Positions 1-64,000 of a stretch of DNA of 64,000 nucleotides are shown piece by piece. Source of the DNA: Lancefieldella sp. Marseille-Q7238 (GTDB lineage: Bacteria > Actinomycetota > Coriobacteriia > Coriobacteriales > Atopobiaceae); contig NZ_OX424407.1 of NCBI RefSeq assembly GCF_949152215.1, forward strand, positions 1,182,530 to 1,246,529, in the 5' to 3' direction. Below the pieces are notes generated by a model. That model saw only the letters and a program-made list of their open reading frames with translations, made no database searches and had not been told where the DNA came from. A program made the position numbers and the translations under genes. How positions within the stretch are numbered: position 1 is the stretch's first letter; every line of letters begins with the position of its first letter.

Positions 1-414
1 ATGCTTTGCTTTACCTACTTGATTGGCGATTGCGATTCGCATCTCAAGAATTACTCGCTGCTTTGGAATAGCGAATCGCGCCGACCGGTGTTTTCTCCGG
101 CATATGACTTGGTATGCACTACGCGCTTTGAGCGGTTTAGTCGTGAGATGGCCTTTGACTTTGGGGGAGAGCGGCTTATAGACAATATTGATGCGCATAC
201 CTTCGATCAACTTGCAAAAGATCTTGGCATTACTTCAAGGATGGTTAAACAAATTGCAAAACCATTAGTGGAGGCGGTTCAGCCTGAACTTATGAACGCG
301 GGGCTTGGCAACTACGGCCGAGTGTTTGATTCAACCTATAGTGTCGCTGAAGACATTGTCGATGATTGTCTTCCTCGCGTGCGCGTGTTGGAGACATTCT
401 GTACTTCTCGGTAG
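1..414 (+). CDS. HipA-family kinase, C-terminal part (cut by window start)
   Basis: Partial gene: the window opens inside it, so the N-terminal half and any HipB-like antitoxin lie upstream. What is left is the C-terminal kinase lobe of a HipA-type serine/threonine kinase, the toxin arm of HipBA systems; the E. coli protein phosphorylates glutamyl-tRNA synthetase. The visible stretch GDCDSHLKN (residues 9-17) matches the HipA catalytic loop, with Asp12 and Asn17 in the catalytic and metal positions. FSPAYDL (31-37) matches the DFG-like segment with Asp36. The rest is a helical tail. Both catalytic elements are intact in this part. Family assignment is firm; whether it acts as a toxin here is inferred. 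Confidence 0.8.
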   Translation: MLCFTYLIGDCDSHLKNYSLLWNSESRRPVFSPAYDLVCTTRFERFSREMAFDFGGERLIDNIDAHTFDQLAKDLGITSRMVKQIAKPLVEAVQPELMNAGLGNYGRVFDSTYSVAEDIVDDCLPRVRVLETFCTSR

Positions 415-527
415 AAAAATCTCGTATTGTGCCGGCGACTTCATCCGGTTTTGCTAGAGCCTATCACCTGAATAGGAGTATCCATCCAAGGGTATCCCGA
501 TAACTGGTATGAAAAGTGTGTTGAAAG

Positions 528-546
528 CCTGTTTCTGCAGAACAGG
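528..546. promoter_or_regulatory. 19-bp near-perfect palindrome upstream of htpG
   Basis: CCTGTT and AACAGG arms flank a TCTGCAG centre, 42 bp before the htpG start codon. The position and symmetry suit a dimeric repressor site. I do not recognise it as CIRCE or a known heat-shock operator, so the function is inferred from placement alone. Confidence 0.35.
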
Positions 547-587
547 TAAGGCGGCAACTCAAGAACTGAAAGGAAGTCCTGTTACCC

Positions 588-2600
588 ATGAAGCAATTTA
601 AGACCGAAAGCAAGAAACTGCTTGATCTTATGATCAACTCCATCTACACCAATCGTGAGATTTTCCTGCGCGAACTCATTTCCAACGCCTCAGACGCGCT
701 CGACAAGCTTTCCTTTGAAAGCCTCATCAAAAAAGACGTTAACGTGACGGATGCTCTGGCAATCAACCTTGCTTTCGATAAAGATGCCCGAACCATCACG
801 GTAAGCGACAACGGCATCGGCATGACAAAAGACGAACTCGACAAGAATCTCGGTACTATCGCGCACTCCGGTTCCGAGCAGTTCAAGGAAGAAAATTCCG
901 ACCATCAGGGCGACAATATCGACATCATCGGTCAATTTGGCGTCGGCTTTTACTCCAGCTTCATGATTGCTCAAAAAGTTCGCGTGATGAGCCGCGCGTA
1001 TGGCAAGAAGTGCGCCTATGTCTGGGAGTCTGACGGCGTGCATGGGTATACCGTTGCAGAAGCAACAGACGCCGACCTGCCCGAATCTTTACGCGCCGAC
1101 AGCTCGCACGGCACGGTCATAACGCTGTTCCTCCGCCCCTCTACCGAGGCAGAAGATACCGATCAGTTCCTCTCGGAGTGGAAGCTGCGCGAACTCGTGC
1201 GCCATTATTCAAACTACGTGCGCTATCCCATTCAGATGATGGTCGAGAAGAGCCGCGAGCTTCCCAAGCCAGAGGACGCCGGCGACGATTATACGCCGCA
1301 GTATGAGCAGTATCAGGAGCTTGAAACCATCAACTCGATGACGCCCATTTGGAAAAAGCGTTCGAGTGAGGTCGAACAAAGCGACTATGACGAGTTCTAT
1401 AAGGCAACCTTCCATGACTGGGAGAATCCCGCGCGTACGGTGTCGTTCCATGCCGAAGGCGCGCTCTCCTATGACGCGCTGCTCTTCATTCCCAGTCGCG
1501 TACCGTTTGACCTTTACAGCAAGGATTACGAGAAGGGCCTGGCGCTCTACACCTCCAACGTTTTGATTCAGGAGAAGTGCGCCGATCTTTTGCCCGACTG
1601 CTACAACTTTGTCCGCGGCGTCGTCGATTCTCCCGACGTAACCCTCAATATTTCCCGTGAGACCCTGCAGCAAAACTCTCAGCTGAAGGCCATTGCCCGA
1701 CGCGTTGAGAAGAAAATCACATCCGAGCTTGAAGCCATGAGGGACAGTGATCGTCCCGCCTATGAACAGTTCTTTGAGAACTTCGGCAGGGGACTCAAGT
1801 TTGGCATCTACAGCTCTTACGGTGCCAAGGCGGATGAGCTTGCCGACCTCCTGCTGTTCTGGTCCGCTCGAGAAAAGAAGCTGGTAACGCTCAAAGAATA
1901 CGCCCAGAATCGGAGTGAGGGCCAAGAGAAGATTTACTACGCCGCGGGAACTGACCGCGAGCGTCTCGCCAACATGCCGGTTGTGAAAAACGCTCTTGCC
2001 CACGGCTACGACGTGCTTCTTTGTACGCAGGACGTGGATGAGTTCATGTTCCAGGTTATGCGGTCCTATCAGGCGGAGTTGCTTGCGCCTGCCGCTGCCG
2101 CTACTGCCGCTGCAAAGGACGCCTCATCCGAGACCTCCGAAGCCTCGCTATGCGACCTTGCGTTTACGAATGTGTCTGCTGCCGATCTGAACCTTGCAAG
2201 CGAGAAGGAGCAGGAAGAGGCCAAGACGGCAGGCGAGAAGCACAAGGACCTTCTCGATGCGCTGGCCAAAGCGCTTGACGGAAAAGTGACAAGTGTTACA
2301 ACTTCGGCGTCTTTGGGGGAGGCTCCGGCTCGCGTTGCAACGGAAGGACCAGTCTCGCTTGAGATGGAGCGTGTTATGGAACAGGGTCCTGAAGCGGATC
2401 AGATGCCTAAGGCGCAACGCGTACTCGAGGTCAATCCGCAGCATCCGGTGTTTCAAAAGCTTGTCGAGGCGCAGGCTTCAAAGAAGGAGGACAAACTTTC
2501 GCTCTATGCAAACCTCCTCTATGACCAGGCTCTGCTTGTCGAGGGGCTTCCTGTAGATGACCCCATCCAGTTCGCCAAGAATGTTACCGAGCTGATGTAG
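588..2600 (+). CDS. htpG: Molecular chaperone HtpG (Hsp90)
   Basis: Cytosolic ATP-dependent Hsp90 chaperone, 670 residues, slightly longer than the usual 620-650. The N-terminal GHKL ATPase domain shows the ELISNASDALDKL helix (catalytic Glu29, Mg-binding Asn33), the DNGIGM motif (residues 74-79) and the GQFGVGFYSS lid segment (about 115-124). The middle domain keeps GVVDSPDVTLNISRE with the catalytic-loop arginine. The extra length comes from an Ala/Ser-rich linker near residues 500-530, where homologues have a short charged loop. The start ATG follows an AAAGGA ribosome site. It stands alone, with a palindrome upstream as a possible operator. The stop codon lies at the beginning of a degenerate 19-bp tandem repeat. 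Confidence 0.97.
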   Translation: MKQFKTESKKLLDLMINSIYTNREIFLRELISNASDALDKLSFESLIKKDVNVTDALAINLAFDKDARTITVSDNGIGMTKDELDKNLGTIAHSGSEQFKEENSDHQGDNIDIIGQFGVGFYSSFMIAQKVRVMSRAYGKKCAYVWESDGVHGYTVAEATDADLPESLRADSSHGTVITLFLRPSTEAEDTDQFLSEWKLRELVRHYSNYVRYPIQMMVEKSRELPKPEDAGDDYTPQYEQYQELETINSMTPIWKKRSSEVEQSDYDEFYKATFHDWENPARTVSFHAEGALSYDALLFIPSRVPFDLYSKDYEKGLALYTSNVLIQEKCADLLPDCYNFVRGVVDSPDVTLNISRETLQQNSQLKAIARRVEKKITSELEAMRDSDRPAYEQFFENFGRGLKFGIYSSYGAKADELADLLLFWSAREKKLVTLKEYAQNRSEGQEKIYYAAGTDRERLANMPVVKNALAHGYDVLLCTQDVDEFMFQVMRSYQAELLAPAAAATAAAKDASSETSEASLCDLAFTNVSAADLNLASEKEQEEAKTAGEKHKDLLDALAKALDGKVTSVTTSASLGEAPARVATEGPVSLEMERVMEQGPEADQMPKAQRVLEVNPQHPVFQKLVEAQASKKEDKLSLYANLLYDQALLVEGLPVDDPIQFAKNVTELM

Positions 2601-2698
2601 TGTTTCTTGCAGGTGCAGTGTTACCGGGCTGAGGCAGTATTGCCGAGCTGATGCGGTATTGCCTAGTTGATGCAGTATTGCGGGGCCGGTGCAACGGG
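2586..2698. repeat. Degenerate 19-bp tandem repeat seeded by the htpG 3' end
   Basis: About six units of 18-19 bp, each close to ACCGAGCTGATGCAGTATT, run from the last codons of htpG into the intergenic region (units begin at 2586, 2605, 2623, 2642, 2661 and 2680). The first unit contains the htpG stop codon, so the array looks like repeated slippage copies of the gene's own end. No hairpin or gene is apparent. Confidence 0.7.
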
Positions 2699-2752
2699 AG
2701 TCCGCTTCCGCTAAAATCGGTTTTGTGGGCATCATTGGGTCTGATTCCTTAG

Positions 2753-2792
2753 TTGTAGGCAATGTACCATAATTGTGGTACATTGCCTACAA
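2753..2792. promoter_or_regulatory. 40-bp inverted repeat upstream of the toxin-antitoxin pair
   Basis: Two 17-bp arms (TTGTAGGCAATGTACCA and its complement) surround a TAATTG centre and match perfectly. It lies 120 bp before the antitoxin start. It could be an operator bound by the Phd-like antitoxin or a rho-independent hairpin; there is no T-run after it, so I favour an operator or a small mobile palindrome. Confidence 0.5.
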
Positions 2793-2914
2793 TGCTAAAT
2801 GGAAGAAAAATTTCGGCGTATGGGCGCGCAAAATCTATGGCACGTTCATAGCCTTTTATTTCATACTTCCGTTTGTGCAGGGTAAAGCGAGGCAACAGCC
2901 TGAAAGGGGTTCTC

Positions 2915-3211
2915 GTGGCTATTTGCGTTCCTATGAGAGAATTAAAAAACACGTCCGCGTTTGTCAAAAAGGTTGTTGAGTCTTCAGAGCCCATCATCGT
3001 GACAAAGAACGGTTACAAAGCGTTTATTGCATTGTCGCCTGAACAATTTGATGCGCTTCAGTTTGAGGCATCGCGCGAGAAGATCCACCAGATTATTGCG
3101 GTTTCTGAAGCAGAGCTCAACGCAGGTGAGGCTGCAGATGTTCGCACGGTTCTTTCGGAAGCAAAGAAGCGTTGTGGATACGGCTATCGTGAGCGCGAAC
3201 ATGAAAACTAG
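2915..3211 (+). CDS. Phd/YefM-family antitoxin
   Basis: DNA-binding antitoxin of a type II toxin-antitoxin pair. It normally neutralises the toxin encoded next to it and represses the shared promoter. The N-terminal motif PMRELKNTSAF and the following EPIIVTKNGYKAF are the classic Phd/YefM signature; the C-terminal half is the helical toxin-binding tail. I place the start at GTG 2915, about 98 residues, because AAAGGGG at 2903-2909 is correctly spaced for it; an in-frame ATG at 2933 would cut into the conserved N-terminus. The 3' end overlaps the toxin gene by 11 bp, as usual for such pairs. Confidence 0.85.
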   Translation: MAICVPMRELKNTSAFVKKVVESSEPIIVTKNGYKAFIALSPEQFDALQFEASREKIHQIIAVSEAELNAGEAADVRTVLSEAKKRCGYGYREREHEN

Positions 3212-3509
3212 TGACGTTGTTTTATCCGCCTCCGCGCGGCGAGAGTTCTTGTTGATCGTAGAATATCTGCACTCAATTAGAAAAAGCGCTGCCGATGAGT
3301 TCGGTTTTCTTTCAGAGTTTGCGGTACTGATGTGGTCGCTGCAAACGCCGCATCACATTCATCCGCGGCTTAAGGATAGTGAGCTGAAGAAGCGTGGCTA
3401 TAGGAAAGTATCTTTTTCGAAGTATGTGCTGATCTATCGATCTCATAGGGATAGGATAGAAATTGTTCATATCTTTTTAGTGGGACAAGAGTATGGACGC
3501 TTTGTGTGA
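3201..3509 (+). CDS. RelE/ParE-superfamily toxin
   Basis: Small basic protein of 102 residues, partner of the overlapping Phd-like antitoxin. The ending, YRKVSFSKYVLIYRSHRDRIEIVHIFLVGQEY, has the beta-strand and VHIFLV pattern of the RelE/ParE fold (mRNA interferase or gyrase poison). I start it at ATG 3201 inside the antitoxin gene because an N-terminal segment beginning MKTSDVVLSASARREF aligns with the ParE-type first helix, while the longer upstream frame is only antisense to antitoxin coding. Whether it is a ribosome-dependent RNase or a gyrase inhibitor cannot be told from sequence. Confidence 0.8.
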   Translation: MKTSDVVLSASARREFLLIVEYLHSIRKSAADEFGFLSEFAVLMWSLQTPHHIHPRLKDSELKKRGYRKVSFSKYVLIYRSHRDRIEIVHIFLVGQEYGRFV

Positions 3510-3517
3510 GAGCAAAC

Positions 3518-3606
3518 CTGTAGCGGGCAGGTCTGCAGCGAGCAAGTCCCTAGTGGGCAAGCCCGCAACAGGCAGACTCGTAGTGGCAAGCCTGTAGCGG
3601 GCACGT
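3518..3606. repeat. Degenerate 15-bp tandem repeat
   Basis: Six units near CTGTAGCGGGCAAGT begin at 3518, 3533, 3548, 3563, 3578 (14 bp) and 3592, just before the ribosome site of the oxidoreductase gene. Units differ from one another by several bases. This resembles the array after htpG and other intergenic arrays in this window. Confidence 0.7.
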
Positions 3607-3636
3607 AAGGAGACCATTGCGATATAAGGAGGCGCT

Positions 3637-4644
3637 GTGTACCAGGAAACGAAGGACTTGTTTACAGCTCCACAGCTGCGGTGGGGTGTTATTGGCTGCG
3701 GCGTTATCGCCAACCAGATGGCTGAGGCGCTTGCAGGGGAAGGTCGCCATATTAACGGCGTTGCGAATCGCACCCATGAAAAGGCGGTAGCGTTTGCAGA
3801 GAGGCATAGCGTACTGCGGGTTTACGACACCATTGACGAACTTATCGCCGCTCCTGACATTGACGCGCTCTATCTGACGACGCCTCATAACACGCACATT
3901 ACATACCTGCGAAAAGCTCTTGCAGCGGGTAAGCATGTACTCTGCGAGAAATCTATTACGCTCAACTCCGCTGAACTTGCAGAAGCGCGCGAGCTGGCGG
4001 CTGAGCACGGCGTTCAGCTTATGGACGCCTGTACCGTTTTACACATGCCGCTCTACAAGGAGCTGCAGCGACGCATTGATGCGGGCGATTTCGGTCCGGT
4101 AAACCTCATTCAGGAGAATTTTGGCAGCTATAAGGAATACGACATGAAGAATCGCTTCTTCAATCCGAAGCTGGCGGGCGGCGCACTTCTCGATATTGGC
4201 GTATATTCTCTCACTCTTGCTCGCCTCTTCCTGAAAAGTCAGCCGCATGAGGTGCTTTCAATGATGAATCCCGCTCCCACGGGAACCGATGAAACTGAGG
4301 GCATTTTACTGCGCAACGCCGAGGGGCAGATGGTTGTTCTTTCCCTTACTATGCACTCAAAGCAGCCCAAGCGAGCCATGATTTCCGCAGATAAGGCCTA
4401 TCTTGAAATTATGGAGTATCCGCGGGCTGATCGCACGTCCATTGTTTGGACAGAGACAGGTGAGCGAGAAGAGCTGCGGGTTGGCAATACGGCGCAGGCG
4501 CTGGGCTATGTGTTGGCTGATATGGAGCGCGCTGTTGCGGGAGACGAACGTACTCGCGCACAGATTGGAACCTCAGCTGATGTTATGGAGCTTATGACTA
4601 ATCTTCGCGCTGACTGGGATTTCAAGTATCCCGAGGAGCTGTAA
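3637..4644 (+). CDS. Gfo/Idh/MocA-family oxidoreductase
   Basis: Cytosolic NAD(P)-dependent sugar or cyclitol dehydrogenase, 335 residues, the usual size for the family. The N-terminal Rossmann fold has GVIGCGVIANQMAEAL (about residues 15-30), and a CEKSITL motif (about 107-113) replaces the common EKP signature. The C-terminal alpha/beta domain contains GGALLDIGVYSL (about 185-196). GTG start preceded by TAAGGAGG. Its stop codon overlaps the mazG start by one base (TAATG), so the two are co-transcribed. The substrate is not predictable. Relatives include trans-dihydrodiol and inositol dehydrogenases. Confidence 0.9.
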   Translation: MYQETKDLFTAPQLRWGVIGCGVIANQMAEALAGEGRHINGVANRTHEKAVAFAERHSVLRVYDTIDELIAAPDIDALYLTTPHNTHITYLRKALAAGKHVLCEKSITLNSAELAEARELAAEHGVQLMDACTVLHMPLYKELQRRIDAGDFGPVNLIQENFGSYKEYDMKNRFFNPKLAGGALLDIGVYSLTLARLFLKSQPHEVLSMMNPAPTGTDETEGILLRNAEGQMVVLSLTMHSKQPKRAMISADKAYLEIMEYPRADRTSIVWTETGEREELRVGNTAQALGYVLADMERAVAGDERTRAQIGTSADVMELMTNLRADWDFKYPEEL

Positions 4645-5519
4645 TGGGCGAGAAAAGCGTGGCCGCAACGGATGTCGCAAAACTCGCAAGTCAAATTGAT
4701 GCACAGACGCAACAACGCGATGGCGCTCCGTCAAAGCACCCTGAATTTGATCGTCTCGTGCGCACAATCTGGCGCCTTCGCCAAAGCGACGGTTGTCCAT
4801 GGGATAAGGCTCAGACGCACGACTCCATTACTAAAAACATGATTGAAGAGGCCTATGAGGCTGTCGAGGCTGTCAAGGACGGTTCTTCCGAGCACCTTCA
4901 GGAAGAGCTTGGGGATGTGCTTGAACAGGTGTTACTTCATTCGCAGATTGAATCAGACGACAGTGGTTTTGATATTGACGATGTGTGTCGTGCGCTCAAT
5001 GAGAAGCTGATCCGCCGCCATCCGCACGTATTTGGACCCGAGGCGGGAAACGCTCAGGATGCCGATTCGGCGCTTACGGTATGGGACAGCGTGAAAGCTG
5101 CCGAGCGCGCCAATGAAGAAGACCGTGTGCACACCGAAGGACTTCTCGATAGCGTCCCGCACTCGCTGCCGGCACTCATGCAGGCTCAAAAACTCTCCAA
5201 GCGCGTGGCAAAGGTAGGGTTTGACTGGGATTCTGTCGAAGATATCTGGCAGAAAGCTGTCGAGGAACGCGCGGAATACGAAGCTGAAACGCCGGGCTCT
5301 GAAGCTCGAGCGGAAGAATTCGGTGACCTGCTCTTTGTCATGGTGCAGCTGGCCAGGCGAGACGGAATCGATGCGGAAGAGGCGCTTGCTTCGGCTAATC
5401 GAAAGATGCGTCGCCGCTGGTCGCGCATGGAGGAGCTTGCGAGGCAGAAGGGCTTCTCGCTTGAAGACCACCGCGAGCTGCTTGAGGACCTGTGGCAGCA
5501 GGCAAAGTCAGAAGAGTAA
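4644..5519 (+). CDS. mazG: MazG nucleoside triphosphate pyrophosphohydrolase
   Basis: House-cleaning enzyme that hydrolyses (d)NTPs to NMP and pyrophosphate. The conserved CPWDKAQTHDSI followed by MIEEAYEAVEAV gives the EExxE Mg-binding motif of the first MazG domain (about residues 70-80). A second, more diverged MazG domain lies in the C-terminal half (GDLLFVMVQLARRDGID). 291 residues, the typical two-domain bacterial form. It overlaps the preceding oxidoreductase stop codon by one base, so translation is probably coupled. The group mazG, DivIC-like gene and ppx follows closely in one direction. Confidence 0.93.
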   Translation: MGEKSVAATDVAKLASQIDAQTQQRDGAPSKHPEFDRLVRTIWRLRQSDGCPWDKAQTHDSITKNMIEEAYEAVEAVKDGSSEHLQEELGDVLEQVLLHSQIESDDSGFDIDDVCRALNEKLIRRHPHVFGPEAGNAQDADSALTVWDSVKAAERANEEDRVHTEGLLDSVPHSLPALMQAQKLSKRVAKVGFDWDSVEDIWQKAVEERAEYEAETPGSEARAEEFGDLLFVMVQLARRDGIDAEEALASANRKMRRRWSRMEELARQKGFSLEDHRELLEDLWQQAKSEE

Positions 5520-5550
5520 ATGAAGTTTTTGCTGAAAGCCCTTTAAAGGC

Positions 5551-6336
5551 ATGAAGTCTGCCATACTGGAAAAACGCCCTACCCTTAAACGAACCGGAAA
5601 CGAGCAGGCGATGAGTTTGAGCCCGACTGATAAAAGATCTTCGCAAGAATCGCAGGTGCCCTCGAAGCGCGCGCGGGTTCATCCGACCGCGTCAACTATC
5701 GGTTCCGTCTCAAAGCGCGGAACGGGCGATGCGGCCAGGCAGTCGAGAAGTGCCATGAACTCCAGCGCCAGGGCGCGCGGTGAGCGAGGAAGCGACCGTA
5801 CTCAAAACACCGGGCACACCGCGGGACGCTCGGCGGGCGGCACTACAGGTCGCACTGCAGGCCACGGCGTTCGCAACCGTGATACTAACCGCGGCACCGG
5901 CCACAGGGAAGCGCGAGGCGGTGCATCGGCTACGCGCCCACTGGAACGAATCAAAGACGCCTTGCTAGCCCATAAAAAACTTGCTGTCACTATCTTTGTG
6001 CTTGTAGTTGTTATCGTGGGCCTTTATGGACCGATTCAAGGCTACTATCATGCAGTCCGGGATGCACAAGAGCTGCAGGTGACGCAGAAGCAGATAGAGG
6101 AAGAGAACAAAGATCTCAACAATGACGTGCAGCGTCTGCAAACGCCGGAAGGCATCAAAGACAAGGCTCACGAGCGCGGCTATGTTTCCGATGACGAGAA
6201 TAGCGTTTCAGTTGAAGGCGTAGGCAATACGACTTCCGATGACAAACCAAAAGAAAAACAGCGACCGGAACATCCCTGGTACATTCAGTTGCTTGACGCT
6301 ATTTTCGGATACGCTCCAACCGATGCGCAAGAGTAG
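5551..6336 (+). CDS. DivIC/FtsB-like septum formation initiator
   Basis: Single-pass membrane protein of the divisome. A long basic, Gly/Thr/Arg-rich cytoplasmic tail (residues 1-140) precedes one transmembrane helix (about 144-162) and a coiled coil (about 168-197, KQIEEENKDLNNDVQRL). These are followed by the EGIKDKAHERGYV segment typical of FtsB/DivIC and an acidic extracellular end. An internal ATG at 5611 (codon 21) is an alternative start; neither has a strong ribosome site. The mazG and ppx neighbours match common Actinobacteria/Firmicutes order. The low-complexity N-terminal tail is much longer than in E. coli FtsB. Confidence 0.85.
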   Translation: MKSAILEKRPTLKRTGNEQAMSLSPTDKRSSQESQVPSKRARVHPTASTIGSVSKRGTGDAARQSRSAMNSSARARGERGSDRTQNTGHTAGRSAGGTTGRTAGHGVRNRDTNRGTGHREARGGASATRPLERIKDALLAHKKLAVTIFVLVVVIVGLYGPIQGYYHAVRDAQELQVTQKQIEEENKDLNNDVQRLQTPEGIKDKAHERGYVSDDENSVSVEGVGNTTSDDKPKEKQRPEHPWYIQLLDAIFGYAPTDAQE

Positions 6337-6341
6337 ACGCC

Positions 6342-7331
6342 ATGATTGCCGCAATTGATATCGGTACGGTAACGGTGCGGCTTGCTGTGGCGGAGGTCAC
6401 CGGCGGACGCGTGCTGCGCATGGCAAAACATACCGAAATTTGTAATCTTGGGATTGGCGTTGACGCAACCGGCCTGCTTGATCAAAAAGCAATCGAGCGG
6501 GTATATGCGGTTGCGGCCTCATATGTTGAGGCTGCTAAGAGCGCCGGCGCTGAGGCTATCGTATGTACGCTTACTTCCGCCGCCCGTGACGCTCAAAATG
6601 CTCCTGACCTTGGTATGGCTTTAGCGTCCTTGGGCCTTGAACCCATGATTATTCCTGGTGAGATTGAGGCGGCGCTTACGTTTTTGGGTGTGGCGCAGGA
6701 CTTCAATGACCGCCAGATTCTTGTGGCCGACAGCGGCGGCGGCTCTACGGAGTTGGCGCTTGGAAATGTAGCGGGCGGCGCAATCAATCTGTCGTTTATC
6801 CGCTCTATCGACGTCGGTTGCCGACGTATGACCGATCACTTCTTGTCTGCGGATGGAATTCCCGCAACTCAAGATCTTGAAGCTGCCCATGAATTTGCTC
6901 GGCGTCTGTTCTCGGAGGCGCTTGCGAGTTCGGAGTATCAAACGGCGAGAAAACCTGAGGTACTTGTAGCAACTGGAGGTACCACTACGAGCCTTATCGC
7001 GATGAACGCCAAGTTGGAACCATACGATCCCTCATTCGTGCACCTGAGGGGCATTTCACTTGAGGATGTGCAAAAACTTGAAGGGCTTCTCGCCGGCATG
7101 ACCGTGAAGGAGCGAGCAGAACTTCCGGGACTGCAGGAAAAACGCGCGCCGGTGATACTGGGCGGAACGATTACGCTTTTTGAGCTGATACGGGCGACGG
7201 GATTCAACACGATGATTGCCAGCGAAAGCGACTTGCTTTTCGGACTTGTGATTACCGCGGCGGCAGTGTATGAAGGGCGAGAGTCTCCGGTGGTGTGGCG
7301 ACCGATCCTGAAACCGCTTACGAAGAAGTAA
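6342..7331 (+). CDS. ppx: Ppx/GppA-family exopolyphosphatase
   Basis: ASKHA-fold phosphatase that hydrolyses polyphosphate and/or pppGpp. AAIDIGTVTVRLAVAEV (residues 3-19) is the phosphate-1 loop, and DSGGGSTELALG near residue 130 is the second phosphate loop with the catalytic-site acidic residue nearby. 329 residues, the short form without a C-terminal HD domain. It starts 5 bp after the DivIC-like gene, so it is in the same operon. Which substrate it prefers cannot be read from sequence. Confidence 0.88.
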   Translation: MIAAIDIGTVTVRLAVAEVTGGRVLRMAKHTEICNLGIGVDATGLLDQKAIERVYAVAASYVEAAKSAGAEAIVCTLTSAARDAQNAPDLGMALASLGLEPMIIPGEIEAALTFLGVAQDFNDRQILVADSGGGSTELALGNVAGGAINLSFIRSIDVGCRRMTDHFLSADGIPATQDLEAAHEFARRLFSEALASSEYQTARKPEVLVATGGTTTSLIAMNAKLEPYDPSFVHLRGISLEDVQKLEGLLAGMTVKERAELPGLQEKRAPVILGGTITLFELIRATGFNTMIASESDLLFGLVITAAAVYEGRESPVVWRPILKPLTKK

Positions 7332-7379
7332 ATCTTGGATGCATGTTTGCGAACATCGTGCGATAATATCGATGCATTC

Positions 7380-7464
7380 GGGGGCGTGGCGGAATTGGCA
7401 GACGCAGGGGACTTAAAATCCCTAAACTTCGGTTGTGAGGGTTCGAGTCCCTCCGCCCCTACCA
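7380..7464 (+). tRNA. tRNA-Leu (anticodon TAA)
   Basis: 85 nt including an encoded CCA. The acceptor stem GGGGGCG pairs with CGCCCCT (one G-T pair). The anticodon loop is CTTAAAA with TAA in the centre, there is a long class II variable arm, and the T-arm is GGGTTCGAGTCCC. It lies in the gap between ppx and the GntR gene. Confidence 0.96.
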
Positions 7465-7583
7465 GGTATTTTATGCTAGATTACGGTTTCTGCAGCCTTT
7501 CGTCTGGCGCATCTCCTCCATCACTTGTATACTACTTGTCTATAGTAACCCCGGTCTGTTCTATTTTACGTTAGAAGGTTGCA

Positions 7584-8420
7584 GTGTGCACAAAGGTTGC
7601 AGATGACGATAAAGCCTACCCCCTCTTTCCAACGCCAGAAAAGCTTACTAATCAAGATGAGCCGAAAAAAGCTTTAATTACTAGTGGTACGACGTCGCTC
7701 CATTCCCAGTTAGCTGATCAGATCAGAGAGATGATCTACTCGCGAGAATTAGTTTCAGGCGAAAAGATCCTCTCGGAACATGAACTTATGGATCGCTTCG
7801 GTATCAGTCGAGGAACCGTACGGCATGCGATTGAAACGCTGGTCAACGAAGGTCTTTTACTTCGCGTCCACGGAAAGGGTACGTATGTCGCTGAAGAAGG
7901 ACTGTCTCATCCAGCGGGTGTTCGACCTCTTTCGTTTGCCGAATCGCTCAGGAATCAGGGGATGGACTTTGAAACAAAAGTCCTTGAAAAGAAAGTTCTA
8001 CCCGCTCCGGAAAATGTAAAAAATGAGTTGCAGGCATCGCCTTTAGACCTCATTTGTTTTTTGCGCAGGGTCAGATATGTCGATGGCGAGCCTATTTTGT
8101 GTCAGGAAAGTTGGACGAATTTGTCGGAATGTCCCGGCTATGAAAAAGCAGATTTTCGAGTGGAACCAGCCTTTTCAGCCGCGGAACGATGCAGCGGAAA
8201 GAAGATTTCGTACTCAAAGATTCGCTATACGGCGCGCGCGGCGGGAGCGGAGCACGGCCGCTACTTACAGTGCGATGAGAACTCACCAATCCTGGTTCTT
8301 GAGCAAACAATCAGATTTGCCGATAAAACCCCCTTTGAGTGGAGTCTTACGTGGCTCACGTCAGGACAGGCGGTAGTAGGGGACGCAATTCAGCCCCGAA
8401 ATGAGCGCGCTCACCGATAA
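7584..8420 (+). CDS. GntR-family regulator with UTRA domain
   Basis: Cytosolic transcription factor of the HutC/FarR subfamily. The N-terminal winged helix-turn-helix (about residues 45-105) contains SEHELMDRFGISRGTVRHAI and ends with VHGKGTYV. The C-terminal UTRA fold binds a small effector, usually a sugar phosphate. GTG start after AGAAGG. It is a clear paralogue of the regulator at 11293-12033: both share HPAG..LSFAESLR.QG after the HTH. A half-site resembling the palindrome at 8427-8450 occurs at 7524, suggesting autoregulation. It probably controls the isomerase/YjbQ genes downstream and perhaps the PTS genes. Confidence 0.9.
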   Translation: MCTKVADDDKAYPLFPTPEKLTNQDEPKKALITSGTTSLHSQLADQIREMIYSRELVSGEKILSEHELMDRFGISRGTVRHAIETLVNEGLLLRVHGKGTYVAEEGLSHPAGVRPLSFAESLRNQGMDFETKVLEKKVLPAPENVKNELQASPLDLICFLRRVRYVDGEPILCQESWTNLSECPGYEKADFRVEPAFSAAERCSGKKISYSKIRYTARAAGAEHGRYLQCDENSPILVLEQTIRFADKTPFEWSLTWLTSGQAVVGDAIQPRNERAHR

Positions 8421-8426
8421 CAACAT

Positions 8427-8450
8427 CTTGTATATAAAATCGTGTACAAG
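8427..8450. promoter_or_regulatory. 24-bp operator-like palindrome, copy 1
   Basis: CTTGTATA and GTGTACAAG halves flank a short AT-rich centre, 66 bp upstream of the TIM-like gene. The same 24-bp layout (CTTGTA...TACAAG) recurs at 12080-12103 and 18717-18740. The likely binder is one or both of the GntR/UTRA paralogues. Confidence 0.6.
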
Positions 8451-8515
8451 TGATATATACTGCTTGTATTGAGCTTGGTATGGTGTACGCATAGCTGTGG
8501 GTAAAGGGGATTTGT

Positions 8516-9214
8516 ATGGAAAAGCACAAGCTGAGAAGCCCATTTTTTGTCATCAATCCAAAGTCGTATTTGTATGGAGAAAAGCTTCGCAATCTTGCTG
8601 TTAAAGCGGATGAACTTTGCGAGAAGTACGATTTTGATTGTCTGTTCACGGCGCAGCTGATTGATTTAGCCTGGGTCGCGGAGCATTGCAAGCACCTTAT
8701 TCCGTGCGCTCAAAATATGGAAAGCCTCAAGCCTGGTCGTGGCATGGGACATATCTTGCCTGAGGCGCTTGCGGCGGCGGGAGTAAAGGCTACATTTTTG
8801 AACCATGCCGAGAATCCCATGACCGTTCATGAGCTGGCTGCAACCATAGCCCGCGCTGATGAAGTTGGAATTCTGACCTGTGTGTGCGCTGATTCCGTTG
8901 AAGAGGCGAAGGCTATTGCGGAGCTTCATCCGGATATTATGACCTGCGAACTTACAAGTCTTATTGGAACCGGTCAGATTGCCAGCGAGGATTATATGCG
9001 CGCTTCAACGGAGGCTGTCAAGGCTATTTCTCCCGCTACTAAAGTGCTTCAAGCGGCAGGCATCAGCTCCGGCGAAAACGTCTATGACGCTATCAAATAT
9101 GGTGCCGATGCGACCGGAGGCACCTCGGGCATTGTCGCGGCGGATGACCCATTTGCGACGCTTGACGAAATGTTTGAAGCGCTTGATCGAGCGCGTACTG
9201 ATTTTGCACAGTAA
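8516..9214 (+). CDS. Triose-phosphate isomerase-like enzyme
   Basis: TIM-barrel isomerase, 232 residues, shorter than canonical bacterial TpiA and closer to archaeal-type TIM. All four catalytic landmarks are visible: Asn14 and Lys16 in FVINPKSY, His97 in FLNHAENP, and Glu145 in CELTSLIGTG (equivalent to YEP.ELIGTG). The C-terminal GISSGENV and GADATGGTSGIV are the phosphate-binding loops. As it sits beside a GntR regulator, an operator and PTS genes rather than a glycolytic cluster, it may be a specialised triose or tetrulose phosphate isomerase like those of erythritol pathways. That is inference; ordinary TpiA activity is also possible. Confidence 0.8.
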   Translation: MEKHKLRSPFFVINPKSYLYGEKLRNLAVKADELCEKYDFDCLFTAQLIDLAWVAEHCKHLIPCAQNMESLKPGRGMGHILPEALAAAGVKATFLNHAENPMTVHELAATIARADEVGILTCVCADSVEEAKAIAELHPDIMTCELTSLIGTGQIASEDYMRASTEAVKAISPATKVLQAAGISSGENVYDAIKYGADATGGTSGIVAADDPFATLDEMFEALDRARTDFAQ

Positions 9215-9245
9215 ATACAGCAAGAAAAGATTGGAGAAGAGACGT

Positions 9246-9767
9246 ATGGCTGTCTATCAAGATACGGTTACGGTATCAACCGCGGCGGGTCGTCCCGATT
9301 TTATCGATATCAAACAGCAAGTAATTGACATCATTGCTGCGTCAGGAATCTCAAATGGCATCGTAACGTGTCAAACGACACATACTACCTGTTCAGTCAT
9401 TTTTGAGGAGTATGTTCACGATACAAATTGGCAGGGCCAGGAGTTTCTTCAGGGAGATCTGATTCGTTTTGTTGACAAGATGATTCCTCGTGAGGTTGAA
9501 GAGAATCGTGAATACCGGTATCCAGGACCAAAACACGTTCAATTTCTTGTGGATTACCATGATGAACATCCTGAGTTTCCGGGAGAGGCAAATACCATTT
9601 TGAATGGTGACGCGCACCTGAGAGCTTCTCTTTTTGGCAGCAGTCAAACGTTTGTAGTTACTGACGGCATGCCTGCAACCGGGGAATTTGGTCATATTTA
9701 TCTGGTTGACTGGGATCAGAATAGAGAGCGTAATCGCAAAGTCAAAGTTTGCGTGATTGGCGAGTAG
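9246..9767 (+). CDS. YjbQ-family protein (UPF0047)
   Basis: 173-residue cytosolic protein of the YjbQ/UPF0047 family, whose members have weak thiamine-phosphate synthase activity; the true role is unsettled. Hallmarks are CQTTHTTCSVIFEE (about residues 40-53) and GDAHLRASLFGSSQTF near 120-135, holding the conserved metal-type His residues. ATG 9246 has GGAGAAGAG upstream. It is about 30 residues longer than the usual 140, mainly in the central loop. It is 31 bp after the TIM-like gene and clearly co-transcribed; YjbQ genes recur beside sugar-phosphate isomerases, hinting at carbohydrate metabolism. A hairpin terminator follows at 9801. Confidence 0.83.
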   Translation: MAVYQDTVTVSTAAGRPDFIDIKQQVIDIIAASGISNGIVTCQTTHTTCSVIFEEYVHDTNWQGQEFLQGDLIRFVDKMIPREVEENREYRYPGPKHVQFLVDYHDEHPEFPGEANTILNGDAHLRASLFGSSQTFVVTDGMPATGEFGHIYLVDWDQNRERNRKVKVCVIGE

Positions 9768-9800
9768 TCTTTAAAAGGACAGAAGCAGTCGTTCATAGAA

Positions 9801-9830
9801 AAGCCACTGAATATATATCCAGTGGCTTTA
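9801..9830 (+). terminator. Hairpin terminator after yjbQ-like gene
   Basis: A 9-bp stem, AAGCCACTG with CAGTGGCTT, around an AT-rich loop, 33 bp after the stop codon. It ends the isomerase/YjbQ transcript. Confidence 0.7.
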
Positions 9831-9965
9831 CCTGAAAATTATAAGATAATCTATTTTGTATATCGTTTAAATGTCTGCACGGGAAGAATTTTGCAAGTAA
9901 GTGTCGAGAACTCTTCATAGCCGAACTTATTTTAGCAATGCAATTTGTTTTTTATTTTAAGCTTT

Positions 9966-10000
9966 AATCATGGTCATCTATAGTGTAGATGACCATGATT
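9966..10000 (-). terminator. Hairpin terminator of the epimerase gene
   Basis: Perfect 15-bp stem (AATCATGGTCATCTA and its complement) with a 5-nt loop, just past the stop codon of the minus-strand epimerase. An A-rich run on the plus side reads as T-rich on the minus strand after it. Confidence 0.75.
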
Positions 10001-10005
10001 GCTAG

Positions 10006-10686
10006 TCAGCCTTGAGAAATGGCTTTAAGATGCATAAACTCTCTATACGTTTCTGAAATCGCTATTCCTAAATTAGCATTTCTATCAAAAAGTCCTCGTC
10101 CTAGAACCAAAGCATCGGCACCTGCATTAAAGAGGTGTTCAAAATTCGATTGATTGCACCCCCCATCAACAGTAATCATGTAGCCAGAAGAGGATGCTTC
10201 TCTGTAAGATTTTGCATTGGCAATTTTTTGAAACGTCCCTTGTACAAAATCTTGTCCACTAAAACCAGGATCGACAGATAATAGAATTAACTGATCAAGT
10301 ATATCGGAGTACTGCTGTATTTCATCTACAGATTGAGAGGGATTAAGAAATACCCCTACCTTAGCCTTATGGGTATGTATAAGCTTACTAAAGCGATGTA
10401 TTGATCGCCCAACAATATCTGAGGGCATCGTGATGATATCGGCACCACATCGCAAGCAGTAATCTATCAAATCTTCTTCTAAGTTGTCTACATAAAGATG
10501 AGCTTCTATAGGTTTATCTGTTACTTTTCTAATTTCCTTAATAACTTGGGGAGAAAGACACATATTTTTAACATAATGCCAGTCAATGATGTCGACATGG
10601 TAAAAGTCAGTATAGGTATCCAACTGTCTGATATCATCTTCCACGTGAAGTAAACCCATGTTCATGAGGGAAGGTGCGATCTTCAT
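10006..10686 (-). CDS. Ribulose/allulose-phosphate 3-epimerase family protein
   Basis: TIM-barrel epimerase of the Rpe/AlsE family, 226 residues, acting on a ketopentose or ketohexose phosphate. MKIAPSLMNMG begins the first strand, YHVDIIDWHYV carries the first catalytic/metal Asp, EAHLYVDN the metal His, and LLSVDPGFSGQDF the second catalytic Asp with the mobile loop; VDGG near the end binds phosphate. The loop after DIIDWHYVKN matches AlsE (D-allulose-6-phosphate 3-epimerase) better than housekeeping Rpe, where DVMDG.FVPN is usual. The start codon at 10684-10686 follows AAAGGAGGTAG; the longer upstream frame lacks such a site. It is divergent from the membrane gene at 10792. Local DNA is AT-rich. 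Confidence 0.85.
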   Translation of the reverse strand: MKIAPSLMNMGLLHVEDDIRQLDTYTDFYHVDIIDWHYVKNMCLSPQVIKEIRKVTDKPIEAHLYVDNLEEDLIDYCLRCGADIITMPSDIVGRSIHRFSKLIHTHKAKVGVFLNPSQSVDEIQQYSDILDQLILLSVDPGFSGQDFVQGTFQKIANAKSYREASSSGYMITVDGGCNQSNFEHLFNAGADALVLGRGLFDRNANLGIAISETYREFMHLKAISQG

Positions 10687-10791
10687 ATATTGACTACCTC
10701 CTTTAAGTTGAATATGTTTATCTATACAATTATAACTATAGCTATTGAATGTGAATGGTCTACAAGAAAAATCAATTGGACGGGGAATGGT

Positions 10792-11241
10792 ATGTGTAAG
10801 AGTGCTAAGAAGAGAACAAGAATGAATAAAAGTATAAAACAGCAGGATGACTTTACATTGCGCAGTAGCGATTATGTTCAAAACAATACAAGGAAAAACC
10901 TATCCCAGGGGGCGACATATATTGCCATAACCATCCTAGTTCTCTTTGTACTTCTCTATGTGTTTCCTGTGGGATTGAAATTTAACATTTCAGCATTTCT
11001 TCAAGGAGAGAAACAACTCGGAATCATGAGACTTATCCTTGGAATTGTGCTCCTTGTTGTTTTATGTATGAGCCTAGGCAGAATCGTAGATGCAAATACG
11101 CTTGACGGAGAGACTTTTTTTATGGGTATGAAAAATGCATTGCTCAGTGGGCAGATCTTAAGAAACCTCCTTTCAATCATGATATTAACCATTGGCGGAA
11201 TAGCTCTTATTGCGTGGGGGATTACGGGTATCATTTCATAA
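10792..11241 (+). CDS. Small membrane protein of the PTS island, unknown function
   Basis: I do not recognise this protein. It has about 149 residues: a basic, hydrophilic N-terminus (1-40) and three predicted transmembrane helices (about 42-60, 81-95 and 125-146), with no obvious catalytic motif. ATG 10792 has GACGGGGA upstream; ATG 10822 is a possible shorter start. It lies between a divergent epimerase and the second GntR regulator, 51 bp before the latter's start, so the two are probably one transcript. Two other unassigned membrane proteins sit inside the PTS loci (17088 and 22731), although this one shares no clear sequence with them. Confidence 0.6.
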   Translation: MCKSAKKRTRMNKSIKQQDDFTLRSSDYVQNNTRKNLSQGATYIAITILVLFVLLYVFPVGLKFNISAFLQGEKQLGIMRLILGIVLLVVLCMSLGRIVDANTLDGETFFMGMKNALLSGQILRNLLSIMILTIGGIALIAWGITGIIS

Positions 11242-11292
11242 GTATTGAGGAGTCCTTGCGTAAGTAAGAAAAAAGTCTTTTCGGAGGTACCG

Positions 11293-12033
11293 GTGACACA
11301 ACAGCTTTATAAAGAAGAATCTAAACCTTTACATATGCAGGTGTCAGACTTTATCCGCGAAAAGATATATTCAAAAGAGTGGGGCGTAAATACAAAGATT
11401 CCATCTGAGTACAGCTTAGTAAAGGAACTTGGAGTTAGCAGGGGAACTGTTCAAAAGGGTATTAGAGCTTTAGCTGGAGAGGGACTTCTGGTTCAAATTC
11501 GCGGGAAGGGAACTTTTATTACTGAACCAAGTTTATATCATCCTGCAGGGGGCAACCTTCTTTCATTTGCTGAATCTTTAAGAATGCAGGGGATATCTTT
11601 CGTCACGAAAGTCGTAAACAAAGAGATCATAGAAGCAGATGAACTTACAAGTGAAAAGCTTCAAATACCTCTTGGATCGTCAACTCTTTTTTTAAGAAGA
11701 CTCCGTCTGGTTAATGATGAACCAGCGTTGCTTATGGAAAGCAAAATGAGTTTACTAACGTGTCCGAAACTCGATACATATGATTTTACAAAGGCAACTT
11801 TGTTTAGCGCAATCGAAGAAACATCAAAGAGAAGAATCGGGTTTGCTAAGCAATGGCATGGAGCGCGTGTTGCGGGAAGTGAAAGAGGAGCGTTACTATG
11901 TTGCGATGAAGCCTCTCCTGTGTTGAATATTGATCAGATATGTTATTTAGAGAATAATGTCCCTGCTGAATGGGGGAATATCTGGCTTCCCGCGAATCGA
12001 TATGTTCTAAGTTCTGTTTTGCAGAGAGCGTAA
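11293..12033 (+). CDS. GntR-family regulator with UTRA domain (second paralogue)
   Basis: HutC-type regulator of about 246 residues. I choose GTG 11293 because GGAGG at 11284-11288 fits it; the TTG further upstream has no ribosome site. The winged HTH includes SEYSLVKELGVSRGTVQKGI and ends IRGKGTFI; the UTRA domain follows. It resembles the regulator at 7584 along its length (shared HPAGG..LSFAESLRMQG, FLRRLR and the VAGSERG effector-pocket region). Being directly upstream of the mannose-type PTS with a 24-bp palindrome between them, it most likely controls that operon. Confidence 0.9.
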   Translation: MTQQLYKEESKPLHMQVSDFIREKIYSKEWGVNTKIPSEYSLVKELGVSRGTVQKGIRALAGEGLLVQIRGKGTFITEPSLYHPAGGNLLSFAESLRMQGISFVTKVVNKEIIEADELTSEKLQIPLGSSTLFLRRLRLVNDEPALLMESKMSLLTCPKLDTYDFTKATLFSAIEETSKRRIGFAKQWHGARVAGSERGALLCCDEASPVLNIDQICYLENNVPAEWGNIWLPANRYVLSSVLQRA

Positions 12034-12341
12034 TAGCTGATACAGACTGAGATTATATAAAACAAAATGGGTATTATAAGTTGTACTTCTTTTTATATAC
12101 AATTGTATCTGCTTTATAAAAAAGTGTAGTATAGGCGAACCCTTAGCTAGATTAAAAATACTAATCAATTAATAATGGAAAAAAATCAGTTCTGCTTTCA
12201 TTAATTCCTGTTAAAAGTGCTAGTTTTTACTAGTAATACCGTTCACGGTAAAATTTATCCGTTTGCGGAATCTATAAGTTGACTAGATATTTCTATCTAT
12301 CTTTTTAGATATTATGATGAAAAAGAGAGAGGAGTTGACTT
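12034..12341. other. AT-rich regulatory intergenic region before the mannose-type PTS
   Basis: 308 bp with no credible gene. It contains the operator-like palindrome at 12080-12103 and long A/T tracts suitable for promoters. A GAGAGGAG ribosome site leads into the GTG start of the IIA gene. Confidence 0.6.
12080..12103. promoter_or_regulatory. 24-bp operator-like palindrome, copy 2
   Basis: GTTGTAC and ATATACAAT ends in the same 24-bp register as copies 1 and 3. It is slightly degenerate at both outer bases. It lies about 240 bp before the mannose-type PTS operon and just after the GntR paralogue's stop codon. Confidence 0.5.
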
Positions 12342-12770
12342 GTGATTGGCATAGTAATAATAGGTCATGCTGATTTTTCGAAAGGAATGAGAAGCGCCAT
12401 AGAGTTATTGGCGGGAAATTCTCCTCAATTAGAAACACTTGGCCTCTATCCAGGAGATAATCCACTGGAATTCAAAAATAAAGCGATTGTGGCAATTGAT
12501 TCGGTAAACATGGGCGATGGAGTTCTCGTTCTTATTGATTTATTCGGTGGAACACCATGCAATACAGTTGCTCAACTTCTTGAATCGAAGGATATTTATG
12601 CCGTTGCTGGTATTAATTTGCCTCTAGCAATACAGGCGGTCTTTGCTAGAGATGAAATGAGCATTGAGGAACTAGCTAGGAACATTTTAGAAACAGGTAG
12701 GACCTCACTGATTGATGTTCGAACTCACTATCAAATGATTTCAGAGAATAGCGAAGAAGAGAATTTTTAG
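12342..12770 (+). CDS. Mannose-family PTS component IIA
   Basis: Cytosolic phosphocarrier that takes phosphate from HPr. MIGIVIIGHADFSKG contains the phosphorylated His9, and DGVLVLIDLFGGTPCN (about residues 58-73) is the conserved core of the mannose/levan IIA fold. 142 residues, the normal length for a free-standing IIA. GTG start after AGAGGAG. First gene of a IIA-IIB-IIC-IID operon. Local codons are AT-rich, suggesting acquisition relative to the surrounding housekeeping genes. Confidence 0.93.
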   Translation: MIGIVIIGHADFSKGMRSAIELLAGNSPQLETLGLYPGDNPLEFKNKAIVAIDSVNMGDGVLVLIDLFGGTPCNTVAQLLESKDIYAVAGINLPLAIQAVFARDEMSIEELARNILETGRTSLIDVRTHYQMISENSEEENF

Positions 12771-12781
12771 GAGGCCGTAGA

Positions 12782-13276
12782 ATGGACGTAAAGGGAATGG
12801 AAAGTATCGTCCTTACTCGCGTGGACGACAGACTGGTTCATGGACAGGTGATGACCTCTTGGTCGAAGGCCACCAATGCGAATAAGTTCATGGTTATCGA
12901 CGATGAAGTTGCTGCAAACGATTTAATGAAAACTGTATTGAAGGGCGTCATTCCTGGCAATATAAAGCTTGGCATCTTTACCATAGCTAAAGCTGCTGAC
13001 CGTCTTACAAAAGGTTTTAAGCCAGATGACCGGGTTATTATTCTGGTTAAGACGCCAATTACGATTCTCAAGCTACAAAAAATGGGAATTAGCTTCAAGC
13101 ACTTAAACATAGGTGGTATTGGTACTCGTTCTGATCGTGAGACTCTTTGGAGAAATATTGCTGTTACTGCGGATGAAAAAAATGCAATTAAGGAGTTAAT
13201 TTCAGAGGGAACTGAAGTGTTTATACAAATTACCGCGGATGACTCAAAAGTTGATGTAGCAAAGCTGATTGTCTAG
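12782..13276 (+). CDS. Mannose-family PTS component IIB
   Basis: Cytosolic phosphotransferase passing phosphate from IIA to the incoming sugar. The motif TRVDDRLVHGQV places the active His at residue 20. The remainder matches levan/sorbose-type IIB (VIILVKTPITILKLQKMG, LNIGGIGTRSDRE). 164 residues. AGGAGG precedes ATG 12782; a second ATG at 12797 would put the His at the more usual position 15 but has a ribosome site too close to be used. Substrate specificity cannot be assigned. Confidence 0.93.
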   Translation: MDVKGMESIVLTRVDDRLVHGQVMTSWSKATNANKFMVIDDEVAANDLMKTVLKGVIPGNIKLGIFTIAKAADRLTKGFKPDDRVIILVKTPITILKLQKMGISFKHLNIGGIGTRSDRETLWRNIAVTADEKNAIKELISEGTEVFIQITADDSKVDVAKLIV

Positions 13277-13294
13277 TTGATTGGAGGAAGAACA

Positions 13295-14146
13295 ATGCAA
13301 ATTACGTTATTACAGGCTTTTTTGATTGGAGTGATTTATTACTTCGGCTTTGTGGGGACGCCATGGTTCCTTCTTCTAGGCGGAATCTCTATTGTTCAAA
13401 AGCCTTTGGTTGCGGGTGTATTGGTGGGGATAATTCTCGGCAATCCAGTTCAGGGAGCTATTGTAGGCGCGGCCGTTCAGATGCCCTTTATTGCATACAT
13501 TTTTGCAGGAGGTGCGCAACCAAATGATCCTGGACTTGCGGGAACCTTAGGTGTTGCCTTGGCTCTTGCTGCCAATCTTGATCCTGAATCTGCGGTAGCC
13601 ATTTCTGTTCCAATTGCACTAATCGGAACAATCATCAATGTTGTGAGAATGACCCTTGATGTAACATTCGTTCATATGATTGATGCCGCTGCAGCTCGAG
13701 GAAACATGAAACAAGCTGTGTTTTTACACATAGTGCCACCACAGATTCTTTGTTTTGTTCTTTGCGTAGTTCCTGTTACCCTTGGATGTTATTACGGTGT
13801 TGGTGCTGTTTCTAATATCATCAATATTATGCAAGGAAGACCTCTATATACATTGCAGGTTATAGGAGGGGTTCTGCCGGCGCTTGGTATCGCTATGAAC
13901 CTTCGTACTTTAGATCGTCCAGGCACACTTATTTGGTTCATTTTTGGATTCATATTGAGCGCGTATCTTGGATTGGGCGCAATGCCTATTGCAATCATTG
14001 GCTTTGTCATTGCATTCTTTTATGTTCAGCTTGAAATGAAGGCAGAGGAAGGTAAGGTTGTTCCTGTGCTTTCATCCTCAGGTAGAGCTGTTTCACCGGC
14101 CACATCAGACATTGCTTCCGATGATTCTGATGACGATTTCGAGTAA
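13295..14146 (+). CDS. Mannose-family PTS component IIC
   Basis: Membrane channel subunit of the mannose/sorbose-type PTS, about 283 residues, multi-spanning. The N-terminus MQITLLQAFLIGVIYYFG and the segment GNPVQGAIVGAAVQMPFIAY are characteristic of ManY/SorA-like IIC proteins. I start at ATG 13295, which has GGAGGAAGA directly upstream. The C-terminal tail ends in an acidic stretch (DIASDDSDDDFE) in the cytoplasm. It acts as a complex with IID. Confidence 0.93.
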   Translation: MQITLLQAFLIGVIYYFGFVGTPWFLLLGGISIVQKPLVAGVLVGIILGNPVQGAIVGAAVQMPFIAYIFAGGAQPNDPGLAGTLGVALALAANLDPESAVAISVPIALIGTIINVVRMTLDVTFVHMIDAAAARGNMKQAVFLHIVPPQILCFVLCVVPVTLGCYYGVGAVSNIINIMQGRPLYTLQVIGGVLPALGIAMNLRTLDRPGTLIWFIFGFILSAYLGLGAMPIAIIGFVIAFFYVQLEMKAEEGKVVPVLSSSGRAVSPATSDIASDDSDDDFE

Positions 14147-14160
14147 AGGAAGCGATAGTT

Positions 14161-15027
14161 ATGACTAAAAATGGCGATACAAAAGCTACTGTTACGGTAA
14201 ATAGAAAGCACTTAACAAAAAAAGACGCGACCCTTGCATGGTTCAAGTGGATTGCCCTGTCGAATTGTAATTATAACTATGAGCGTTTGATGGCTTCTGC
14301 TCTGCTGTCTTCTTTTTCGCATATTCCCGAGAAGCTTTATCCCGGTGATAAGCAGAAGAAAATTGAATTTATGCAGAGGCAGATGGAATTTTATAATACT
14401 GAACCTCATTTTGGGTGCATTATCAATGGTCTTGCCCTTTCGATGGAAGAGGAAATGGCAGATAATTCGGCTGTTACACCAGAAGCTATTACTGCAGTTA
14501 AGACTGGATTGATGGGGCCTTTTGCAGGCATTGGAGATACTCTTTGGCAGGGGACTTTAACACCGATACTCTTGGCAATATGTATGCCACTTGCCAGTTC
14601 GGGTAATCCAATGGCTGCACTGCTGTATGCGGTTCTAATGTATGCAGTTATGGTGCCTATATCCCACTTTATGTTCTTTACCGGTTATAACCAAGGTAAA
14701 GAAGGCGTTGAAAATATGATGGCTTCGGGATCCATGAAAAGACTCATTGCTACCGCTTCAACCATGGGAGCAATTGTCCTCGGCTGTCTTGCGAATCAAT
14801 ATGTGTCTCTGACTTCCTATCTTTCTATTCCGGTAGGAGAAGGGGCTATTGATTTGCAGGCAACTCTCGACTCAATTCTAAAGGGAGGCGTTCCTTTAGC
14901 AATTACTATCTTAAGCTGGTACTTACTCAAAAAGAGAAATGTCAATTCAACCATTGTCCTTTTAATTTTGGTGGCAATTGGCATTCTACTTGGTGCTACC
15001 GGCCTGTTTGGTGGAGTTGCTTCGTAA
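14161..15027 (+). CDS. Mannose-family PTS component IID
   Basis: Partner of IIC in the sugar-translocating complex, 288 residues. The N-terminal cytoplasmic part has the family-typical FYNTEPHFGCIINGLALSME, followed by GLMGPFAGIGDTLWQGTLTP, which is diagnostic for IID. Transmembrane helices then run to the C-terminus. ATG start after AAGGAAGCG. A strong hairpin terminator follows at 15058, closing the operon. Confidence 0.94.
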   Translation: MTKNGDTKATVTVNRKHLTKKDATLAWFKWIALSNCNYNYERLMASALLSSFSHIPEKLYPGDKQKKIEFMQRQMEFYNTEPHFGCIINGLALSMEEEMADNSAVTPEAITAVKTGLMGPFAGIGDTLWQGTLTPILLAICMPLASSGNPMAALLYAVLMYAVMVPISHFMFFTGYNQGKEGVENMMASGSMKRLIATASTMGAIVLGCLANQYVSLTSYLSIPVGEGAIDLQATLDSILKGGVPLAITILSWYLLKKRNVNSTIVLLILVAIGILLGATGLFGGVAS

Positions 15028-15057
15028 GATTAAATTTGTAGAGTGGATTCTTTTTTC

Positions 15058-15091
15058 AAGTGGTTCTTTTAAAAGAGGACCACTTTTTCTC
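15058..15091 (+). terminator. Terminator of the mannose-type PTS operon
   Basis: Stem AAGTGGTTCTTTT / AAAAGAGGACCACTT followed by TTTTT, 31 bp after the IID stop codon. Confidence 0.85.
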
Positions 15092-15193
15092 AATCAATCT
15101 ATGAAACAGAGGTGGTTTGCAATACTATGTGAGAAGAGAGAATAACAGCTCGCGTTAACTTGGCATACCTGTTAAACAGCTCGAAAGGAGAAC

Positions 15194-15481
15194 ATGATGA
15201 AAGAAATCGTAATTGCTTGTGGATCAGGCATCGCAACCTCTACTGCTGTCGCGGCGAAAATTGCTGAGCTCTTAGACTCGAATGGTTTCAATGGTCAATA
15301 TCACCTACAACAGTGCTCTATCGCAGAGGCTGTCGGTAAGTCAAAAAACGCTGATCTAGTTATCGCGACTACCGCTAAGCCTGATGGAATTGAGTGCCCC
15401 TTCATTTCAGGCATCGCCTTTTTGACGGGAATGGGTAAGGCGGCAGTCGAACAGCAAATCATTGATTTCATGAAAGAGTAA
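15194..15481 (+). CDS. gatB: Galactitol-type PTS component IIB
   Basis: Cytosolic IIB of about 95 residues. IVIACGSGIATSTAVA contains the phosphorylated Cys9 and the following phosphate loop, the signature of GatB-like proteins. AAAGGAGAAC precedes ATG 15194. The IIC partner follows 103 bp downstream, but the IIA partner is 3.3 kb away at 18812, beyond a membrane protein gene and an oppositely oriented aldolase gene. The substrate is probably a hexitol or related ketose; galactitol itself is a family-level guess. Confidence 0.9.
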   Translation: MMKEIVIACGSGIATSTAVAAKIAELLDSNGFNGQYHLQQCSIAEAVGKSKNADLVIATTAKPDGIECPFISGIAFLTGMGKAAVEQQIIDFMKE

Positions 15482-15584
15482 GTCAACAGCACATTCTTAA
15501 GACGGTACTTTTTCGCGTGGTACTAGTTTTGAAGAAAGTACATGGAAGTTTTTCTCGGCTATTCCTACGAAAGGAGCATACCTC

Positions 15585-16997
15585 ATGGATTTCATTGTTG
15601 GATTCTTTGGAGGTCTTTCAAGCCTTGGAGTTTCGGTTGTCATGCCTATTGTGCTGACAATTATTGGTGTTTTATTTGGAGCGGGCTTTGGAAAAAGTCT
15701 TAAAGCTGGTCTTACCGTAGGTATTGGCTTTATCGGCCTCAACCTGGTAATTAACCAACTTATGGGTACTGACCTTGCCGGCGCTGTAACGGCGATGGTT
15801 ACACGTTTTGGTTTAGGGCTTTCTGTCTTGGATGTTGGTTGGCCAGCAGCCTCTGCAATTGCTATGGGATCAATTGTAGGAACAATCATTATCCCGCTTG
15901 GGCTTGTGGTTAATATCGTCATGCTTTTGACCAATACCACTCAAACTGCGGACGTGGATATATGGAACTACTGGCACTTTGCTTTTACCGGCGCTCTTGT
16001 CGCTATTGTTACTAATAACGTCATGTTGGGTATTTGCGCTGCAATCATCAATGAAGTCATTGTTTTGATTATTGGTGATGTGACTGCTCCGCTCGTAGAG
16101 AAGTCACTTGGTCTTCCGGGAGTTTCTATTCCTCACGGGTTCTCTGGAGCTTATGTTCCTATTGCGTTTGCCGTTGATTGGATTTTGGATAAAATCCCCG
16201 GAGTCAAAGATATCAATATTGATATCCGCGGCCTGCAGAAAAAGTTCGGCGTTTTTGGTGATCCGGTTCTTCTCGGATCAATTATTGGCTTGATCATAGG
16301 CATCCTTGCCGGCTATGGTTTTCTTCCTCAAAAGGGCGTCGACGGGACAACTACTCCCGGGTTTTTAGCGATTGCAGTTTCCATGGGCGCTGTTATGGTG
16401 CTGATTCCGCGAATGGCGGCTCTGTTAATGGAAGGCCTTCTCCCTATTTCTGACGCCGCTTCAGCCTTCATACAAAAGCATTTTTCACATCGCGGCAGAA
16501 TTTATATTGGCCTTGACTCAGCAGTTGGCACGGGCCATCCTGTGACGCTGACGCTCGCTCTTATTTTGGTGCCGGTCGCTGTTTTTCTGGCCGTCATTCT
16601 TCCCGGCAATAAGGTCGTGCCACTCGCCGACCTTGCCTGCATCCCCTATATGCTGGTTCTTGTCACCCCAATCGTTCATGAGAATGGCTTCAGGGGTCTC
16701 ATTGTTGGTATTGTTGTTTTGGCTGTTGGTTTTTACATTGCGACTGATCTTTCACCTCTCATTACAACTGCTGCGGCAAATGTCAGCTTTGATATGAATG
16801 GCGCCGCGGCAATTTCATCAATTTGCGATGGCGCGAACCCGCTTAGCTGGCTTATTGTTCGTCTTGGTACTTTTGGCGCATTTGCAGGTATGATTATTCT
16901 TGCGGCAGGCGTAGTCGCTTTAGCGATTTGGAACCGTAGTAGGATTCTCAAGCAAGCCGCTGAGCTTCACGAAACATCCGATGCGAAAACAGCATAG
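15585..16997 (+). CDS. gatC: Galactitol-type PTS component IIC
   Basis: Multi-spanning membrane permease, 470 residues, matching the GatC/SgcC family length. Recognisable segments include GLTVGIGFIGLNLVINQLMG near the N-terminus, the KFGVFGDPVLLGSIIGLIIG loop and helix, and ITTAAANVSF near the C-terminus. ATG start after GAAAGGAG. A hairpin at 17036 follows the stop codon, yet the next gene in the same direction begins only 90 bp downstream, so partial read-through is possible. Confidence 0.92.
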   Translation: MDFIVGFFGGLSSLGVSVVMPIVLTIIGVLFGAGFGKSLKAGLTVGIGFIGLNLVINQLMGTDLAGAVTAMVTRFGLGLSVLDVGWPAASAIAMGSIVGTIIIPLGLVVNIVMLLTNTTQTADVDIWNYWHFAFTGALVAIVTNNVMLGICAAIINEVIVLIIGDVTAPLVEKSLGLPGVSIPHGFSGAYVPIAFAVDWILDKIPGVKDINIDIRGLQKKFGVFGDPVLLGSIIGLIIGILAGYGFLPQKGVDGTTTPGFLAIAVSMGAVMVLIPRMAALLMEGLLPISDAASAFIQKHFSHRGRIYIGLDSAVGTGHPVTLTLALILVPVAVFLAVILPGNKVVPLADLACIPYMLVLVTPIVHENGFRGLIVGIVVLAVGFYIATDLSPLITTAAANVSFDMNGAAAISSICDGANPLSWLIVRLGTFGAFAGMIILAAGVVALAIWNRSRILKQAAELHETSDAKTA

Positions 16998-17035
16998 GAT
17001 TTTGGGCCGTTTGGGCTGTATTTGAAGTTAAGACA

Positions 17036-17071
17036 AATGGGCTCTGCGTAGTGTGATATGCGGAGCCCATT
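17036..17071 (+). terminator. Hairpin after gatC-like gene
   Basis: AATGGGCTC pairs with GAGCCCATT (stem extended by GC pairs) around a TGCGTAGTGTGATATGCG loop region. No long T-run follows, so it may attenuate rather than end transcription. Confidence 0.6.
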
Positions 17072-17087
17072 ATCTACTGGGAGGCTT

Positions 17088-17651
17088 ATGGCCAGCAAAA
17101 GAGAAGTCATAGATAGCCCTGCTACGAAGGCTGCAAAAAACGCTGCCAATCAGCTTGCAGAAGATACTGATGGTAATCGTGAGAATAGCAAGACGTACCT
17201 GTATGACCCCGGTCATTTTACGTGGGAAGTTACTGTACAGGGGATTATTTGCATCGTTCTCGCCGTTATGAGTATTGTTCTTATGGTGACTCGGAATTGG
17301 CCAGCGGGCTTGATGGTTGTAGTTTGTGTTGTGTCTTTCTATGGAGCTATCAAAACATTTGTCTCTAAGTCCTATCCGAGCGGCGTGACACTTACAAATG
17401 AATCAATTAGTTTTTCGTGTTACGGCGCCACGACTACCTATCAGTTGGCAGATGTACATGCTATACGGGTTCGAGAATATCCAGCGGACTTGCGCATGTA
17501 TGTTCGAATGGATAACGATACTTTCTTACGAGGCAGGTATTGGATTAGAGGACGTTGGTTCAGTGATGGAGAAGAACTGTTCAAGCGCATATGTGAGTTA
17601 GAACTGAAAGTGAACCCTGATAGCCTCAAAGCGCAGGCGCGGCGTGACTAA
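17088..17651 (+). CDS. Two-helix membrane protein with PH-like tail, unknown function
   Basis: Not recognised by name. 187 residues from ATG 17088, which has GGGAGG upstream. A charged N-terminal cytoplasmic segment (1-45) leads into two transmembrane helices (about 50-68 and 72-92). The C-terminal domain is mainly beta-strand (GVTLTNESISFSCYG ... YQLADVHAIRVREY ... RYWIRGRWF) and ends in a helix, the pattern of a bacterial PH-like domain. The gene at 22731 has the same architecture and is likewise embedded in a PTS operon. A role as a PTS-associated membrane scaffold or sensor is inference. Confidence 0.6.
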   Translation: MASKREVIDSPATKAAKNAANQLAEDTDGNRENSKTYLYDPGHFTWEVTVQGIICIVLAVMSIVLMVTRNWPAGLMVVVCVVSFYGAIKTFVSKSYPSGVTLTNESISFSCYGATTTYQLADVHAIRVREYPADLRMYVRMDNDTFLRGRYWIRGRWFSDGEELFKRICELELKVNPDSLKAQARRD

Positions 17652-17665
17652 TTTGCGCGTACAAG

Positions 17666-17703
17666 AAACCCCGATTTCAATTTGGCGTTTGAAATCGGGG
17701 TTT
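17666..17703. terminator. Bidirectional terminator between convergent genes
   Basis: AAACCCCGATTTCAA pairs with TTTGAAATCGGGGTTT around a 7-nt loop. It lies between the convergent membrane protein gene (+) and the aldolase gene (-) and has A/T runs on both sides. Confidence 0.9.
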
Positions 17704-17721
17704 GCTTCTATCCTGTTTACG

Positions 17722-18597
17722 TTATGCTACCGGATTAGCTCCGTTTGCAAACACCTGAATGACATGAGTGAAGTCCGCAAGCATACGATCGTAGGCAGTC
17801 GTGGTCATATCGTGCCAATAGACAGTCTCGCCGTTCTTCTCGCCAATGAGCTTTTCTACAGCCTCACCGGCATATTTCACGCCATAGGTGTAGTAGTTGA
17901 TTTTACGGATACCGGCATTGATGGCCTTAGCATAGTCAGCGTCGGAAACGCCGGAGCCGCCGTGCATGACGAGCGGAGTCTGAGAGAGTTTTCTGATCTT
18001 ATTGAGCACATTAAAGTTCAGGTGCGGTTCACCTTTGTAGATGCCGTGAACCGTTCCGAATGAGCATGCGAGAATATCAAGACCGGTTGATTGGATGAAC
18101 TCAAGCGCTTGGGCGGGGTCGGTGTAGATGGCGCCTGATTCCTCTGCTGTGGCGCCTTCATCACGTTCTCCGAATTCACGGGAGCCCATTGAGCCAAGCT
18201 CACATTCAAGACCGGCATCGAAGCTTGCGCACATGTCGGCGGCTCGCTGGGAGTTCGCTACGTTTTCTTCGTAGGGTTGATAAGAGCCGTCGTACATCAC
18301 GCCGTTGAAGCCCATCTCAAGAGCTCGGCGCAGGTAAGAGAGATTCTCTCCATGGTCAAGATGCACGCAGACCAAAGTGCTGGAGCGCTCCGCAAGGGCG
18401 ACCATTGTAGGACCGATCTTATCAAGAGGAGCGAAGGGCTCATGACCTTCTGCATGGGCGATAATGACGGGATAGCCGGTCTTCTCGGCAGCGTCGATCG
18501 CGGCACGCAGCGCTTCCATACTCGGCACATTGAAGGAGGGAATTGCCATGTTATTCTGCTCGGCAATGGCACAGATATCGCGAAGATTTACCAGCAT
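17722..18597 (-). CDS. Class II ketose-bisphosphate aldolase
   Basis: Zinc aldolase cleaving a ketose 1,6-bisphosphate to dihydroxyacetone phosphate and glyceraldehyde 3-phosphate, 291 residues. VCVHLDHGENLSYLRRAL contains the zinc His and catalytic Asp region, LECELGSMG and VMHGGSGVSDADY the further metal and phosphate loops, and INYYTYGVKYAGEAV the C-terminal helix. The start at 18597 follows AAAAGGAG. The length and the galactitol-type PTS context suit tagatose-bisphosphate aldolase (GatY/KbaY), but fructose-bisphosphate aldolase cannot be excluded. A perfect 24-bp palindrome lies in its divergent promoter shared with the IIA gene. Confidence 0.9.
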   Translation of the reverse strand: MLVNLRDICAIAEQNNMAIPSFNVPSMEALRAAIDAAEKTGYPVIIAHAEGHEPFAPLDKIGPTMVALAERSSTLVCVHLDHGENLSYLRRALEMGFNGVMYDGSYQPYEENVANSQRAADMCASFDAGLECELGSMGSREFGERDEGATAEESGAIYTDPAQALEFIQSTGLDILACSFGTVHGIYKGEPHLNFNVLNKIRKLSQTPLVMHGGSGVSDADYAKAINAGIRKINYYTYGVKYAGEAVEKLIGEKNGETVYWHDMTTTAYDRMLADFTHVIQVFANGANPVA

Positions 18598-18716
18598 AAT
18601 GACTCCTTTTCTAGAGGCATCTGATGCAGTTATGATGTAGATATGTCCTACGGGGCCGGCCGTACGTGGATAATTTGCCGACAACCTCGTGACATTTCTT
18701 ACAAAAACTGCTACAA

Positions 18717-18740
18717 CTTGTACATGTAATTATATACAAG
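18717..18740. promoter_or_regulatory. 24-bp operator-like palindrome, copy 3 (best match)
   Basis: CTTGTACAT and ATATACAAG arms; the outer six bases of each arm (CTTGTA/TACAAG) pair perfectly. It lies between the divergent aldolase and IIA genes, where one site could control both. It shares its 24-bp register with 8427-8450 and 12080-12103. Confidence 0.65.
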
Positions 18741-18811
18741 TTTGGAAGTGTGGAAACGAGAAACTAGAAATCATGATTGACTGAGCGTGGGGTGTCTGTA
18801 GGATTTCGCAT

Positions 18812-19279
18812 ATGAAAGGAAATATGATGATTCTGAAGAAAGAACTTATTCTCCTTGCTGTTGAAGCCGCTGATTCTGAGGAAGCCCTGCGCATTGTCGC
18901 TCAGGGTTTTGTGGATAGTGGCTATGCGAAAGATACGTATCCCGGGGCCATTGTTGATCGTGAACGCGTATTTGCGACAGGGCTTCCCGCTCCTGCTTTT
19001 GATATTGCCATCCCGCATTGTGATAGTGAACATGTGATTAAGCCTGGCGTTGGTATTGCAACGTTAAAAGATCCTGTTGCATTTCACATGATGGGGGATC
19101 CTGAAACCATCTTACATCCAAAAGTTCTTTTTATGCTTGCTCTTACCGAGCCTCATGGTCAGCTTGAGATGCTTCAGAAACTTATCGGAGTCATTCAGGA
19201 TGCCGAGCTTCTTGAGAAGATTGCCGCTTGCAATGATGCTGATGCGCTGTACGATCTTATGGCTCCCGTGCTGGGATGA
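18812..19279 (+). CDS. gatA: Galactitol/fructose-type PTS component IIA
   Basis: Cytosolic IIA phosphocarrier, 155 residues. FDIAIPHCDSEHV carries the phosphorylated His69, and the surrounding fold matches the fructose/mannitol IIA superfamily as used by GatA. GAAAGGAAAT precedes the ATG region; codon 5 or 6 are possible alternative starts. It is physically separated from its presumed IIB/IIC partners at 15194-16997 but shares the palindrome-bearing promoter region with the aldolase gene. It converges on the DeoR gene. Confidence 0.88.
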   Translation: MKGNMMILKKELILLAVEAADSEEALRIVAQGFVDSGYAKDTYPGAIVDRERVFATGLPAPAFDIAIPHCDSEHVIKPGVGIATLKDPVAFHMMGDPETILHPKVLFMLALTEPHGQLEMLQKLIGVIQDAELLEKIAACNDADALYDLMAPVLG

Positions 19280-19344
19280 TAGAGGATAGAGGCGACTGCC
19301 AGTGGTTCTTTGACTATAAAATTGGGAGTGTGATCTTCTCGCGA

Positions 19345-20124
19345 TTATTTTAGAACGAGGGATGAATCGACAGTGATAATCTTTTTTACTCCGGATTCGC
19401 GAAAATCATCGAGCTCTTTAAGTGGCGCGCCTGTATCGGTGATGAGACAGTCAACTTCATCAATTGACCCAAATTGAAAGTTTGAGGTTACTCCGATTTT
19501 AGTGGAGTCTGCAACGATGTATCGTTTCTGAGAGTGCTCCATCATTAGCGTGTTAATTGACGGCTCCGGTGAAGTTGCAGAGGTCAGTCCATAATTTACT
19601 GAAATTCCAGTACACCCCAGAAAACATTTTGTTGCCGATACCTTTTCGATACAGCTCATAGCCACTTCGCCTGTCATAGAAGAGCGGGGAGGACGGATTT
19701 CTCCTCCGGTCAAAATAATCGTATACGGAGGATTGTCGTTCAAAAGAAGTGCCTTACCGTTATTGGTTATGACGGTAACATCCTGAGCTGTAATCCAGCT
19801 TAGAATGCTCAGCGCAACAGAACTGGTATTCAAGAGAATACAGTCTCCGTCTTTGACATGTTTAGCCGCTTCATAGGAAATGGCTCGATTAGCTCTGATT
19901 TGTTTTGATCCCGAGGGGCGCCCGTAGGGATTTTTAAGAGTTGCATAACCATGGTGTCTGCTGGCAATGCCTTCTTCCTCTAGATAGTCCAGATCGCGCC
20001 TTATAGTAAGCGGGGAAACATCAAGCTGGAGCGAAAGTTCAGTGATACTGATTCGCCCTATGTTTTCAAGGATGGAAGCGATTCGCTCACGGCGACTTGT
20101 TACTTCAGCGTCACTCTTTCTCAT
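19345..20124 (-). CDS. DeoR-family transcriptional repressor
   Basis: About 259 residues. The N-terminal HTH (ISITELSLQLDVSPLTIRRD) is followed by the SRHHGYATL wing typical of DeoR sugar repressors. The C-terminal DeoRC domain binds a phosphorylated sugar (ITNNGKALLL, TGGEIR, ADSTKIGV). The start at 20124 has GGAGAAA upstream; an ATG six codons earlier has none. It is divergent from the ascorbate-type PTS operon across a 380-bp AT-rich region and is its probable regulator. Confidence 0.9.
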   Translation of the reverse strand: MRKSDAEVTSRRERIASILENIGRISITELSLQLDVSPLTIRRDLDYLEEEGIASRHHGYATLKNPYGRPSGSKQIRANRAISYEAAKHVKDGDCILLNTSSVALSILSWITAQDVTVITNNGKALLLNDNPPYTIILTGGEIRPPRSSMTGEVAMSCIEKVSATKCFLGCTGISVNYGLTSATSPEPSINTLMMEHSQKRYIVADSTKIGVTSNFQFGSIDEVDCLITDTGAPLKELDDFRESGVKKIITVDSSLVLK

Positions 20125-20504
20125 CAGATTTTCTCCATACATCTATACGAATATTTCAGAATATTATATGAATGTACAATCAAATATATACGAATTACAT
20201 TATACAAAAGTATACTAAGATAGCAAGAGAAAATAGTATAAAAGTATCTATATCTGTAGACAAATTCTTATAATTGCAGTTGTTTTACTATAAAATAAAG
20301 ATAACTTGATATGATATAAATATATGATTCAGCTGTTTTATTTCAAACATCATAAATTTTTATGAACAGTATTTATGAAAGAAATATGAATAAATTGTTG
20401 CTTCAATACACAATTGGTGGCATAGTATATACAAGATTACGTCTTACCTTATGGATCTCATACAACAGATGAGAGCATTCAACGAAAGGCAAGGTAGAGC
20501 ATCT
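20125..20504. promoter_or_regulatory. AT-rich divergent promoter region, DeoR gene and PTS operon
   Basis: 380 bp without a gene, strongly A/T-rich. Several imperfect inverted or repeated TATAC/GTATA words occur (for example near 20190-20220), plus a half-site ending ATATACAAG at 20435 that resembles the GntR-type palindrome. DeoR sites are commonly AT-rich and degenerate, so I cannot place them exactly. Confidence 0.5.
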
Positions 20505-20960
20505 ATGTTGAGCGATCTTTTATCGAAGGAATTGGTTCAGCTGGATGTTGACGCCGCTGACTGGGAAGATGCCATTAAAAAAGCAACTCAGCCGTTGGTG
20601 GACAACAAAAAAGTAACGGTTGATTATGTCAACGACATAATCAAAGGCGTTCATGATCTCGGTCCCTATATTGTTATTACAGAACACGTTGCCCTTCCGC
20701 ACGCTCGCCCGGAATCCGGCGCTCTTGAACCGGCCGTGGGAATTACGATATTAAAAAATCCCGTGGAATTCGGTAGCACAGATAACGATCCCGTCAAATT
20801 CCTTTTTCCGCTTGCCGCAAAAGATAGCGAAAGTCATTTGGGAGCCCTTCAGTCGTTAGTTGAATTGCTTTCAGATCCGGATTTCTTTGTTCAGCTTGAG
20901 GCTGCAAAAACAGCTGAAGAGATAGTAGCGCTCGTAAACCAAAAGGAAGGAAGGCTGTAA
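20505..20960 (+). CDS. ulaC: Ascorbate-type PTS component IIA (first set)
   Basis: Cytosolic IIA of the mannitol/fructose superfamily, UlaC-like. ITEHVALPHARPESGA contains the phosphorylated His. I choose ATG 20505, preceded by AAGGTAGAG, giving about 151 residues, the UlaC norm; an ATG at 20451 would add 18 residues. It overlaps the start of the IIB gene by one base, implying coupled translation. First gene of a long operon that runs to the transketolase genes. The IIA at 25678 is a paralogue. Confidence 0.9.
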   Translation: MLSDLLSKELVQLDVDAADWEDAIKKATQPLVDNKKVTVDYVNDIIKGVHDLGPYIVITEHVALPHARPESGALEPAVGITILKNPVEFGSTDNDPVKFLFPLAAKDSESHLGALQSLVELLSDPDFFVQLEAAKTAEEIVALVNQKEGRL

Positions 20961-21256
20961 TGGCAAAGACGTATCATGCACTCGTATGTTGCCGCGCCGG
21001 TATGGGATCTTCGATGATGCTTAAAATCAAAGTCGATCAGGTAATCAAAGAAAATAATTTTCCTGTTGAGACGGAGCACGGCAATCTCGATTCCCTCATT
21101 GGGTTTAACGGAGATCTCGTTATCACTATGTCCGATCTTACGGATGAGCTTAATGCCGATCCCCGCGTTCCGTCTGCAATTGGCATTACCAATATTGTCG
21201 ATAAGAATGAAATGAAAGAAAAACTGGGCACGTGGCTTGCTGAGCATGCTGAGTAA
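20960..21256 (+). CDS. ulaB: Ascorbate-type PTS component IIB (first set)
   Basis: 98-residue cytosolic IIB of the lactose/ascorbate fold. YHALVCCRAGMGSSMMLKIK holds the phosphorylated cysteine (Cys10 or Cys11) and phosphate loop. One-base overlap with the IIA gene; the IIC gene follows 62 bp downstream. It is paired by position with the IIC at 21319. Confidence 0.92.
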   Translation: MAKTYHALVCCRAGMGSSMMLKIKVDQVIKENNFPVETEHGNLDSLIGFNGDLVITMSDLTDELNADPRVPSAIGITNIVDKNEMKEKLGTWLAEHAE

Positions 21257-21318
21257 TCATCCGGAATCGATCGTTTCTAAGTAAGGTATTGTTGGAAATT
21301 TGCTGAAGGGGTAATCGC

Positions 21319-22632
21319 ATGCTTAATGCAATCCTTATGCAGCTGAGAGACACTGCCGTTATCATGGGTATCATTGCCCTCGTAGGTCTTTTGCTGCAAA
21401 AGAAGTCCGCTGTGGACGTCTTTTCTGGTACGGTAAAAACCATTATTGGCTTTATGATTTTCAATATTGGTTCAAGTGCAATGTCCTCACAGGTGAATAT
21501 ATTTTCCGATATGTTCAGCCGCGCGTTTTCTGTTCACGGTGTTGTAACGCAGGTCGAAGTTGCGACTGCGCTTGCCCTTAATACGTACGGCACCGAAGTG
21601 GCAATGGTCATGGTCCTTGGCTTCATTATGAACTTGGTCGTTGCTCGCTTTACGAAATTCAAGGCCGTCTTCCTTACCGGCCAGCACTTCCTTTACTTTT
21701 CTTGCGTGCTTGCTTTGGTATTCATTGCTCTTGGTTTGCCAATGGCTGTCACGGTTATTCTTGGTGGTGTTATTCTCGGTTTCTGCGGCGCGGCGCTGCC
21801 ATCGCTTTGTCAGCCTTTCGTAAACAAACTTGTAGGAGCTGACAATATCGCAATCGGCCACTTTAACTGCATTGGTTATGCCTTCTCTGGCTATGTAGGA
21901 AAGCTCTTTCAAAAGAAGAATGAAGTTGAAGCAGGGTCTGATGACGCAGCAGCTAATCTTCCAGAATTCTTCAAGCTTTTCAAAGACTTTGTTTTCTCCG
22001 TTGCCCTGTTCATGATTGTTTTGTTCTATGTAGTAACCATTGCCTGCTATGCAACAGGTCACTTTGGCGATACGCTTGCAAATGGTAAATCCTTCATGAG
22101 CTACTTCGGCAATGATATCTGGTGGGTCTGGCCTTTCCTTGCGGGTCTTCAGTTTGCTGCCGGCATGTCTGTGCTTATTTACGGTGTGCGTCAGTTTATT
22201 GCCGAGATTACTGCGGCATTCGTAGGCATTTCCGAAAAGCTCATTCCTGATGCGCGTCCTGCCGTTGACTGCCCGGCTATTTTCCCGTTTGCCCCCAATG
22301 CAGTTATTATCGGCTTTATCGGATCCTTCCTCGGTGGTCTTGTGGCAATGGCGGCTATGGTCTTCTTCCACAGTGAAACTATCATGATTCCCGCAGCTGG
22401 TATCTGCTTCTTCTCTGGAGGTACCTGTGGTGTCTGCGGCTATGCATACGGTGGCTGGCGTGGTGCTTTGCTCGGTTCGTTCCTGGTTGGTATATTCCTT
22501 ACAGCCGGTCCGCTCGTTCTTTATCCGGCATTTGCTCAGCTTGGAATTGCAGAAGCATCGTTCCCCAACGTGGACTATAACATCGTTGGTTCCATTCTTT
22601 ATGGAATTGGGCACGCTATCGGACTTGCCTAG
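21319..22632 (+). CDS. ulaA: Ascorbate-type PTS component IIC (first set)
   Basis: Multi-spanning transporter of the UlaA family, 437 residues. Family features include the start MLNAILMQLRDTAVIMGIIA, GTVKTIIGFMIFNIG near residue 40, and the repeated APNAVIIGFIGSFLGG segment in the second half. Like E. coli UlaA it should have eleven helices. The second IIC at 26239 is about 50 residues longer but clearly homologous (same KTI.GF and APNAVIIGF motifs). Substrate uncertain: many UlaA homologues do not transport ascorbate. Confidence 0.92.
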   Translation: MLNAILMQLRDTAVIMGIIALVGLLLQKKSAVDVFSGTVKTIIGFMIFNIGSSAMSSQVNIFSDMFSRAFSVHGVVTQVEVATALALNTYGTEVAMVMVLGFIMNLVVARFTKFKAVFLTGQHFLYFSCVLALVFIALGLPMAVTVILGGVILGFCGAALPSLCQPFVNKLVGADNIAIGHFNCIGYAFSGYVGKLFQKKNEVEAGSDDAAANLPEFFKLFKDFVFSVALFMIVLFYVVTIACYATGHFGDTLANGKSFMSYFGNDIWWVWPFLAGLQFAAGMSVLIYGVRQFIAEITAAFVGISEKLIPDARPAVDCPAIFPFAPNAVIIGFIGSFLGGLVAMAAMVFFHSETIMIPAAGICFFSGGTCGVCGYAYGGWRGALLGSFLVGIFLTAGPLVLYPAFAQLGIAEASFPNVDYNIVGSILYGIGHAIGLA

Positions 22633-22671
22633 GGTTTCGATGTTTTCGCTCGACTCTAAGGTTTAAAACTG

Positions 22672-22703
22672 AGGGCACCTGTGGATGTCTATGGGTGCCC
22701 TTT
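22672..22703 (+). terminator. Intra-operon hairpin after the first IIC gene
   Basis: AGGGCACC pairs with GGTGCCCT around a 13-nt loop and is followed by TTTGTTTCT. The next gene starts 30 bp later in the same direction, so it probably lowers rather than stops downstream transcription. Confidence 0.65.
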
Positions 22704-22730
22704 GTTTCTCTCGTTGGATTGAGGTGTTGG

Positions 22731-23324
22731 ATGCCAGATTCGCCAAAAAAGTCAATCTCACAGCAACTCTTTGGAAAGGCAGCCAAAAAGCGCACTGCTC
22801 AATCCATTGATGATGTCCAGGACGATATCATATATACGATTGAAGAGGACCGTGGGTATCTGCTGTCGTACATGGCCCTTAGACTAGTGGGCGTGTTTTT
22901 AGCGCTGTTTTTCTCATTTCTGATGTGGGTTTTTGCCAATCGGAGCGGAAATGTCATATTTCTAGTTGCCTTCATTATTGGGCTAACGGCAGCTTGGTTC
23001 TTCGCGAAGGGGCTGGGTAAAAAATCCGGACGGTTTATCTCACGTGTTCCCGTAGTTTCTTTTGGAGAAGAAAATATTTTTATTTTTGAAACAGCCGATA
23101 AAGAGTATCCGTTAATTGTGTCGTATGGTGATATTGCAGCATATAAAATCATCCGTCAAAAAAACGCATTACGACTGCTAATGAATGGTAAATGGGTCGA
23201 GCATCCCTCGGGATTTTATTTAATCGACATACAACGCCCTTTCATGAAAACAACGTTGAGCGACGTCCAAGAACGGATTAAGGATATCTTGCAAGACAAC
23301 AAGATTAAAGAAGTAACTTCTTAA
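22731..23324 (+). CDS. Two-helix membrane protein with PH-like tail, unknown function
   Basis: Unrecognised protein of 197 residues from ATG 22731. A charged N-terminus (1-48) is followed by two transmembrane helices (about 49-70 and 75-95) and a basic GLGKKSGRF linker. A beta-rich C-terminal domain comes next (VVSFGEENIFIFE ... YPLIVSYGDIAAYKII ... LRLLMNGKWVE) with a final amphipathic helix. This is the same layout as the 187-residue protein at 17088, although residue identity is low. It sits inside a PTS operon just before a sugar isomerase, pointing to a role linked to PTS transport. Confidence 0.6.
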   Translation: MPDSPKKSISQQLFGKAAKKRTAQSIDDVQDDIIYTIEEDRGYLLSYMALRLVGVFLALFFSFLMWVFANRSGNVIFLVAFIIGLTAAWFFAKGLGKKSGRFISRVPVVSFGEENIFIFETADKEYPLIVSYGDIAAYKIIRQKNALRLLMNGKWVEHPSGFYLIDIQRPFMKTTLSDVQERIKDILQDNKIKEVTS

Positions 23325-23335
23325 GGAGGAAACGC

Positions 23336-23944
23336 ATGCAGACGGATAAAGAGCAAATACAAGAATTTCTCAGGATTGAAAAAGAATCTGTCGAGAAGTA
23401 CCTCGAAAATGTTGATTTTGATGCTCTTAGCGCAGCGAAACAGTTGATTCTTGATGCAGAAAGTGGCGGCAATCGCCTTCACATAACCGGTATCGGTAAA
23501 CCGGGCCACGTTGCGGGTTACGCCGCATCGCTCTTCTCGTCAACAGGAACGCCTGCCTACGAGCTTCATGGCACCGAGTGTGTGCATGGATCTGCTGGTC
23601 AGACTCGTCCCGGTGACGTAGTTATTGCCATTTCAAATTCAGGCGAAACAAGCGAACTCAAGTCTACGGTTACCTGTCTTAAGGGCGTCGGTGTTCGCAT
23701 TATCGGCCTTACAGGAAACTCTCATTCCTGGCTGGCTCAAGAAGCAGATGTTGCTCTTATTGCAGGAGTTGAACAAGAAGGCGATTCGATGAACAAGCCT
23801 CCTCGAGCTTCTATCCTTGCTGAGATTATTGAACTCCAATGTCTTTCAATCCTCTTGCAGAATGAATACGGCTTGACTCCTCAGCAGTATGTCAAATGGC
23901 ATCCGGGCGGGGCTTTGGGAGCTTCGATTCGTGAGGGAAAGTAA
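23336..23944 (+). CDS. SIS-domain sugar-phosphate isomerase
   Basis: 202 residues consisting of a single SIS domain like the catalytic part of KdsD/GutQ arabinose-5-phosphate isomerases, without their CBS pair. Motifs: ITGIGKPGHVAGYAASLFSS (phosphate-binding start of the fold), HGSAGQTRPGDVVIAISNSG (Ser loop) and PRASILAEIIELQ. AAGGAGG sits 5 bp before the ATG. In this operon it likely interconverts the ketose and aldose phosphate of the imported sugar. The exact substrate is unknown. Confidence 0.85.
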   Translation: MQTDKEQIQEFLRIEKESVEKYLENVDFDALSAAKQLILDAESGGNRLHITGIGKPGHVAGYAASLFSSTGTPAYELHGTECVHGSAGQTRPGDVVIAISNSGETSELKSTVTCLKGVGVRIIGLTGNSHSWLAQEADVALIAGVEQEGDSMNKPPRASILAEIIELQCLSILLQNEYGLTPQQYVKWHPGGALGASIREGK

Positions 23945-23968
23945 CGTAGACTCTGAAGGGTGAATGAG

Positions 23969-24865
23969 ATGTCATTATTTAACGGGATAATTGTGCCGAT
24001 GGTTACTCCCTTCAAGCGAGATGCGGAGCAATCGATTAATTATGATGCTGCTGAACAGCTTGTCGAGAAGATTATTTCAGGCGGGGCAAGCGGGATTTTT
24101 ACCTTTGGGTCTAACGGCGAATTTCACGTATGTTCCGCTGACGAGAAGATTAACTTCTCGAAATTTGTTATAGACGTGGTGGCTGGTCGTGTTCCTGTAT
24201 ATGTGGGAACGGGCTCATGTTCAACGCGCGAAGCAGTGGAGCTTTCAAAGCGTGCCGAAGCAATTGGCGCTGATGCGCTGTCCGTTATCAATCCGTATTT
24301 TTTAGGCATCAGTGACGCGCAGTTGGGGGACTACTTCAAGACGGTTGCTATGAGCGTCAAGATTCCGATGATTCTTTATAACATTCCAAAGGCAACTGGT
24401 AAAAATATTTCTAAAGAGGTATTTGCCGGAGTAAGCTCAATTGACACTATCAGAGGAATCAAAGATAGCTCAGGGGATCTTGCGATTTTGCAAGGCTATT
24501 TGGATGTGGCAGAGAGCAAGGATATGGATGTCCTTGTGGGGTCTGATGGCAAGATTTCTGCTGCTTATGAGCTTGGTGCTTCCGGCGCTATTGCAGGAAC
24601 CGCCAATTTAATCACTGAGGTTGTAGTTGAGCTTTGGAGAGCGCTTGAAGCTGGGAATGCAAGGCAAGCGGAGGCTCTTCAGGCGGAAATTGAACCGCTT
24701 CGCGATATCTTGCACCTTGGATCAACGCCGCAGACTCTGAAACGCTCTCTTGAGCTTGCTGGCTATCCGGTCGGTCCGGCTCGCTATCCGGTTACTGAGG
24801 TGGCTGAAGGACTTGATAAAAAGATTATCGCTATGCTTGATTACTATACAATCGCGCATGACTAG
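23969..24865 (+). CDS. DapA/NanA-family Schiff-base lyase
   Basis: Class I aldolase of the dihydrodipicolinate synthase superfamily, about 298 residues. GSNGEFHVCSADEK replaces the usual GTTGE loop, YNIPK has the catalytic Tyr, and GIKDSSGD contains the Schiff-base Lys. I favour ATG 23969 (GAAGGG at 23955) over a GTG nine bases earlier. True DapA genes lie with lysine biosynthesis; here a KDPG-type aldolase gene and PTS genes are adjacent. A 2-keto-3-deoxy sugar acid or N-acetylneuraminate-like substrate is therefore more likely. Confidence 0.85.
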   Translation: MSLFNGIIVPMVTPFKRDAEQSINYDAAEQLVEKIISGGASGIFTFGSNGEFHVCSADEKINFSKFVIDVVAGRVPVYVGTGSCSTREAVELSKRAEAIGADALSVINPYFLGISDAQLGDYFKTVAMSVKIPMILYNIPKATGKNISKEVFAGVSSIDTIRGIKDSSGDLAILQGYLDVAESKDMDVLVGSDGKISAAYELGASGAIAGTANLITEVVVELWRALEAGNARQAEALQAEIEPLRDILHLGSTPQTLKRSLELAGYPVGPARYPVTEVAEGLDKKIIAMLDYYTIAHD

Positions 24866-24883
24866 GTCATTTGGAGGCATATT

Positions 24884-25525
24884 ATGAAGTTGCAGAAAGC
24901 ATACGTTACGCAGAGACTCTACGATACCTGCGCCTTTGCCGTTGTACGTGTTCCCACCATTGAACGTGGCTGTGAGATTGCTGAAGGCTTGCTTGCAGGT
25001 GGCGTGAAGGCTATGGAGATAAGCTATACGCTTCCCAATGCAGGCGAGGTGATTACTGGTATTAAGGAGCGTTTCGGTGACGATATGCTGGTTGGTGCCG
25101 GAACGGTTATGGAGGCAACGACAGCACGTCTCGCTATTATGTCAGGTGCTCAGTTTATAGTTGCCAATTGCGGTTCAGATGAGGTCGCCCGTATATGTAA
25201 TCTCTATCAAATCCCGTATGCACCGGGGTGCACTACTATGACAGAGGCCAACCATGCTCTTGAAATGGGCGCAGCTTTCATCAAATGCTTCCCAATTTCT
25301 AATGTGTATGGCTCGAATTTAGTCGGTCTTTTTAAGACTCCGACTCCTTGGATGCCACTCATGGCTTCCGGCGGTATCAACCTGACAAACCTTTCTGAGT
25401 GGATTTCAAAGGGCATTGATTGCGCCGGAATGGGGAGCTTGCTTACAAAAGGAACGAAAAATGAGATCGCACAAAATGCTGCTGAAGTTCGGCACATCAT
25501 CGATGAGGTTCGTTCTGAAAGATAA
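24884..25525 (+). CDS. KDPG/KHG-type aldolase
   Basis: Trimeric class I aldolase of the Eda family, 213 residues. It cleaves 2-keto-3-deoxy-6-phosphogluconate or a related 2-keto-3-deoxy acid to pyruvate and an aldehyde. MEISYTLPNA supplies the Glu (45), VGAGTVMEATT the phosphate or substrate loop, FIKCFPIS the Schiff-base Lys134, and MASGGINLTNL the C-terminal phosphate loop. TTTGGAGG precedes the ATG. A hairpin terminator follows at 25554, so this ends one transcript segment. Confidence 0.9.
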   Translation: MKLQKAYVTQRLYDTCAFAVVRVPTIERGCEIAEGLLAGGVKAMEISYTLPNAGEVITGIKERFGDDMLVGAGTVMEATTARLAIMSGAQFIVANCGSDEVARICNLYQIPYAPGCTTMTEANHALEMGAAFIKCFPISNVYGSNLVGLFKTPTPWMPLMASGGINLTNLSEWISKGIDCAGMGSLLTKGTKNEIAQNAAEVRHIIDEVRSER

Positions 25526-25553
25526 ATAATCTCCAGCTTTATCGCCAGAATAT

Positions 25554-25597
25554 GCAAGCCGACCCTGATGCGCTTCTTGGTCGGCTTGCTTCTTTTT
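25554..25597 (+). terminator. Terminator after the KDPG-type aldolase gene
   Basis: GCAAGCCGACC pairs with GGTCGGCTTGC around a 14-nt loop, followed by TTCTTTTTT. A strong intrinsic terminator, implying a separate promoter for the second PTS set (AT-rich run at 25600-25635). Confidence 0.88.
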
Positions 25598-25677
25598 TGT
25601 ATAAATTGTTAACGCTTTAATAAAAAAACTATAGAATGAACCCGTACGTACTTTCAAGTCAACGTGAAAGAAGTGCT

Positions 25678-26127
25678 ATGAGCCAGATTAAGGATATGCT
25701 CAAATTGGAAAATGTCCAGGTCGTTGATGCAGCAAAAGACTGGGAAGACGCTGTTCGTATTGCAGTTACCCCTTTGGTAAAAGGGGGATATGTTGAGGAA
25801 CGCTATATTGACGGTATCATCGCCAATGCTCATGAGCTCGGGCCGTATTTTGTTCTCGTTCCAAATCTTGCATTACTTCATGCCCGTCCCGAACAGGGTG
25901 TTATTAAAAAACAGCTTGCGCTTACCATTTTACGCACCGGCACCGTATTCAAAGAGGGTCAGGCGCCTACGAGCGTACTGCTGACGCTTGCCGCTGAAGA
26001 TTCGAACTCGCATATACAAGTGATGCGTGAGCTTGCCACATTGCTATCAGATCCTAAAAATATTGAAGCTCTTGCTCAAGCGGAAAATGCGCACGAGGCA
26101 TATCAGCTCATGGTGTCCGAAGCATGA
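25678..26127 (+). CDS. Ascorbate-type PTS component IIA (second set)
   Basis: About 149 residues from ATG 25678 (GAAAGAAG upstream; an ATG 42 bp earlier is less likely). The active segment reads VPNLALLHARPEQGV, aligning with VALPHARPESG of the first set: the phosphorylated His is kept but the usual Pro before it is Leu. Otherwise it is clearly homologous along its length to the 20505 protein. It begins the second IIA-IIC-IIB set. Confidence 0.9.
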   Translation: MSQIKDMLKLENVQVVDAAKDWEDAVRIAVTPLVKGGYVEERYIDGIIANAHELGPYFVLVPNLALLHARPEQGVIKKQLALTILRTGTVFKEGQAPTSVLLTLAAEDSNSHIQVMRELATLLSDPKNIEALAQAENAHEAYQLMVSEA

Positions 26128-26238
26128 GCAATGTGAATAAGCTCTCGCTTTGTGAGCTGTAGTTTTGTGCATAGAGGTTGTGCGGGCCTTTTGCAATAGA
26201 TTTTGAGTTCGATTAGATACTTGGAAGGAGTACGTAGT

Positions 26239-27711
26239 ATGCCAGTTATAGATTTTGTCGTTAATGTGCTGTCAACGCCTGCGATTCTTGTTGGTCTTGT
26301 AGCTCTTCTCGGTCTGGTGCTTCAAAAGAAACCAATTGAGGAACTCGTAAAGGGTACCTTGAAGACCATAGTTGGTTTCTTGGTTCTTTCTGCTGGAGCA
26401 AGTTTCCTTCAGTCCGGTTCACTTCTTGCGTTTGGTGAAATTTTTAATTATGCCTTTAACATGCAGGGCGTTGTTCCCAACAATGAGGCCGTTGTCTCAA
26501 TGGCGCTTCAGGACTTTGGACAGGCTACCGCAATCATTATGTGTCTTGGCATGGTTCTCAACATCGTCCTTGCGCGCTTTTCCCGCATGCATTACATCTT
26601 CCTGACCGGTCATCATACGCTTTATATGGCAGCTATGCTCGCTATCATTTTGCATATCGGTGGTCTGTCCGGTTGGATGCTCTATATTGCCGGAGCTTGC
26701 CTTTTAGGCCTTATCATGGTGCTCTCCCCAGCGTATTGCCAGCCGACCATGCGTAAGGTAACCGGCAGCGATTCCGTTGCTCTTGGACACTTTGGCGGCG
26801 TTGGCTATTGGCTTGCCGGAATGGTTGGAAAGCTCTTTGCTTCCGATAAAGAGAACAGCACCGAAAATCTCAAGTTCTCCAAGCGTCTTATTTTCTTGCG
26901 TGATAACACGGTTTCCATCGGTCTTACCATGATCATCATGTTTCTTGTCATTACTGGTGTTGCTGTGGGCCGCGGTCTTTTAAGCGTTGTTCCTGCCGGT
27001 ATCTCCGCTGCTGACTTTGCTTCTGACCCCGCCTATGCCGGCTTCCAACACCTTGGCGACTTGCTTAACGTCGGTACAGAAACTACTACAAACTGGGTAG
27101 TCTGGGCATTTCTGCGGGGACTTTCCTTTGCAGGTGGCGTTTATATCATTCTCTCTGGCGTCCGTCTCATCATTGGCGAGATTGTTCCTGCGTTTAAGGG
27201 CATTGCTGAGAAGCTTGTTCCCGGTGCAAAGCCGGCGCTCGATTGTCCTATCGCGTTCACCTATGCTCCCAACGCCGTTATTATCGGCTTTTTGTCTTCC
27301 TTTGTCGGAGGAATTCTTGGCTTGATTTTGCTTGGGGTCATTAATGCCAGTCTTGTTCCCATTGCTCTTATTCTTCCGGGCGTCGTGCCTCACTTCTTCT
27401 GCGGCGCGACGGCTGGCGTCTTTGGTAATGCTGAAGGAGGCATGAAAGGTTGCATCGCCGGCGCGTTTGCACACGGCCTGCTCATTACCTTCCTTCCGGC
27501 GTTTTGTATGCCGGTCTTTACCAGCATGGGCTTTACTTCTGCGACGTTCTCCGACGCCGACTTCTCGGTCATGGCGCTCATCTTTGGAAACGTTGCTCTT
27601 AACGTTCAGGGTGTTGTCTTGACGGGCATTTGCGTTGTGTGTTTCCTTCTTCCAATCATCTTCAACCTTGTCGCTCCTAAGCGCGAGGCATCCGAGAAGG
27701 CTACAAAATAG
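26239..27711 (+). CDS. Ascorbate-type PTS component IIC (second set)
   Basis: UlaA-family permease of about 490 residues. ATG 26239 follows GGAAGGAG. It shares LVALLGLVLQKK, KGTLKTIVGFLVL, FAGGVYIILSGVR and APNAVIIGFLSSFVGG with the first IIC. It carries an insertion of roughly 30 residues after TMIIMFLVITGVAVGRG (about residues 260-290) that the 437-residue paralogue lacks. The gene order IIA-IIC-IIB differs from the first set (IIA-IIB-IIC), so the second set is not a simple recent tandem copy. Confidence 0.92.
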   Translation: MPVIDFVVNVLSTPAILVGLVALLGLVLQKKPIEELVKGTLKTIVGFLVLSAGASFLQSGSLLAFGEIFNYAFNMQGVVPNNEAVVSMALQDFGQATAIIMCLGMVLNIVLARFSRMHYIFLTGHHTLYMAAMLAIILHIGGLSGWMLYIAGACLLGLIMVLSPAYCQPTMRKVTGSDSVALGHFGGVGYWLAGMVGKLFASDKENSTENLKFSKRLIFLRDNTVSIGLTMIIMFLVITGVAVGRGLLSVVPAGISAADFASDPAYAGFQHLGDLLNVGTETTTNWVVWAFLRGLSFAGGVYIILSGVRLIIGEIVPAFKGIAEKLVPGAKPALDCPIAFTYAPNAVIIGFLSSFVGGILGLILLGVINASLVPIALILPGVVPHFFCGATAGVFGNAEGGMKGCIAGAFAHGLLITFLPAFCMPVFTSMGFTSATFSDADFSVMALIFGNVALNVQGVVLTGICVVCFLLPIIFNLVAPKREASEKATK

Positions 27712-27714
27712 CTG

Positions 27715-27812
27715 TGTCTTAGGCCTGGTAGGGTTTTAAGCCTGCCAGGCCTGAGCAAGTTTCCAGGTTTGAGAGAGTTTCGGTTCGAATGCTTTCAACC
27801 CTGAGTAGGTTT
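27715..27812. repeat. Degenerate AGG-TTT-rich intergenic repeat
   Basis: Successive variants of AGGCCTG, AGGTTTGAG and AGTAGGTTTAGG occur between the IIC and IIB genes of the second PTS set. They are too degenerate to define a single period, but similar in kind to the arrays at 2586 and 3518. Confidence 0.35.
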
Positions 27813-27851
27813 AGGCAAGTATCGTTTTTCGTTTCTAACAAAGGGGATACA

Positions 27852-28136
27852 ATGGCGATTCAAAAAATTCTTTGCTGCTGCGGCAGTGGCCTCGGCTCAA
27901 GTCTTATGGTCGAGATGAACGTTCAGGACGTTCTGAGAGAGCTTGGCGTTGATGGCGTTGAGGTTGAGCATTCGACTGTCTCTGACGTCATGCCCGGAGC
28001 TGCCGATTTATTTATTGTTGGTCGCGATCTCGGCGATTTTATTGCAAGCATTCCCGATGAGGAAAAAGTCGTTCTCGACAACATCCTTGATAAGGAAGAG
28101 CTGAAGGGCAAGCTCAGCGAGAAGTTCAACGCATAG
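27852..28136 (+). CDS. Ascorbate-type PTS component IIB (second set)
   Basis: 94-residue cytosolic IIB. KILCCCGSGLGSSLMVEMN contains the cysteine cluster and phosphate loop. The true start is ATG 27852 after AAAGGGGAT; the open frame upstream runs through the repetitive intergenic region. Last PTS gene before the transketolase pair, 22 bp away. Confidence 0.9.
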   Translation: MAIQKILCCCGSGLGSSLMVEMNVQDVLRELGVDGVEVEHSTVSDVMPGAADLFIVGRDLGDFIASIPDEEKVVLDNILDKEELKGKLSEKFNA

Positions 28137-28158
28137 TGCGTTTGAATACGGAGGTATC

Positions 28159-28983
28159 ATGACCAATAAAGAACTGGAACATGTTGCCCGTGAAGTTCGC
28201 AAGGATATCCTTGTTGCAACGCATGCTGCAAAGTCAGGTCATCCGGGCGGCTCGCTTTCCGCAGCTGACGTTCTGACCTATCTCTATTTTGAAGAAATGA
28301 ACGTGGATCCGTTGGAGCCTCGCAAGGTCGGGCGGGATCGCTTTGTGCTTTCAAAGGGTCACGTGACCCCTGCATTGTACGGCGTCCTTGCTGAACGCGG
28401 GTTTTTTCCCAAGGAAGAGCTGGAGACGTTCCGTCATCTGAATACTCGTCTGCAGGGTCACCCCAACATGAATGACACACCGGGTGTTGATATGAGCACC
28501 GGATCTCTCGGACAGGGCGTTTCAACGGCAGTCGGGATGGCGCTTGCCGCAAAGAAATTCGGGGACGCATACCGCACGTATGCGCTTCTCGGTGATGGTG
28601 AGATTGAAGAGGGTCAGGTTTGGGAAGCGGCGATGTTTGCCGGCAATCACAAGCTGGACAATCTGACACTTATCATCGACAACAATGGACTTCAGCTTGA
28701 CGGGACACTTGAACAGATCAACTCGCCGCTTCCTATTGGCGAGAAGTTCCGAGCATTCAAGTTCCATGTTATTGAGGTTGCCGATGGCAGTAACTTTGAT
28801 CAGTTGCGTGCGGCTTTCGGTGAGGCTCGCGCCACAAAGGGTCAGCCAAGCGTAATCGTTGCTCATACGATTAAGGGCAAGGGTGTTTCATTTATGGAAG
28901 GCCAGGTTGGCTGGCACGGCAAAGCACCAAATGATGAGCAGTTTGCCCAAGGGATGGCTGAACTTGAGAAGGAGGCCGAGTAA
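28159..28983 (+). CDS. Transketolase, N-terminal (TPP-binding) subunit
   Basis: Half of a split transketolase, 274 residues. GHPGGSLSAADVL (about 29-41) and LLGDGEIEEGQVWEAAMFA followed by LIIDNN supply the TPP/Mg site (GDG...NN motif). ACGGAGG precedes the ATG. The partner subunit starts 2 bp after its stop codon. In this operon it should rearrange pentose phosphates derived from the PTS sugar. Split transketolases of this kind are common in sugar-catabolic operons of Gram-positive bacteria, separate from a housekeeping Tkt. Confidence 0.93.
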   Translation: MTNKELEHVAREVRKDILVATHAAKSGHPGGSLSAADVLTYLYFEEMNVDPLEPRKVGRDRFVLSKGHVTPALYGVLAERGFFPKEELETFRHLNTRLQGHPNMNDTPGVDMSTGSLGQGVSTAVGMALAAKKFGDAYRTYALLGDGEIEEGQVWEAAMFAGNHKLDNLTLIIDNNGLQLDGTLEQINSPLPIGEKFRAFKFHVIEVADGSNFDQLRAAFGEARATKGQPSVIVAHTIKGKGVSFMEGQVGWHGKAPNDEQFAQGMAELEKEAE

Positions 28984-28985
28984 CC

Positions 28986-29927
28986 ATGGCAGAAGTCAAA
29001 AAAATCGCTACGCGTGACGCGTACGGCAAGGCTCTTGTAGAACTTGGCCGTGACCATGACGATCTTCTCGTGTTCGATGCTGACCTTGCAGAAGCTACGC
29101 GTTCAGGTAAGTTTGGCGAAGCATATCCGGAGCGCTTTATTGACTGCGGCATTGCCGAGGCCAACATGATTGGTATGGCCGCAGGTGTTGCCGCTACCGG
29201 TCGTACGGTCTTTGCTACTTCGTTTGCCATGTTTGCGTCGGGTCGGGCTTTTGAGCAAATCAGAAATTCCGTTGGCTATCCTCACCTGAACGTTAAGATT
29301 GGCGCCACGCACGGTGGCCTTTCCGTGGGCGAAGATGGAGCCACACATCAGTGCAATGAGGATTTCGCCGTGATGAGCACCATTCCCGGTATGACGGTCA
29401 TCAGTCCTTCTGATGCCATTGAAGCGGAAGCAGCCGTTCATGCTGCGTATGAAATCGACGGCCCTGTGTACATGCGTTTTGGACGTCTCCCGGTTCCTGT
29501 CATCAACGATCGTCCTGATTATACGTTTGAGGTGGGTAAGGGTATCGTGCTTCGCGAGGGAACCGACGTTACTCTCGTTGCAACCGGTCTCATGGTTGGT
29601 ACCGTTTTGGAAGTTGCTGAGGAGCTTTCGCGCGTGGGGATAAGTGCTGAGGTCATCAATATTCACACGATTAAGCCGATTGATGTCGATCTTCTCGTTA
29701 CGTCCGCACAAAAGACGGGCAGGGTCGTGACGGTTGAGGAACATTCCGTTATTGGTGGTTTGGGAAGTGCGGTATGTAAGGCGCTTTCCGAGCATGCTCC
29801 CGTACCCGTGAAAGTCATCGGCGTTGAGGACACGTTTGGTGAGTCCGGTCCTGCTCTTGAGGTGCTCGCAAAGTACGGCCTTGATAAAGCAAGTGTTTTG
29901 GCAAAAGTGCAGGAATTCTGCAAGTAA
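28986..29927 (+). CDS. Transketolase, C-terminal subunit
   Basis: Pyrimidine-binding and C-terminal domains of the split transketolase, 313 residues. It begins with the DADLAEATRSGKF segment, then FIDCGIAEANMIGMAAGVA containing the catalytic Glu that activates TPP. The end is a canonical transketolase C-terminal domain (VEEHSVIGGLGSAV, GVEDTFGESG). AGGAGG precedes the ATG. It forms an alpha2beta2 enzyme with the upstream subunit. Confidence 0.93.
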   Translation: MAEVKKIATRDAYGKALVELGRDHDDLLVFDADLAEATRSGKFGEAYPERFIDCGIAEANMIGMAAGVAATGRTVFATSFAMFASGRAFEQIRNSVGYPHLNVKIGATHGGLSVGEDGATHQCNEDFAVMSTIPGMTVISPSDAIEAEAAVHAAYEIDGPVYMRFGRLPVPVINDRPDYTFEVGKGIVLREGTDVTLVATGLMVGTVLEVAEELSRVGISAEVINIHTIKPIDVDLLVTSAQKTGRVVTVEEHSVIGGLGSAVCKALSEHAPVPVKVIGVEDTFGESGPALEVLAKYGLDKASVLAKVQEFCK

Positions 29928-29972
29928 CGCTTACAGCGTCCGTGAATCGCAGGTCAGTTCAGGTCAATCAAA

Positions 29973-30009
29973 AACAGCAAGTGCGCTAGCTACAAGTGCA
30001 CTTGCTGTT
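29973..30009 (+). terminator. Hairpin after the transketolase genes
   Basis: AACAGCAAGTGC pairs exactly with GCACTTGCTGTT around a 13-nt loop. It lacks a clear T-run on the plus strand. Confidence 0.6.
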
Positions 30010-30028
30010 ATGCGTTTTGATGCTTGTT

Positions 30029-30237
30029 CTATTTTTCGTACGCATTTCGCCGGTGCCCGATTGTCAGAGCCAAAATTATGAGTTGAGCGTCCTCAATGTA
30101 ACAGATAAGGCGATAATCACCTATTCTGTATCGCCACTGACCACTTCTGACCGTTGCGTCAATACGTTGAATACTAGCGTCTCAAGGGCGCGACTTTACG
30201 TATTTTTGAGGCGCTTTCCAAGTAGGTCATGTATCAT
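30029..30237 (-). pseudogene. RelE/ParE-family toxin remnant
   Basis: Read on the minus strand, the 3' half gives GQWRYRIGDYRLICYI, then LIILALTIGHRRNAY, then a stop codon: the unmistakable C-terminal half of a RelE-type toxin. Upstream of it an in-frame stop and a frame change (the DLLGKRLKNT segment lies in another frame before a TAA) break the gene, and no proper N-terminus is found. It fills much of the 383-bp gap between the transketolase and transaldolase genes. An orphan DinJ-like antitoxin lies 0.9 kb away on the same strand, but the two are separated by the transaldolase gene. Confidence 0.7.
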
Positions 30238-30310
30238 GAGAATACGAGTATGTTCTGCAGTTACCTGCAGATAGACCAAGACAACAGAGGTAAGAAGGAA
30301 GGGAGCGAAA

Positions 30311-30991
30311 ATGAAATTTTTTATCGATACGGCCAATCTTGACGAGATTGCCGAAGCGAAGAGCTGGGGATGCCTTGCAGGGGTTACTACGAACCCTACA
30401 CTTTATGCAAAAACAGGGGGCAAGCTCGAAGATTTTGAACCTCATATGGTAAAAATTGCCAAACTTTGCGAAGGCCTTCCCGTTTCTGCTGAGTCAACAG
30501 CGGAAACCGCGGAGGACATGATTGCCGAAGGTCGCCATCTGGCCTCTCTGGCGCCTAACATTGTGGTAAAGCTTCCCATTTGTCCTGAAGCGCTCGCCGC
30601 TACTCACACCCTCGCGGCAGAGGGCGTCCGCATAAACATGACGCTTATCTTTTCCGCTCCACAGGCACTTCTCGCCGCAAACGCGGGAGCTCGCTATGTG
30701 TCGCCGTTCCTTGGTCGCTTTGACGACATCGGAGAAGACGGTGTCGCACAACTTGCTGATGTGGTTGAGGTTATTCAAAATTACGACTGGTCGGGTAAGA
30801 ATGTGGATGATCAGGTTGAGATTATTTCCGCCTCTATTCGTACGCCCCATCATGTAACTCAGGCAGCTCGCCTCGGTGCTGATATCGCAACCGTTCCCTT
30901 TGCCGCGCTTAAGAAGTGCGTGCAGCATCCGCTCACTGAGAAGGGGCTCGCTAGTTTTAAGGCGGATTGGGAGAAGGTCAAGGCACTGTAG
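30311..30991 (+). CDS. Transaldolase / fructose-6-phosphate aldolase family
   Basis: Class I aldolase of 226 residues, the short subfamily (TalC/FSA-like). MKFFIDTANLDEIAEA opens the barrel, GVTTNPTLYAKTG is the conserved Thr-Asn loop, and NIVVKLPICPEAL contains the Schiff-base Lys87. AAGGAAGGGAGCGAAA leads to the ATG. It completes the non-oxidative pentose phosphate set with the split transketolase. Residues separating transaldolase from F6P aldolase cannot be judged with confidence. A hairpin follows at 31027. Confidence 0.92.
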   Translation: MKFFIDTANLDEIAEAKSWGCLAGVTTNPTLYAKTGGKLEDFEPHMVKIAKLCEGLPVSAESTAETAEDMIAEGRHLASLAPNIVVKLPICPEALAATHTLAAEGVRINMTLIFSAPQALLAANAGARYVSPFLGRFDDIGEDGVAQLADVVEVIQNYDWSGKNVDDQVEIISASIRTPHHVTQAARLGADIATVPFAALKKCVQHPLTEKGLASFKADWEKVKAL

Positions 30992-31026
30992 ACTAATACG
31001 AGAGAAGTATTGGCAAGTGGCATGAT

Positions 31027-31064
31027 ATAGCAGGTCCTGGGCTTCCTTGGGGCCTGCTATTACT
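31027..31064 (+). terminator. Terminator after the transaldolase gene
   Basis: ATAGCAGG(TCC) pairs with (GG)CCTGCTAT around a short loop, followed by TACTTT. 36 bp past the stop codon. Confidence 0.75.
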
Positions 31065-31136
31065 TTCATTCAGGGATGAGTTTGCGAGTCGCTTATAGCT
31101 CTTTTTAAAAGCAGAAGTGAACTTGACCCGATACAT

Positions 31137-31409
31137 CTAAGCTTCCAAAGCTCTCTTCAAATCTGTCAGATTGTCATAAGAGGCGACCGCTTCATCACGA
31201 GAAATTCGTTTAGCTTCTGCCATAGCTTTCAGGGTCTTCTGACTGTAATTGGGATCTTCAACCGCGAAGGGAAGACCACCGCGCAATAGACATTGGCGAA
31301 GAAAAATATTGACTGCGCTAGACATGTCCATTCCCAAGTCATTAAACAATAAAGTTGCCTGGGTTTTTACGGTTTCATCAATCCGAATTTGAGTTGGTAC
31401 AGTTGCCAT
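31137..31409 (-). CDS. RelB/DinJ-family antitoxin, without adjacent toxin
   Basis: 90 residues. MATVPTQIRIDETVKTQATLLF is the ribbon-helix-helix start of DinJ/RelB proteins, and GMDMSSAVNIFLRQCLLRGGLPF is the conserved continuation. The start at 31409 has AGGTGG upstream. Normally a YafQ/RelE-type toxin gene follows within a few bases; here 146 bp downstream there is only the end of the transaldolase gene on the other strand. It is therefore an orphan antitoxin. The decayed toxin at 30029-30237 may or may not have been its partner. Confidence 0.85.
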   Translation of the reverse strand: MATVPTQIRIDETVKTQATLLFNDLGMDMSSAVNIFLRQCLLRGGLPFAVEDPNYSQKTLKAMAEAKRISRDEAVASYDNLTDLKRALEA

Positions 31410-31511
31410 AAATGCCACCACCTTTCAATAAACAATGTAATGTGTATGGTTTACATTGTCAATTATTTGTAGCTGTCTTGTGCATTCAAGTACTGTAGTT
31501 TTGTTAAAAAT

Positions 31512-31549
31512 AAAGCCGTCGGGCGCATAGTGAGCCCGGCGGCTTTTTC
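31512..31549. terminator. GC-rich hairpin near tRNA-Glu
   Basis: AAAGCCGTCGGGC pairs with GCCCGGCGGCTTTTT (one mismatch) around a 9-nt loop, with T/A runs on both sides. It is just downstream of the minus-strand tRNA-Glu, so it probably ends that transcript. Confidence 0.8.
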
Positions 31550-31556
31550 TGTCATA

Positions 31557-31631
31557 TGGTGCCCCCAGCGAGAATCGAACTCGCATTGCCGCCTTGAAAG
31601 GGCGATGTCCTAACCTTTAGACGATGGGGAC
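31557..31631 (-). tRNA. tRNA-Glu (anticodon TTC)
   Basis: 75 nt with encoded CCA. The acceptor stem GTCCCCA pairs with TGGGGGC (one T-G pair). The anticodon loop is CTTTCAA with TTC, and the T-arm CGAGTTCGATTCTCG is canonical. Confidence 0.96.
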
Positions 31632-31685
31632 GCAAGGAAAGAGTATAGCAAACGTTGGCCAAAGTCACGTCGAGGTTTTAGCTAT

Positions 31686-32690
31686 TTATTCGTTCAAATC
31701 AAATCCATTTGCTTCAGCGTAGCTGTCTGAAGCTGCCGAGAAGTCGGGAATTTGCTCTGCCCACCCCACAAAATCGGGAGAGTCGACGATAATCGGCTCC
31801 GCTTCGTGAATGGCGAGAAGGGCCTCTTCAAAGCTCCCTGCTGCTGCCTTCGGCCTGTCGGGAATATACACATCAACGAAAGTAGGATGGAGGAGGGCGA
31901 AGGCGCCGCCTTCGGTATTCATCTGGTAACTCTTGAGGGCTCTGCGCGCAGAGCTGAGACGTGAAAGCTTGAAGAGCAAAATGGCGCGCGCGAGCTCAGA
32001 CCATGCGTTGCTGTGAGGATTGTATGTTTTGTCAAGTCTGTTAAGTGCATTCTCATCTTCAAGGCGAGCATAGACAAGCGCTAAGGTAAGCCGAGCTCCG
32101 ACCTGGTCGGAAGGGGAGTCTTTGAGAAGTTGTTCACAGGTTGCTTGCGAGAGCCTGAAGCGAGCAGTGTCAAGGTACTCTCGTGCAATGGCGGCGTGCA
32201 ATCTGAGATAGGGGCGTGCAAAAACATTGCCCCACATATCCGAGGTATCCGGTCGTGACAGCAAGTCGGTGGCACGGATTTCTTCTCGGGCGCCTTGCTG
32301 AAGATGCAGCAGGGTCTGGAGCGTATGTTCATGGTCGGACCCATCAAGGAGGGCTTTAATCCGAAGGAGATCCGTGGTTTCGCCGTACTTCTCGCGAATG
32401 CTTGCCAAGGAGTCCCAGAGTTTTTTGATGCGCTCGGTGCGGGTGGCCATGAACTCTTCATCGTTGTATGCCTCGTCATTGTTTTGCGCGTCAACATACA
32501 GCTGCACCGCTTGAGCGAGGTAATAGAAGGAGAGTTCTCCCGTTTCTTCAGCGTATGTTTTGGGATCGGAATGTACTGCCAACAAAAGTTCACGATAAGC
32601 GGCGTCAGACAGAGGACCTATGGAGGCGTTCCGCTTGAGAGCGCAGCGCTGGATCAATTCTTCAGTAAGACTTGTTTCAGTGCGGTTCAT
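31686..32690 (-). CDS. Helical-repeat (TPR-like) protein, first of a paralogous pair
   Basis: 334-residue soluble protein with no signal peptide. I do not recognise a named family. It is almost entirely helical, with TPR-like spacing; a segment reading GARLTLALVYARLEDENALNRLDK (about residues 205-228) is matched in the neighbouring protein by FTLALAYAKLEDQHGLVKLQ. The start codon overlaps the stop of the upstream gene by four bases, so the two are translationally coupled and probably form one complex. The acidic composition suggests a cytosolic scaffold. Confidence 0.6.
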   Translation of the reverse strand: MNRTETSLTEELIQRCALKRNASIGPLSDAAYRELLLAVHSDPKTYAEETGELSFYYLAQAVQLYVDAQNNDEAYNDEEFMATRTERIKKLWDSLASIREKYGETTDLLRIKALLDGSDHEHTLQTLLHLQQGAREEIRATDLLSRPDTSDMWGNVFARPYLRLHAAIAREYLDTARFRLSQATCEQLLKDSPSDQVGARLTLALVYARLEDENALNRLDKTYNPHSNAWSELARAILLFKLSRLSSARRALKSYQMNTEGGAFALLHPTFVDVYIPDRPKAAAGSFEEALLAIHEAEPIIVDSPDFVGWAEQIPDFSAASDSYAEANGFDLNE

Positions 32691-33745
32691 GACAGGTTGT
32701 CCTCAAGGTCCTGATGTATAAAGTGCAGCAGCTCTTCTTCGAAATCATCGGTGAAATCGGGGTAGCGCTTTTGAATCTCGGTGCCAAGCCAGCGGCCAAA
32801 AACGCCGCGACCGGTGAAATCGTTGCCTTCCTGAAGCAGCACGGCCGCTTCGGAAACCGCGAGGATAAGTTCGTCTTCCGAGTAAGGTTCAACGTTAAGA
32901 CGCGCATACTCGCCTTCGGGGATATTCCGCTGGACAAAGAGGGTAAGCGCACCTGTGGCATACCGTTCGAGCAGCTTGGATACAAGGGCAGAAGCGGAAG
33001 CGAGATCATTTTCCTTAAAGGCGAGGGCTATCCGGGAAAGCGTCATCCAGGCATCATCAGAAGGACGCGCCGGCTTGACGGTTACATATTGGTTTTGGAG
33101 CTTTACGAGTCCATGCTGGTCTTCCAGTTTTGCGTAGGCCAGTGCAAGCGTGAATCGAACGTTTCCAAAATCATAAGGATCAAGCGAAAAGAGCTTCTGT
33201 CCGTATGCAATGGCCGCCTTATTACGACCGGCAATGAGTGCTCGGGAGGCAAGCGCTGCAAGCCAGCGATGATAGGGCCGCATGGCAAGTTCAGTGACGG
33301 CTTCCTCGAACTCTTTCGGAACGTTTTGTGAAGCTGCGGCAGCTTTCTCTGTGCAAGCCCGGAAAACTTCCTCCTCAAGCTCCGCAAGATACGAATAGCT
33401 TTCCTCAAGCATGCTGCAGCTCATGGATTGCTGGATACGGAGGGCGTCAAAGCAGTTTGGGTCAAGAGAGCAAGCGTCTTTCAAAAGGCGTTTTCCATCT
33501 TGGATGAGCCTTTCTCCTCCGGAGATGTCGGCGCCCGGGAGTAGGTAGTCGATTTTTTCAACGGCCTGCGACATAAGGTGGAAGGCGCGGTTTTCATCAG
33601 AGTCAAGCAGCGTGTCGGCGTGGTTTGAAAAACGCTCGATAAAGACTTCAAAGGCATGCGGCTCAGGAGGCTCGGCAGCGCCCATGTCAATCAAGTGTTG
33701 GACAAAAAGGCGATCAAAGTCTTCCTTTTTTGGATCAAATGCCAC
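32687..33745 (-). CDS. Helical-repeat (TPR-like) protein, second of the pair
   Basis: About 352 residues from GTG 33745, chosen because GGAGGAGAAC lies immediately upstream; a longer frame to 33829 has no ribosome site. All-helical, soluble and acidic, with the ALAYAKLEDQHGL motif shared with the downstream paralogue at 31686. MAFDPKKEDFDRLFVQHLIDMGAAEPPEPHAF opens the protein. Function unknown. The two-gene unit is isolated between tRNA-Glu and the alcohol dehydrogenase gene. Confidence 0.6.
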   Translation of the reverse strand: MAFDPKKEDFDRLFVQHLIDMGAAEPPEPHAFEVFIERFSNHADTLLDSDENRAFHLMSQAVEKIDYLLPGADISGGERLIQDGKRLLKDACSLDPNCFDALRIQQSMSCSMLEESYSYLAELEEEVFRACTEKAAAASQNVPKEFEEAVTELAMRPYHRWLAALASRALIAGRNKAAIAYGQKLFSLDPYDFGNVRFTLALAYAKLEDQHGLVKLQNQYVTVKPARPSDDAWMTLSRIALAFKENDLASASALVSKLLERYATGALTLFVQRNIPEGEYARLNVEPYSEDELILAVSEAAVLLQEGNDFTGRGVFGRWLGTEIQKRYPDFTDDFEEELLHFIHQDLEDNLS

Positions 33746-34137
33746 GCGTTCTCCTCCGAATGAGACTCTCTGTCTCTCTGGTCGTATCTCTATGGTAGAC
33801 CACTCGTAGTTCAGGGAATAGAAGAACATGTCATGTGGCGCGTTTTTCTCGCCACGTTATCGCTACATTCTCGTCGTGTCACGGTATCTCTAGGTTCTCG
33901 CTACATTCTCGCTGCGCCCTTGCTGTAGTCTTACTCAGAGAATGTGCTGGTACAAGTGTGCCGATAAATAATTTGATAACCGTAAAAGTGAAAACAGCCC
34001 GTATTGTCGATATAGTAACGTTAACATCTGGCGCAAAATGTGCTAGATTACACACTAGTGTCAAATGACGCAAGACGGGGAAGTGGGTCCTCGTTGTACC
34101 CACCATGTATGGTGGAAAAATAGAGAGAGGAAATGAT
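33746..34137. promoter_or_regulatory. Divergent intergenic region before the alcohol dehydrogenase gene
   Basis: 392 bp without a convincing gene. CTACATTCTCG occurs twice (near 33861 and 33900) among several TTCTCGC words. The last 100 bp contain AT-rich promoter-like sequence and an AGAGAGGAAA ribosome site. The short frames crossing it have no coding signs. Confidence 0.5.
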
Positions 34138-35352
34138 ATGGGACGTTTTACGAACCCGCGCGACCTGTACTTTGGTGAGGGCGCACGCCACGAGGTCAAA
34201 AACCTTACAGGCAAGAGGGCAATTATCGTCTCCGGTGGCAGCTCGATGCGTCGTGGCGGCTTCCTGGGTGACGTCGAGAACGACCTGAAGTCCGCAGGCT
34301 TTGAGGTTGCTCACATTGAGGGCGTCGAGTCTGACCCGTCCGTTGAGACGGTTATGAAGGGCGCAGCTCAGATGTCTGAGTTCCAGCCTGACTGGATTAT
34401 TGCCATCGGAGGTGGCTCGCCAATTGACGCCGCGAAGGCAATGTGGATTAAGTATGAGTATCCTGAGACAACCTTTGAGGATATGTGCAAGGTCTTTGGC
34501 CTTCCTGAGCTTCGCACCAAGGCTCACTTCTGCGCTATTTCTTCCACCTCCGGCACCGCAACCGAGGTTACGGCCTTCTCGATTATTACCGACTATCAGA
34601 AGGGCGTTAAGTACCCAATTGCTGACTTCCAGATTACCCCTGACGTCGCCATTGTTGACCCCGAGCTTACCTATGGCATGCCCGTGAAGCTTGTTGCTCA
34701 TACCGGTATGGACGCACTGACCCACGCAATTGAGGCATATGTCTCCACTGCAGCTTCTATGTTTACCGATGCAGACGCTCTGCACGCCATCCGCGAGATT
34801 GTCGAGTGGCTGCCTCAGTCCTACAAGGGCGACAAAGAAGCACGTCAGCACATGCATGAAGCACAGTGTATCGCCGGCATTGCATTCTCCTCAGGCCTTT
34901 TGGGCATCGTTCACTCCATGGCTCACAAAACTGGCGCAGCGTTCTCCGGTGGACACATCATCCACGGTTGCGCCAATGCCATGTATCTTGGCAAGGTTAT
35001 CCAGTTCAATGCTCGCGATGCCCGCGCTAAGACTCGTTATGCTTACATTGCCAAGGAGATTTTGCATCTTGAGGGCGAGACTGAGGACGAGCTCGTAGCT
35101 GCGTTGGTCCAGAAGATCCGCGACATCAACGATTCTTTGGACGTTCCACAGGGCATTAAGAATTACGGCGAGGGCGGCACTAAGTCTGATACCTCTATCA
35201 TTGATGAGAAGGAGTTCTTCGAGAAGGCTCCCGAGGTTGCATGCCTTGCTATCGAGGATGCTTGCACCCTTTCCAACCCGCGTAAGCCTACGCAGGAAGA
35301 GATGGAGCAGCTGCTCAAGTGCGTCTACTATGACCTGCCTGTTGAGTTCTAA
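34138..35352 (+). CDS. Iron-containing alcohol dehydrogenase
   Basis: Group III Fe-dependent dehydrogenase, about 404 residues. GGGSPIDAAKAMW (about residues 92-104) is the NAD(P)-binding turn. HTGMDALTHAIEAYVS supplies one metal His, and HSMAHKTGAAFSGGHIIHG the remaining His ligands. ATG 34138 follows GAGAGGAAA. Similar to single-domain acetaldehyde/butanol dehydrogenases. As deoC lies 256 bp downstream in the same direction and produces acetaldehyde, reduction of acetaldehyde to ethanol is the natural role. Codon use is strongly biased (highly expressed gene style). Confidence 0.92.
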   Translation: MGRFTNPRDLYFGEGARHEVKNLTGKRAIIVSGGSSMRRGGFLGDVENDLKSAGFEVAHIEGVESDPSVETVMKGAAQMSEFQPDWIIAIGGGSPIDAAKAMWIKYEYPETTFEDMCKVFGLPELRTKAHFCAISSTSGTATEVTAFSIITDYQKGVKYPIADFQITPDVAIVDPELTYGMPVKLVAHTGMDALTHAIEAYVSTAASMFTDADALHAIREIVEWLPQSYKGDKEARQHMHEAQCIAGIAFSSGLLGIVHSMAHKTGAAFSGGHIIHGCANAMYLGKVIQFNARDARAKTRYAYIAKEILHLEGETEDELVAALVQKIRDINDSLDVPQGIKNYGEGGTKSDTSIIDEKEFFEKAPEVACLAIEDACTLSNPRKPTQEEMEQLLKCVYYDLPVEF

Positions 35353-35608
35353 GATTGCTTCACAGAGCGTATTTCGCGCATAACGCGTCATGTAAGTGTG
35401 AGCCCGGTGTCGTTTCGGCGCCGGGTTTTCTCTTGTCGCGAGTTGTTTGGAGTTGCTTGAGGCTGTTTACTGCTGTTTACCGCCACCTCGTGCTCGTTTG
35501 CCGAAGAAAGAATGAACGTTTTTATGAGTGGAACTAAACTAGTAAGGTATTGCATATTGCATGTACGTTGTACGTTGAAAGAACCAAGTCCCACAAGCAG
35601 GAGGAAAC

Positions 35609-36250
35609 ATGGAGCTTAACGGCCTTATCGATCACACAAATCTGAAGCAGAACGCGACAGCCGAAGACATCAAGAAGTTGTGCGCGGAAGCTCGGGAGTA
35701 CCACTTCAAGACTGTGGCTATTAACAGCTGCTGGACAACGCTTGCTCACAAGGAGCTCGAGGGTTCCAGCGTGGGAATTACTACCTGCATTGGGTTTCCT
35801 CTGGGGGCATGCTCGACAGAAGCAAAGGTCGCGGAGGCAAAACAGGCTGTTGCAGACGGAACAACCGAGATTGACATGGTCATTAACGGCGGACACCTCG
35901 TTGCCGGCGATGACGACTATGTTATTGCTGATATAAAGGCCGTTGTTGAAGCTGCAGGCACCGTTCCCGTTAAGGTCATTCTTGAGTGCTGCCTTTTGAA
36001 TGACGAGCAAATCGTTCGCGCTTGTGAGGATTGCCTTAAGGCAGGCGCGGCGTTTGTCAAAACCAGCACGGGCTTTAGCACGGGCGGTGCGACCGTTCAC
36101 GACGTTGAGCTTATGCGCAAAACCGTGGGCGACAAGTGCTACGTTAAAGCTGCTGGAGGCATTCACACCAAAGACGAGGCGCTTGCGATGGTTGAGGCAG
36201 GGGCCGATCGCTTGGGCGTTTCAAGCGGTATCGCAATCGTCAGCGAGTAA
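35609..36250 (+). CDS. deoC: Deoxyribose-phosphate aldolase
   Basis: Class I aldolase splitting 2-deoxyribose 5-phosphate into acetaldehyde and glyceraldehyde 3-phosphate; 213 residues, typical. EIDMVINGG (Asp89 region) and AAFVKTSTGFSTGGAT with Schiff-base Lys151 are diagnostic, followed by VKAAGGIHT with the proton-relay Lys. GCAGGAGGAAAC precedes the ATG. Terminator at 36362. It links nucleoside salvage genes further along to central metabolism. Confidence 0.96.
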   Translation: MELNGLIDHTNLKQNATAEDIKKLCAEAREYHFKTVAINSCWTTLAHKELEGSSVGITTCIGFPLGACSTEAKVAEAKQAVADGTTEIDMVINGGHLVAGDDDYVIADIKAVVEAAGTVPVKVILECCLLNDEQIVRACEDCLKAGAAFVKTSTGFSTGGATVHDVELMRKTVGDKCYVKAAGGIHTKDEALAMVEAGADRLGVSSGIAIVSE

Positions 36251-36361
36251 GTCGGCCCACGGCTTGTAGTTTACAGGCTGCAGACTACGTGTCACAGACC
36301 ACAGGTCACAGGCCACGAGCCGCAGGCATAGACTTACCGGCTACGAACTGCAGATAGATTT

Positions 36362-36404
36362 AACTTTGGGGCGGATTTCTTCAATCTGCTCCAAAGTTTG
36401 TTTT
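36362..36404 (+). terminator. Terminator of deoC
   Basis: AACTTTGGGGCGGATT pairs (two mismatches) with AATCTGCTCCAAAGTT around a short loop, followed by TGTTTT. Confidence 0.8.
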
Positions 36405-36524
36405 GAGCATAATCTGTTTGGGAGCCACTATCTTTTCAGTCTGAAAAGCGAGAGAGTCCTACGAAACGTACTGTCGTAGGAAGTACTGCGAAACGTATCG
36501 CGAGAAGTATACGCGAAGCATATT

Positions 36525-36556
36525 GCGAGAAGCCCACGCAACCCTTCTCGCCCTTT
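36525..36556. terminator. Hairpin formed by an inverted GCGAGAAG pair
   Basis: GCGAGAAG (36525-36532) pairs with CTTCTCGC (36544-36551) across an 11-nt loop and is followed by CCTTTTCC. Intergenic, so possibly terminator-like; one of several inverted GCGAGAAG pairs. Confidence 0.55.
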
Positions 36557-36557
36557 T

Positions 36558-36676
36558 CCAAAAAAGTGCCATAGTTGTGATAAAAATACTTCACAACTCA
36601 TGGCATTTTTAGGGGATTTATCACAACTGATGCCTTTTTTAGGAGTTTTCATATCACAACTCATGCACTTTTTTGG
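36558..36676. repeat. Four 23-bp units, TCACAACTnATGnCnTTTTTnGG, one inverted
   Basis: Direct units at 36591-36613, 36621-36643 and 36654-36676; an inverted unit at 36558-36580. Each is 23 bp, identical at the TCACAACT start and at the T-run plus GG end. Spacers are 7-10 bp, too short for CRISPR. On the minus strand the units would encode a repeating PKK-x-x-SC(D/E) peptide. Function unknown. Confidence 0.75.
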
Positions 36677-36772
36677 AATGAGCCGGCTGGCGGTGGGTCG
36701 GTCAACGGACAACCAACCAACACCCAACACCCCGCCAACGGACACCCAATACCCGTCCAACGAACAATGAAA

Positions 36773-37702
36773 CTAGCCCTTAAGTTTACAAAGCTGAGCG
36801 GCAGTCTTTGCGCCTAGGGCAACGTTGTTAAAGACCAGCTGGATATTGGCCTCAAGCGAATCTCCGCCGGTAATTTCAGAAACTTTGGCAAGCAAGAACG
36901 GCGTCGTCTCTTTGCCGTGGATGCCCTGTTGGGCCGCTTCGGCCAAGGCCTGTTCAATGGCAGCGTCAATGACTGCCTTGTCCATTGAATACTCCTCGGG
37001 AATGGGATTTCCAACGAGCATGCCGCCCTTAAGGCCCAGTTCACGCTTGACGTGGAAAATTCGAGCAAGCTCTTCTGGTGAATCAACACGACGGTCGACC
37101 CCAAATCCACTCTTGCGCGTATAGAACGCAGGGAGCTCATCGGTTTGATAGCCAAGAACGGGAACACCCTTGGTCTCCAGGTACTCAAGCGTTAGTCCAA
37201 GATCAAGGATAGACTTTGCGCCTGCGCAGATGACCATGACGGGCGTTTGTGCGAGCTCCTCAAGGTCAGCGGAGATGTCCATGGTTGTTTCAGCGCCGCG
37301 ATGAACGCCGCCCAGCCCGCCGGTTGCGAAAACCTCGATGCCAGCCATATGAGCAATGATCATGGTGGTGGTAACGGTGGTGGCGCCGTCGCCCTTCTCG
37401 GCAACGATAACTGGCAAATCGCGACGGCTTACCTTGGCGACCTCTCTTCCCTTTTTACCGAGATAGTCAATCTCGTCGGGAGAAAGGCCGGCGCGCAGAC
37501 GGCCGTTGATAATGGCAATGGTGGCCGGAATGGCGCCGTTGTCGCGAATGATTTGCTCGACCTTGAGGGCGGTCTCGACGTTTTGCGGATACGGCATCCC
37601 GTGGGAGATGATGGTTGACTCAAGCGCGACAACGGGTTTCTGCGCCGCAAGCGCGTCAGCTACCTCAGGTGAGATATCAAGAAAGTCATTCAGTTGAGAC
37701 AT
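36773..37702 (-). CDS. psuG: Pseudouridine-5'-phosphate glycosidase
   Basis: Cleaves (reversibly) the C-C glycosidic bond of pseudouridine 5'-phosphate, giving uracil and ribose 5-phosphate. 309 residues, typical. VALESTIISHGMPYPQN (about 24-40), TVTTTMIIAHMAGI and VFATGGLGGVHRG are family signatures including active-site residues. The start at 37702 has AAGGAACTTGT upstream. The kinase gene psuK lies 103 bp upstream on the same strand, so the pair forms a pseudouridine salvage unit in the middle of the nucleoside island. Confidence 0.95.
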   Translation of the reverse strand: MSQLNDFLDISPEVADALAAQKPVVALESTIISHGMPYPQNVETALKVEQIIRDNGAIPATIAIINGRLRAGLSPDEIDYLGKKGREVAKVSRRDLPVIVAEKGDGATTVTTTMIIAHMAGIEVFATGGLGGVHRGAETTMDISADLEELAQTPVMVICAGAKSILDLGLTLEYLETKGVPVLGYQTDELPAFYTRKSGFGVDRRVDSPEELARIFHVKRELGLKGGMLVGNPIPEEYSMDKAVIDAAIEQALAEAAQQGIHGKETTPFLLAKVSEITGGDSLEANIQLVFNNVALGAKTAAQLCKLKG

Positions 37703-37734
37703 ACAAGTTCCTTACGTAATTCTTGAGCGTAATC

Positions 37735-37812
37735 GTTGCTTCTTTTGCAGTTTCTTACAAGGTGCTTACAGGTCTTACGGAGCGCTTAGAGATTTTACGG
37801 GGCGTTTAGAGG
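37735..37812. repeat. Degenerate CTTACAGG/TTTACGGGGCG tandem repeat
   Basis: Between psuK and psuG, variants of GCTTACAGGTCTTACGGA repeat three to four times (period about 18-20 bp) and run into the psuK stop region (GCGTTTAGAGG). Another locally grown intergenic array. Confidence 0.45.
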
Positions 37813-38897
37813 TTTGCTCGATCCATCACGTTGCGCAGCGTAAGGTTGGGGTTGATAGTGGAGAAGCTCTCGGAGGCGATGGCGGAAGCAGCCAAGCCCG
37901 CGCGTCCGGATTGTACAAGATCCATGTTTTGCGTATAAGCCCAGGTGATTGCTGCGAGCATAGCATCTCCGGCGCCAGTCATGCTGGCGGTATGCGCCTC
38001 TATCATTGGCAGCTTGCAGGCTTCGCCACCCCGCTCAGCGCAGTAAAGGCCATCGGTGCCAAGAGAAATGAAGATGCGCTCAAGTCCAGTATCTAAGAGT
38101 TCTTTTGCAGCGGCTTCAAGCGAAGCATCGTCGTGGATAGTGATGCCAGAAAGAACTTCCGCTTCGAGCCGGTTGGGCTTGAGCGTGTGGAAACGACCGA
38201 GGAGATGACGAACCTTGAGAGCCTTCTTAGTCGAAACAGGGTCGCAGAAAATGGGTGCGTGGAGACTTTCGGCAAGATAGCGAAGGGTCTTGTCGGGAAG
38301 GTTAGTGTCAACAACTACTGCCGCGGCATGATCGATGATATCCATGCGCTCTTCCATGCGCTCGGGGGTCAAGTGCTGGTAAATGTCCATGTTTGAAATG
38401 GCCAGCTGCATCTCGCCGTGCTCATTCATGATGAAGAGATAGGTGGGAGTTGGCTCGTCGGGAACGATTATCGAGGGATCAAGGTTGACATTGGCGGCAC
38501 AGCAGGAATCTTTGAGCTCCTGGGCGTTTGTGTCCTGACCAAATGCGGTGAGCAGGCGAACTTCAGAGCCGAGAAGAGCGAGATTGTGTGCAATATTACG
38601 TCCGACTCCGCCGGGAGACAGGCTGACAGTGCCGGGGTTGGAGTCTGCGGGGACGAGCTTTTCATCGGGAACGCCGGCAATGTCTATGTTGGCGCCGCCA
38701 ATGACTACGACATAAGGCGTCTCGCTGAGAATGTAGCGACGTCCGAGGACTGCTCCCTTGCTGGTAAGATTACTAATATGTACAGAAACTGAGGATCGTG
38801 AAATGCCCGCGCGTTCCGCAATTTCCTTTTGTGTAATAGAAGGCTGCTCTTTGAGCCAGTTAAAAATCTGCTGCTCTCGTTCTGTAAGCGTAAACAT
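37806..38897 (-). CDS. psuK: Pseudouridine kinase (HTH-PfkB fusion)
   Basis: 363 residues in two parts. Residues 1-55 form a winged helix-turn-helix (TQKEIAERAGISRSSVSVHI) ending GRRYILSE. From about residue 60 there is a PfkB/ribokinase-fold sugar kinase: VIGGANIDIAG, SPGGVGRNIAHNLALLG (substrate-binding), then MTGAGDAMLAAI with the catalytic Asp in GAGD. With psuG next door, pseudouridine phosphorylation is the natural role. The HTH probably lets the kinase bind DNA or regulate the psu genes; such fusions are known among PfkB nucleoside kinases. Confidence 0.9.
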   Translation of the reverse strand: MFTLTEREQQIFNWLKEQPSITQKEIAERAGISRSSVSVHISNLTSKGAVLGRRYILSETPYVVVIGGANIDIAGVPDEKLVPADSNPGTVSLSPGGVGRNIAHNLALLGSEVRLLTAFGQDTNAQELKDSCCAANVNLDPSIIVPDEPTPTYLFIMNEHGEMQLAISNMDIYQHLTPERMEERMDIIDHAAAVVVDTNLPDKTLRYLAESLHAPIFCDPVSTKKALKVRHLLGRFHTLKPNRLEAEVLSGITIHDDASLEAAAKELLDTGLERIFISLGTDGLYCAERGGEACKLPMIEAHTASMTGAGDAMLAAITWAYTQNMDLVQSGRAGLAASAIASESFSTINPNLTLRNVMDRANL

Positions 38898-39217
38898 CTA
38901 CTCTACTGCTTTCTAATCGAAATGAACAAAATCTACACGATTCAGTTTACTGTAACGGGCGAGAATTGCACCCGTAAATGTTGAACTTTTTTGAGTAAGG
39001 TAGTGTTAATTACTAGTTTCGTTCCTTTTTAGGGAGTTACTCATTTTTTCCTAAGCACTTCTTTATTACCGTTTGCAGAATTCTAGCGCCGCAATCGGTA
39101 GGCGCTCTATAAAAATCGCTTGATTGACAAAGAGTGTAATAAAATAAAAAAGTGTAATTTTATGTATAGACGTTTCTTAGTCACAGCACCTGGAAATGCC
39201 TGCAGGATGGAGGATTC
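38898..39217. promoter_or_regulatory. Divergent promoter region psuK/deoB
   Basis: 320 bp, AT-rich, without a convincing gene. A TTGACA hexamer at 39124 followed by A/T-rich sequence could be a promoter reading toward deoB. GGAGGATTC just before 39218 is the deoB ribosome site. I see no clear palindrome here. Confidence 0.45.
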
Positions 39218-40408
39218 ATGGCAAAACGCGTGTTTGTCGTTGTTCTTGACAGTTTCGGCATCGGTGAAGAACCCGATGCACCAGAATATGGAGATGAAGG
39301 CAGCAATACCCTTTGCGCCTGCGGAACCAGCCCTTATTTACATATTCCCAACATGGCTCGCATGGGGCTTCTTAATATTGATGGCGCTCTTGACTCCGTA
39401 TATAAAACTGATTTAGCTCCTGTTGAACATCCCGAAGGAGCCTTTGCTCGCATGCAGGAACGCTCAGCGGGCAAAGATACTACCGTAGGTCATTGGGAGA
39501 TGGCCGGCGTTATCTCGCCGCGTCGTTTTCCCACATACCCGGACGGGTTTCCTCAGGAAATTATTGAGGAGTTTGAGCGTCAGACCGGCCGCAAGGTCAT
39601 CTGTAACAAACCGTATTCCGGAACAGAGGTTATTAAGGACTTCGGTAAAGAAATGGTTGAAACGGGAGCGCTGATTGTCTATACCTCGGCTGATTCCGTT
39701 TTCCAAATTGCCGCTCACGAGGACGTTGTTCCCGTTGAGACGCTCTATGACTACTGCCGTATCGCCCGTGCTATTCTTCAGGGAGATCATGGCGTTGCTC
39801 GTGTCATCGCCCGTCCTTTTGAGGGGGAGTGGCCGTATACGCGCACGCCTCGCCGCCATGACTTCTCGCTGGAGCCGACAGGTACCACCATGCTGGATCA
39901 GCTGAAAGAAAACGGTTTTGACGTGCTTTCAATCGGCAAGATTTACGATATCTTCGCGCATCGTGGAACAACCGATCATGTGTTTACCTCAGGTAATCCC
40001 GAGGGTATCGAGCGCACCATCGAAGCAACGCATAAGGATTTCCATGGCCTGTGCTTTACTAATCTGGTTGACACAGACATGATTTACGGGCACCGTAATG
40101 ACGTGAACGGCTACGCTAAGGCGCTTTCGTACTTTGACGAGAAACTTCCCGAGCTCACCGCGGGTCTCGGCAAAGACGACCTGCTTATGATTACGGCTGA
40201 CCATGGCTGTGATCCCGTTACGCCTTCCACCGACCACTCGCGCGAATACGTACCCTGGCTGATATACGGCCCGCGCGTCAAAGCCGGCACCAATCTTCAC
40301 ACGCTTCCGACATTTGCGGATCTTGCCGAAACAGTCCTCGCGTATCTGGGCGCTCCTCAGCTGGGTGTGGGCACGTCGCACGTTTCCGAAATCCTGAAGG
40401 AGGATTAA
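39218..40408 (+). CDS. deoB: Phosphopentomutase
   Basis: Alkaline-phosphatase-fold mutase converting (deoxy)ribose 1-phosphate to the 5-phosphate, 396 residues. VVLDSFGIGEEPDAPEYGD holds the first Mn ligands, KDTTVGHWEM the phosphorylated Thr region, and ITADHGCDPVTPSTDHSRE the remaining Asp/His metal ligands. The stop codon abuts the deoD ATG directly. It connects nucleoside phosphorylases with deoC and the pentose pathway. Confidence 0.97.
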   Translation: MAKRVFVVVLDSFGIGEEPDAPEYGDEGSNTLCACGTSPYLHIPNMARMGLLNIDGALDSVYKTDLAPVEHPEGAFARMQERSAGKDTTVGHWEMAGVISPRRFPTYPDGFPQEIIEEFERQTGRKVICNKPYSGTEVIKDFGKEMVETGALIVYTSADSVFQIAAHEDVVPVETLYDYCRIARAILQGDHGVARVIARPFEGEWPYTRTPRRHDFSLEPTGTTMLDQLKENGFDVLSIGKIYDIFAHRGTTDHVFTSGNPEGIERTIEATHKDFHGLCFTNLVDTDMIYGHRNDVNGYAKALSYFDEKLPELTAGLGKDDLLMITADHGCDPVTPSTDHSREYVPWLIYGPRVKAGTNLHTLPTFADLAETVLAYLGAPQLGVGTSHVSEILKED

Positions 40409-41134
40409 ATGCCTGCAACTCCTACACCGCATAACGCCGCCCTTGAAGGTCAGATTGCAAAGACCGTTCTGATGCCGGGCGATCCGCTTCGAGCCAAGTT
40501 GCTTGCTGAGAAGTACCTCGAGAACGTTGAGCAGTTCAATACCGTGCGCAATATGTTTGGCTATACCGGCACCTACCAGGGAAATCCCGTCTCCGTTATG
40601 GGTTCTGGTATGGGTATGCCTTCCATCGGCATTTACTCGTATGAGCTTTTCAACTTTTACGACGTCGATAACATTATTCGCATCGGTTCTGCGGGCGGGC
40701 TTGCAGATGGCGTCAAGTTGCGCGATATCGTGGTAGGCATGGGTGCCTGCACCGACTCAAACTACGCGTCCCAGTTCAACCTGCCGGGAACCTATGCGCC
40801 AATCGCCGACTACGGTCTGCTTCGTCGCGCGGTGAACGGCGCTGAAAACCTTGGTTATCCCGTGCGTGTGGGTAACGTCCTTGCCAGCGATACATTTTAT
40901 GGAGCCGATGAAACAGCGCTTTCTCGCTGGGCATCCATGGGCGTGCTTGCTGTCGAGATGGAGTCCGCAGCCCTCTATCTCAATGCCGCGTACGCCAAGA
41001 AGCACGCGCTTTGCTTGTTGACCATATCAGACCTTCCTCTGGCGGGAGAGTCTCTTCCGGCGGAAGAACGTCAAACGAGTTTCACGCAGATGATGGAAGT
41101 GGCGCTTTCACTGACGCTTCCTGAGTCGCAGTAG
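40409..41134 (+). CDS. deoD: Purine-nucleoside phosphorylase (DeoD type)
   Basis: Phosphorolysis of purine (deoxy)nucleosides. 241 residues, the hexameric trimer-of-dimers type. [17 protein letters not shown] is the phosphate-binding N-terminal loop, [14 protein letters not shown] and RIGSAGGL follow, and [12 protein letters not shown] is the nucleoside-binding motif with the conserved Glu/Met/Glu. It begins immediately after the deoB stop codon. An inverted GGCGAGAAG hairpin lies downstream. Confidence 0.96.
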
Positions 41135-41141
41135 GTTTGTT

Positions 41142-41193
41142 GGCGAGAAGCCCACAGAGTCCCAGGCGTTTGGGAGGATTTGTGCTTCTCGCC
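41142..41193 (+). terminator. Hairpin after deoD from an inverted GGCGAGAAGC pair
   Basis: GGCGAGAAGC (41142-41151) pairs perfectly with GCTTCTCGCC (41184-41193) over a 32-nt loop. There is a short T-rich stretch after it. It resembles uptake-sequence terminators in other genera. Confidence 0.6.
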
Positions 41194-41316
41194 TTATGAT
41201 TTGGAGCCATGCGAAGGATGCTATTCGGGCGACTTCGCAGGTAATAGTGAGGGAAAAAATGGTTCCCTCAAGAGACCCCGGCACACGCGGGGGTGGACAA
41301 ACGTAAGGAGAGTCCG

Positions 41317-42408
41317 ATGAGCAATTCTGTTTCACGTCGTGGCTTTGTCACCGGTGCCGCTGGTGCCGGCGCAATGGCTATTCTCGCAGGTCTTACGGCT
41401 TGCGGCGGCTCAAAGAAAGACGACACCAAGAAGGGCGCAGGCGGCGGCGACCAGGCCAAGTCCAAAGCTAAGCTTGAGATGGTCACCGATACTGGTGGTG
41501 TCAATGACCAGTCCTTCAACCAGCTTGCCTGGGAGGGCATGCAGCAGCTCCAGAAGGAAGAGGGCTGGGACGTCAGCTATCTTGAGTCAAAGCAGGAGTC
41601 TGACTACGCTACCAACCTCGATAAGGCTGTCGACGATAAGTCTCAGCTCGTGTGGGGCGTTGGCTTTGCTATGGCAGACGCTATCGTTGAATCCGCGAAG
41701 AAGAATTCTGACGTTCAGTTTGCCATTATTGACAACGGCAATGACGACAGCTCTATCGCTAACCTGACTGGCGTTACCTTCCGTGCCCAAGAGCCTTCAT
41801 TCCTCGTAGGCTACATTGCGGCTCGTACTACCAAGACGGGTAAGGTTGGCTTTGTCGGCGGCATCACGTCTGCCATCATCGATCAGTTTGAGTATGGCTA
41901 CAGGGCCGGCGTCCTCTTTGCGAACAAAGAGCAGAGCCTGAACGTTGAGGTTCAGTCCCAGTATGCTGACTCCTTTACTGACGCTGCAAAGGGCAAGTCT
42001 ATCGCCGCTAAGATGTTCTCTGACGGCTGCGACGTTGTCTTCCACGCCGCTGGCGGCGTTGGCACGGGCGTTATCGAGGCCGCTAAGGACGCCGGCAAGT
42101 TTGCCATCGGCGTCGACAAGGACCAGGCGTATCTGGCGCCTGAAAACGTCCTGACTTCCGCGCTCAAGAAAGTCAACGTGGCCGTTGTTGACGTCTCCAA
42201 GAAGATCCTGAAAGACGGAGACAAGGGCGGTAAGACCGTTGAGCTGGGCTTCACTGATGACGCTGTCGGTATTCCTGAGGACCACAAGCTCATGGGCGAT
42301 GAGGTTTACAAGGGCGCTATGGACGCTGCCGACAAGATTAAGGCTGGCTCCATTGTTCCTCCCGCCAACAAGGACGACCTGGAAAAGTACGAGAAGACTC
42401 TCGCATAA
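41317..42408 (+). CDS. BMP-family nucleoside-binding lipoprotein
   Basis: Substrate-binding protein of a nucleoside ABC importer (PnrA/BmpA family), 363 residues. The signal peptide has a twin-arginine-like SRRGFVTGAAGAGAMAI followed by the lipobox LTAC, so it should be lipid-anchored outside the membrane, probably after Tat export. The mature region shows TDTGGVNDQSFNQLAWEG, the diagnostic BMP start. GTAAGGAGAG precedes ATG 41317. The ATPase and two permease genes follow; purine or pyrimidine nucleosides are the expected ligands. Confidence 0.95.
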   Translation: MSNSVSRRGFVTGAAGAGAMAILAGLTACGGSKKDDTKKGAGGGDQAKSKAKLEMVTDTGGVNDQSFNQLAWEGMQQLQKEEGWDVSYLESKQESDYATNLDKAVDDKSQLVWGVGFAMADAIVESAKKNSDVQFAIIDNGNDDSSIANLTGVTFRAQEPSFLVGYIAARTTKTGKVGFVGGITSAIIDQFEYGYRAGVLFANKEQSLNVEVQSQYADSFTDAAKGKSIAAKMFSDGCDVVFHAAGGVGTGVIEAAKDAGKFAIGVDKDQAYLAPENVLTSALKKVNVAVVDVSKKILKDGDKGGKTVELGFTDDAVGIPEDHKLMGDEVYKGAMDAADKIKAGSIVPPANKDDLEKYEKTLA

Positions 42409-42423
42409 GAAGAAACGTATATG

Positions 42424-42464
42424 CGGCGAGAAGGATCTGAGGCTTGAGGTCCTTCTCGCCGTTT
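42424..42464 (+). terminator. Hairpin from an inverted CGGCGAGAAGG pair
   Basis: CGGCGAGAAGG (42424-42434) pairs perfectly with CCTTCTCGCCG (42451-42461), loop 16 nt, followed by TTTA. It lies between the binding-protein gene and the ATPase gene; such a hairpin may lower transporter expression relative to the abundant lipoprotein. Confidence 0.7.
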
Positions 42465-42540
42465 AATGAACTGTTTCGACAGCTAAGGGGCCCATCTCGG
42501 GTCCCTTGGTGGTGAAACGCGAACGAAAAGGAGGTGGCTC

Positions 42541-44088
42541 GTGGAAGCTAACTCGGAATATGCCGTTCAGATGCAGGGCATCACGAAAGTGTTCGGTACG
42601 TTCAAAGCGCTCGACAGCGTTGATTTGAATGTGCGCAAACAATCCGTTCATGCCATCTTGGGTGAAAACGGCGCAGGTAAGAGTACCTTGATGAATGTGC
42701 TCTACGGCCTCTATTCTGCAGATGAGGGAGAAGTCTTCCTCAATGGCAAGCATGTAGACATCTCAAATCCAAATGATGCCATTGCACAGGGTATTGGTAT
42801 GGTTCACCAGCACTTTATGCTGGTCGACAACTTTACGGTAACTGAAAACATCGTCCTAGGAGACGAGGTTACGTCATTTGCGGGCGTCCTTGATCCAAAG
42901 AAGGCGCGCGAGAAGGTCCTTGAGATCGTCAATGAGTACGGTTTCGATGTTGATCCCGATGCGAAGATTGAAGACATTACCGTCGGCATGCAGCAGCGCG
43001 TGGAGATTTTGAAAGCGCTGTACCGCGGGGCCGATACTCTGATTCTTGACGAGCCAACCGCAGTGTTGACCCCTCAGGAAATCGAAAAACTCATTCAAAT
43101 TATGCGTGACCTGGTGAGTAAGGGTAAAACCATCATCATCATCACACACAAGTTGAAAGAAATTATGTCTTCGGCCGATGAGTGCACCATTATCCGCCGC
43201 GGCAAATATATGGGTACTGTTGACGTTGCAAAGACCAATGAGACCGAGTTGGCAAACAAGATGGTCGGACGCAATGTTAATCTGCACGTTGACAAGAAGC
43301 CCGCGAAGCCGGGAGAGGTACTGCTTTCCATCCGTGATCTTCACGTAAAGGATGAACGTGGTATTGAGCAGGTCAACGGTCTTAATTTGGAAGTTCGTGC
43401 TGGCGAGATCGTAGGTCTTGCCGGTATTGACGGCAACGGTCAGCGCGAGCTTGCCGATGCCATTAATTCGCTGGTAAAGCCCGAATCGGGAACCATCGCT
43501 ATTCGCGGAGAAGAAGTGCAGGCAACGACGCCTCACAATGTCATCAGCCATTCGGTAGCAACAATTCCTTCTGATCGTCAGCGTTGGGGTTTGGTGCTGC
43601 CCTTCTCGGTAGCGGAAAACATGGTGCTTGAGCGCCACAATGAGGAAATGTTTGGCAAAGGGGTTTCCCTGGATTACGCCAAGGTAAATGAGTTTGCCAA
43701 AGGTCTTATCGAAGAGTTTGATATCAGACCCGCAGGCTGTTTTGACCATAACGCGGGCGGCCTTTCCGGAGGCAACCAGCAAAAAGTCATCATTGCGCGC
43801 GAGGTTTCGGGTGCGCCTGACGTGCTCATTGCCATCCAGCCGACACGAGGCCTTGACGTGGGTGCCATTGAGTTTGTTCACAAAGCGCTCATCCGGGAGC
43901 GCGATCGCGGAGCGGCTATTCTTTTGATCTCACTTGAGCTCGATGAGGTTATGGATGTGTCCGATCGCATTGCCGTTATTTATGCCGGAAAGATCGTCGG
44001 CACCTTTGATCAGGGCGCCATTACCGAGGAGCAGGCAGGTCTCCTCATGGCGGGAGGTGGTGAGGAGTGGCTGCTCTCACCAAAATAA
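42541..44088 (+). CDS. Nucleoside ABC transporter ATPase (two ABC domains)
   Basis: 515 residues with two tandem ABC domains like RbsA/NupA. The first has Walker A GENGAGKST (41-49), the variant signature VGMQQRVEI and Walker B LILDEPTAVL. The second has a degenerate Walker A GIDGNGQRE, the canonical signature LSGGNQQK, and IAIQPTRGLDVG. This asymmetric pattern is normal in this family. GTG start after AAAGGAGG. Its 3' end overlaps the permease gene by 22 bp. It energises import together with the permeases at 44067 and 45263. Confidence 0.95.
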   Translation: MEANSEYAVQMQGITKVFGTFKALDSVDLNVRKQSVHAILGENGAGKSTLMNVLYGLYSADEGEVFLNGKHVDISNPNDAIAQGIGMVHQHFMLVDNFTVTENIVLGDEVTSFAGVLDPKKAREKVLEIVNEYGFDVDPDAKIEDITVGMQQRVEILKALYRGADTLILDEPTAVLTPQEIEKLIQIMRDLVSKGKTIIIITHKLKEIMSSADECTIIRRGKYMGTVDVAKTNETELANKMVGRNVNLHVDKKPAKPGEVLLSIRDLHVKDERGIEQVNGLNLEVRAGEIVGLAGIDGNGQRELADAINSLVKPESGTIAIRGEEVQATTPHNVISHSVATIPSDRQRWGLVLPFSVAENMVLERHNEEMFGKGVSLDYAKVNEFAKGLIEEFDIRPAGCFDHNAGGLSGGNQQKVIIAREVSGAPDVLIAIQPTRGLDVGAIEFVHKALIRERDRGAAILLISLELDEVMDVSDRIAVIYAGKIVGTFDQGAITEEQAGLLMAGGGEEWLLSPK

Positions 44089-45260
44089 TGAGAAAGCCGA
44101 TTACTTCGGCAATCGTTGCTATCTTGTTCGGTTTTTTTATCGCAACCATCGTGTTGGCTTCTGCGGGCTATGACCCTATTGAGGCGTTTAGCGCTCTCGT
44201 TGACGGCATGATTGGCAAGCCGAAATATATTGCAAATGTAATCATCAAGGCTACTCCGCTGCTCTTTACGGGTGTGGCCGTAGCGTTCGCGTTCCGCGTG
44301 GGTCTCTTTAACATTGGCGCTGAGGGCCAGTACGTGTTTGGTACGGTCTTTGCCACCATGGTCGGCATTCTGCTTGATTTGCCGCCGGTACTTGAGATTC
44401 CTGTGGTGCTCTTGTCGGGCATGCTTGCAGGAGCCGCCGCGGGCGCTCTTATCGGATGGCTGAAGGCCAAATTTGGCATTCATGAGGTTATTACTAGCAT
44501 CATGTTTAACTGGATCAGCCTCTATTTCAGCAACTTTGTGGTGAATTCTGAGGTCTTTCATAAAACTAATTCCACCAAGTCGCTGCCGATTAACCCTTCA
44601 GGTCATACCATGCTTTTTACAGACATGAAGTCTACTCCCGAAGGCCTTGCGGCGCTTAAGGATATCCCTGTGGTCGGAGACGCCATTGCGCGTACCGACG
44701 CTAATATTGGCATCATTGTAGCCATTATCGCAGCTATTTTCATCGGCTGGCTGCTCATGCGCACGAAGGTAGGATATGAGATGCGCGCCGTTGGCTTTAA
44801 CCGCGACGCCGCCCAATTTACCGGCATCAACGTCAGTCGTAACCTGGTGCTGTGCATGGCTATCTCCGGCGCTCTCTGCGGCATTGCAGGCGCTCTGAAC
44901 ATTACGGGCTTGAATCCGCACAGTATCTCAACGCTCGCTGCGTTTGAAAACTATGGATTCAACGGCCTGTCCGTTGCCTTTATCGCAGGTTGCTCGCCTG
45001 TCGGCTGCATTCCCGCGTCCCTGCTCTTTGCCGGCCTTTTGTACGGAGGACAGTCTGTGCAGCAGGTCGTAGGAGCTCCGTCCGAAATCATCAGCATCAT
45101 CATCGGCACTATCGTCTTCTTTATGGCGCTTGGTGGCGTCATTCCGATGCTGGCTGAGTATCTTGACCGTCGCCGCGCCAAGCAAGCTAAGCTTGCCGAA
45201 GGATCCGGTGGAGCTGATGTGGCGACTGATGACAGCACTCACGGAAAGGAGGCGAAGTAG
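44067..45260 (+). CDS. Nucleoside ABC transporter permease 1
   Basis: Integral membrane subunit of the BPD_transp_2 family, 397 residues, with about ten helices. GVAVAFAFRVGLFNIGAEGQ is the conserved cytoplasmic coupling loop. A periplasmic-side loop of about 60 residues follows (NFVVNSEVFHKTNSTKS). I keep GTG 44067 (GGGAGG upstream), although ATG 44088 is possible. The C-terminus is a charged cytoplasmic tail. It works with the permease at 45263. Confidence 0.92.
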   Translation: MAALTKIMRKPITSAIVAILFGFFIATIVLASAGYDPIEAFSALVDGMIGKPKYIANVIIKATPLLFTGVAVAFAFRVGLFNIGAEGQYVFGTVFATMVGILLDLPPVLEIPVVLLSGMLAGAAAGALIGWLKAKFGIHEVITSIMFNWISLYFSNFVVNSEVFHKTNSTKSLPINPSGHTMLFTDMKSTPEGLAALKDIPVVGDAIARTDANIGIIVAIIAAIFIGWLLMRTKVGYEMRAVGFNRDAAQFTGINVSRNLVLCMAISGALCGIAGALNITGLNPHSISTLAAFENYGFNGLSVAFIAGCSPVGCIPASLLFAGLLYGGQSVQQVVGAPSEIISIIIGTIVFFMALGGVIPMLAEYLDRRRAKQAKLAEGSGGADVATDDSTHGKEAK

Positions 45261-45262
45261 AG

Positions 45263-46198
45263 ATGGATATGAACGCTTTGATTAAAATTCTCGTACTGCT
45301 TGTCGGCGGTACGCTGATGTACTCCACTCCGCTGGTATTCGGTGCTCTTGGCGGTGTTCTTTCCGAGCGCTCCGGTGTCGTAAACATCGGTATTGAAGGC
45401 ATGATGAACGTTGGTGCCTTTGCAGGTGTTGCCGGCAGCTATCTCACTGGCAATCCGTGGATCGGCCTTCTGTGCGCGGGTATTGCGGGCGGTTTGGTAG
45501 CCCTTTTGCACGCGGTTGCTTCCATTACCTTCAACGCGGACCAAACAGTTTCGGGTGTTGCTATCAACCTTTTGGCTCCCGGTATCGCGCTTTTTGCCTG
45601 CGGTCATCTATTTGAGGGTGCAAAGCAAACGCCAGCCGTTACAACACTGCCAAAGCTCTTTGGAGACGGCGCCTTTAACGACACGCTCTTTGCTGCACTC
45701 AACGTGGACATCACGGTTCTTCTCGCCCTTATCGCTTCGGCTGTTGTGTGGTTTGTGCTCTATCGCACCAAATGGGGCCTGCGGATTCGCTCTGTCGGCG
45801 AGCACCCCCACGCGTCTGAGACGCTTGGCATTGGCGTTCGCCGGACACGCTACATCTGCGTAGTTATCTCCGGTATTCTCGCCGGTTTCGGCGGCGCGTC
45901 CGTGACGCTGGCGATTATTTCTCAGTACACGCAGACGGCCATTTCCGGCCAGGGCTTCATTGCGCTTGCCGCGGTCATTTTTGGTAAGTGGAAACCACAG
46001 GGAGCGTACGGCGCGTGCCTGCTCTTTGGCTTTACGCAGGAACTGGCAATCCTTCTGGGCGGCGGTGCGACACCTATTCCGTCCGAGATTATCTCGATGC
46101 TGCCGTACTTCATTACCATCATCACGCTCATACTCTTTGTGGGTCGTTCGGTGGCTCCAAAGGCCGATGGCGTTCCGTATGTTAAGGGGAGCCGTTAA
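45263..46198 (+). CDS. Nucleoside ABC transporter permease 2
   Basis: Second permease, 311 residues, same family. PLVFGALGGVLSERSGVVNIGIEG is the coupling-loop signature; ISGILAGFGGASVTLAIISQY and FIALAAVIFGKWKPQGA lie in the last helices. It starts 2 bp after the first permease and is followed by cdd after 2 bp, so transport and deamination are one transcript. Confidence 0.93.
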   Translation: MDMNALIKILVLLVGGTLMYSTPLVFGALGGVLSERSGVVNIGIEGMMNVGAFAGVAGSYLTGNPWIGLLCAGIAGGLVALLHAVASITFNADQTVSGVAINLLAPGIALFACGHLFEGAKQTPAVTTLPKLFGDGAFNDTLFAALNVDITVLLALIASAVVWFVLYRTKWGLRIRSVGEHPHASETLGIGVRRTRYICVVISGILAGFGGASVTLAIISQYTQTAISGQGFIALAAVIFGKWKPQGAYGACLLFGFTQELAILLGGGATPIPSEIISMLPYFITIITLILFVGRSVAPKADGVPYVKGSR

Positions 46199-46200
46199 CG

Positions 46201-46719
46201 ATGGCTGCTGATTATCAGTTTGAAAAGGTCCCGTCTGCTGAGGAGCTGGTCGAGCTTGCCGTTAAAGCTCGCGAGAAGGCCTACGTGCCGTATTCGCATT
46301 TCGCAGTTGGAGCGGCTTTGCTCTGTTCCGATGGCGCAGTCTACGGCGGCGCAAATCTTGAGAACGCCGCGTATACGCCTACAAACTGCGCTGAACGCAC
46401 AGCGTTCTTTCGAGCCGTTTTTGAAGGCAGGCGGAATTTTTCCGCCATTGCGGTGGTCGGCGGGCCTGAAGGACAGCTGGTCAGTGAGTGGTGCACGCCA
46501 TGCGGTGTATGCCGTCAGGTAATTCGTGAGTGGTGCAATCCCGATACCTTCCGCGTAATTTTGGGTCGCGCGGGCTCAAAGCCGCGTGAATTTTTGCTGC
46601 GTGAGATTTTGCCCATGGGCTTTGGCCCTGAGGATCTGGGAGAAAGTGGGCCTTCGGGCATGTCAGGCGGCAACTTCGTTGAGCGCGACGGCGCATCGGA
46701 CTGTGGATGCGGCTACTAG
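46201..46719 (+). CDS. cdd: Cytidine deaminase
   Basis: Zinc enzyme deaminating cytidine and deoxycytidine, 172 residues. ENAAYTPTNCAERTAFFRA contains the Cys zinc ligand and catalytic Glu (CAE), and TPCGVCRQVIREWC the CxxC zinc ligands. It is about 40 residues longer than the common 130-residue tetrameric form; the extra tail ends GGNFVERDGASDCGCGY, with two Cys residues of unknown role. It starts 2 bp after the permease gene. Confidence 0.94.
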   Translation: MAADYQFEKVPSAEELVELAVKAREKAYVPYSHFAVGAALLCSDGAVYGGANLENAAYTPTNCAERTAFFRAVFEGRRNFSAIAVVGGPEGQLVSEWCTPCGVCRQVIREWCNPDTFRVILGRAGSKPREFLLREILPMGFGPEDLGESGPSGMSGGNFVERDGASDCGCGY

Positions 46720-46734
46720 GAAAGGATATATATC

Positions 46735-48060
46735 ATGCGCATGTATGATGTGATTGAGAAAAAGCGCGATGGTGGTGAACTTACCGACGAAGAGATTGAC
46801 TTTTTTATTTCCGGTTATGTGTCCAGTGAGATTCCCGACTATCAGGCATCGGCTTTGGCAATGGCGATTTTTTATGAGGGCATGACGCCCCGAGAGACTG
46901 CCAAGCTTACCATGGCGATGGCTGAGTCGGGCGATATGATGGACCTCTCGGCTATTCCCGGCATTAAAGTTGATAAACACTCCACCGGCGGTGTTGGCGA
47001 TAAGACCACGCTAGTGGTAGCCCCAATCGTGGCATCGCTTGGCGTCAAGGTTGCCAAAATGAGTGGTCGCGGTTTGGGTCATACGGGCGGCACGCTGGAT
47101 AAGCTTGAGTCAATTCCCGGGCTTTCCGTTGAGATTTCCGAGCCCGACTTCTTCGAGCAGGTAAACAAGATTGGCGTTGCGGTAGCTGGACAAACAGGCA
47201 ATCTAGTGCCGGCCGATAAAAAACTGTATGCGCTGCGAGACGTGACCGCTACGGTTGACAGCGTACCTTTGATAGCGTCATCCATCATGTCGAAAAAGAT
47301 CGCTTCTGGTTCAAACTGCATCCTTTTGGATGTCAAATGTGGCTCCGGCGCCTTCATGAAGACAGTGGATGCGGCCATTGAGTTGGCTGAGGCTATGGTT
47401 TCTATTGGCGAGCATGTGGGTCGTACAACCGCCGCTTTGATTACCGGCATGGATCGACCACTGGGCAAAAATATCGGTAACGCGCTGGAAGTTTCAGAAG
47501 CTGTGGCAACTCTTCGCGGCGAAGGTCCCGAGGACCTGACGGCGGTTTGTATTGAGCTTGCTGCCAACATGCTGCACCTTGCCGGCAAGGGAAGCGTCGC
47601 AGAATGTCGCGATCTGGCGCAAGGTCAGATTGCCAATGGCGAAGGCCTGGCGAAACTTGTGGAGATGGTTACCGCCCAAGGTGGAGACGCTGCGGTGATT
47701 TGGGATACTTCGAAGTTTGATGCAGCGCCGTTCCGTCGTGAGGTGCTGGTGGAAGAGTCCGGCTATATAAGCGCGATGAATGCCGAGCGCGTGGGCATAG
47801 CATCCGTAGCGCTTGGCGCCGGCCGCGAGAAAAAAGGCGATCCTATTGATATGGCAGCCGGTATCATCCTTGAACGTAAGACCGGTGATTATGTCGAGAA
47901 GGGCGAGGTGCTTGCAACGCTTCTGACTTCTGACGAGAAGCGCCTGGATGACAGTGAGCGCATCTTCCGTGAAGCGCTGTCGTTCGGACATGAGCAGCCG
48001 GTGCTTGAACCGCTCTTCTTTGCCCGCGTTTCTCGCGACGGTGTGGAAAAGCTCGCGTAG
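46735..48060 (+). CDS. pdp: Pyrimidine-nucleoside phosphorylase
   Basis: Phosphorolysis of thymidine, uridine and deoxyuridine, 441 residues, of the DeoA/Pdp family. KHSTGGVGDKTTLVVAPIVA (about 81-100) and SGRGLGHTGGTLDKLESIPG are the phosphate and nucleoside signatures. SNCILLDVKCGSGAFMK gives the K+/substrate loop expected in Pdp-type enzymes. ATG after AAAGGATAT. Last gene of the transporter operon; terminator at 48122. Confidence 0.94.
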   Translation: MRMYDVIEKKRDGGELTDEEIDFFISGYVSSEIPDYQASALAMAIFYEGMTPRETAKLTMAMAESGDMMDLSAIPGIKVDKHSTGGVGDKTTLVVAPIVASLGVKVAKMSGRGLGHTGGTLDKLESIPGLSVEISEPDFFEQVNKIGVAVAGQTGNLVPADKKLYALRDVTATVDSVPLIASSIMSKKIASGSNCILLDVKCGSGAFMKTVDAAIELAEAMVSIGEHVGRTTAALITGMDRPLGKNIGNALEVSEAVATLRGEGPEDLTAVCIELAANMLHLAGKGSVAECRDLAQGQIANGEGLAKLVEMVTAQGGDAAVIWDTSKFDAAPFRREVLVEESGYISAMNAERVGIASVALGAGREKKGDPIDMAAGIILERKTGDYVEKGEVLATLLTSDEKRLDDSERIFREALSFGHEQPVLEPLFFARVSRDGVEKLA

Positions 48061-48121
48061 GTTCACCTGTACATGGCTTAGCGCCATGAAATTCGCATCT
48101 GACATTTTATGACTGACATTG

Positions 48122-48157
48122 AACGGCATCTCTTCTCGAAGGGATGCCGTTTTGAGC
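48122..48157 (+). terminator. Terminator of the nucleoside operon
   Basis: AACGGCATC pairs with GATGCCGTT with further partial pairing (TCTTCTCGAAGG core), followed by TTTGAG. 62 bp after the phosphorylase stop codon. Confidence 0.8.
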
Positions 48158-48352
48158 AAATCAAAAACTTGCTGGTAGATGGGTATCTACATGGGAAATG
48201 AACCTTTCTGTAGTCAGAGGGTTTGCAAGCCAGCGGAAAATTCTCAAGAAAACTGAAATTCTCGAAATGATAAAACGTTTTACCACTTACACTGAAAGAA
48301 ACATATAAAAGAAGCGCTGCGTTGTGTGATGCGGCCAAATAAAGGAGGAACA

Positions 48353-50827
48353 ATGGCTCAGCCTGTTATCGGTACGCCTTGGCAAAGGCTCAATCAGCCT
48401 GTTTCCGAGGAAGAGCTTGCCGGTGTCGACAAGTATTGGCGAACGGCAAACTATCTTTCTATCGGTCAGATTTACCTGCGCAGCAACCCTCTTATGAAGG
48501 AAGGCTTCAACCGGGAAGATGTTAAGCACCGGCTGGTGGGGCACTGGGGAACCACACCCGGCTTGAATTTCTTGTTTGGCCATGTCAATCGCTTTATCCA
48601 CGATCACAATCAGAACACTATCTTTCTTATGGGCCCCGGTCACGGCGGACCTGCTGGCACTGCTCAGTCGCTGCTTGATGGCACGTATCGCGAGACGTAT
48701 CCCTTCATTACCGATGACGAAGCTGGTTTGCAAAAGTTCTTCCGTCGCTTCTCGTATCCCGGCGGTATCCCTTCGCACTATGCTCCTGAAACTCCCGGAT
48801 CCATCCATGAGGGCGGCGAGCTTGGCTATACGCTCTCTCATGCCTACGGCGCGGTGCTTGACAATCCGTCGCTTTTGGCCGTTGCCGTTGTGGGTGACGG
48901 TGAGTCCGAGACCGGTCCTCTTGCAACCAGCTGGCAGACGAACAAGTTCATGGATCCTCTCACCGATGGTATTGTACTGCCGGTGCTTCACCTGAACGGT
49001 TACAAGATTGCTAACCCGACTATCCTTTCGCGTATTTCTGACGGAGAGCGCGACGAGTTCTTCCGCGGCATGGGATACCACCCCTATACGTTTGTCGCCG
49101 GCTTTGACGATGAGGACCACGCGTCCATTCACCGTCGCTTTGCCGCCCTTTTTGAGGCGGTCTTTGACGAAATCTGCTCCATCAAGAGCCGTGCCGCTGC
49201 GGGCGATGCGTCCCGCCCATATTATCCGATGATTATTTTCCGTACGCCTAAAGGTTGGACCTGTCCGCCTTACATTGACGGCAAGAAAACCGAAGGTTCA
49301 TGGCGTGCGCACCAGGTGCCTCTGGCGTCTGCTCGCGATACGGAAGCTCACTTCCAGGTGCTTCGCGATTGGCTTGAGTCCTACAGGCCTGAGCAGCTCT
49401 TTAATGAGAACGGTTCCATTCGTCCTGAGGTCACGTCATTCATGCCTGTCGGCGAGCTTCGTCTCGGCGCAAATCCGAACACGAACGGCGGTCTGCTTCG
49501 CAAGACGCTTGACCTGCCTGACGCTCGTGAGTATGAGATTCCTGTGGGCGAGAAGGGCCACGGCTTCGGAGCTACTGAAGCAACTCGCGTTCTTGGTGAG
49601 TACACAGCCGATCTTATCAATAAGAATCGCTCTGACTTCCGCATCTTCGGCCCGGACGAGACGGCGTCCAACCGCCTGCAGCCTTCTTTCCAGGTGACGG
49701 ACAAGCAGTGGTTCGGCGGCTTTAACGATGACTTTGAAAATGACGAGCATATCTCGCCTGTCGGCAACGTTATTGAGCAGCTTTCCGAGCATCAATGCGA
49801 AGGCCTGCTCGAGGGCTATGTGTTGACCGGCCGCTACGGTATGTGGTCAAGCTATGAGTCCTTCGTGCATATCGTGGATTCCATGATTAACCAGCATGCG
49901 AAATGGCTTGAGGCGACGGTTCGTCACATTCCTTGGCGTAAACCCATTTCAGCCGTTAACGTATTGCTTTCCAGCCATGTGTGGCGCCAAGATCACAACG
50001 GCTTCTCCCACCAGGATCCGGGCTTTGTCGATGTTCTGCTCAATAAGTGCTACAACAACGATCATGTGATGAACATCTACTATCCGGCTGACGCTAACCT
50101 CCTGCTTGCCGTGGGCGAGAAAGCATACACCTCCACCAACTGCATCAATGCTATCTTTGCGGGCAAGCAGCCTGCTCCGACATGGGTCACCCTTGACGAG
50201 GCTCGAGAAGAACTTGAGCACGGAGCCGTGGAGTGGAAGTGGGCTTCTAACGTGTCTGCAGGCGAAGACTACGATATTGTCCTTGCATCCTGCGGCGATG
50301 TGCCCACTATGGAACTTCTCGCAGCTCTTGATATGCTTAGCAAGCTGGGCATCAAAGCTCGCTTTGTCAACGTTTTGGAGCTGCTCAAGATTCAGAACGC
50401 GGACGAAAACGATCAGGCACTCTCGGATGAGGAGTTCACTGAGCTCTTCTCGGCAGATAAACCCGTCCTCTTTGCCTTCCACGCGTATGCGGGTACCATT
50501 CATCGTTTGATTTGGAACCGTCCAAACCACGACAACTTCAAGGTTCACGGATATGAGGAGCAAGGCTCTACGACTACGCCGTATGACATGCTTCGTCTGA
50601 ATCACATGGATCGCTGGGCGCTGGCAGCTGATGCACTGCGCATGATTGACGCCGACAAATGGGCCGAGCAGATTGCTGAGTGGGAGCAGTTCCGTACCGA
50701 TGCGTTTAACTTTGCCGTCGAGAAGGGCTACGATCACCCGGCGTTTACCGATTGGGTATGGCCGGACGCGTCAGATGCCGGCGAATCGCTTTCGGCAACC
50801 AAGGCAACAGGCGGCGATAACGAGTAG
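48353..50827 (+). CDS. xfp: Phosphoketolase (xylulose-5-P/fructose-6-P)
   Basis: TPP-dependent enzyme splitting xylulose 5-phosphate (and often fructose 6-phosphate) with phosphate to acetyl-phosphate and glyceraldehyde 3-phosphate (erythrose 4-phosphate). 824 residues from ATG 48353 (AAAGGAGGAACA), the family norm. [36 protein letters not shown] and [16 protein letters not shown] are family signatures including the TPP GDG motif. It should be a main energy-yielding step for pentoses released by the nucleoside genes and the PTS operons. A single gene with its own terminator at 50956. Confidence 0.97.
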
Positions 50828-50955
50828 TGTCGCGAACCGGCGGAATCGGTAAACCGGCAGGTAGAGGCGATGATGTCTCGTGCGGAAGGTGTGATTGAGG
50901 TAACGATTTCTCACTGAAGTTTCCGCCGATATACGTGCTTGTGATATGCGCTATA

Positions 50956-50996
50956 AAGACCGTGTCGAAATAAGGTTTCGACACGGTCTCTTTTTG
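50956..50996 (+). terminator. Terminator of the phosphoketolase gene
   Basis: AAGACCGTGTCGAAA pairs with TTTCGACACGGTCTC around TAAGG, followed by TTTTTG. Strong intrinsic terminator. Confidence 0.93.
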
Positions 50997-51014
50997 CCTT
51001 TTTATTGCTCACTC

Positions 51015-51061
51015 TGTGCAATAGTTCTCAGATTGTGCAATAATACTCACTGTGTGAAATA
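51015..51061. promoter_or_regulatory. Direct repeats before the TetR gene
   Basis: TGTGCAATAG (51015), TGTGCAATAA (51034) and TGTGTGAAATAA (51051) are spaced 19 and 17 bp in the promoter region. They are likely contacts for the TetR regulator or a promoter-proximal activator. Confidence 0.45.
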
Positions 51062-51078
51062 ACTAGTGAAAGGCAGAC

Positions 51079-51792
51079 ATGACCCAGCCTCTGGAATTGG
51101 AAGTCGTTCGTCCGGCGACGCTCTTGCAGCTTGATCGCCGCTCACTGCGGACGCGCCTGGCACTGAGGCGCGCGCTCGCGGAAGAAATTGATGCGGTCGG
51201 AGATCTTTCCCAAGTGACCGTTACGGCCGTTACTGATCGCGCGGGAGTGACACGCCGCACGTTCTACTCTCATTTCAAAGATATTCCCAACTTGGTTGAC
51301 CGGGTTGAGCAAGACGCTCTTCAAGAGCTGAAGCCCTATCTGTCAGCGCTTGCTGAAGTGAACCTTGCGCAGTTGAAAGACGCGCTTGACTCGTACAAAC
51401 CCTGTCCCGGCTCCGCTGAACTTCTCGGCGCTATCCGTAAGCGTGGATTCTATCTACGCGCGCTTCTTGGTAATGGCGGAGATCCCGCCTTTGCCGAGCG
51501 TCTCAAGCGCATGGTTCATGAGGTCATTGCAAAGCGTGCCCTTCACGATTTGGACCCGCGTGCGGTCGGGCCGTTCTTTGACTACTATCTGACTTTTGCT
51601 ATTTCCGCTGAGGTCGGCGTTTTGGTGCGCTGGCTTACCGGAGGCATGCGCGAAACTGACGAGCAGATGGCCGGCCTTATGACCGCGCTTATGTTTGTGG
51701 CGCCGGGCGACCTTTACGGCAAACCAATCAAATTGGATATTCCTCGTTTTGCTTTGGCAACGTTGGTTCTTGGAGAGAAAAACAATGAGTAA
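51079..51792 (+). CDS. TetR-family regulator
   Basis: 237 residues. The HTH near residues 45-75 reads VTVTAVTDRAGVTRRTFYSHF, the classic TetR DNA-binding signature. The C-terminal ligand-binding part is helical and unassigned. ATG after GAAAGG. Its last codons overlap the next gene by 8 bp, so it is co-transcribed and presumably controls expression of the large activase/dehydratase fusion. Direct repeats upstream are candidate operators. Confidence 0.9.
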   Translation: MTQPLELEVVRPATLLQLDRRSLRTRLALRRALAEEIDAVGDLSQVTVTAVTDRAGVTRRTFYSHFKDIPNLVDRVEQDALQELKPYLSALAEVNLAQLKDALDSYKPCPGSAELLGAIRKRGFYLRALLGNGGDPAFAERLKRMVHEVIAKRALHDLDPRAVGPFFDYYLTFAISAEVGVLVRWLTGGMRETDEQMAGLMTALMFVAPGDLYGKPIKLDIPRFALATLVLGEKNNE

Positions 51793-54700
51793 CGAGAAGA
51801 TTGAGCTGATACAAAATGGCGCAGAGCTTGCTCCTGCGCAACCGATTGACCTGGATGCTGCTCATCTTATGCTTGGTATTGATGTCGGCTCCACTACCGT
51901 CAAGCTCTCTGTCATTGATGAAAACGCTACGCTGATCTACGCGAACTACGAGCGCCATCATACTGATGTCCGCGCTACGGCTCGCGAGCTCTTTGAAAAG
52001 GCTCAGCGCGTCATTGGTTCCGCTCCGCTCTACGCGGCTATTACGGGATCGGGCGGTATGCTGCTTGCTCAATGGCTTGATCTGGAGTTTGTTCAGGAAG
52101 TTATTGCATCCAAGCGTGCGGTTGAGACGCTTATTCCCAAAACTGACGTAGCCATTGAGCTTGGCGGTGAAGACGCTAAGATTATTTACTTTGACAACGG
52201 CATCGAGCAGCGCATGAATGGAACGTGCGCAGGAGGTACCGGCGCCTTTATTGATCAGATGGCGTCCCTCTTAAAGACCGACGCTACTGGTCTCAACAAT
52301 CTTGCCAAGGACGCGAAGCAGATTTATCCTATCGCGTCACGCTGCGGCGTCTTTGCAAAGTCCGATGTGCAGCCCCTGTTAAATGAAGGCGCGGCGCCCG
52401 CCGATATCGCGGCATCTATCTTCCAGGCTGTCGCAAACCAGACGGTCTCAGGTCTTGCCTGTGGTCATCCCATTCGTGGCTACGTTGCCTTCCTTGGTGG
52501 CCCTCTGCAGTACCTCTCTGAGCTGCGTCGCCGCTTCTACATCACGCTCAACTTGGACGATGAACATATTATTGTGCCCGAGAACGCTCACCTCTTTGTT
52601 GCCACGGGAGCGGCTCTTGCCGGAGAGACCGAGCGCTCAACCACGCTTGCTGAGCTCATCGGAGCTCTCGATAATCTTAAGGGAGCTCAGGGATCAGAAG
52701 TCGCCCGCCTTGACCCCCTGTTCGCAACGGAGGCCGACTACCAGGCCTTTAAGGAGCGGCACAACAAAGAAGTCGTTCCCAAAGGAGATCTCTCCGGCTA
52801 CCATGGCCGTGTGTTTATCGGCATAGATGCCGGATCGACCACCATGAAAGCCGCAGTTGTGGGCGAGAAGGGCGAGCTGCTCTATACCTGGTACGACAAT
52901 AACAACGGCGATATTCTGGGCACCGCCCGCAAGATCATGGACTCTATTTATGACGCCATGCCCAAGGATTGTATTATCGGCCACGTGACTACGACGGGAT
53001 ATGGCGAGGGCATCTTGATTGAAGCACTCCGCGCGGATTCCGGTGAGATTGAAACGGTGGCTCATCTGCGCGGTGCCAAAGCGTTCGTACCCGACGTTGA
53101 CTTCATTCTTGACATCGGCGGTCAGGACATGAAGTGCTTGCAGGTGAAAGACGGTGTCATTGAGCACATCATGCTAAATGAAGCCTGCTCGGCGGGGTGC
53201 GGCTCGTTCATTGCGTCTTTTGCGGATTCCATGAAGATGGATGTTCGAGAATTTGCGCAGGTGGCAACCAAGGCGCACATGCCAGTTGACCTTGGATCAC
53301 GCTGCACCGTCTTCATGAACTCCCGCGTTAAACAGGCGCAAAAAGAAGGGGCGACCATCGGCGACGTGGCTGCCGGTCTTTCCTACTCCGTCATCAAAAA
53401 CGCCCTGTTCAAAGTTATCAAACTGCGTGACTTCAACGAAATTGGGGAGCACTGCATTGTGCAGGGTGGCACGTTTATGTCCGACGCAACGCTCAGAGCA
53501 TTTGAGCTGCTTACCGGACGTGACGTCATTCGCCCCGATATTGCCGGTACGATGGGCGCCTATGGCGCGGCACTTCTCGCCCGCGATCGTGCGGGAGCCA
53601 CGGGAGTGTCCACGCTTTTGGATAAAGAAGCAATCGACAGCCTTGAGGTTAAGCTCACCAATACGCACTGCCGCATCTGCCCTAACAGCTGCCTTCTGAC
53701 GATCAATGATTTTGGTGGCGGGCATCGCTTTATTACCGGCAACCGCTGCGAGAAGGGCGCGGGCAGGAAACGCGGCAAGAAAAACGAGGCTCCCAACCTC
53801 TTTGCGTTCAAGAACAAGCTGCTCTTTGATCGTGAATCGCTGCCAAAGGAAACGGCTCCGCGCGGCACCGTTGGCATTCCGCGTGCGCTCAACATGTACG
53901 AGAATTATCCGTTCTGGCATACGTTCTTTACTCGGCTGGGCTTCTCGGTTATGTTGTCTGACCAGACGACCGCGAAGACGTACGACAAAGGTATCGAATC
54001 CATGCCGTCCGAATCGGCATGCTATCCGGCCAAGCTTTCCCACGGGCATATCATGAACCTGTTGGAGAAAGACCCCGATTTTATCTGGATGCCCTGTATC
54101 CGTTGGGAGCGCAAGGAAGACGAATCCGCAACTAACCATTACAACTGCCCGATTGTCATGAGCTATCCGCAGGCGCTTGGCCTCAATGTAGACGAGCTGT
54201 CCGCGCCGACCGTCGAGTACCTGGCACCCTTTATTCCCTACGATAAAAAGTCCGAGCTCAAGCGTCGTTTGTACGAGCTCATTTCCGAACAGCGCGAGAA
54301 GGACGCGGCGACTGGCAAAGGTCGGTTCCGCGGCGATCACATCACGCGCGCCGAAATTGACGCGGCGGTCGACGCGGCGTGGCAGACTGATATCGAATTC
54401 AAGGACGCCATGCATCGTGCAGGCGATGAGGCGCTGGCGTGGATTGAAGCGCATGACGCGCACGGCATCGTGCTTGCGGGTCGCCCGTATCACAACGACC
54501 CCGAGATCAACCATGCTATCCCTGAACTCGTGCACTCGTTTGGGTTTGCCGTACTCACTGAGGATTCAGTGGCGCACAAAATGTTGCCGGAACGCCCGAT
54601 TCGAGTAGTTGACCAGTGGATGTTCCACTCGCGCCTGTACCGGGCGGCGCGCTTTGTGGCGTCTCGTAACGATCTTGATCTGATTCAGCTTTTCTCCTTT

Positions 54701-56560
54701 GGGTGTGGCCTTGACGCGCTGACAACCGATCAGGTTCAGGAAATCCTCGAGGCTTCGGGCAAGATTTATACGATGCTCAAAGTTGACCAGGTTTCCAACC
54801 TTGGCGCGGCGCGTATTCGCGTCCGTTCGCTCATGGCTGCCTTGAAAGAGCAGCGAGCAGAACTTGAACGTGCCACAGCGGCGGGAGAGATTGAAGAGGT
54901 TGCGCCCGTCGGCGTGCGCATGGCTGACGGTTCTCTGGAAAAGTTGCGGGACACAGGTTCTTCTCGCCAGAGCGTCACTACGAGCGCGGCTGCTGGCATT
55001 GGTGGTGGCCGTAGCGGTGATGGCAGTCGCAGACGGGTGCCGGTGTACCGTGAGGCTCAGAGCGCCGCGTACGAGAAGGTGCGCTATACCAAGGAAATGC
55101 AGGAGGCGGGCTATACCATTTTGGCTCCGCAGATGGCGCCGATTCACTTTGAGCTGGTAGAAGAGCTACTCAGGGGCGCGGGATACAACGTGGTGCTGCT
55201 GCCCTCTGTTGATCAGGGTGCTGTTGACACGGGCCTTCGCTATGTCAACAACGACATTTGCTATCCGTCAATCTTGGTTACCGGCCAGATTATGGAAGCG
55301 GTGCTTTCGGGCAACTATGACCTGACACGCACGGCCGTGTTGATTTCTCAGACAGGCGGCGGCTGCCGTGCGACTAACTACATTGCCCTTATCCGCAAGG
55401 CGCTGAGAGATGCCGGTCATCCGGAAATTCCTGTCATTTCTGTTTCCGCGGCCTCAGGTCTTGATGAGGACAATCCCGGCTTCAGACTTTTTAAGCCTGA
55501 ACTTTTGATCCGTGCTGTGTATGGTCTTCTGTACGGAGACCTCATCATGCAGCTTTTGTACCGCGTACGCCCGTATGAAGCCGTGATAGGGTCGGCAAAC
55601 GAGCTGTATGACCAGCTCATGGCTGACGCACGCTCACGCATCTGCACCATTAACCGTGCGGGCTTCTATAAAATGTGCCAGCATACGGTAGACGCGTTCG
55701 ACGCGCTTCCGGTGGCGCATGATCGACAGAAGCCCCGCGTGGGCGTTGTGGGGGAGATTCTGGTCAAATTCCACCCGACAGCCAACAACGAATTGGTCAA
55801 AGTTATCGAGTCAGAAGGCTGCGAAGCCAACGTACCAGGGCTTGTAGACTTCTTCCTCTTCGGCATGACCAACGCCATCAATACGCATAAGGAGCTGGGC
55901 ACCAAACTCAAGAGCCGCATCTCGCACATGGCCGGCATCAGGTTGGTCCAGGGTCTTCGCACGCCTATCAACAAGATGCTTGAGAAAAGTGAGCGTTTTG
56001 AGCCCTACCCTGACATCTTTGAGCTGGCCAAAAAAGCCGAGCAGATTCTTTCTCTGTGCAACACCATGGGAGAGGGCTGGCTGCTTACGGCCGAGATGTG
56101 CGATCTTATCGACACCGGTACGCCCAATATCGTGTGCGCGCAGCCGTTTGCCTGTCTGCCGAACCATGTGGTGGGCAAGGCTGTTATCAAGCGCTTGCGT
56201 CAGATGCACCCGGAGAGCAACATCGTTGCCGTGGACTACGACCCCGGCGCCTCCGAGGTAAACCAGCTCAACCGCATCAAGCTCATGATTTCGGTCGCCA
56301 AAGAGAATTACAAAAACGGAATCTCTGCAGGCAGCGCTTCTGGCCCTAATGACTTTAGACTTGAGAATGAGTTTGATCCCGTGACGAACGAGGCGACTAT
56401 GCCGTATACGGGTCGCGATCGGTATGGTATGGATTCGATTGTGAATGAAGGTGCGGACCGCTCAAGCTGCGGAACTCATCATGGCGCGGGAGCCATTCAT
56501 CTTTCTGATGAGCAGCTTGCCGCCATCGAGCGCGCTAAAGAAAAAGCAGGGGTAAAGTAG
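51785..56560 (+). CDS. Giant acyl-CoA dehydratase activase/dehydratase-like fusion
   Basis: 1591 residues. Two BcrA/BadF/HgdC-type ASKHA ATPase domains stand in tandem: LGIDVGSTTVKLSVIDE (about residues 28-44) and IGIDAGSTTMKAAVVGE (about 347-363). Each is followed by the cluster-ligand loop, GTCAGGTGAFI and CSAGCGSFI. Then come a cysteine-rich CRICPNSCLL...GNRCEKGAG segment, a DUF2229-like domain, and a C-terminal HgdB-like region with NNDICYPSILVTGQ and QTGGGCRATNY. Family knowledge: HgdC activators inject an electron into 2-hydroxyacyl-CoA dehydratases by ATP hydrolysis. Here activator and dehydratase-like parts are one chain. ATG 51785 follows GGAGAGAAA. The substrate is unknown and a non-CoA reductive function is possible. 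Confidence 0.88.
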   Translation: MSNEKIELIQNGAELAPAQPIDLDAAHLMLGIDVGSTTVKLSVIDENATLIYANYERHHTDVRATARELFEKAQRVIGSAPLYAAITGSGGMLLAQWLDLEFVQEVIASKRAVETLIPKTDVAIELGGEDAKIIYFDNGIEQRMNGTCAGGTGAFIDQMASLLKTDATGLNNLAKDAKQIYPIASRCGVFAKSDVQPLLNEGAAPADIAASIFQAVANQTVSGLACGHPIRGYVAFLGGPLQYLSELRRRFYITLNLDDEHIIVPENAHLFVATGAALAGETERSTTLAELIGALDNLKGAQGSEVARLDPLFATEADYQAFKERHNKEVVPKGDLSGYHGRVFIGIDAGSTTMKAAVVGEKGELLYTWYDNNNGDILGTARKIMDSIYDAMPKDCIIGHVTTTGYGEGILIEALRADSGEIETVAHLRGAKAFVPDVDFILDIGGQDMKCLQVKDGVIEHIMLNEACSAGCGSFIASFADSMKMDVREFAQVATKAHMPVDLGSRCTVFMNSRVKQAQKEGATIGDVAAGLSYSVIKNALFKVIKLRDFNEIGEHCIVQGGTFMSDATLRAFELLTGRDVIRPDIAGTMGAYGAALLARDRAGATGVSTLLDKEAIDSLEVKLTNTHCRICPNSCLLTINDFGGGHRFITGNRCEKGAGRKRGKKNEAPNLFAFKNKLLFDRESLPKETAPRGTVGIPRALNMYENYPFWHTFFTRLGFSVMLSDQTTAKTYDKGIESMPSESACYPAKLSHGHIMNLLEKDPDFIWMPCIRWERKEDESATNHYNCPIVMSYPQALGLNVDELSAPTVEYLAPFIPYDKKSELKRRLYELISEQREKDAATGKGRFRGDHITRAEIDAAVDAAWQTDIEFKDAMHRAGDEALAWIEAHDAHGIVLAGRPYHNDPEINHAIPELVHSFGFAVLTEDSVAHKMLPERPIRVVDQWMFHSRLYRAARFVASRNDLDLIQLFSFGCGLDALTTDQVQEILEASGKIYTMLKVDQVSNLGAARIRVRSLMAALKEQRAELERATAAGEIEEVAPVGVRMADGSLEKLRDTGSSRQSVTTSAAAGIGGGRSGDGSRRRVPVYREAQSAAYEKVRYTKEMQEAGYTILAPQMAPIHFELVEELLRGAGYNVVLLPSVDQGAVDTGLRYVNNDICYPSILVTGQIMEAVLSGNYDLTRTAVLISQTGGGCRATNYIALIRKALRDAGHPEIPVISVSAASGLDEDNPGFRLFKPELLIRAVYGLLYGDLIMQLLYRVRPYEAVIGSANELYDQLMADARSRICTINRAGFYKMCQHTVDAFDALPVAHDRQKPRVGVVGEILVKFHPTANNELVKVIESEGCEANVPGLVDFFLFGMTNAINTHKELGTKLKSRISHMAGIRLVQGLRTPINKMLEKSERFEPYPDIFELAKKAEQILSLCNTMGEGWLLTAEMCDLIDTGTPNIVCAQPFACLPNHVVGKAVIKRLRQMHPESNIVAVDYDPGASEVNQLNRIKLMISVAKENYKNGISAGSASGPNDFRLENEFDPVTNEATMPYTGRDRYGMDSIVNEGADRSSCGTHHGAGAIHLSDEQLAAIERAKEKAGVK

Positions 56561-56606
56561 GCGTGCTACCTCGATAAAAAGAGTCGTGTGCTGATGTTGT
56601 TTCTGG

Positions 56607-56642
56607 CGAGAAGGGCTTGGATTTCCGAGTCCTTCTCGTTTG
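56607..56642 (+). terminator. Terminator of the activase gene, GCGAGAAG-type
   Basis: CGAGAAGG (56607-56614) pairs with CCTTCTCG (56631-56638), loop 16 nt, followed by TTTGT. 46 bp after the stop codon. Confidence 0.7.
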
Positions 56643-56818
56643 TAGAGCAGATACAGCTGTACAACGCTTGCGGAAAGCAATAAGATTGCCTTGAAATCGT
56701 TTGAGCGTTTGGAGCAGATCATTTGAGAAGAAGGCTGATATCTATACATCATTGCTGGTCACACTGGCTGGACGGACGATCTTGATTTTCCCTTTGTCCG
56801 CAGGACGGAAAATGCGGG

Positions 56819-56944
56819 TTGACTACGATTAAAAAGCTTAAGGATCCGGCACGGCCTTATGACGCCTATGAAGAAGATGACGATACGGAAGAGAATATGA
56901 AGCAAAACGGGTATTTGAAAAGAATTAAGAAACAGTACGAATGA
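56819..56944 (+). pseudogene. Possible 41-codon acidic fragment
   Basis: A frame reading LTTIKKLKDPARPYD and continuing into an acidic stretch that ends KQNGYLKRIKKQYE. It has no ribosome site and only a TTG start. The composition looks like the C-terminal end of a real protein, so I treat it as a possible remnant left beside the insertion. Unrecognised; may be chance. Confidence 0.25.
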
Positions 56945-57091
56945 GAGAATTCTGAGGAATACCACTTTTAACGCAATAATTTTGTGCAAGATACTCCCTC
57001 TGATTGCTTCTTACAAACCACTGATACTCGCTATGACTATCTTCATCAGAAGATTAATCACACGAACCAAACCATTCTTTTTGATTTGTAA

Positions 57092-58309
57092 ATTGTAATA
57101 ACAAGTTGAACATCGACAGTTGAATAGTCTTAAGCGCTCAGGATGGTTATCCCAAAGGAATGGTTACATTCCTCTTGATTACTCTGAAAGCACAGAGCGA
57201 GCAGATGGCCAGGATCGCCGGAGGCACCTCGCAAGGGGCCGCCTTGACGAGCTGAGAGCCTGCGCTTACGGAGTGTTATGCCATGACAGCATAGATTCTT
57301 TCCAGATTATCCTCAAAAAGTTCGTCCGGAGTGTTGTAATCGAAAGTTTTTCTTGAAAGACTGTTACATCAGACTTTGATCTGACAGATGCACTCGTTTG
57401 AGAGGCTATCAATCCTTCGACCTTTCGGGATAAATCTGCGGGTCAACTCATTATGCCGCCTCACGGATTCCTTCTCACAGAAGGTATATAGATGTGCAAA
57501 ATAGACCAGTGTATTGCTCAGGCTCTCCAGTCCGGGTAACAACGAGAACTCGAAGTCGTTGTTTGCGGTGATTATCTTGAAGGTGTCGCCCCAACGCCCT
57601 TTGCACCATAGCCTTACTTCCTGGAATGCTTCTATGACACCATCTAGATTTCAGCTCGGAGTATAGATTACCCAATACTCACGAGATTGCACTCAATCAT
57701 GATAAGCAGAGCATCATCACTGCCGCTTTTTGACCTGATGATCAGATCTGCTTTCAGTGTCCGAATTCTGTCTGGGCATCGATACTGGCCTACCGCTTTA
57801 ATGCTTCGACCAAGGTTCCGTTTGTTCTCTTGAACCCGCGTCTTTTTTGGGAGAACGCCGCAACTTTTCGGAAGATCGATGTTTCTGATGTTCAGAAGCC
57901 CAAAATCTGCGTAGCTGTAAAGCGTTTTCGTACAGACAATCTGTTCTCTGGTAAATAGACCATCTTTTAGAGTGCGATGGACCAGACATCCAGCGACCAT
58001 TTGTCTTCAAAAAATGCTCTCTTACATAGGAGAAGAAGGCGCTCTTTTCAAGAAAATCACAATGACGGCAGCAAGCTTCGCAGTTCTTTTCGTAAGCAGT
58101 CTGTCTGGCTTTCGCCTTATAGTGGAAGACACTGCTTCTCTGGTAATCCTGTTGAGCGTTCATCCATCTTTGGGACGAGTTTGATAGCATGCTCTTCAAA
58201 CAAAAAATAATTTATCCTTTCTGAATTCAGCTGTAGAATATATTTGGTTCATGAAGTCTTCTCCTCGTAAATGATGACTGTTCAACTTGATTTTACAGTC
58301 AACGATGCT
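57092..58309 (-). mobile_element. IS30-family element, left inverted arm (inactive)
   Basis: 1218 bp; its transposase reads on the minus strand. It is the mirror image of 60575-61791, differing by about one base near 57343. Pieces of the transposase lie in different frames. They include GLFTREQIVCTKTLYSYADFGL, typical of IS30 (residue order as in the right arm), and the catalytic core. The core is damaged: the second DDE Asp is Asn (TANNDFEF for TTDNGSEF) and the Glu is Arg (ESVRRHN for GSVERHN). Several stops and frameshifts split it. Terminal inverted repeats are about 16 bp with 14 matches (TTGTAATAACAAGTTGAAC outside, TTGACTGTAAAATCAAGTTG inside). Confidence 0.85.
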
Positions 58310-58360
58310 AAAAGACCGAAAAAATATTCACTTTTGGAGTCATAGACAGGAGAACTCATA

Positions 58361-60229
58361 TTGTTTGGAATTACTTTTGAATCATGGCGAGAAGTTTGTC
58401 ACATGTATTTTAAATTGGAGATAGGAACACATAAAACTTATCTCCAATGGTACCCCTTTTCAAAGTTATCCGATGAGGAAAAAGAAACGATTGCTGGAGA
58501 GAATTTTTTTAACCGTTATATCAAAGATGGGAGCTTTGTTCTATTTCCGGAGGTAATGCGCCATTCAGAGAATTATATTCAAAAAGGTGATGGAAGCTTT
58601 CGGCATTCTGCCCTTATATCACCGATTATGTTCCTTGTAGTACAGGCTATCGGAAGAGAAATCTCTATTCGGTATTCTCCGAGACGAACCTCTAACCTAG
58701 CTGTATTCTATGCTGGAAATTATAGGTCTTCCAGGCCTAAGTATAAGCAGGATTATGATGATTTTTACAAGGCTATAAATACTGGGAAGGGACGGTATCA
58801 GTATTATATTAAAACAGATATTACTAACTTTTTTGATAATATAAACGTGAACGAATTGACGAATCAGATTAACAGTGTATGTAATAGGGATGAACAAATC
58901 ATATCACAAACACAGCTGTTACTGATGAAGGAACTTCTCCTGTATATCGGAGATGGTAAATTTCCACTCATTGAGAACAGTATGGCATCATCATACCTAG
59001 CAACAATAGTTTATCTTGACGAGGTAGATTGCGAACTCTACAGTTACATTAGTACAAAAATTAGTACGATTACAGATTTTCAAATGATAAGATACGTGGA
59101 TGATTTGTACATTCTTTTCTCTTCGAAAAATAGGTATGAAGAACTGACGCATACATACAATTCGATAAAAAACAGTTACTCGTCTATTCTTAAGAAGCAC
59201 AATTTAGCTCTTAATGTAAGAAAATGTGTTTTTAAGAATATTGGCGAAGTAAATGATGAGTTGAAAAAATCTTTATACGATGAATATGTAAATGGAATTG
59301 AACATGACCTTGGTCAATTTTTTCTCGGAAGATTAGGAAAATTTCTCGGCGAAATATATAATTGTATATGCAAATATGGATTAACAAACGAGCAATATGT
59401 CAATCTTATCGAAAAACACTTTACTGTGCCAGATATAGAATTTACAGCATCCGAGGTCTATAATTACTTAGTGTATGAAAATCAAACGGAACTGAAAAGT
59501 TTAAAAATATCTTCGCTTTTGGTAGAGATCATAAATAAGGATATTACATTTTTATCCATTGATCCAAAAAGACTATCTGTAATGGTTATGCAGTCCGGTA
59601 ATAACAATGCCGTAAAGGCAATGCTAAACCAACTTTTTATCCGTCACCGAGATGGTGAATGGAATTCTTATGATACAACAATTGCAATTGCTTACCTTAT
59701 CCAAAGTAAATTCCAACACAAAGATCTTCTGAGCGTTTTGAAGCAAAATAATTCAGATCTCTATGCATATTACGACTATGGATGTAAAAATGGGTTTGTT
59801 TGCCAGGTAGAAGATGAAAAAAGGAAAAGATTACTGAGATGTACGGAATCGGACGAAAAGGCCAAATTTTTGTATTTTATGAGTCTTTGCGAAGAAAATC
59901 GTTCTAATTATCTTGGCTCATATGCATATTATAAGAACTTCTTCGATCGTATTTCTGCAGACATGGCATTTAAATCGGGTACAGACAGCGAGTGCAAACG
60001 GCCAAATTATAAAGGGTATTATAAAGAAAGCAGCTTCTGTCGCTTGTACAAAAAAATAGATAAAAGTGAGGATATAATAAAAACTGCGCATACACTAAGA
60101 AATGCAAATCCACTTTCCCATTCATCTGCAGGCTTGATTGACGATAATAGTTCTAGCGAGTCTTTAACAGAAATTCGTAAAAAGTTGGCAGATCTGATTT
60201 ATGAATTTTCGAAAATTAATAATTTATGA
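58361..60229 (+). CDS. AbiA-like reverse transcriptase with C-terminal HEPN motif
   Basis: 622 residues, close to lactococcal AbiA (about 628). The polymerase core is visible: YYIKTDITNFFDNI with catalytic Asp153, FPLIENSMASSYLATIVYLD (201-220, the motif B/template region), MIRYVDDLYILF with the YVDD centre at 245-248, and HNLALNVRKC as motif D. Residues about 300-560 are helical. HTLRNANPLSH (577-587) carries the RNxNPxSH form of the R-x(4-6)-H motif of HEPN ribonucleases, as in AbiA. AbiA/AbiK enzymes are abortive-infection polymerases, some protein-primed and template-independent. TTG 58361 follows AGGAGA; ATG 58402 is an alternative. DNA is far more AT-rich than the host genes. It lies 51 bp inside the left IS30 arm. 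Confidence 0.85.
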   Translation: MFGITFESWREVCHMYFKLEIGTHKTYLQWYPFSKLSDEEKETIAGENFFNRYIKDGSFVLFPEVMRHSENYIQKGDGSFRHSALISPIMFLVVQAIGREISIRYSPRRTSNLAVFYAGNYRSSRPKYKQDYDDFYKAINTGKGRYQYYIKTDITNFFDNINVNELTNQINSVCNRDEQIISQTQLLLMKELLLYIGDGKFPLIENSMASSYLATIVYLDEVDCELYSYISTKISTITDFQMIRYVDDLYILFSSKNRYEELTHTYNSIKNSYSSILKKHNLALNVRKCVFKNIGEVNDELKKSLYDEYVNGIEHDLGQFFLGRLGKFLGEIYNCICKYGLTNEQYVNLIEKHFTVPDIEFTASEVYNYLVYENQTELKSLKISSLLVEIINKDITFLSIDPKRLSVMVMQSGNNNAVKAMLNQLFIRHRDGEWNSYDTTIAIAYLIQSKFQHKDLLSVLKQNNSDLYAYYDYGCKNGFVCQVEDEKRKRLLRCTESDEKAKFLYFMSLCEENRSNYLGSYAYYKNFFDRISADMAFKSGTDSECKRPNYKGYYKESSFCRLYKKIDKSEDIIKTAHTLRNANPLSHSSAGLIDDNSSSESLTEIRKKLADLIYEFSKINNL

Positions 60230-60574
60230 TTCAGTACAAATACAGTGCTCCAGTAGTGTTCGGGGCAGTTTGATTATGTGTAGAAGCACCTGAAATCTTC
60301 TCAGAATCATACAGTGTTAAAAGTCTTATGGATAGTGTAGTGCCGTATTGAATTGGCTATAGCAAATCATCGAAAATGAAATATGTATTTATCTACACAG
60401 AGAACCTTGAGCATCCTAGTGGATCCTTTGGAAGATTGGAAAGGAGATTCATCCGTACCATGGGTATTTATGCATTTGTTTAATATACCTTAAATAGCCA
60501 AGATAAGGATTTGCTACTTGTTGTCAAGAATGATGAGATGGGCAAATAGATACAGGGATGAATCTAATCACAAA
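60230..60574 (+). other. 345-bp AT-rich tail between the RT gene and the right arm
   Basis: No full gene. A 35-codon frame (60376-60483) begins KYVFIYTENLEHPSGSFG; after its stop, KDLLLVVKNDEMGK continues in the same frame. So a longer gene may once have been here. No strong hairpin or terminator is visible. A small RNA cannot be excluded. Confidence 0.45.
60376..60483 (+). pseudogene. Short unidentified coding remnant
   Basis: 35 codons ending MGIYAFV-stop, with in-frame coding-like sequence beyond the stop (YTLNSQDKDLLLVVKNDEM). No ribosome site. Unrecognised; perhaps the remains of a partner gene of the RT or of an older insertion. Confidence 0.3.
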
Positions 60575-61791
60575 AGCATCGTTGACTGTAAAATCAAGTT
60601 GAACAGTCATCATTTACGAGGAGAAGACTTCATGAACCAAATATATTCTACAGCTGAATTCAGAAAGGATAAATTATTTTTTGTTTGAAGAGCATGCTAT
60701 CAAACTCGTCCCAAAGATGGATGAACGCTCAACAGGATTACCAGAGAAGCAGTGTCTTCCACTATAAGGCGAAAGCCAGACAGACTGCTTACGAAAAGAA
60801 CTGCGAAGCTTGCTGCCGTCATTGTGATTTTCTTGAAAAGAGCGCCTTCTTCTCCTATGTAAGAGAGCATTTTTTGAAGACAAATGGTCGCTGGATGTCT
60901 GGTCCATCGCACTCTAAAAGATGGTCTATTTACCAGAGAACAGATTGTCTGTACGAAAACGCTTTACAGCTACGCAGATTTTGGGCTTCTGAACATCAGA
61001 AACATCGATCTTCCGAAAAGTTGCGGCGTTCTCCCAAAAAAGACGCGGGTTCAAGAGAACAAACGGAACCTTGGTCGAAGCATTAAAGCGGTAGGCCAGT
61101 ATCGATGCCCAGACAGAATTCGGACACTGAAAGCAGATCTGATCATCAGGTCAAAAAGCGGCAGTGATGATGCTCTGCTTATCATGATTGAGTGCAATCT
61201 CGTGAGTATTGGGTAATCTATACTCCGAGCTGAAATCTAGATGGTGTCATAGAAGCATTCCAGGAAGTAAGGCTATGGTGCAAAGGGCGTTGGGGCGACA
61301 CCTTCAAGATAATCACCGCAAACAACGACTTCGAGTTCTCGTTGTTACCCGGACTGGAGAGCCTGAGCAATACACTGGTCTATTTTGCACATCTATATAC
61401 CTTCTGTGAGAAGGAATCCGTGAGGCGGCATAATGAGTTGACCCGCAGATTTATCCCGAAAGGTCGAAGGATTGATAGCCTCTCAAACGAGTGCATCTGT
61501 CAGATCAAAGTCTGATGTAACAGTCTTTCAAGAAAAACTTTGATTACAACACTCCGGACGAACTTTTTGAGGATAATCTGGAAAGAATCTATGCTGTCAT
61601 GGCATAACACTCCGTAAGCGCAGGCTCTCAGCTCGTCAAGGCGGCCCCTTGCGAGGTGCCTCCGGCGATCCTGGCCATCTGCTCGCTCTGTGCTTTCAGA
61701 GTAATCAAGAGGAATGTAACCATTCCTTTGGGATAACCATCCTGAGCGCTTAAGACTATTCAACTGTCGATGTTCAACTTGTTATTACAAT
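60575..61791 (+). mobile_element. IS30-family element, right inverted arm (inactive)
   Basis: 1217 bp, transposase frame on the plus strand, the mirror image of the left arm. Segments in order: HYKAKARQTAYEKNCEACC (N-terminal region), then in another frame LYSYADFGLLNIRNIDLP and ADLIIRSKSGSDDALL (first catalytic Asp retained). A third frame gives TANNDFEFSLLPGLESLSN, FAHLYTFCEKESVRRHN and RRFIPKGRRIDSLS. Asp to Asn and Glu to Arg changes remove the other two catalytic residues, exactly as in the left arm. The outer end is TTATTACAAT at 61782-61791. Confidence 0.85.
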
Positions 61792-61895
61792 CTTTTTGGT
61801 TCCTCCGTAACGCTCGATTTCAAAATTGTGATTAGCTTAACAATGATTTAACACCCCTTCTGTTGTACTGGTGAGCACAGGAGAAGGGAGAGCAT

Positions 61896-62063
61896 ATGGA
61901 ATCAAAGCTCGCTTGTGTTCGAAGTTGTCGTTTGCGAATACTGCCAATCGTGTTTTTACTTTTGGGCGGCGTGTTCGTGGTGTATGGAGCCTCTCGGGGA
62001 GAAGTTCAGACCGTTTTTGCAAAAGCGGTCCGTATCTGCCTTGAGTGTGTGGGTATCGGGTAG
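61896..62063 (+). CDS. CD1871A-family CXXC membrane peptide
   Basis: 55 residues from ATG 61896 (GAAGGGAGAG upstream). A basic N-terminus and one transmembrane helix (about 14-32, LRILPIVFLLLGGVFVVYG) are followed by VFAKAVRICLECVGIG at the C-terminus. The CLEC pair is the family's CXXC motif, and the terminal IGIG-like ending is typical of the CD1871A family found in anaerobes. Its stop codon lies just before the start of the polyferredoxin gene. These small proteins regularly occur with 4Fe-4S membrane proteins and TlpA-like lipoproteins; a redox or cofactor role is inferred. Confidence 0.85.
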   Translation: MESKLACVRSCRLRILPIVFLLLGGVFVVYGASRGEVQTVFAKAVRICLECVGIG

Positions 62064-62071
62064 GTGCGCTC

Positions 62072-63097
62072 GTGAATAAGGTAGTTACCGGAGCGTGTAC
62101 TCTTGGAAAGCGGGTATGGTCAGTTATCAGCAGGAGAGGAGTTGTGCAGGCATGCGCGGCCTTTCTTACGAATCCCCATATTCCCAATTTCATCAAAGGG
62201 ACTATTTACACCGGCTCGGCAAAATCGGTCTGTGTACCTGGACTTAATTGCTATTCTTGTCCGGCGGCAACAGGGGCCTGTCCTATCGGAGCGTTTCAGG
62301 CAGTAGTCGGCTCCTCCAAGTTCAGTTTTTCCTACTACATTACGGGTATTTTGATCTTGATTGGAACCCTTCTGGGGAGGTTTGTCTGCGGTTTTCTCTG
62401 CCCCTTTGGCTGGGTGCAGGATCTGCTCAACAAAATCCCGTTTCCCAAGAAGTTTGGTACTAAAAAGCTCAAATGGCTGCGCTATCTGAAATACGTCATT
62501 TTAATCGTGATGGTGTGGGCACTTCCGGCTTTGCTTCAAAACGCCGTAGGAATGGGTGACCCCTATTTTTGCAAGTACATCTGCCCGCAAGGCATACTTG
62601 AGGGAGCGATTCCCCTCTCGCTTGCAGATGAGAGCATCAAAGCGGCTCTCGGCACGCTTTTTACGATGAAATTCAGTATCTTGGCGACAATCGTGCTTTT
62701 GAGCGTTATGTTTTACCGCCCGTTCTGCAAATGGATCTGTCCTTTGGGGGCCTTCTATTCGCTGTTCAACCGGATTTCTATTTTGCAGTATCGCGTTGAT
62801 ACGGACGCCTGTATCAAGTGTGGAAAATGTGCCCGTACGTGCAAGATGGATGTGGATATAACCAAGAACAACGCTGCGCTTGAATGTATCCGCTGCGGAG
62901 AATGCATTAAAGCATGTCCGGTACACGCGATTGATTCAAAACTCATGTTGATGAACCGTGAGATTGCAGCGTCAAAGAAGGTTGCGGCGGCAAAGACCGC
63001 GGCAGCAAAGGCAGCAAGGAGCACGAAGACCGCGGCAGCAAGGAGCACGGCAGCGAAAGCTTCAAAACAAAAGGCCGCTGCAAAAGCGGCACGATAG
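62072..63097 (+). CDS. Membrane-bound 4Fe-4S protein (NapH/CcoG-like)
   Basis: About 341 residues from GTG 62072 (TAGGTG upstream; a GTG at 62045 is also in frame). The N-terminal cytoplasmic CVPGLNCYSCPAATGACPIG is a cysteine cluster. Membrane helices carry CGFLCPFGWVQDLL and CKWICPLGAFYSLF, the NapH-type CxxxCP loops. Two classical 4Fe-4S motifs follow, CIKCGKCARTCKMDVDI and CIRCGECIKACPVHA. The last 45 residues are a Lys/Ala-rich tail (AAAKTAAAKAARS-like repeats) of unknown use. Role: electron transfer across or along the membrane, probably to the TlpA-like lipoprotein. Confidence 0.88.
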   Translation: MNKVVTGACTLGKRVWSVISRRGVVQACAAFLTNPHIPNFIKGTIYTGSAKSVCVPGLNCYSCPAATGACPIGAFQAVVGSSKFSFSYYITGILILIGTLLGRFVCGFLCPFGWVQDLLNKIPFPKKFGTKKLKWLRYLKYVILIVMVWALPALLQNAVGMGDPYFCKYICPQGILEGAIPLSLADESIKAALGTLFTMKFSILATIVLLSVMFYRPFCKWICPLGAFYSLFNRISILQYRVDTDACIKCGKCARTCKMDVDITKNNAALECIRCGECIKACPVHAIDSKLMLMNREIAASKKVAAAKTAAAKAARSTKTAAARSTAAKASKQKAAAKAAR

Positions 63098-63248
63098 TAA
63101 AGCGAGAAGCGCTCTTGCGCTCTTATGAGGCGTGCGCCTCTTTGTAAAGGTATGAACCGTCCGACAGGTCGGAAATCATATGCAGGAAGTGTTACGAATA
63201 CGCAGGATGCGTACTACGTAGAAAGAAAGCGTCAGAAAGGAACCTGGT

Positions 63249-63893
63249 ATGAAAAAGTTCGCAATGAAACCACTGGTGTATGTTTTGGGAGTACTGATGG
63301 CATTCGCCCTGGTAGGCTGCAATGCAAATGCGAAAAAGGACACGGGATCAACGCCGTCAGCCTCAACCGCTGAGCAGCAGTCAAGCTCGTCCGATGTGCC
63401 GCCCGAGGCAGCTTCTAAACTTCACCTGAAGGACGGCGATACGTTCCCCACGCTCAAGGCGACCGACATTACTTCGGGAGAGACGTATGACAACGAGATG
63501 TTCAAGAAGAACAAGGTTACTGTTTTGTCATTCTGGTTCAACGGCTGCACAGGCTGCATAAAGGAAATGCCTTTGCTCCAGGAGCTCGCCGATAGGTACA
63601 AGGATAAGGGCGTCAATGTCTTAGGCGTAAACGCTGAAGCAGCGTATACTGACGACGCAAAGAAGGAAGCTCAGAATATCCTTACGAAGCAGGGTGTGAC
63701 CTATGGAAACATCGCTCTTGACCCCAAGAGTGACGCCGGTAAGGTCATTGAGGGCCTGACGGCATTCCCCACAACGATGGTTATCGATCAGAACGGCAAA
63801 CTCGTAGGTGATCCTATTACCGGCGGCGCTGAAAAACTCGACGGCAGCGAGCTCCAAAAGCGCGTTGAGCAGGCGCTCTCTCAGAGCAAGTAA
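63249..63893 (+). CDS. TlpA/ResA-like thioredoxin-fold lipoprotein
   Basis: 214 residues. The signal peptide ends in the lipobox LVGC (Cys about 24), so it is anchored outside the membrane. The thioredoxin fold spans about 60-205, with the active site FNGCTGCIKEM (CTGC, a CXXC redox pair) and AFPTTMVIDQNGKLVG containing the cis-Pro (FPT). ATG follows GAAAGGAACC. Third gene of the redox operon; it should receive electrons from the polyferredoxin and reduce extracytoplasmic substrates. Gene-order cluster CD1871A-ferredoxin-TlpA recurs in anaerobic Gram-positive bacteria. Confidence 0.9.
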   Translation: MKKFAMKPLVYVLGVLMAFALVGCNANAKKDTGSTPSASTAEQQSSSSDVPPEAASKLHLKDGDTFPTLKATDITSGETYDNEMFKKNKVTVLSFWFNGCTGCIKEMPLLQELADRYKDKGVNVLGVNAEAAYTDDAKKEAQNILTKQGVTYGNIALDPKSDAGKVIEGLTAFPTTMVIDQNGKLVGDPITGGAEKLDGSELQKRVEQALSQSK

Positions 63894-64000
63894 ACCGTAT
63901 GTATATGCCGCAAGCGACTTGGCATGCTCGTCGGCATACTCTGTAATCGGTTAGGCTAGTATGTGAAAAAGGCTGTAAGGACCGCGTCCGAGTCAGGTGC

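Follow-up and report, generated by a model that had tools for sequence, protein, structure and literature searches.

What kind of polymerase is encoded by a reverse transcriptase-like gene lying within a palindrome of dead IS30 elements in a Lancefieldella strain, how the gene came to be packaged in this way, and how its product might act are the questions raised by this locus, which is part of the 64,000-nucleotide stretch of DNA analysed here (the window). Taken together, the evidence makes it very probable that the gene's product is a phage-defence polymerase of the AbiA family and that the gene entered recently from Bacillota along with its surrounding segment, the polymerase activity and the defence role being predicted by homology.

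The reading frame of abiA is open over its 622 codons with no internal stop, and its TTG start is credible, with AGGAG just upstream and homologs that start at the equivalent position, two of them (L007 and L011) also with TTG. Asp153, the YVDD motif at residues 245-248, Arg580 and His587 are all located where a first-pass annotation of this DNA had placed them, and these residues, together with Asn583 and Pro584, are invariant across 10 aligned AbiAs. The AbiA profile TIGR04499 scored 694 bits over residues 2-612 (cut-off 250), the PADLOC AbiA model 751 bits over 1-618 and a second AbiA model 721 bits, with the next distinct models at 93 and 55 bits. The Pfam domain PF18732 (HEPN_AbiA_CTD) matched residues 492-618 at 158 bits, and the only strong relative in the PDB was the L. 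lactis AbiA structure, 8oz7 (E 1e-75 over 4-612). An AlphaFold model built from nine homologs (mean pLDDT 77.8) was superimposed on 8oz7 over 556 of 622 residues, with a VIA-align Z of 30.2, an rmsd of 4.8 and a match spanning 1-622; the next-best structures reached Z 17 and covered the RT domain only. The Foldseek comparison that the first-pass annotation had suggested gave a TM of 0.73 for the model against 8oz7, with AbiK and Abi-P2 far lower. The resulting layout is an RT domain (about residues 1-300), a helical region (about 317-480) and a HEPN domain (about 492-618). Tyr306 aligns with the priming Tyr298 of L. lactis AbiA, and the second priming tyrosine of that protein, Tyr303, has no equivalent.

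By every family test, whether profiles, Pfam domain or structure match, the protein is an AbiA, and its initial assignment as an AbiA-type RT with a C-terminal HEPN domain stands on the profile scores, PF18732 and the fold match to 8oz7. Two outcomes that had been named as speaking against this assignment were also evaluated: group II intron and retron RT models scored far under their curated cut-offs (34 bits against 300, and 33 bits against 235 for retron St85), and the C-terminus, rather than lacking a HEPN fold, gave both the 158-bit HEPN_AbiA_CTD match and the structural match. The gene is thus an intact AbiA, ordinary in kind and horizontally acquired, of a family already known; what is unusual is its host group, its packaging, and a HEPN site that is strictly conserved yet was reported as dispensable in L. 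lactis AbiA. Table 1 summarizes the layout of the segment.

Table 1. Features of the abiA segment and its left border, in window positions
Feature	Position	Strand	Basis
Terminator-like hairpin GAGAAGGGCTTGGATTTCCGAGTCCTTCTCGTTTG of the upstream 2-hydroxyacyl-CoA dehydratase/activator-like gene	56607..56647	+	by eye; not called by the scan
Strain-specific insertion, ~5.18 kb, missing from G025	56648..61829		empty-site comparison
Foreign stretch left of the palindrome	56648..57091		absent from G025
Left arm: dead IS30 plus 10 bp past its inner end	57092..58309	-	repeat and transposase match
Leader of the RT gene (51 bp), containing the AGGAG ribosome-binding site	58310..58360	+	sequence
abiA, predicted protein-primed RT-like polymerase, 622 codons, TTG start	58361..60229	+	profiles, alignment, model
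345 bp separating abiA from the right arm; no gene identified, no Rfam match	60230..60574		
Right arm: dead IS30, inverted copy of the left arm	60575..61791	+	
Foreign 38 bp right of the palindrome	61792..61829		absent from G025

The two inverted arms bracket abiA and, when aligned end to end, differ by one single-base indel only, the inverted blocks being 57343-58309/60575-61541 (967 nt, 100% identical) and 57092-57350/61533-61791 (259 nt, 99%). An inverted repeat of such length and identity cannot be due to chance. Both arms match a Lactobacillus IS30 transposase by tblastn (32-35% identity), with stops and frame changes interrupting the match, and the label of dead IS30 is therefore correct; repeat alignment and tblastn in this respect bear out the near-identical dead arms first described. 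The 4.7-kb palindrome is likewise real, although the foreign segment proved to be larger than the palindrome, as shown by the empty site in a genome of the same species (G025). The flanks in G025 are 97.5-98.4% identical to those of the present strain, match it up to 56647 and again from 61830, and abut at C1:965915. The insertion starts directly 3' of the hairpin. In the 444 bp that form its left end no gene was identified, and neither a 38-aa frame within this stretch nor the stretch itself found a match. The outer 38 bp match part of these 444 bp in inverted orientation; the match appeared suggestive at first and was rejected, with 195 of 2000 shuffles scoring equally.

Delivery of the gene by a composite transposon had been proposed in the first-pass annotation. 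In this reading the palindrome would be a true composite IS30 transposon, once active or mobilised in trans by a related transposase, that brought in abiA as a unit. In keeping with this, a foreign gene is enclosed by two inverted IS copies of one family with recognisable terminal repeats, the outer limits of arm homology coincide exactly with the IS ends, and the genome contains two intact IS30-family transposase genes elsewhere, albeit of another subtype. However, the insertion boundaries lie not at the outer IS ends but farther out, by 444 bp on the left and 38 bp on the right, and the 2-3 bp target duplication is absent both at the palindrome ends (flanks TAA/CTT) and at the insertion ends (flanks GTAGAG/ATTAGC). 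Furthermore, the stops and frame changes are identical in the left and right arms, which means that the IS30 element was dead before the arms became equal, and the arms share 10 bp (AGCATCGTTG) past the inner terminal repeat, the IS end, placed by means of a related IS30 remnant in G025, falling before these shared bases. No functional transposase is present in cis, and neither an intact IS of the arms' type nor any further copy of it was found elsewhere in the genome. A composite transposon, as first proposed, is accordingly an unlikely source of the palindrome. A better fit is an old, dead IS30 that underwent inverted duplication or gene conversion, because the lesions and the 10 bp are shared, target duplications are missing, no further copy of the element was found, and the palindrome is narrower than the insertion. 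Under inverted duplication or gene conversion, a 5.2-kb segment carrying abiA from Bacillota would have been inserted recently behind the upstream gene's terminator in this strain, with two copies of one already-dead IS30, equalised by either process, forming the palindrome. What remains would be a defence gene housed in transposon debris, with no live transposon.

Debris of the same kind also adjoins a second defence-type gene in G025, where an AT-rich OLD/GajA-like AAA-TOPRIM gene (L049:2510-4972; PADLOC Old, 160 bits) abuts another dead IS30 remnant, the end of which shows 88% identity across 41 bp with the outer end of the palindrome.

For the mode of action, a study of L. lactis AbiA has described a HEPN-mediated dimer that carries out protein-primed, untemplated DNA synthesis, and phage defence that depends on the priming tyrosines as well as on the YVDD site (PMC11077055). 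As the protein retains the main priming tyrosine along with its catalytic residues, the same mechanism would be expected here: a HEPN-mediated dimer would form, Tyr306 of the protein itself would prime synthesis, untemplated single-stranded DNA would be made in a YVDD-dependent manner, and the resulting DNA synthesis would block phage multiplication. Priming details may differ, since the L. lactis protein is only 30% identical. Expression of abiA is uncertain, because the unique sequence ahead of the gene is only 51 bases long, promoter sites were no more numerous than in shuffles, and the terminator scan called none. A non-coding RNA partner of the DRT2/DRT9 style seems less likely, as there is no Rfam match in 56000-62500 and DNA similarity with the homologs begins at the abiA start without reaching upstream.

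The first-pass annotation had also assigned the HEPN domain an RNase role leading to abortive death, an idea suggested for AbiA by Anantharaman et al. 2013 (PMC3710099). A working RNase at Arg580-His587 that kills the infected cell would be in line with the R, NP and H positions not varying among 10 AbiAs, some as little as 29% identical, a constancy suggestive of selection there. For the L. lactis homolog, however, this role is contradicted: no RNase activity was observed on the tested RNAs, the R581A/H588A mutants retained full defence in E. coli, and there was no clear cell death (PMC11077055). HEPN-mediated killing is therefore doubtful for the present protein as well, and the domain would serve at least as a dimerisation element of the proposed DNA-synthesizing AbiA. 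The R, N-P and H positions (residues 580-587, window 60098-60121) are invariant in 10/10 AbiAs, and in the L. lactis protein changing the R and H has no effect on defence (PMC11077055). This strict R-x2-NP-x2-H conservation, set against the reported dispensability in L. lactis, is a tension that can be tested.

With respect to origin, the closest relatives found for the protein come from Anaerovibrio (62-64% identity), followed by an incomplete viral-contig copy (62%) and by Clostridia proteins (50-54%). In a maximum-likelihood tree it forms a clade with the Anaerovibrio and viral-contig proteins (support 100/100) within the Bacillota set, and the suggestion of a new AbiA branch in Actinobacteria does not hold for a gene that nests in a Bacillota clade at 64% identity to Anaerovibrio. 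Two further full-length AbiAs were found in the host's class; they share only 29-31% identity with the protein and lie outside this clade, on long branches that leave their exact place unsure. Neither of these two (L065:1408-3303 and L066:1456-3312) has a tyrosine in the Tyr298/Tyr306 column, and thus they may prime elsewhere. Plasmid records contained one full-length AbiA, at 29% identity; phage records contained no copy, and a second scan of viral contigs with the alignment returned only the same contig.

Among the genomes scanned, AbiA exceeded the cut-off in just one of the host's family (1/140), in three of its class (3/398) and in two of its phylum (2/396); the other 139 family genomes, three further congeners among them, gave no such score. 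In abiA the third codon position has a G+C content of 0.31, versus 0.56-0.66 in five host genes, a difference that alone would be weak evidence of transfer because all these hosts have AT-rich AbiA genes (0.25-0.39). Transfer into the strain, as claimed from the outset, is supported jointly by the empty site, absence over the cut-off from the rest of the family, the Bacillota kin and the alien composition; fixation throughout the genus with host-like composition, which would have spoken against it, was not what was found, the congeners being without AbiA over the cut-off and the G+C foreign. Conversely, the segment could be ancestral in the species and deleted from G025, in which case abiA is no recent gain. 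The comparison rests on one same-species genome and the insertion is without target duplication, as such a deletion would allow. Against it, AbiA over the cut-off is missing from three more congeners and from all other genomes among the 140, the site is occupied in a congener by 6.5 kb of unrelated sequence, and both G+C and phylogeny are foreign, so that loss from G025 is quite improbable. Recent strain-level acquisition from Bacillota is the simplest reading, the donor and the route of entry being putative.

The unrelated 6.5-kb stretch at the equivalent site in the congener (G024; L048:2153-8692) appears, from reading of its translations, to carry one gene resembling a dehydrogenase, another resembling an acyltransferase, and a disrupted transposase gene, and the intergenic site may therefore be an insertion hot spot. 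It is very unlikely that the palindrome is kept for a reason, such as inversion of abiA or a promoter from either side, or that the HEPN site is needed against the natural phages of the hosts, in contrast to the tests of L. lactis AbiA in E. coli.

The locus adds an AbiA to a group in which the family is rare (the counts over the cut-off in class and phylum given above), and the presence of abiA in this strain and its absence from G025 provide a same-species pair that is a clean means to measure the effect of the gene.

Among known systems, the protein resembles Lactococcus AbiA (TIGR04499; 8oz7; PMC11077055) in the order of RT, helical and HEPN regions, the YVDD motif, the Tyr298 equivalent, the R-x6-H motif and the fold (Z 30 over 556 residues), but differs in being 30% identical and without an equivalent of Tyr303. 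AbiK and Abi-P2 are related polymerases, likewise untemplated and protein-primed, and their RT and helical regions align with the model (Z 12.7 and 15.3); however, they have no HEPN domain, form trimers or hexamers rather than dimers (PMC11077055), and score far lower against the model. Nearest in the tree are the Anaerovibrio AbiAs (L004 and L005), at 62-64% identity over the full length, and the AbiA of the IMG/VR contig L013 belongs to the same clade, with 62% identity over residues 227-613. In their surroundings these genes differ from the present one. The Lactococcus plasmid abiA lies behind the LlaJI restriction system and adjoins an integrase; one Anaerovibrio abiA (L005, 6001-7869), its frame broken in two, follows hsdR-hsdM-hsdS-like genes of a type I restriction operon; and the abiA of L013 (within 103-5396) adjoins phage replication genes, encoding a DNA polymerase A, an Enc34-type ssDNA-binding protein and a DUF2800 protein. 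No IS30 was found in the examined flanks of ten AbiA homolog loci, those of Anaerovibrio included, and the IS30 frame is therefore, as far as seen, particular to this strain. The relatives carry AbiA as cargo within other defence or mobile units, whereas here the gene is solitary, standing alone between dead IS30 copies.
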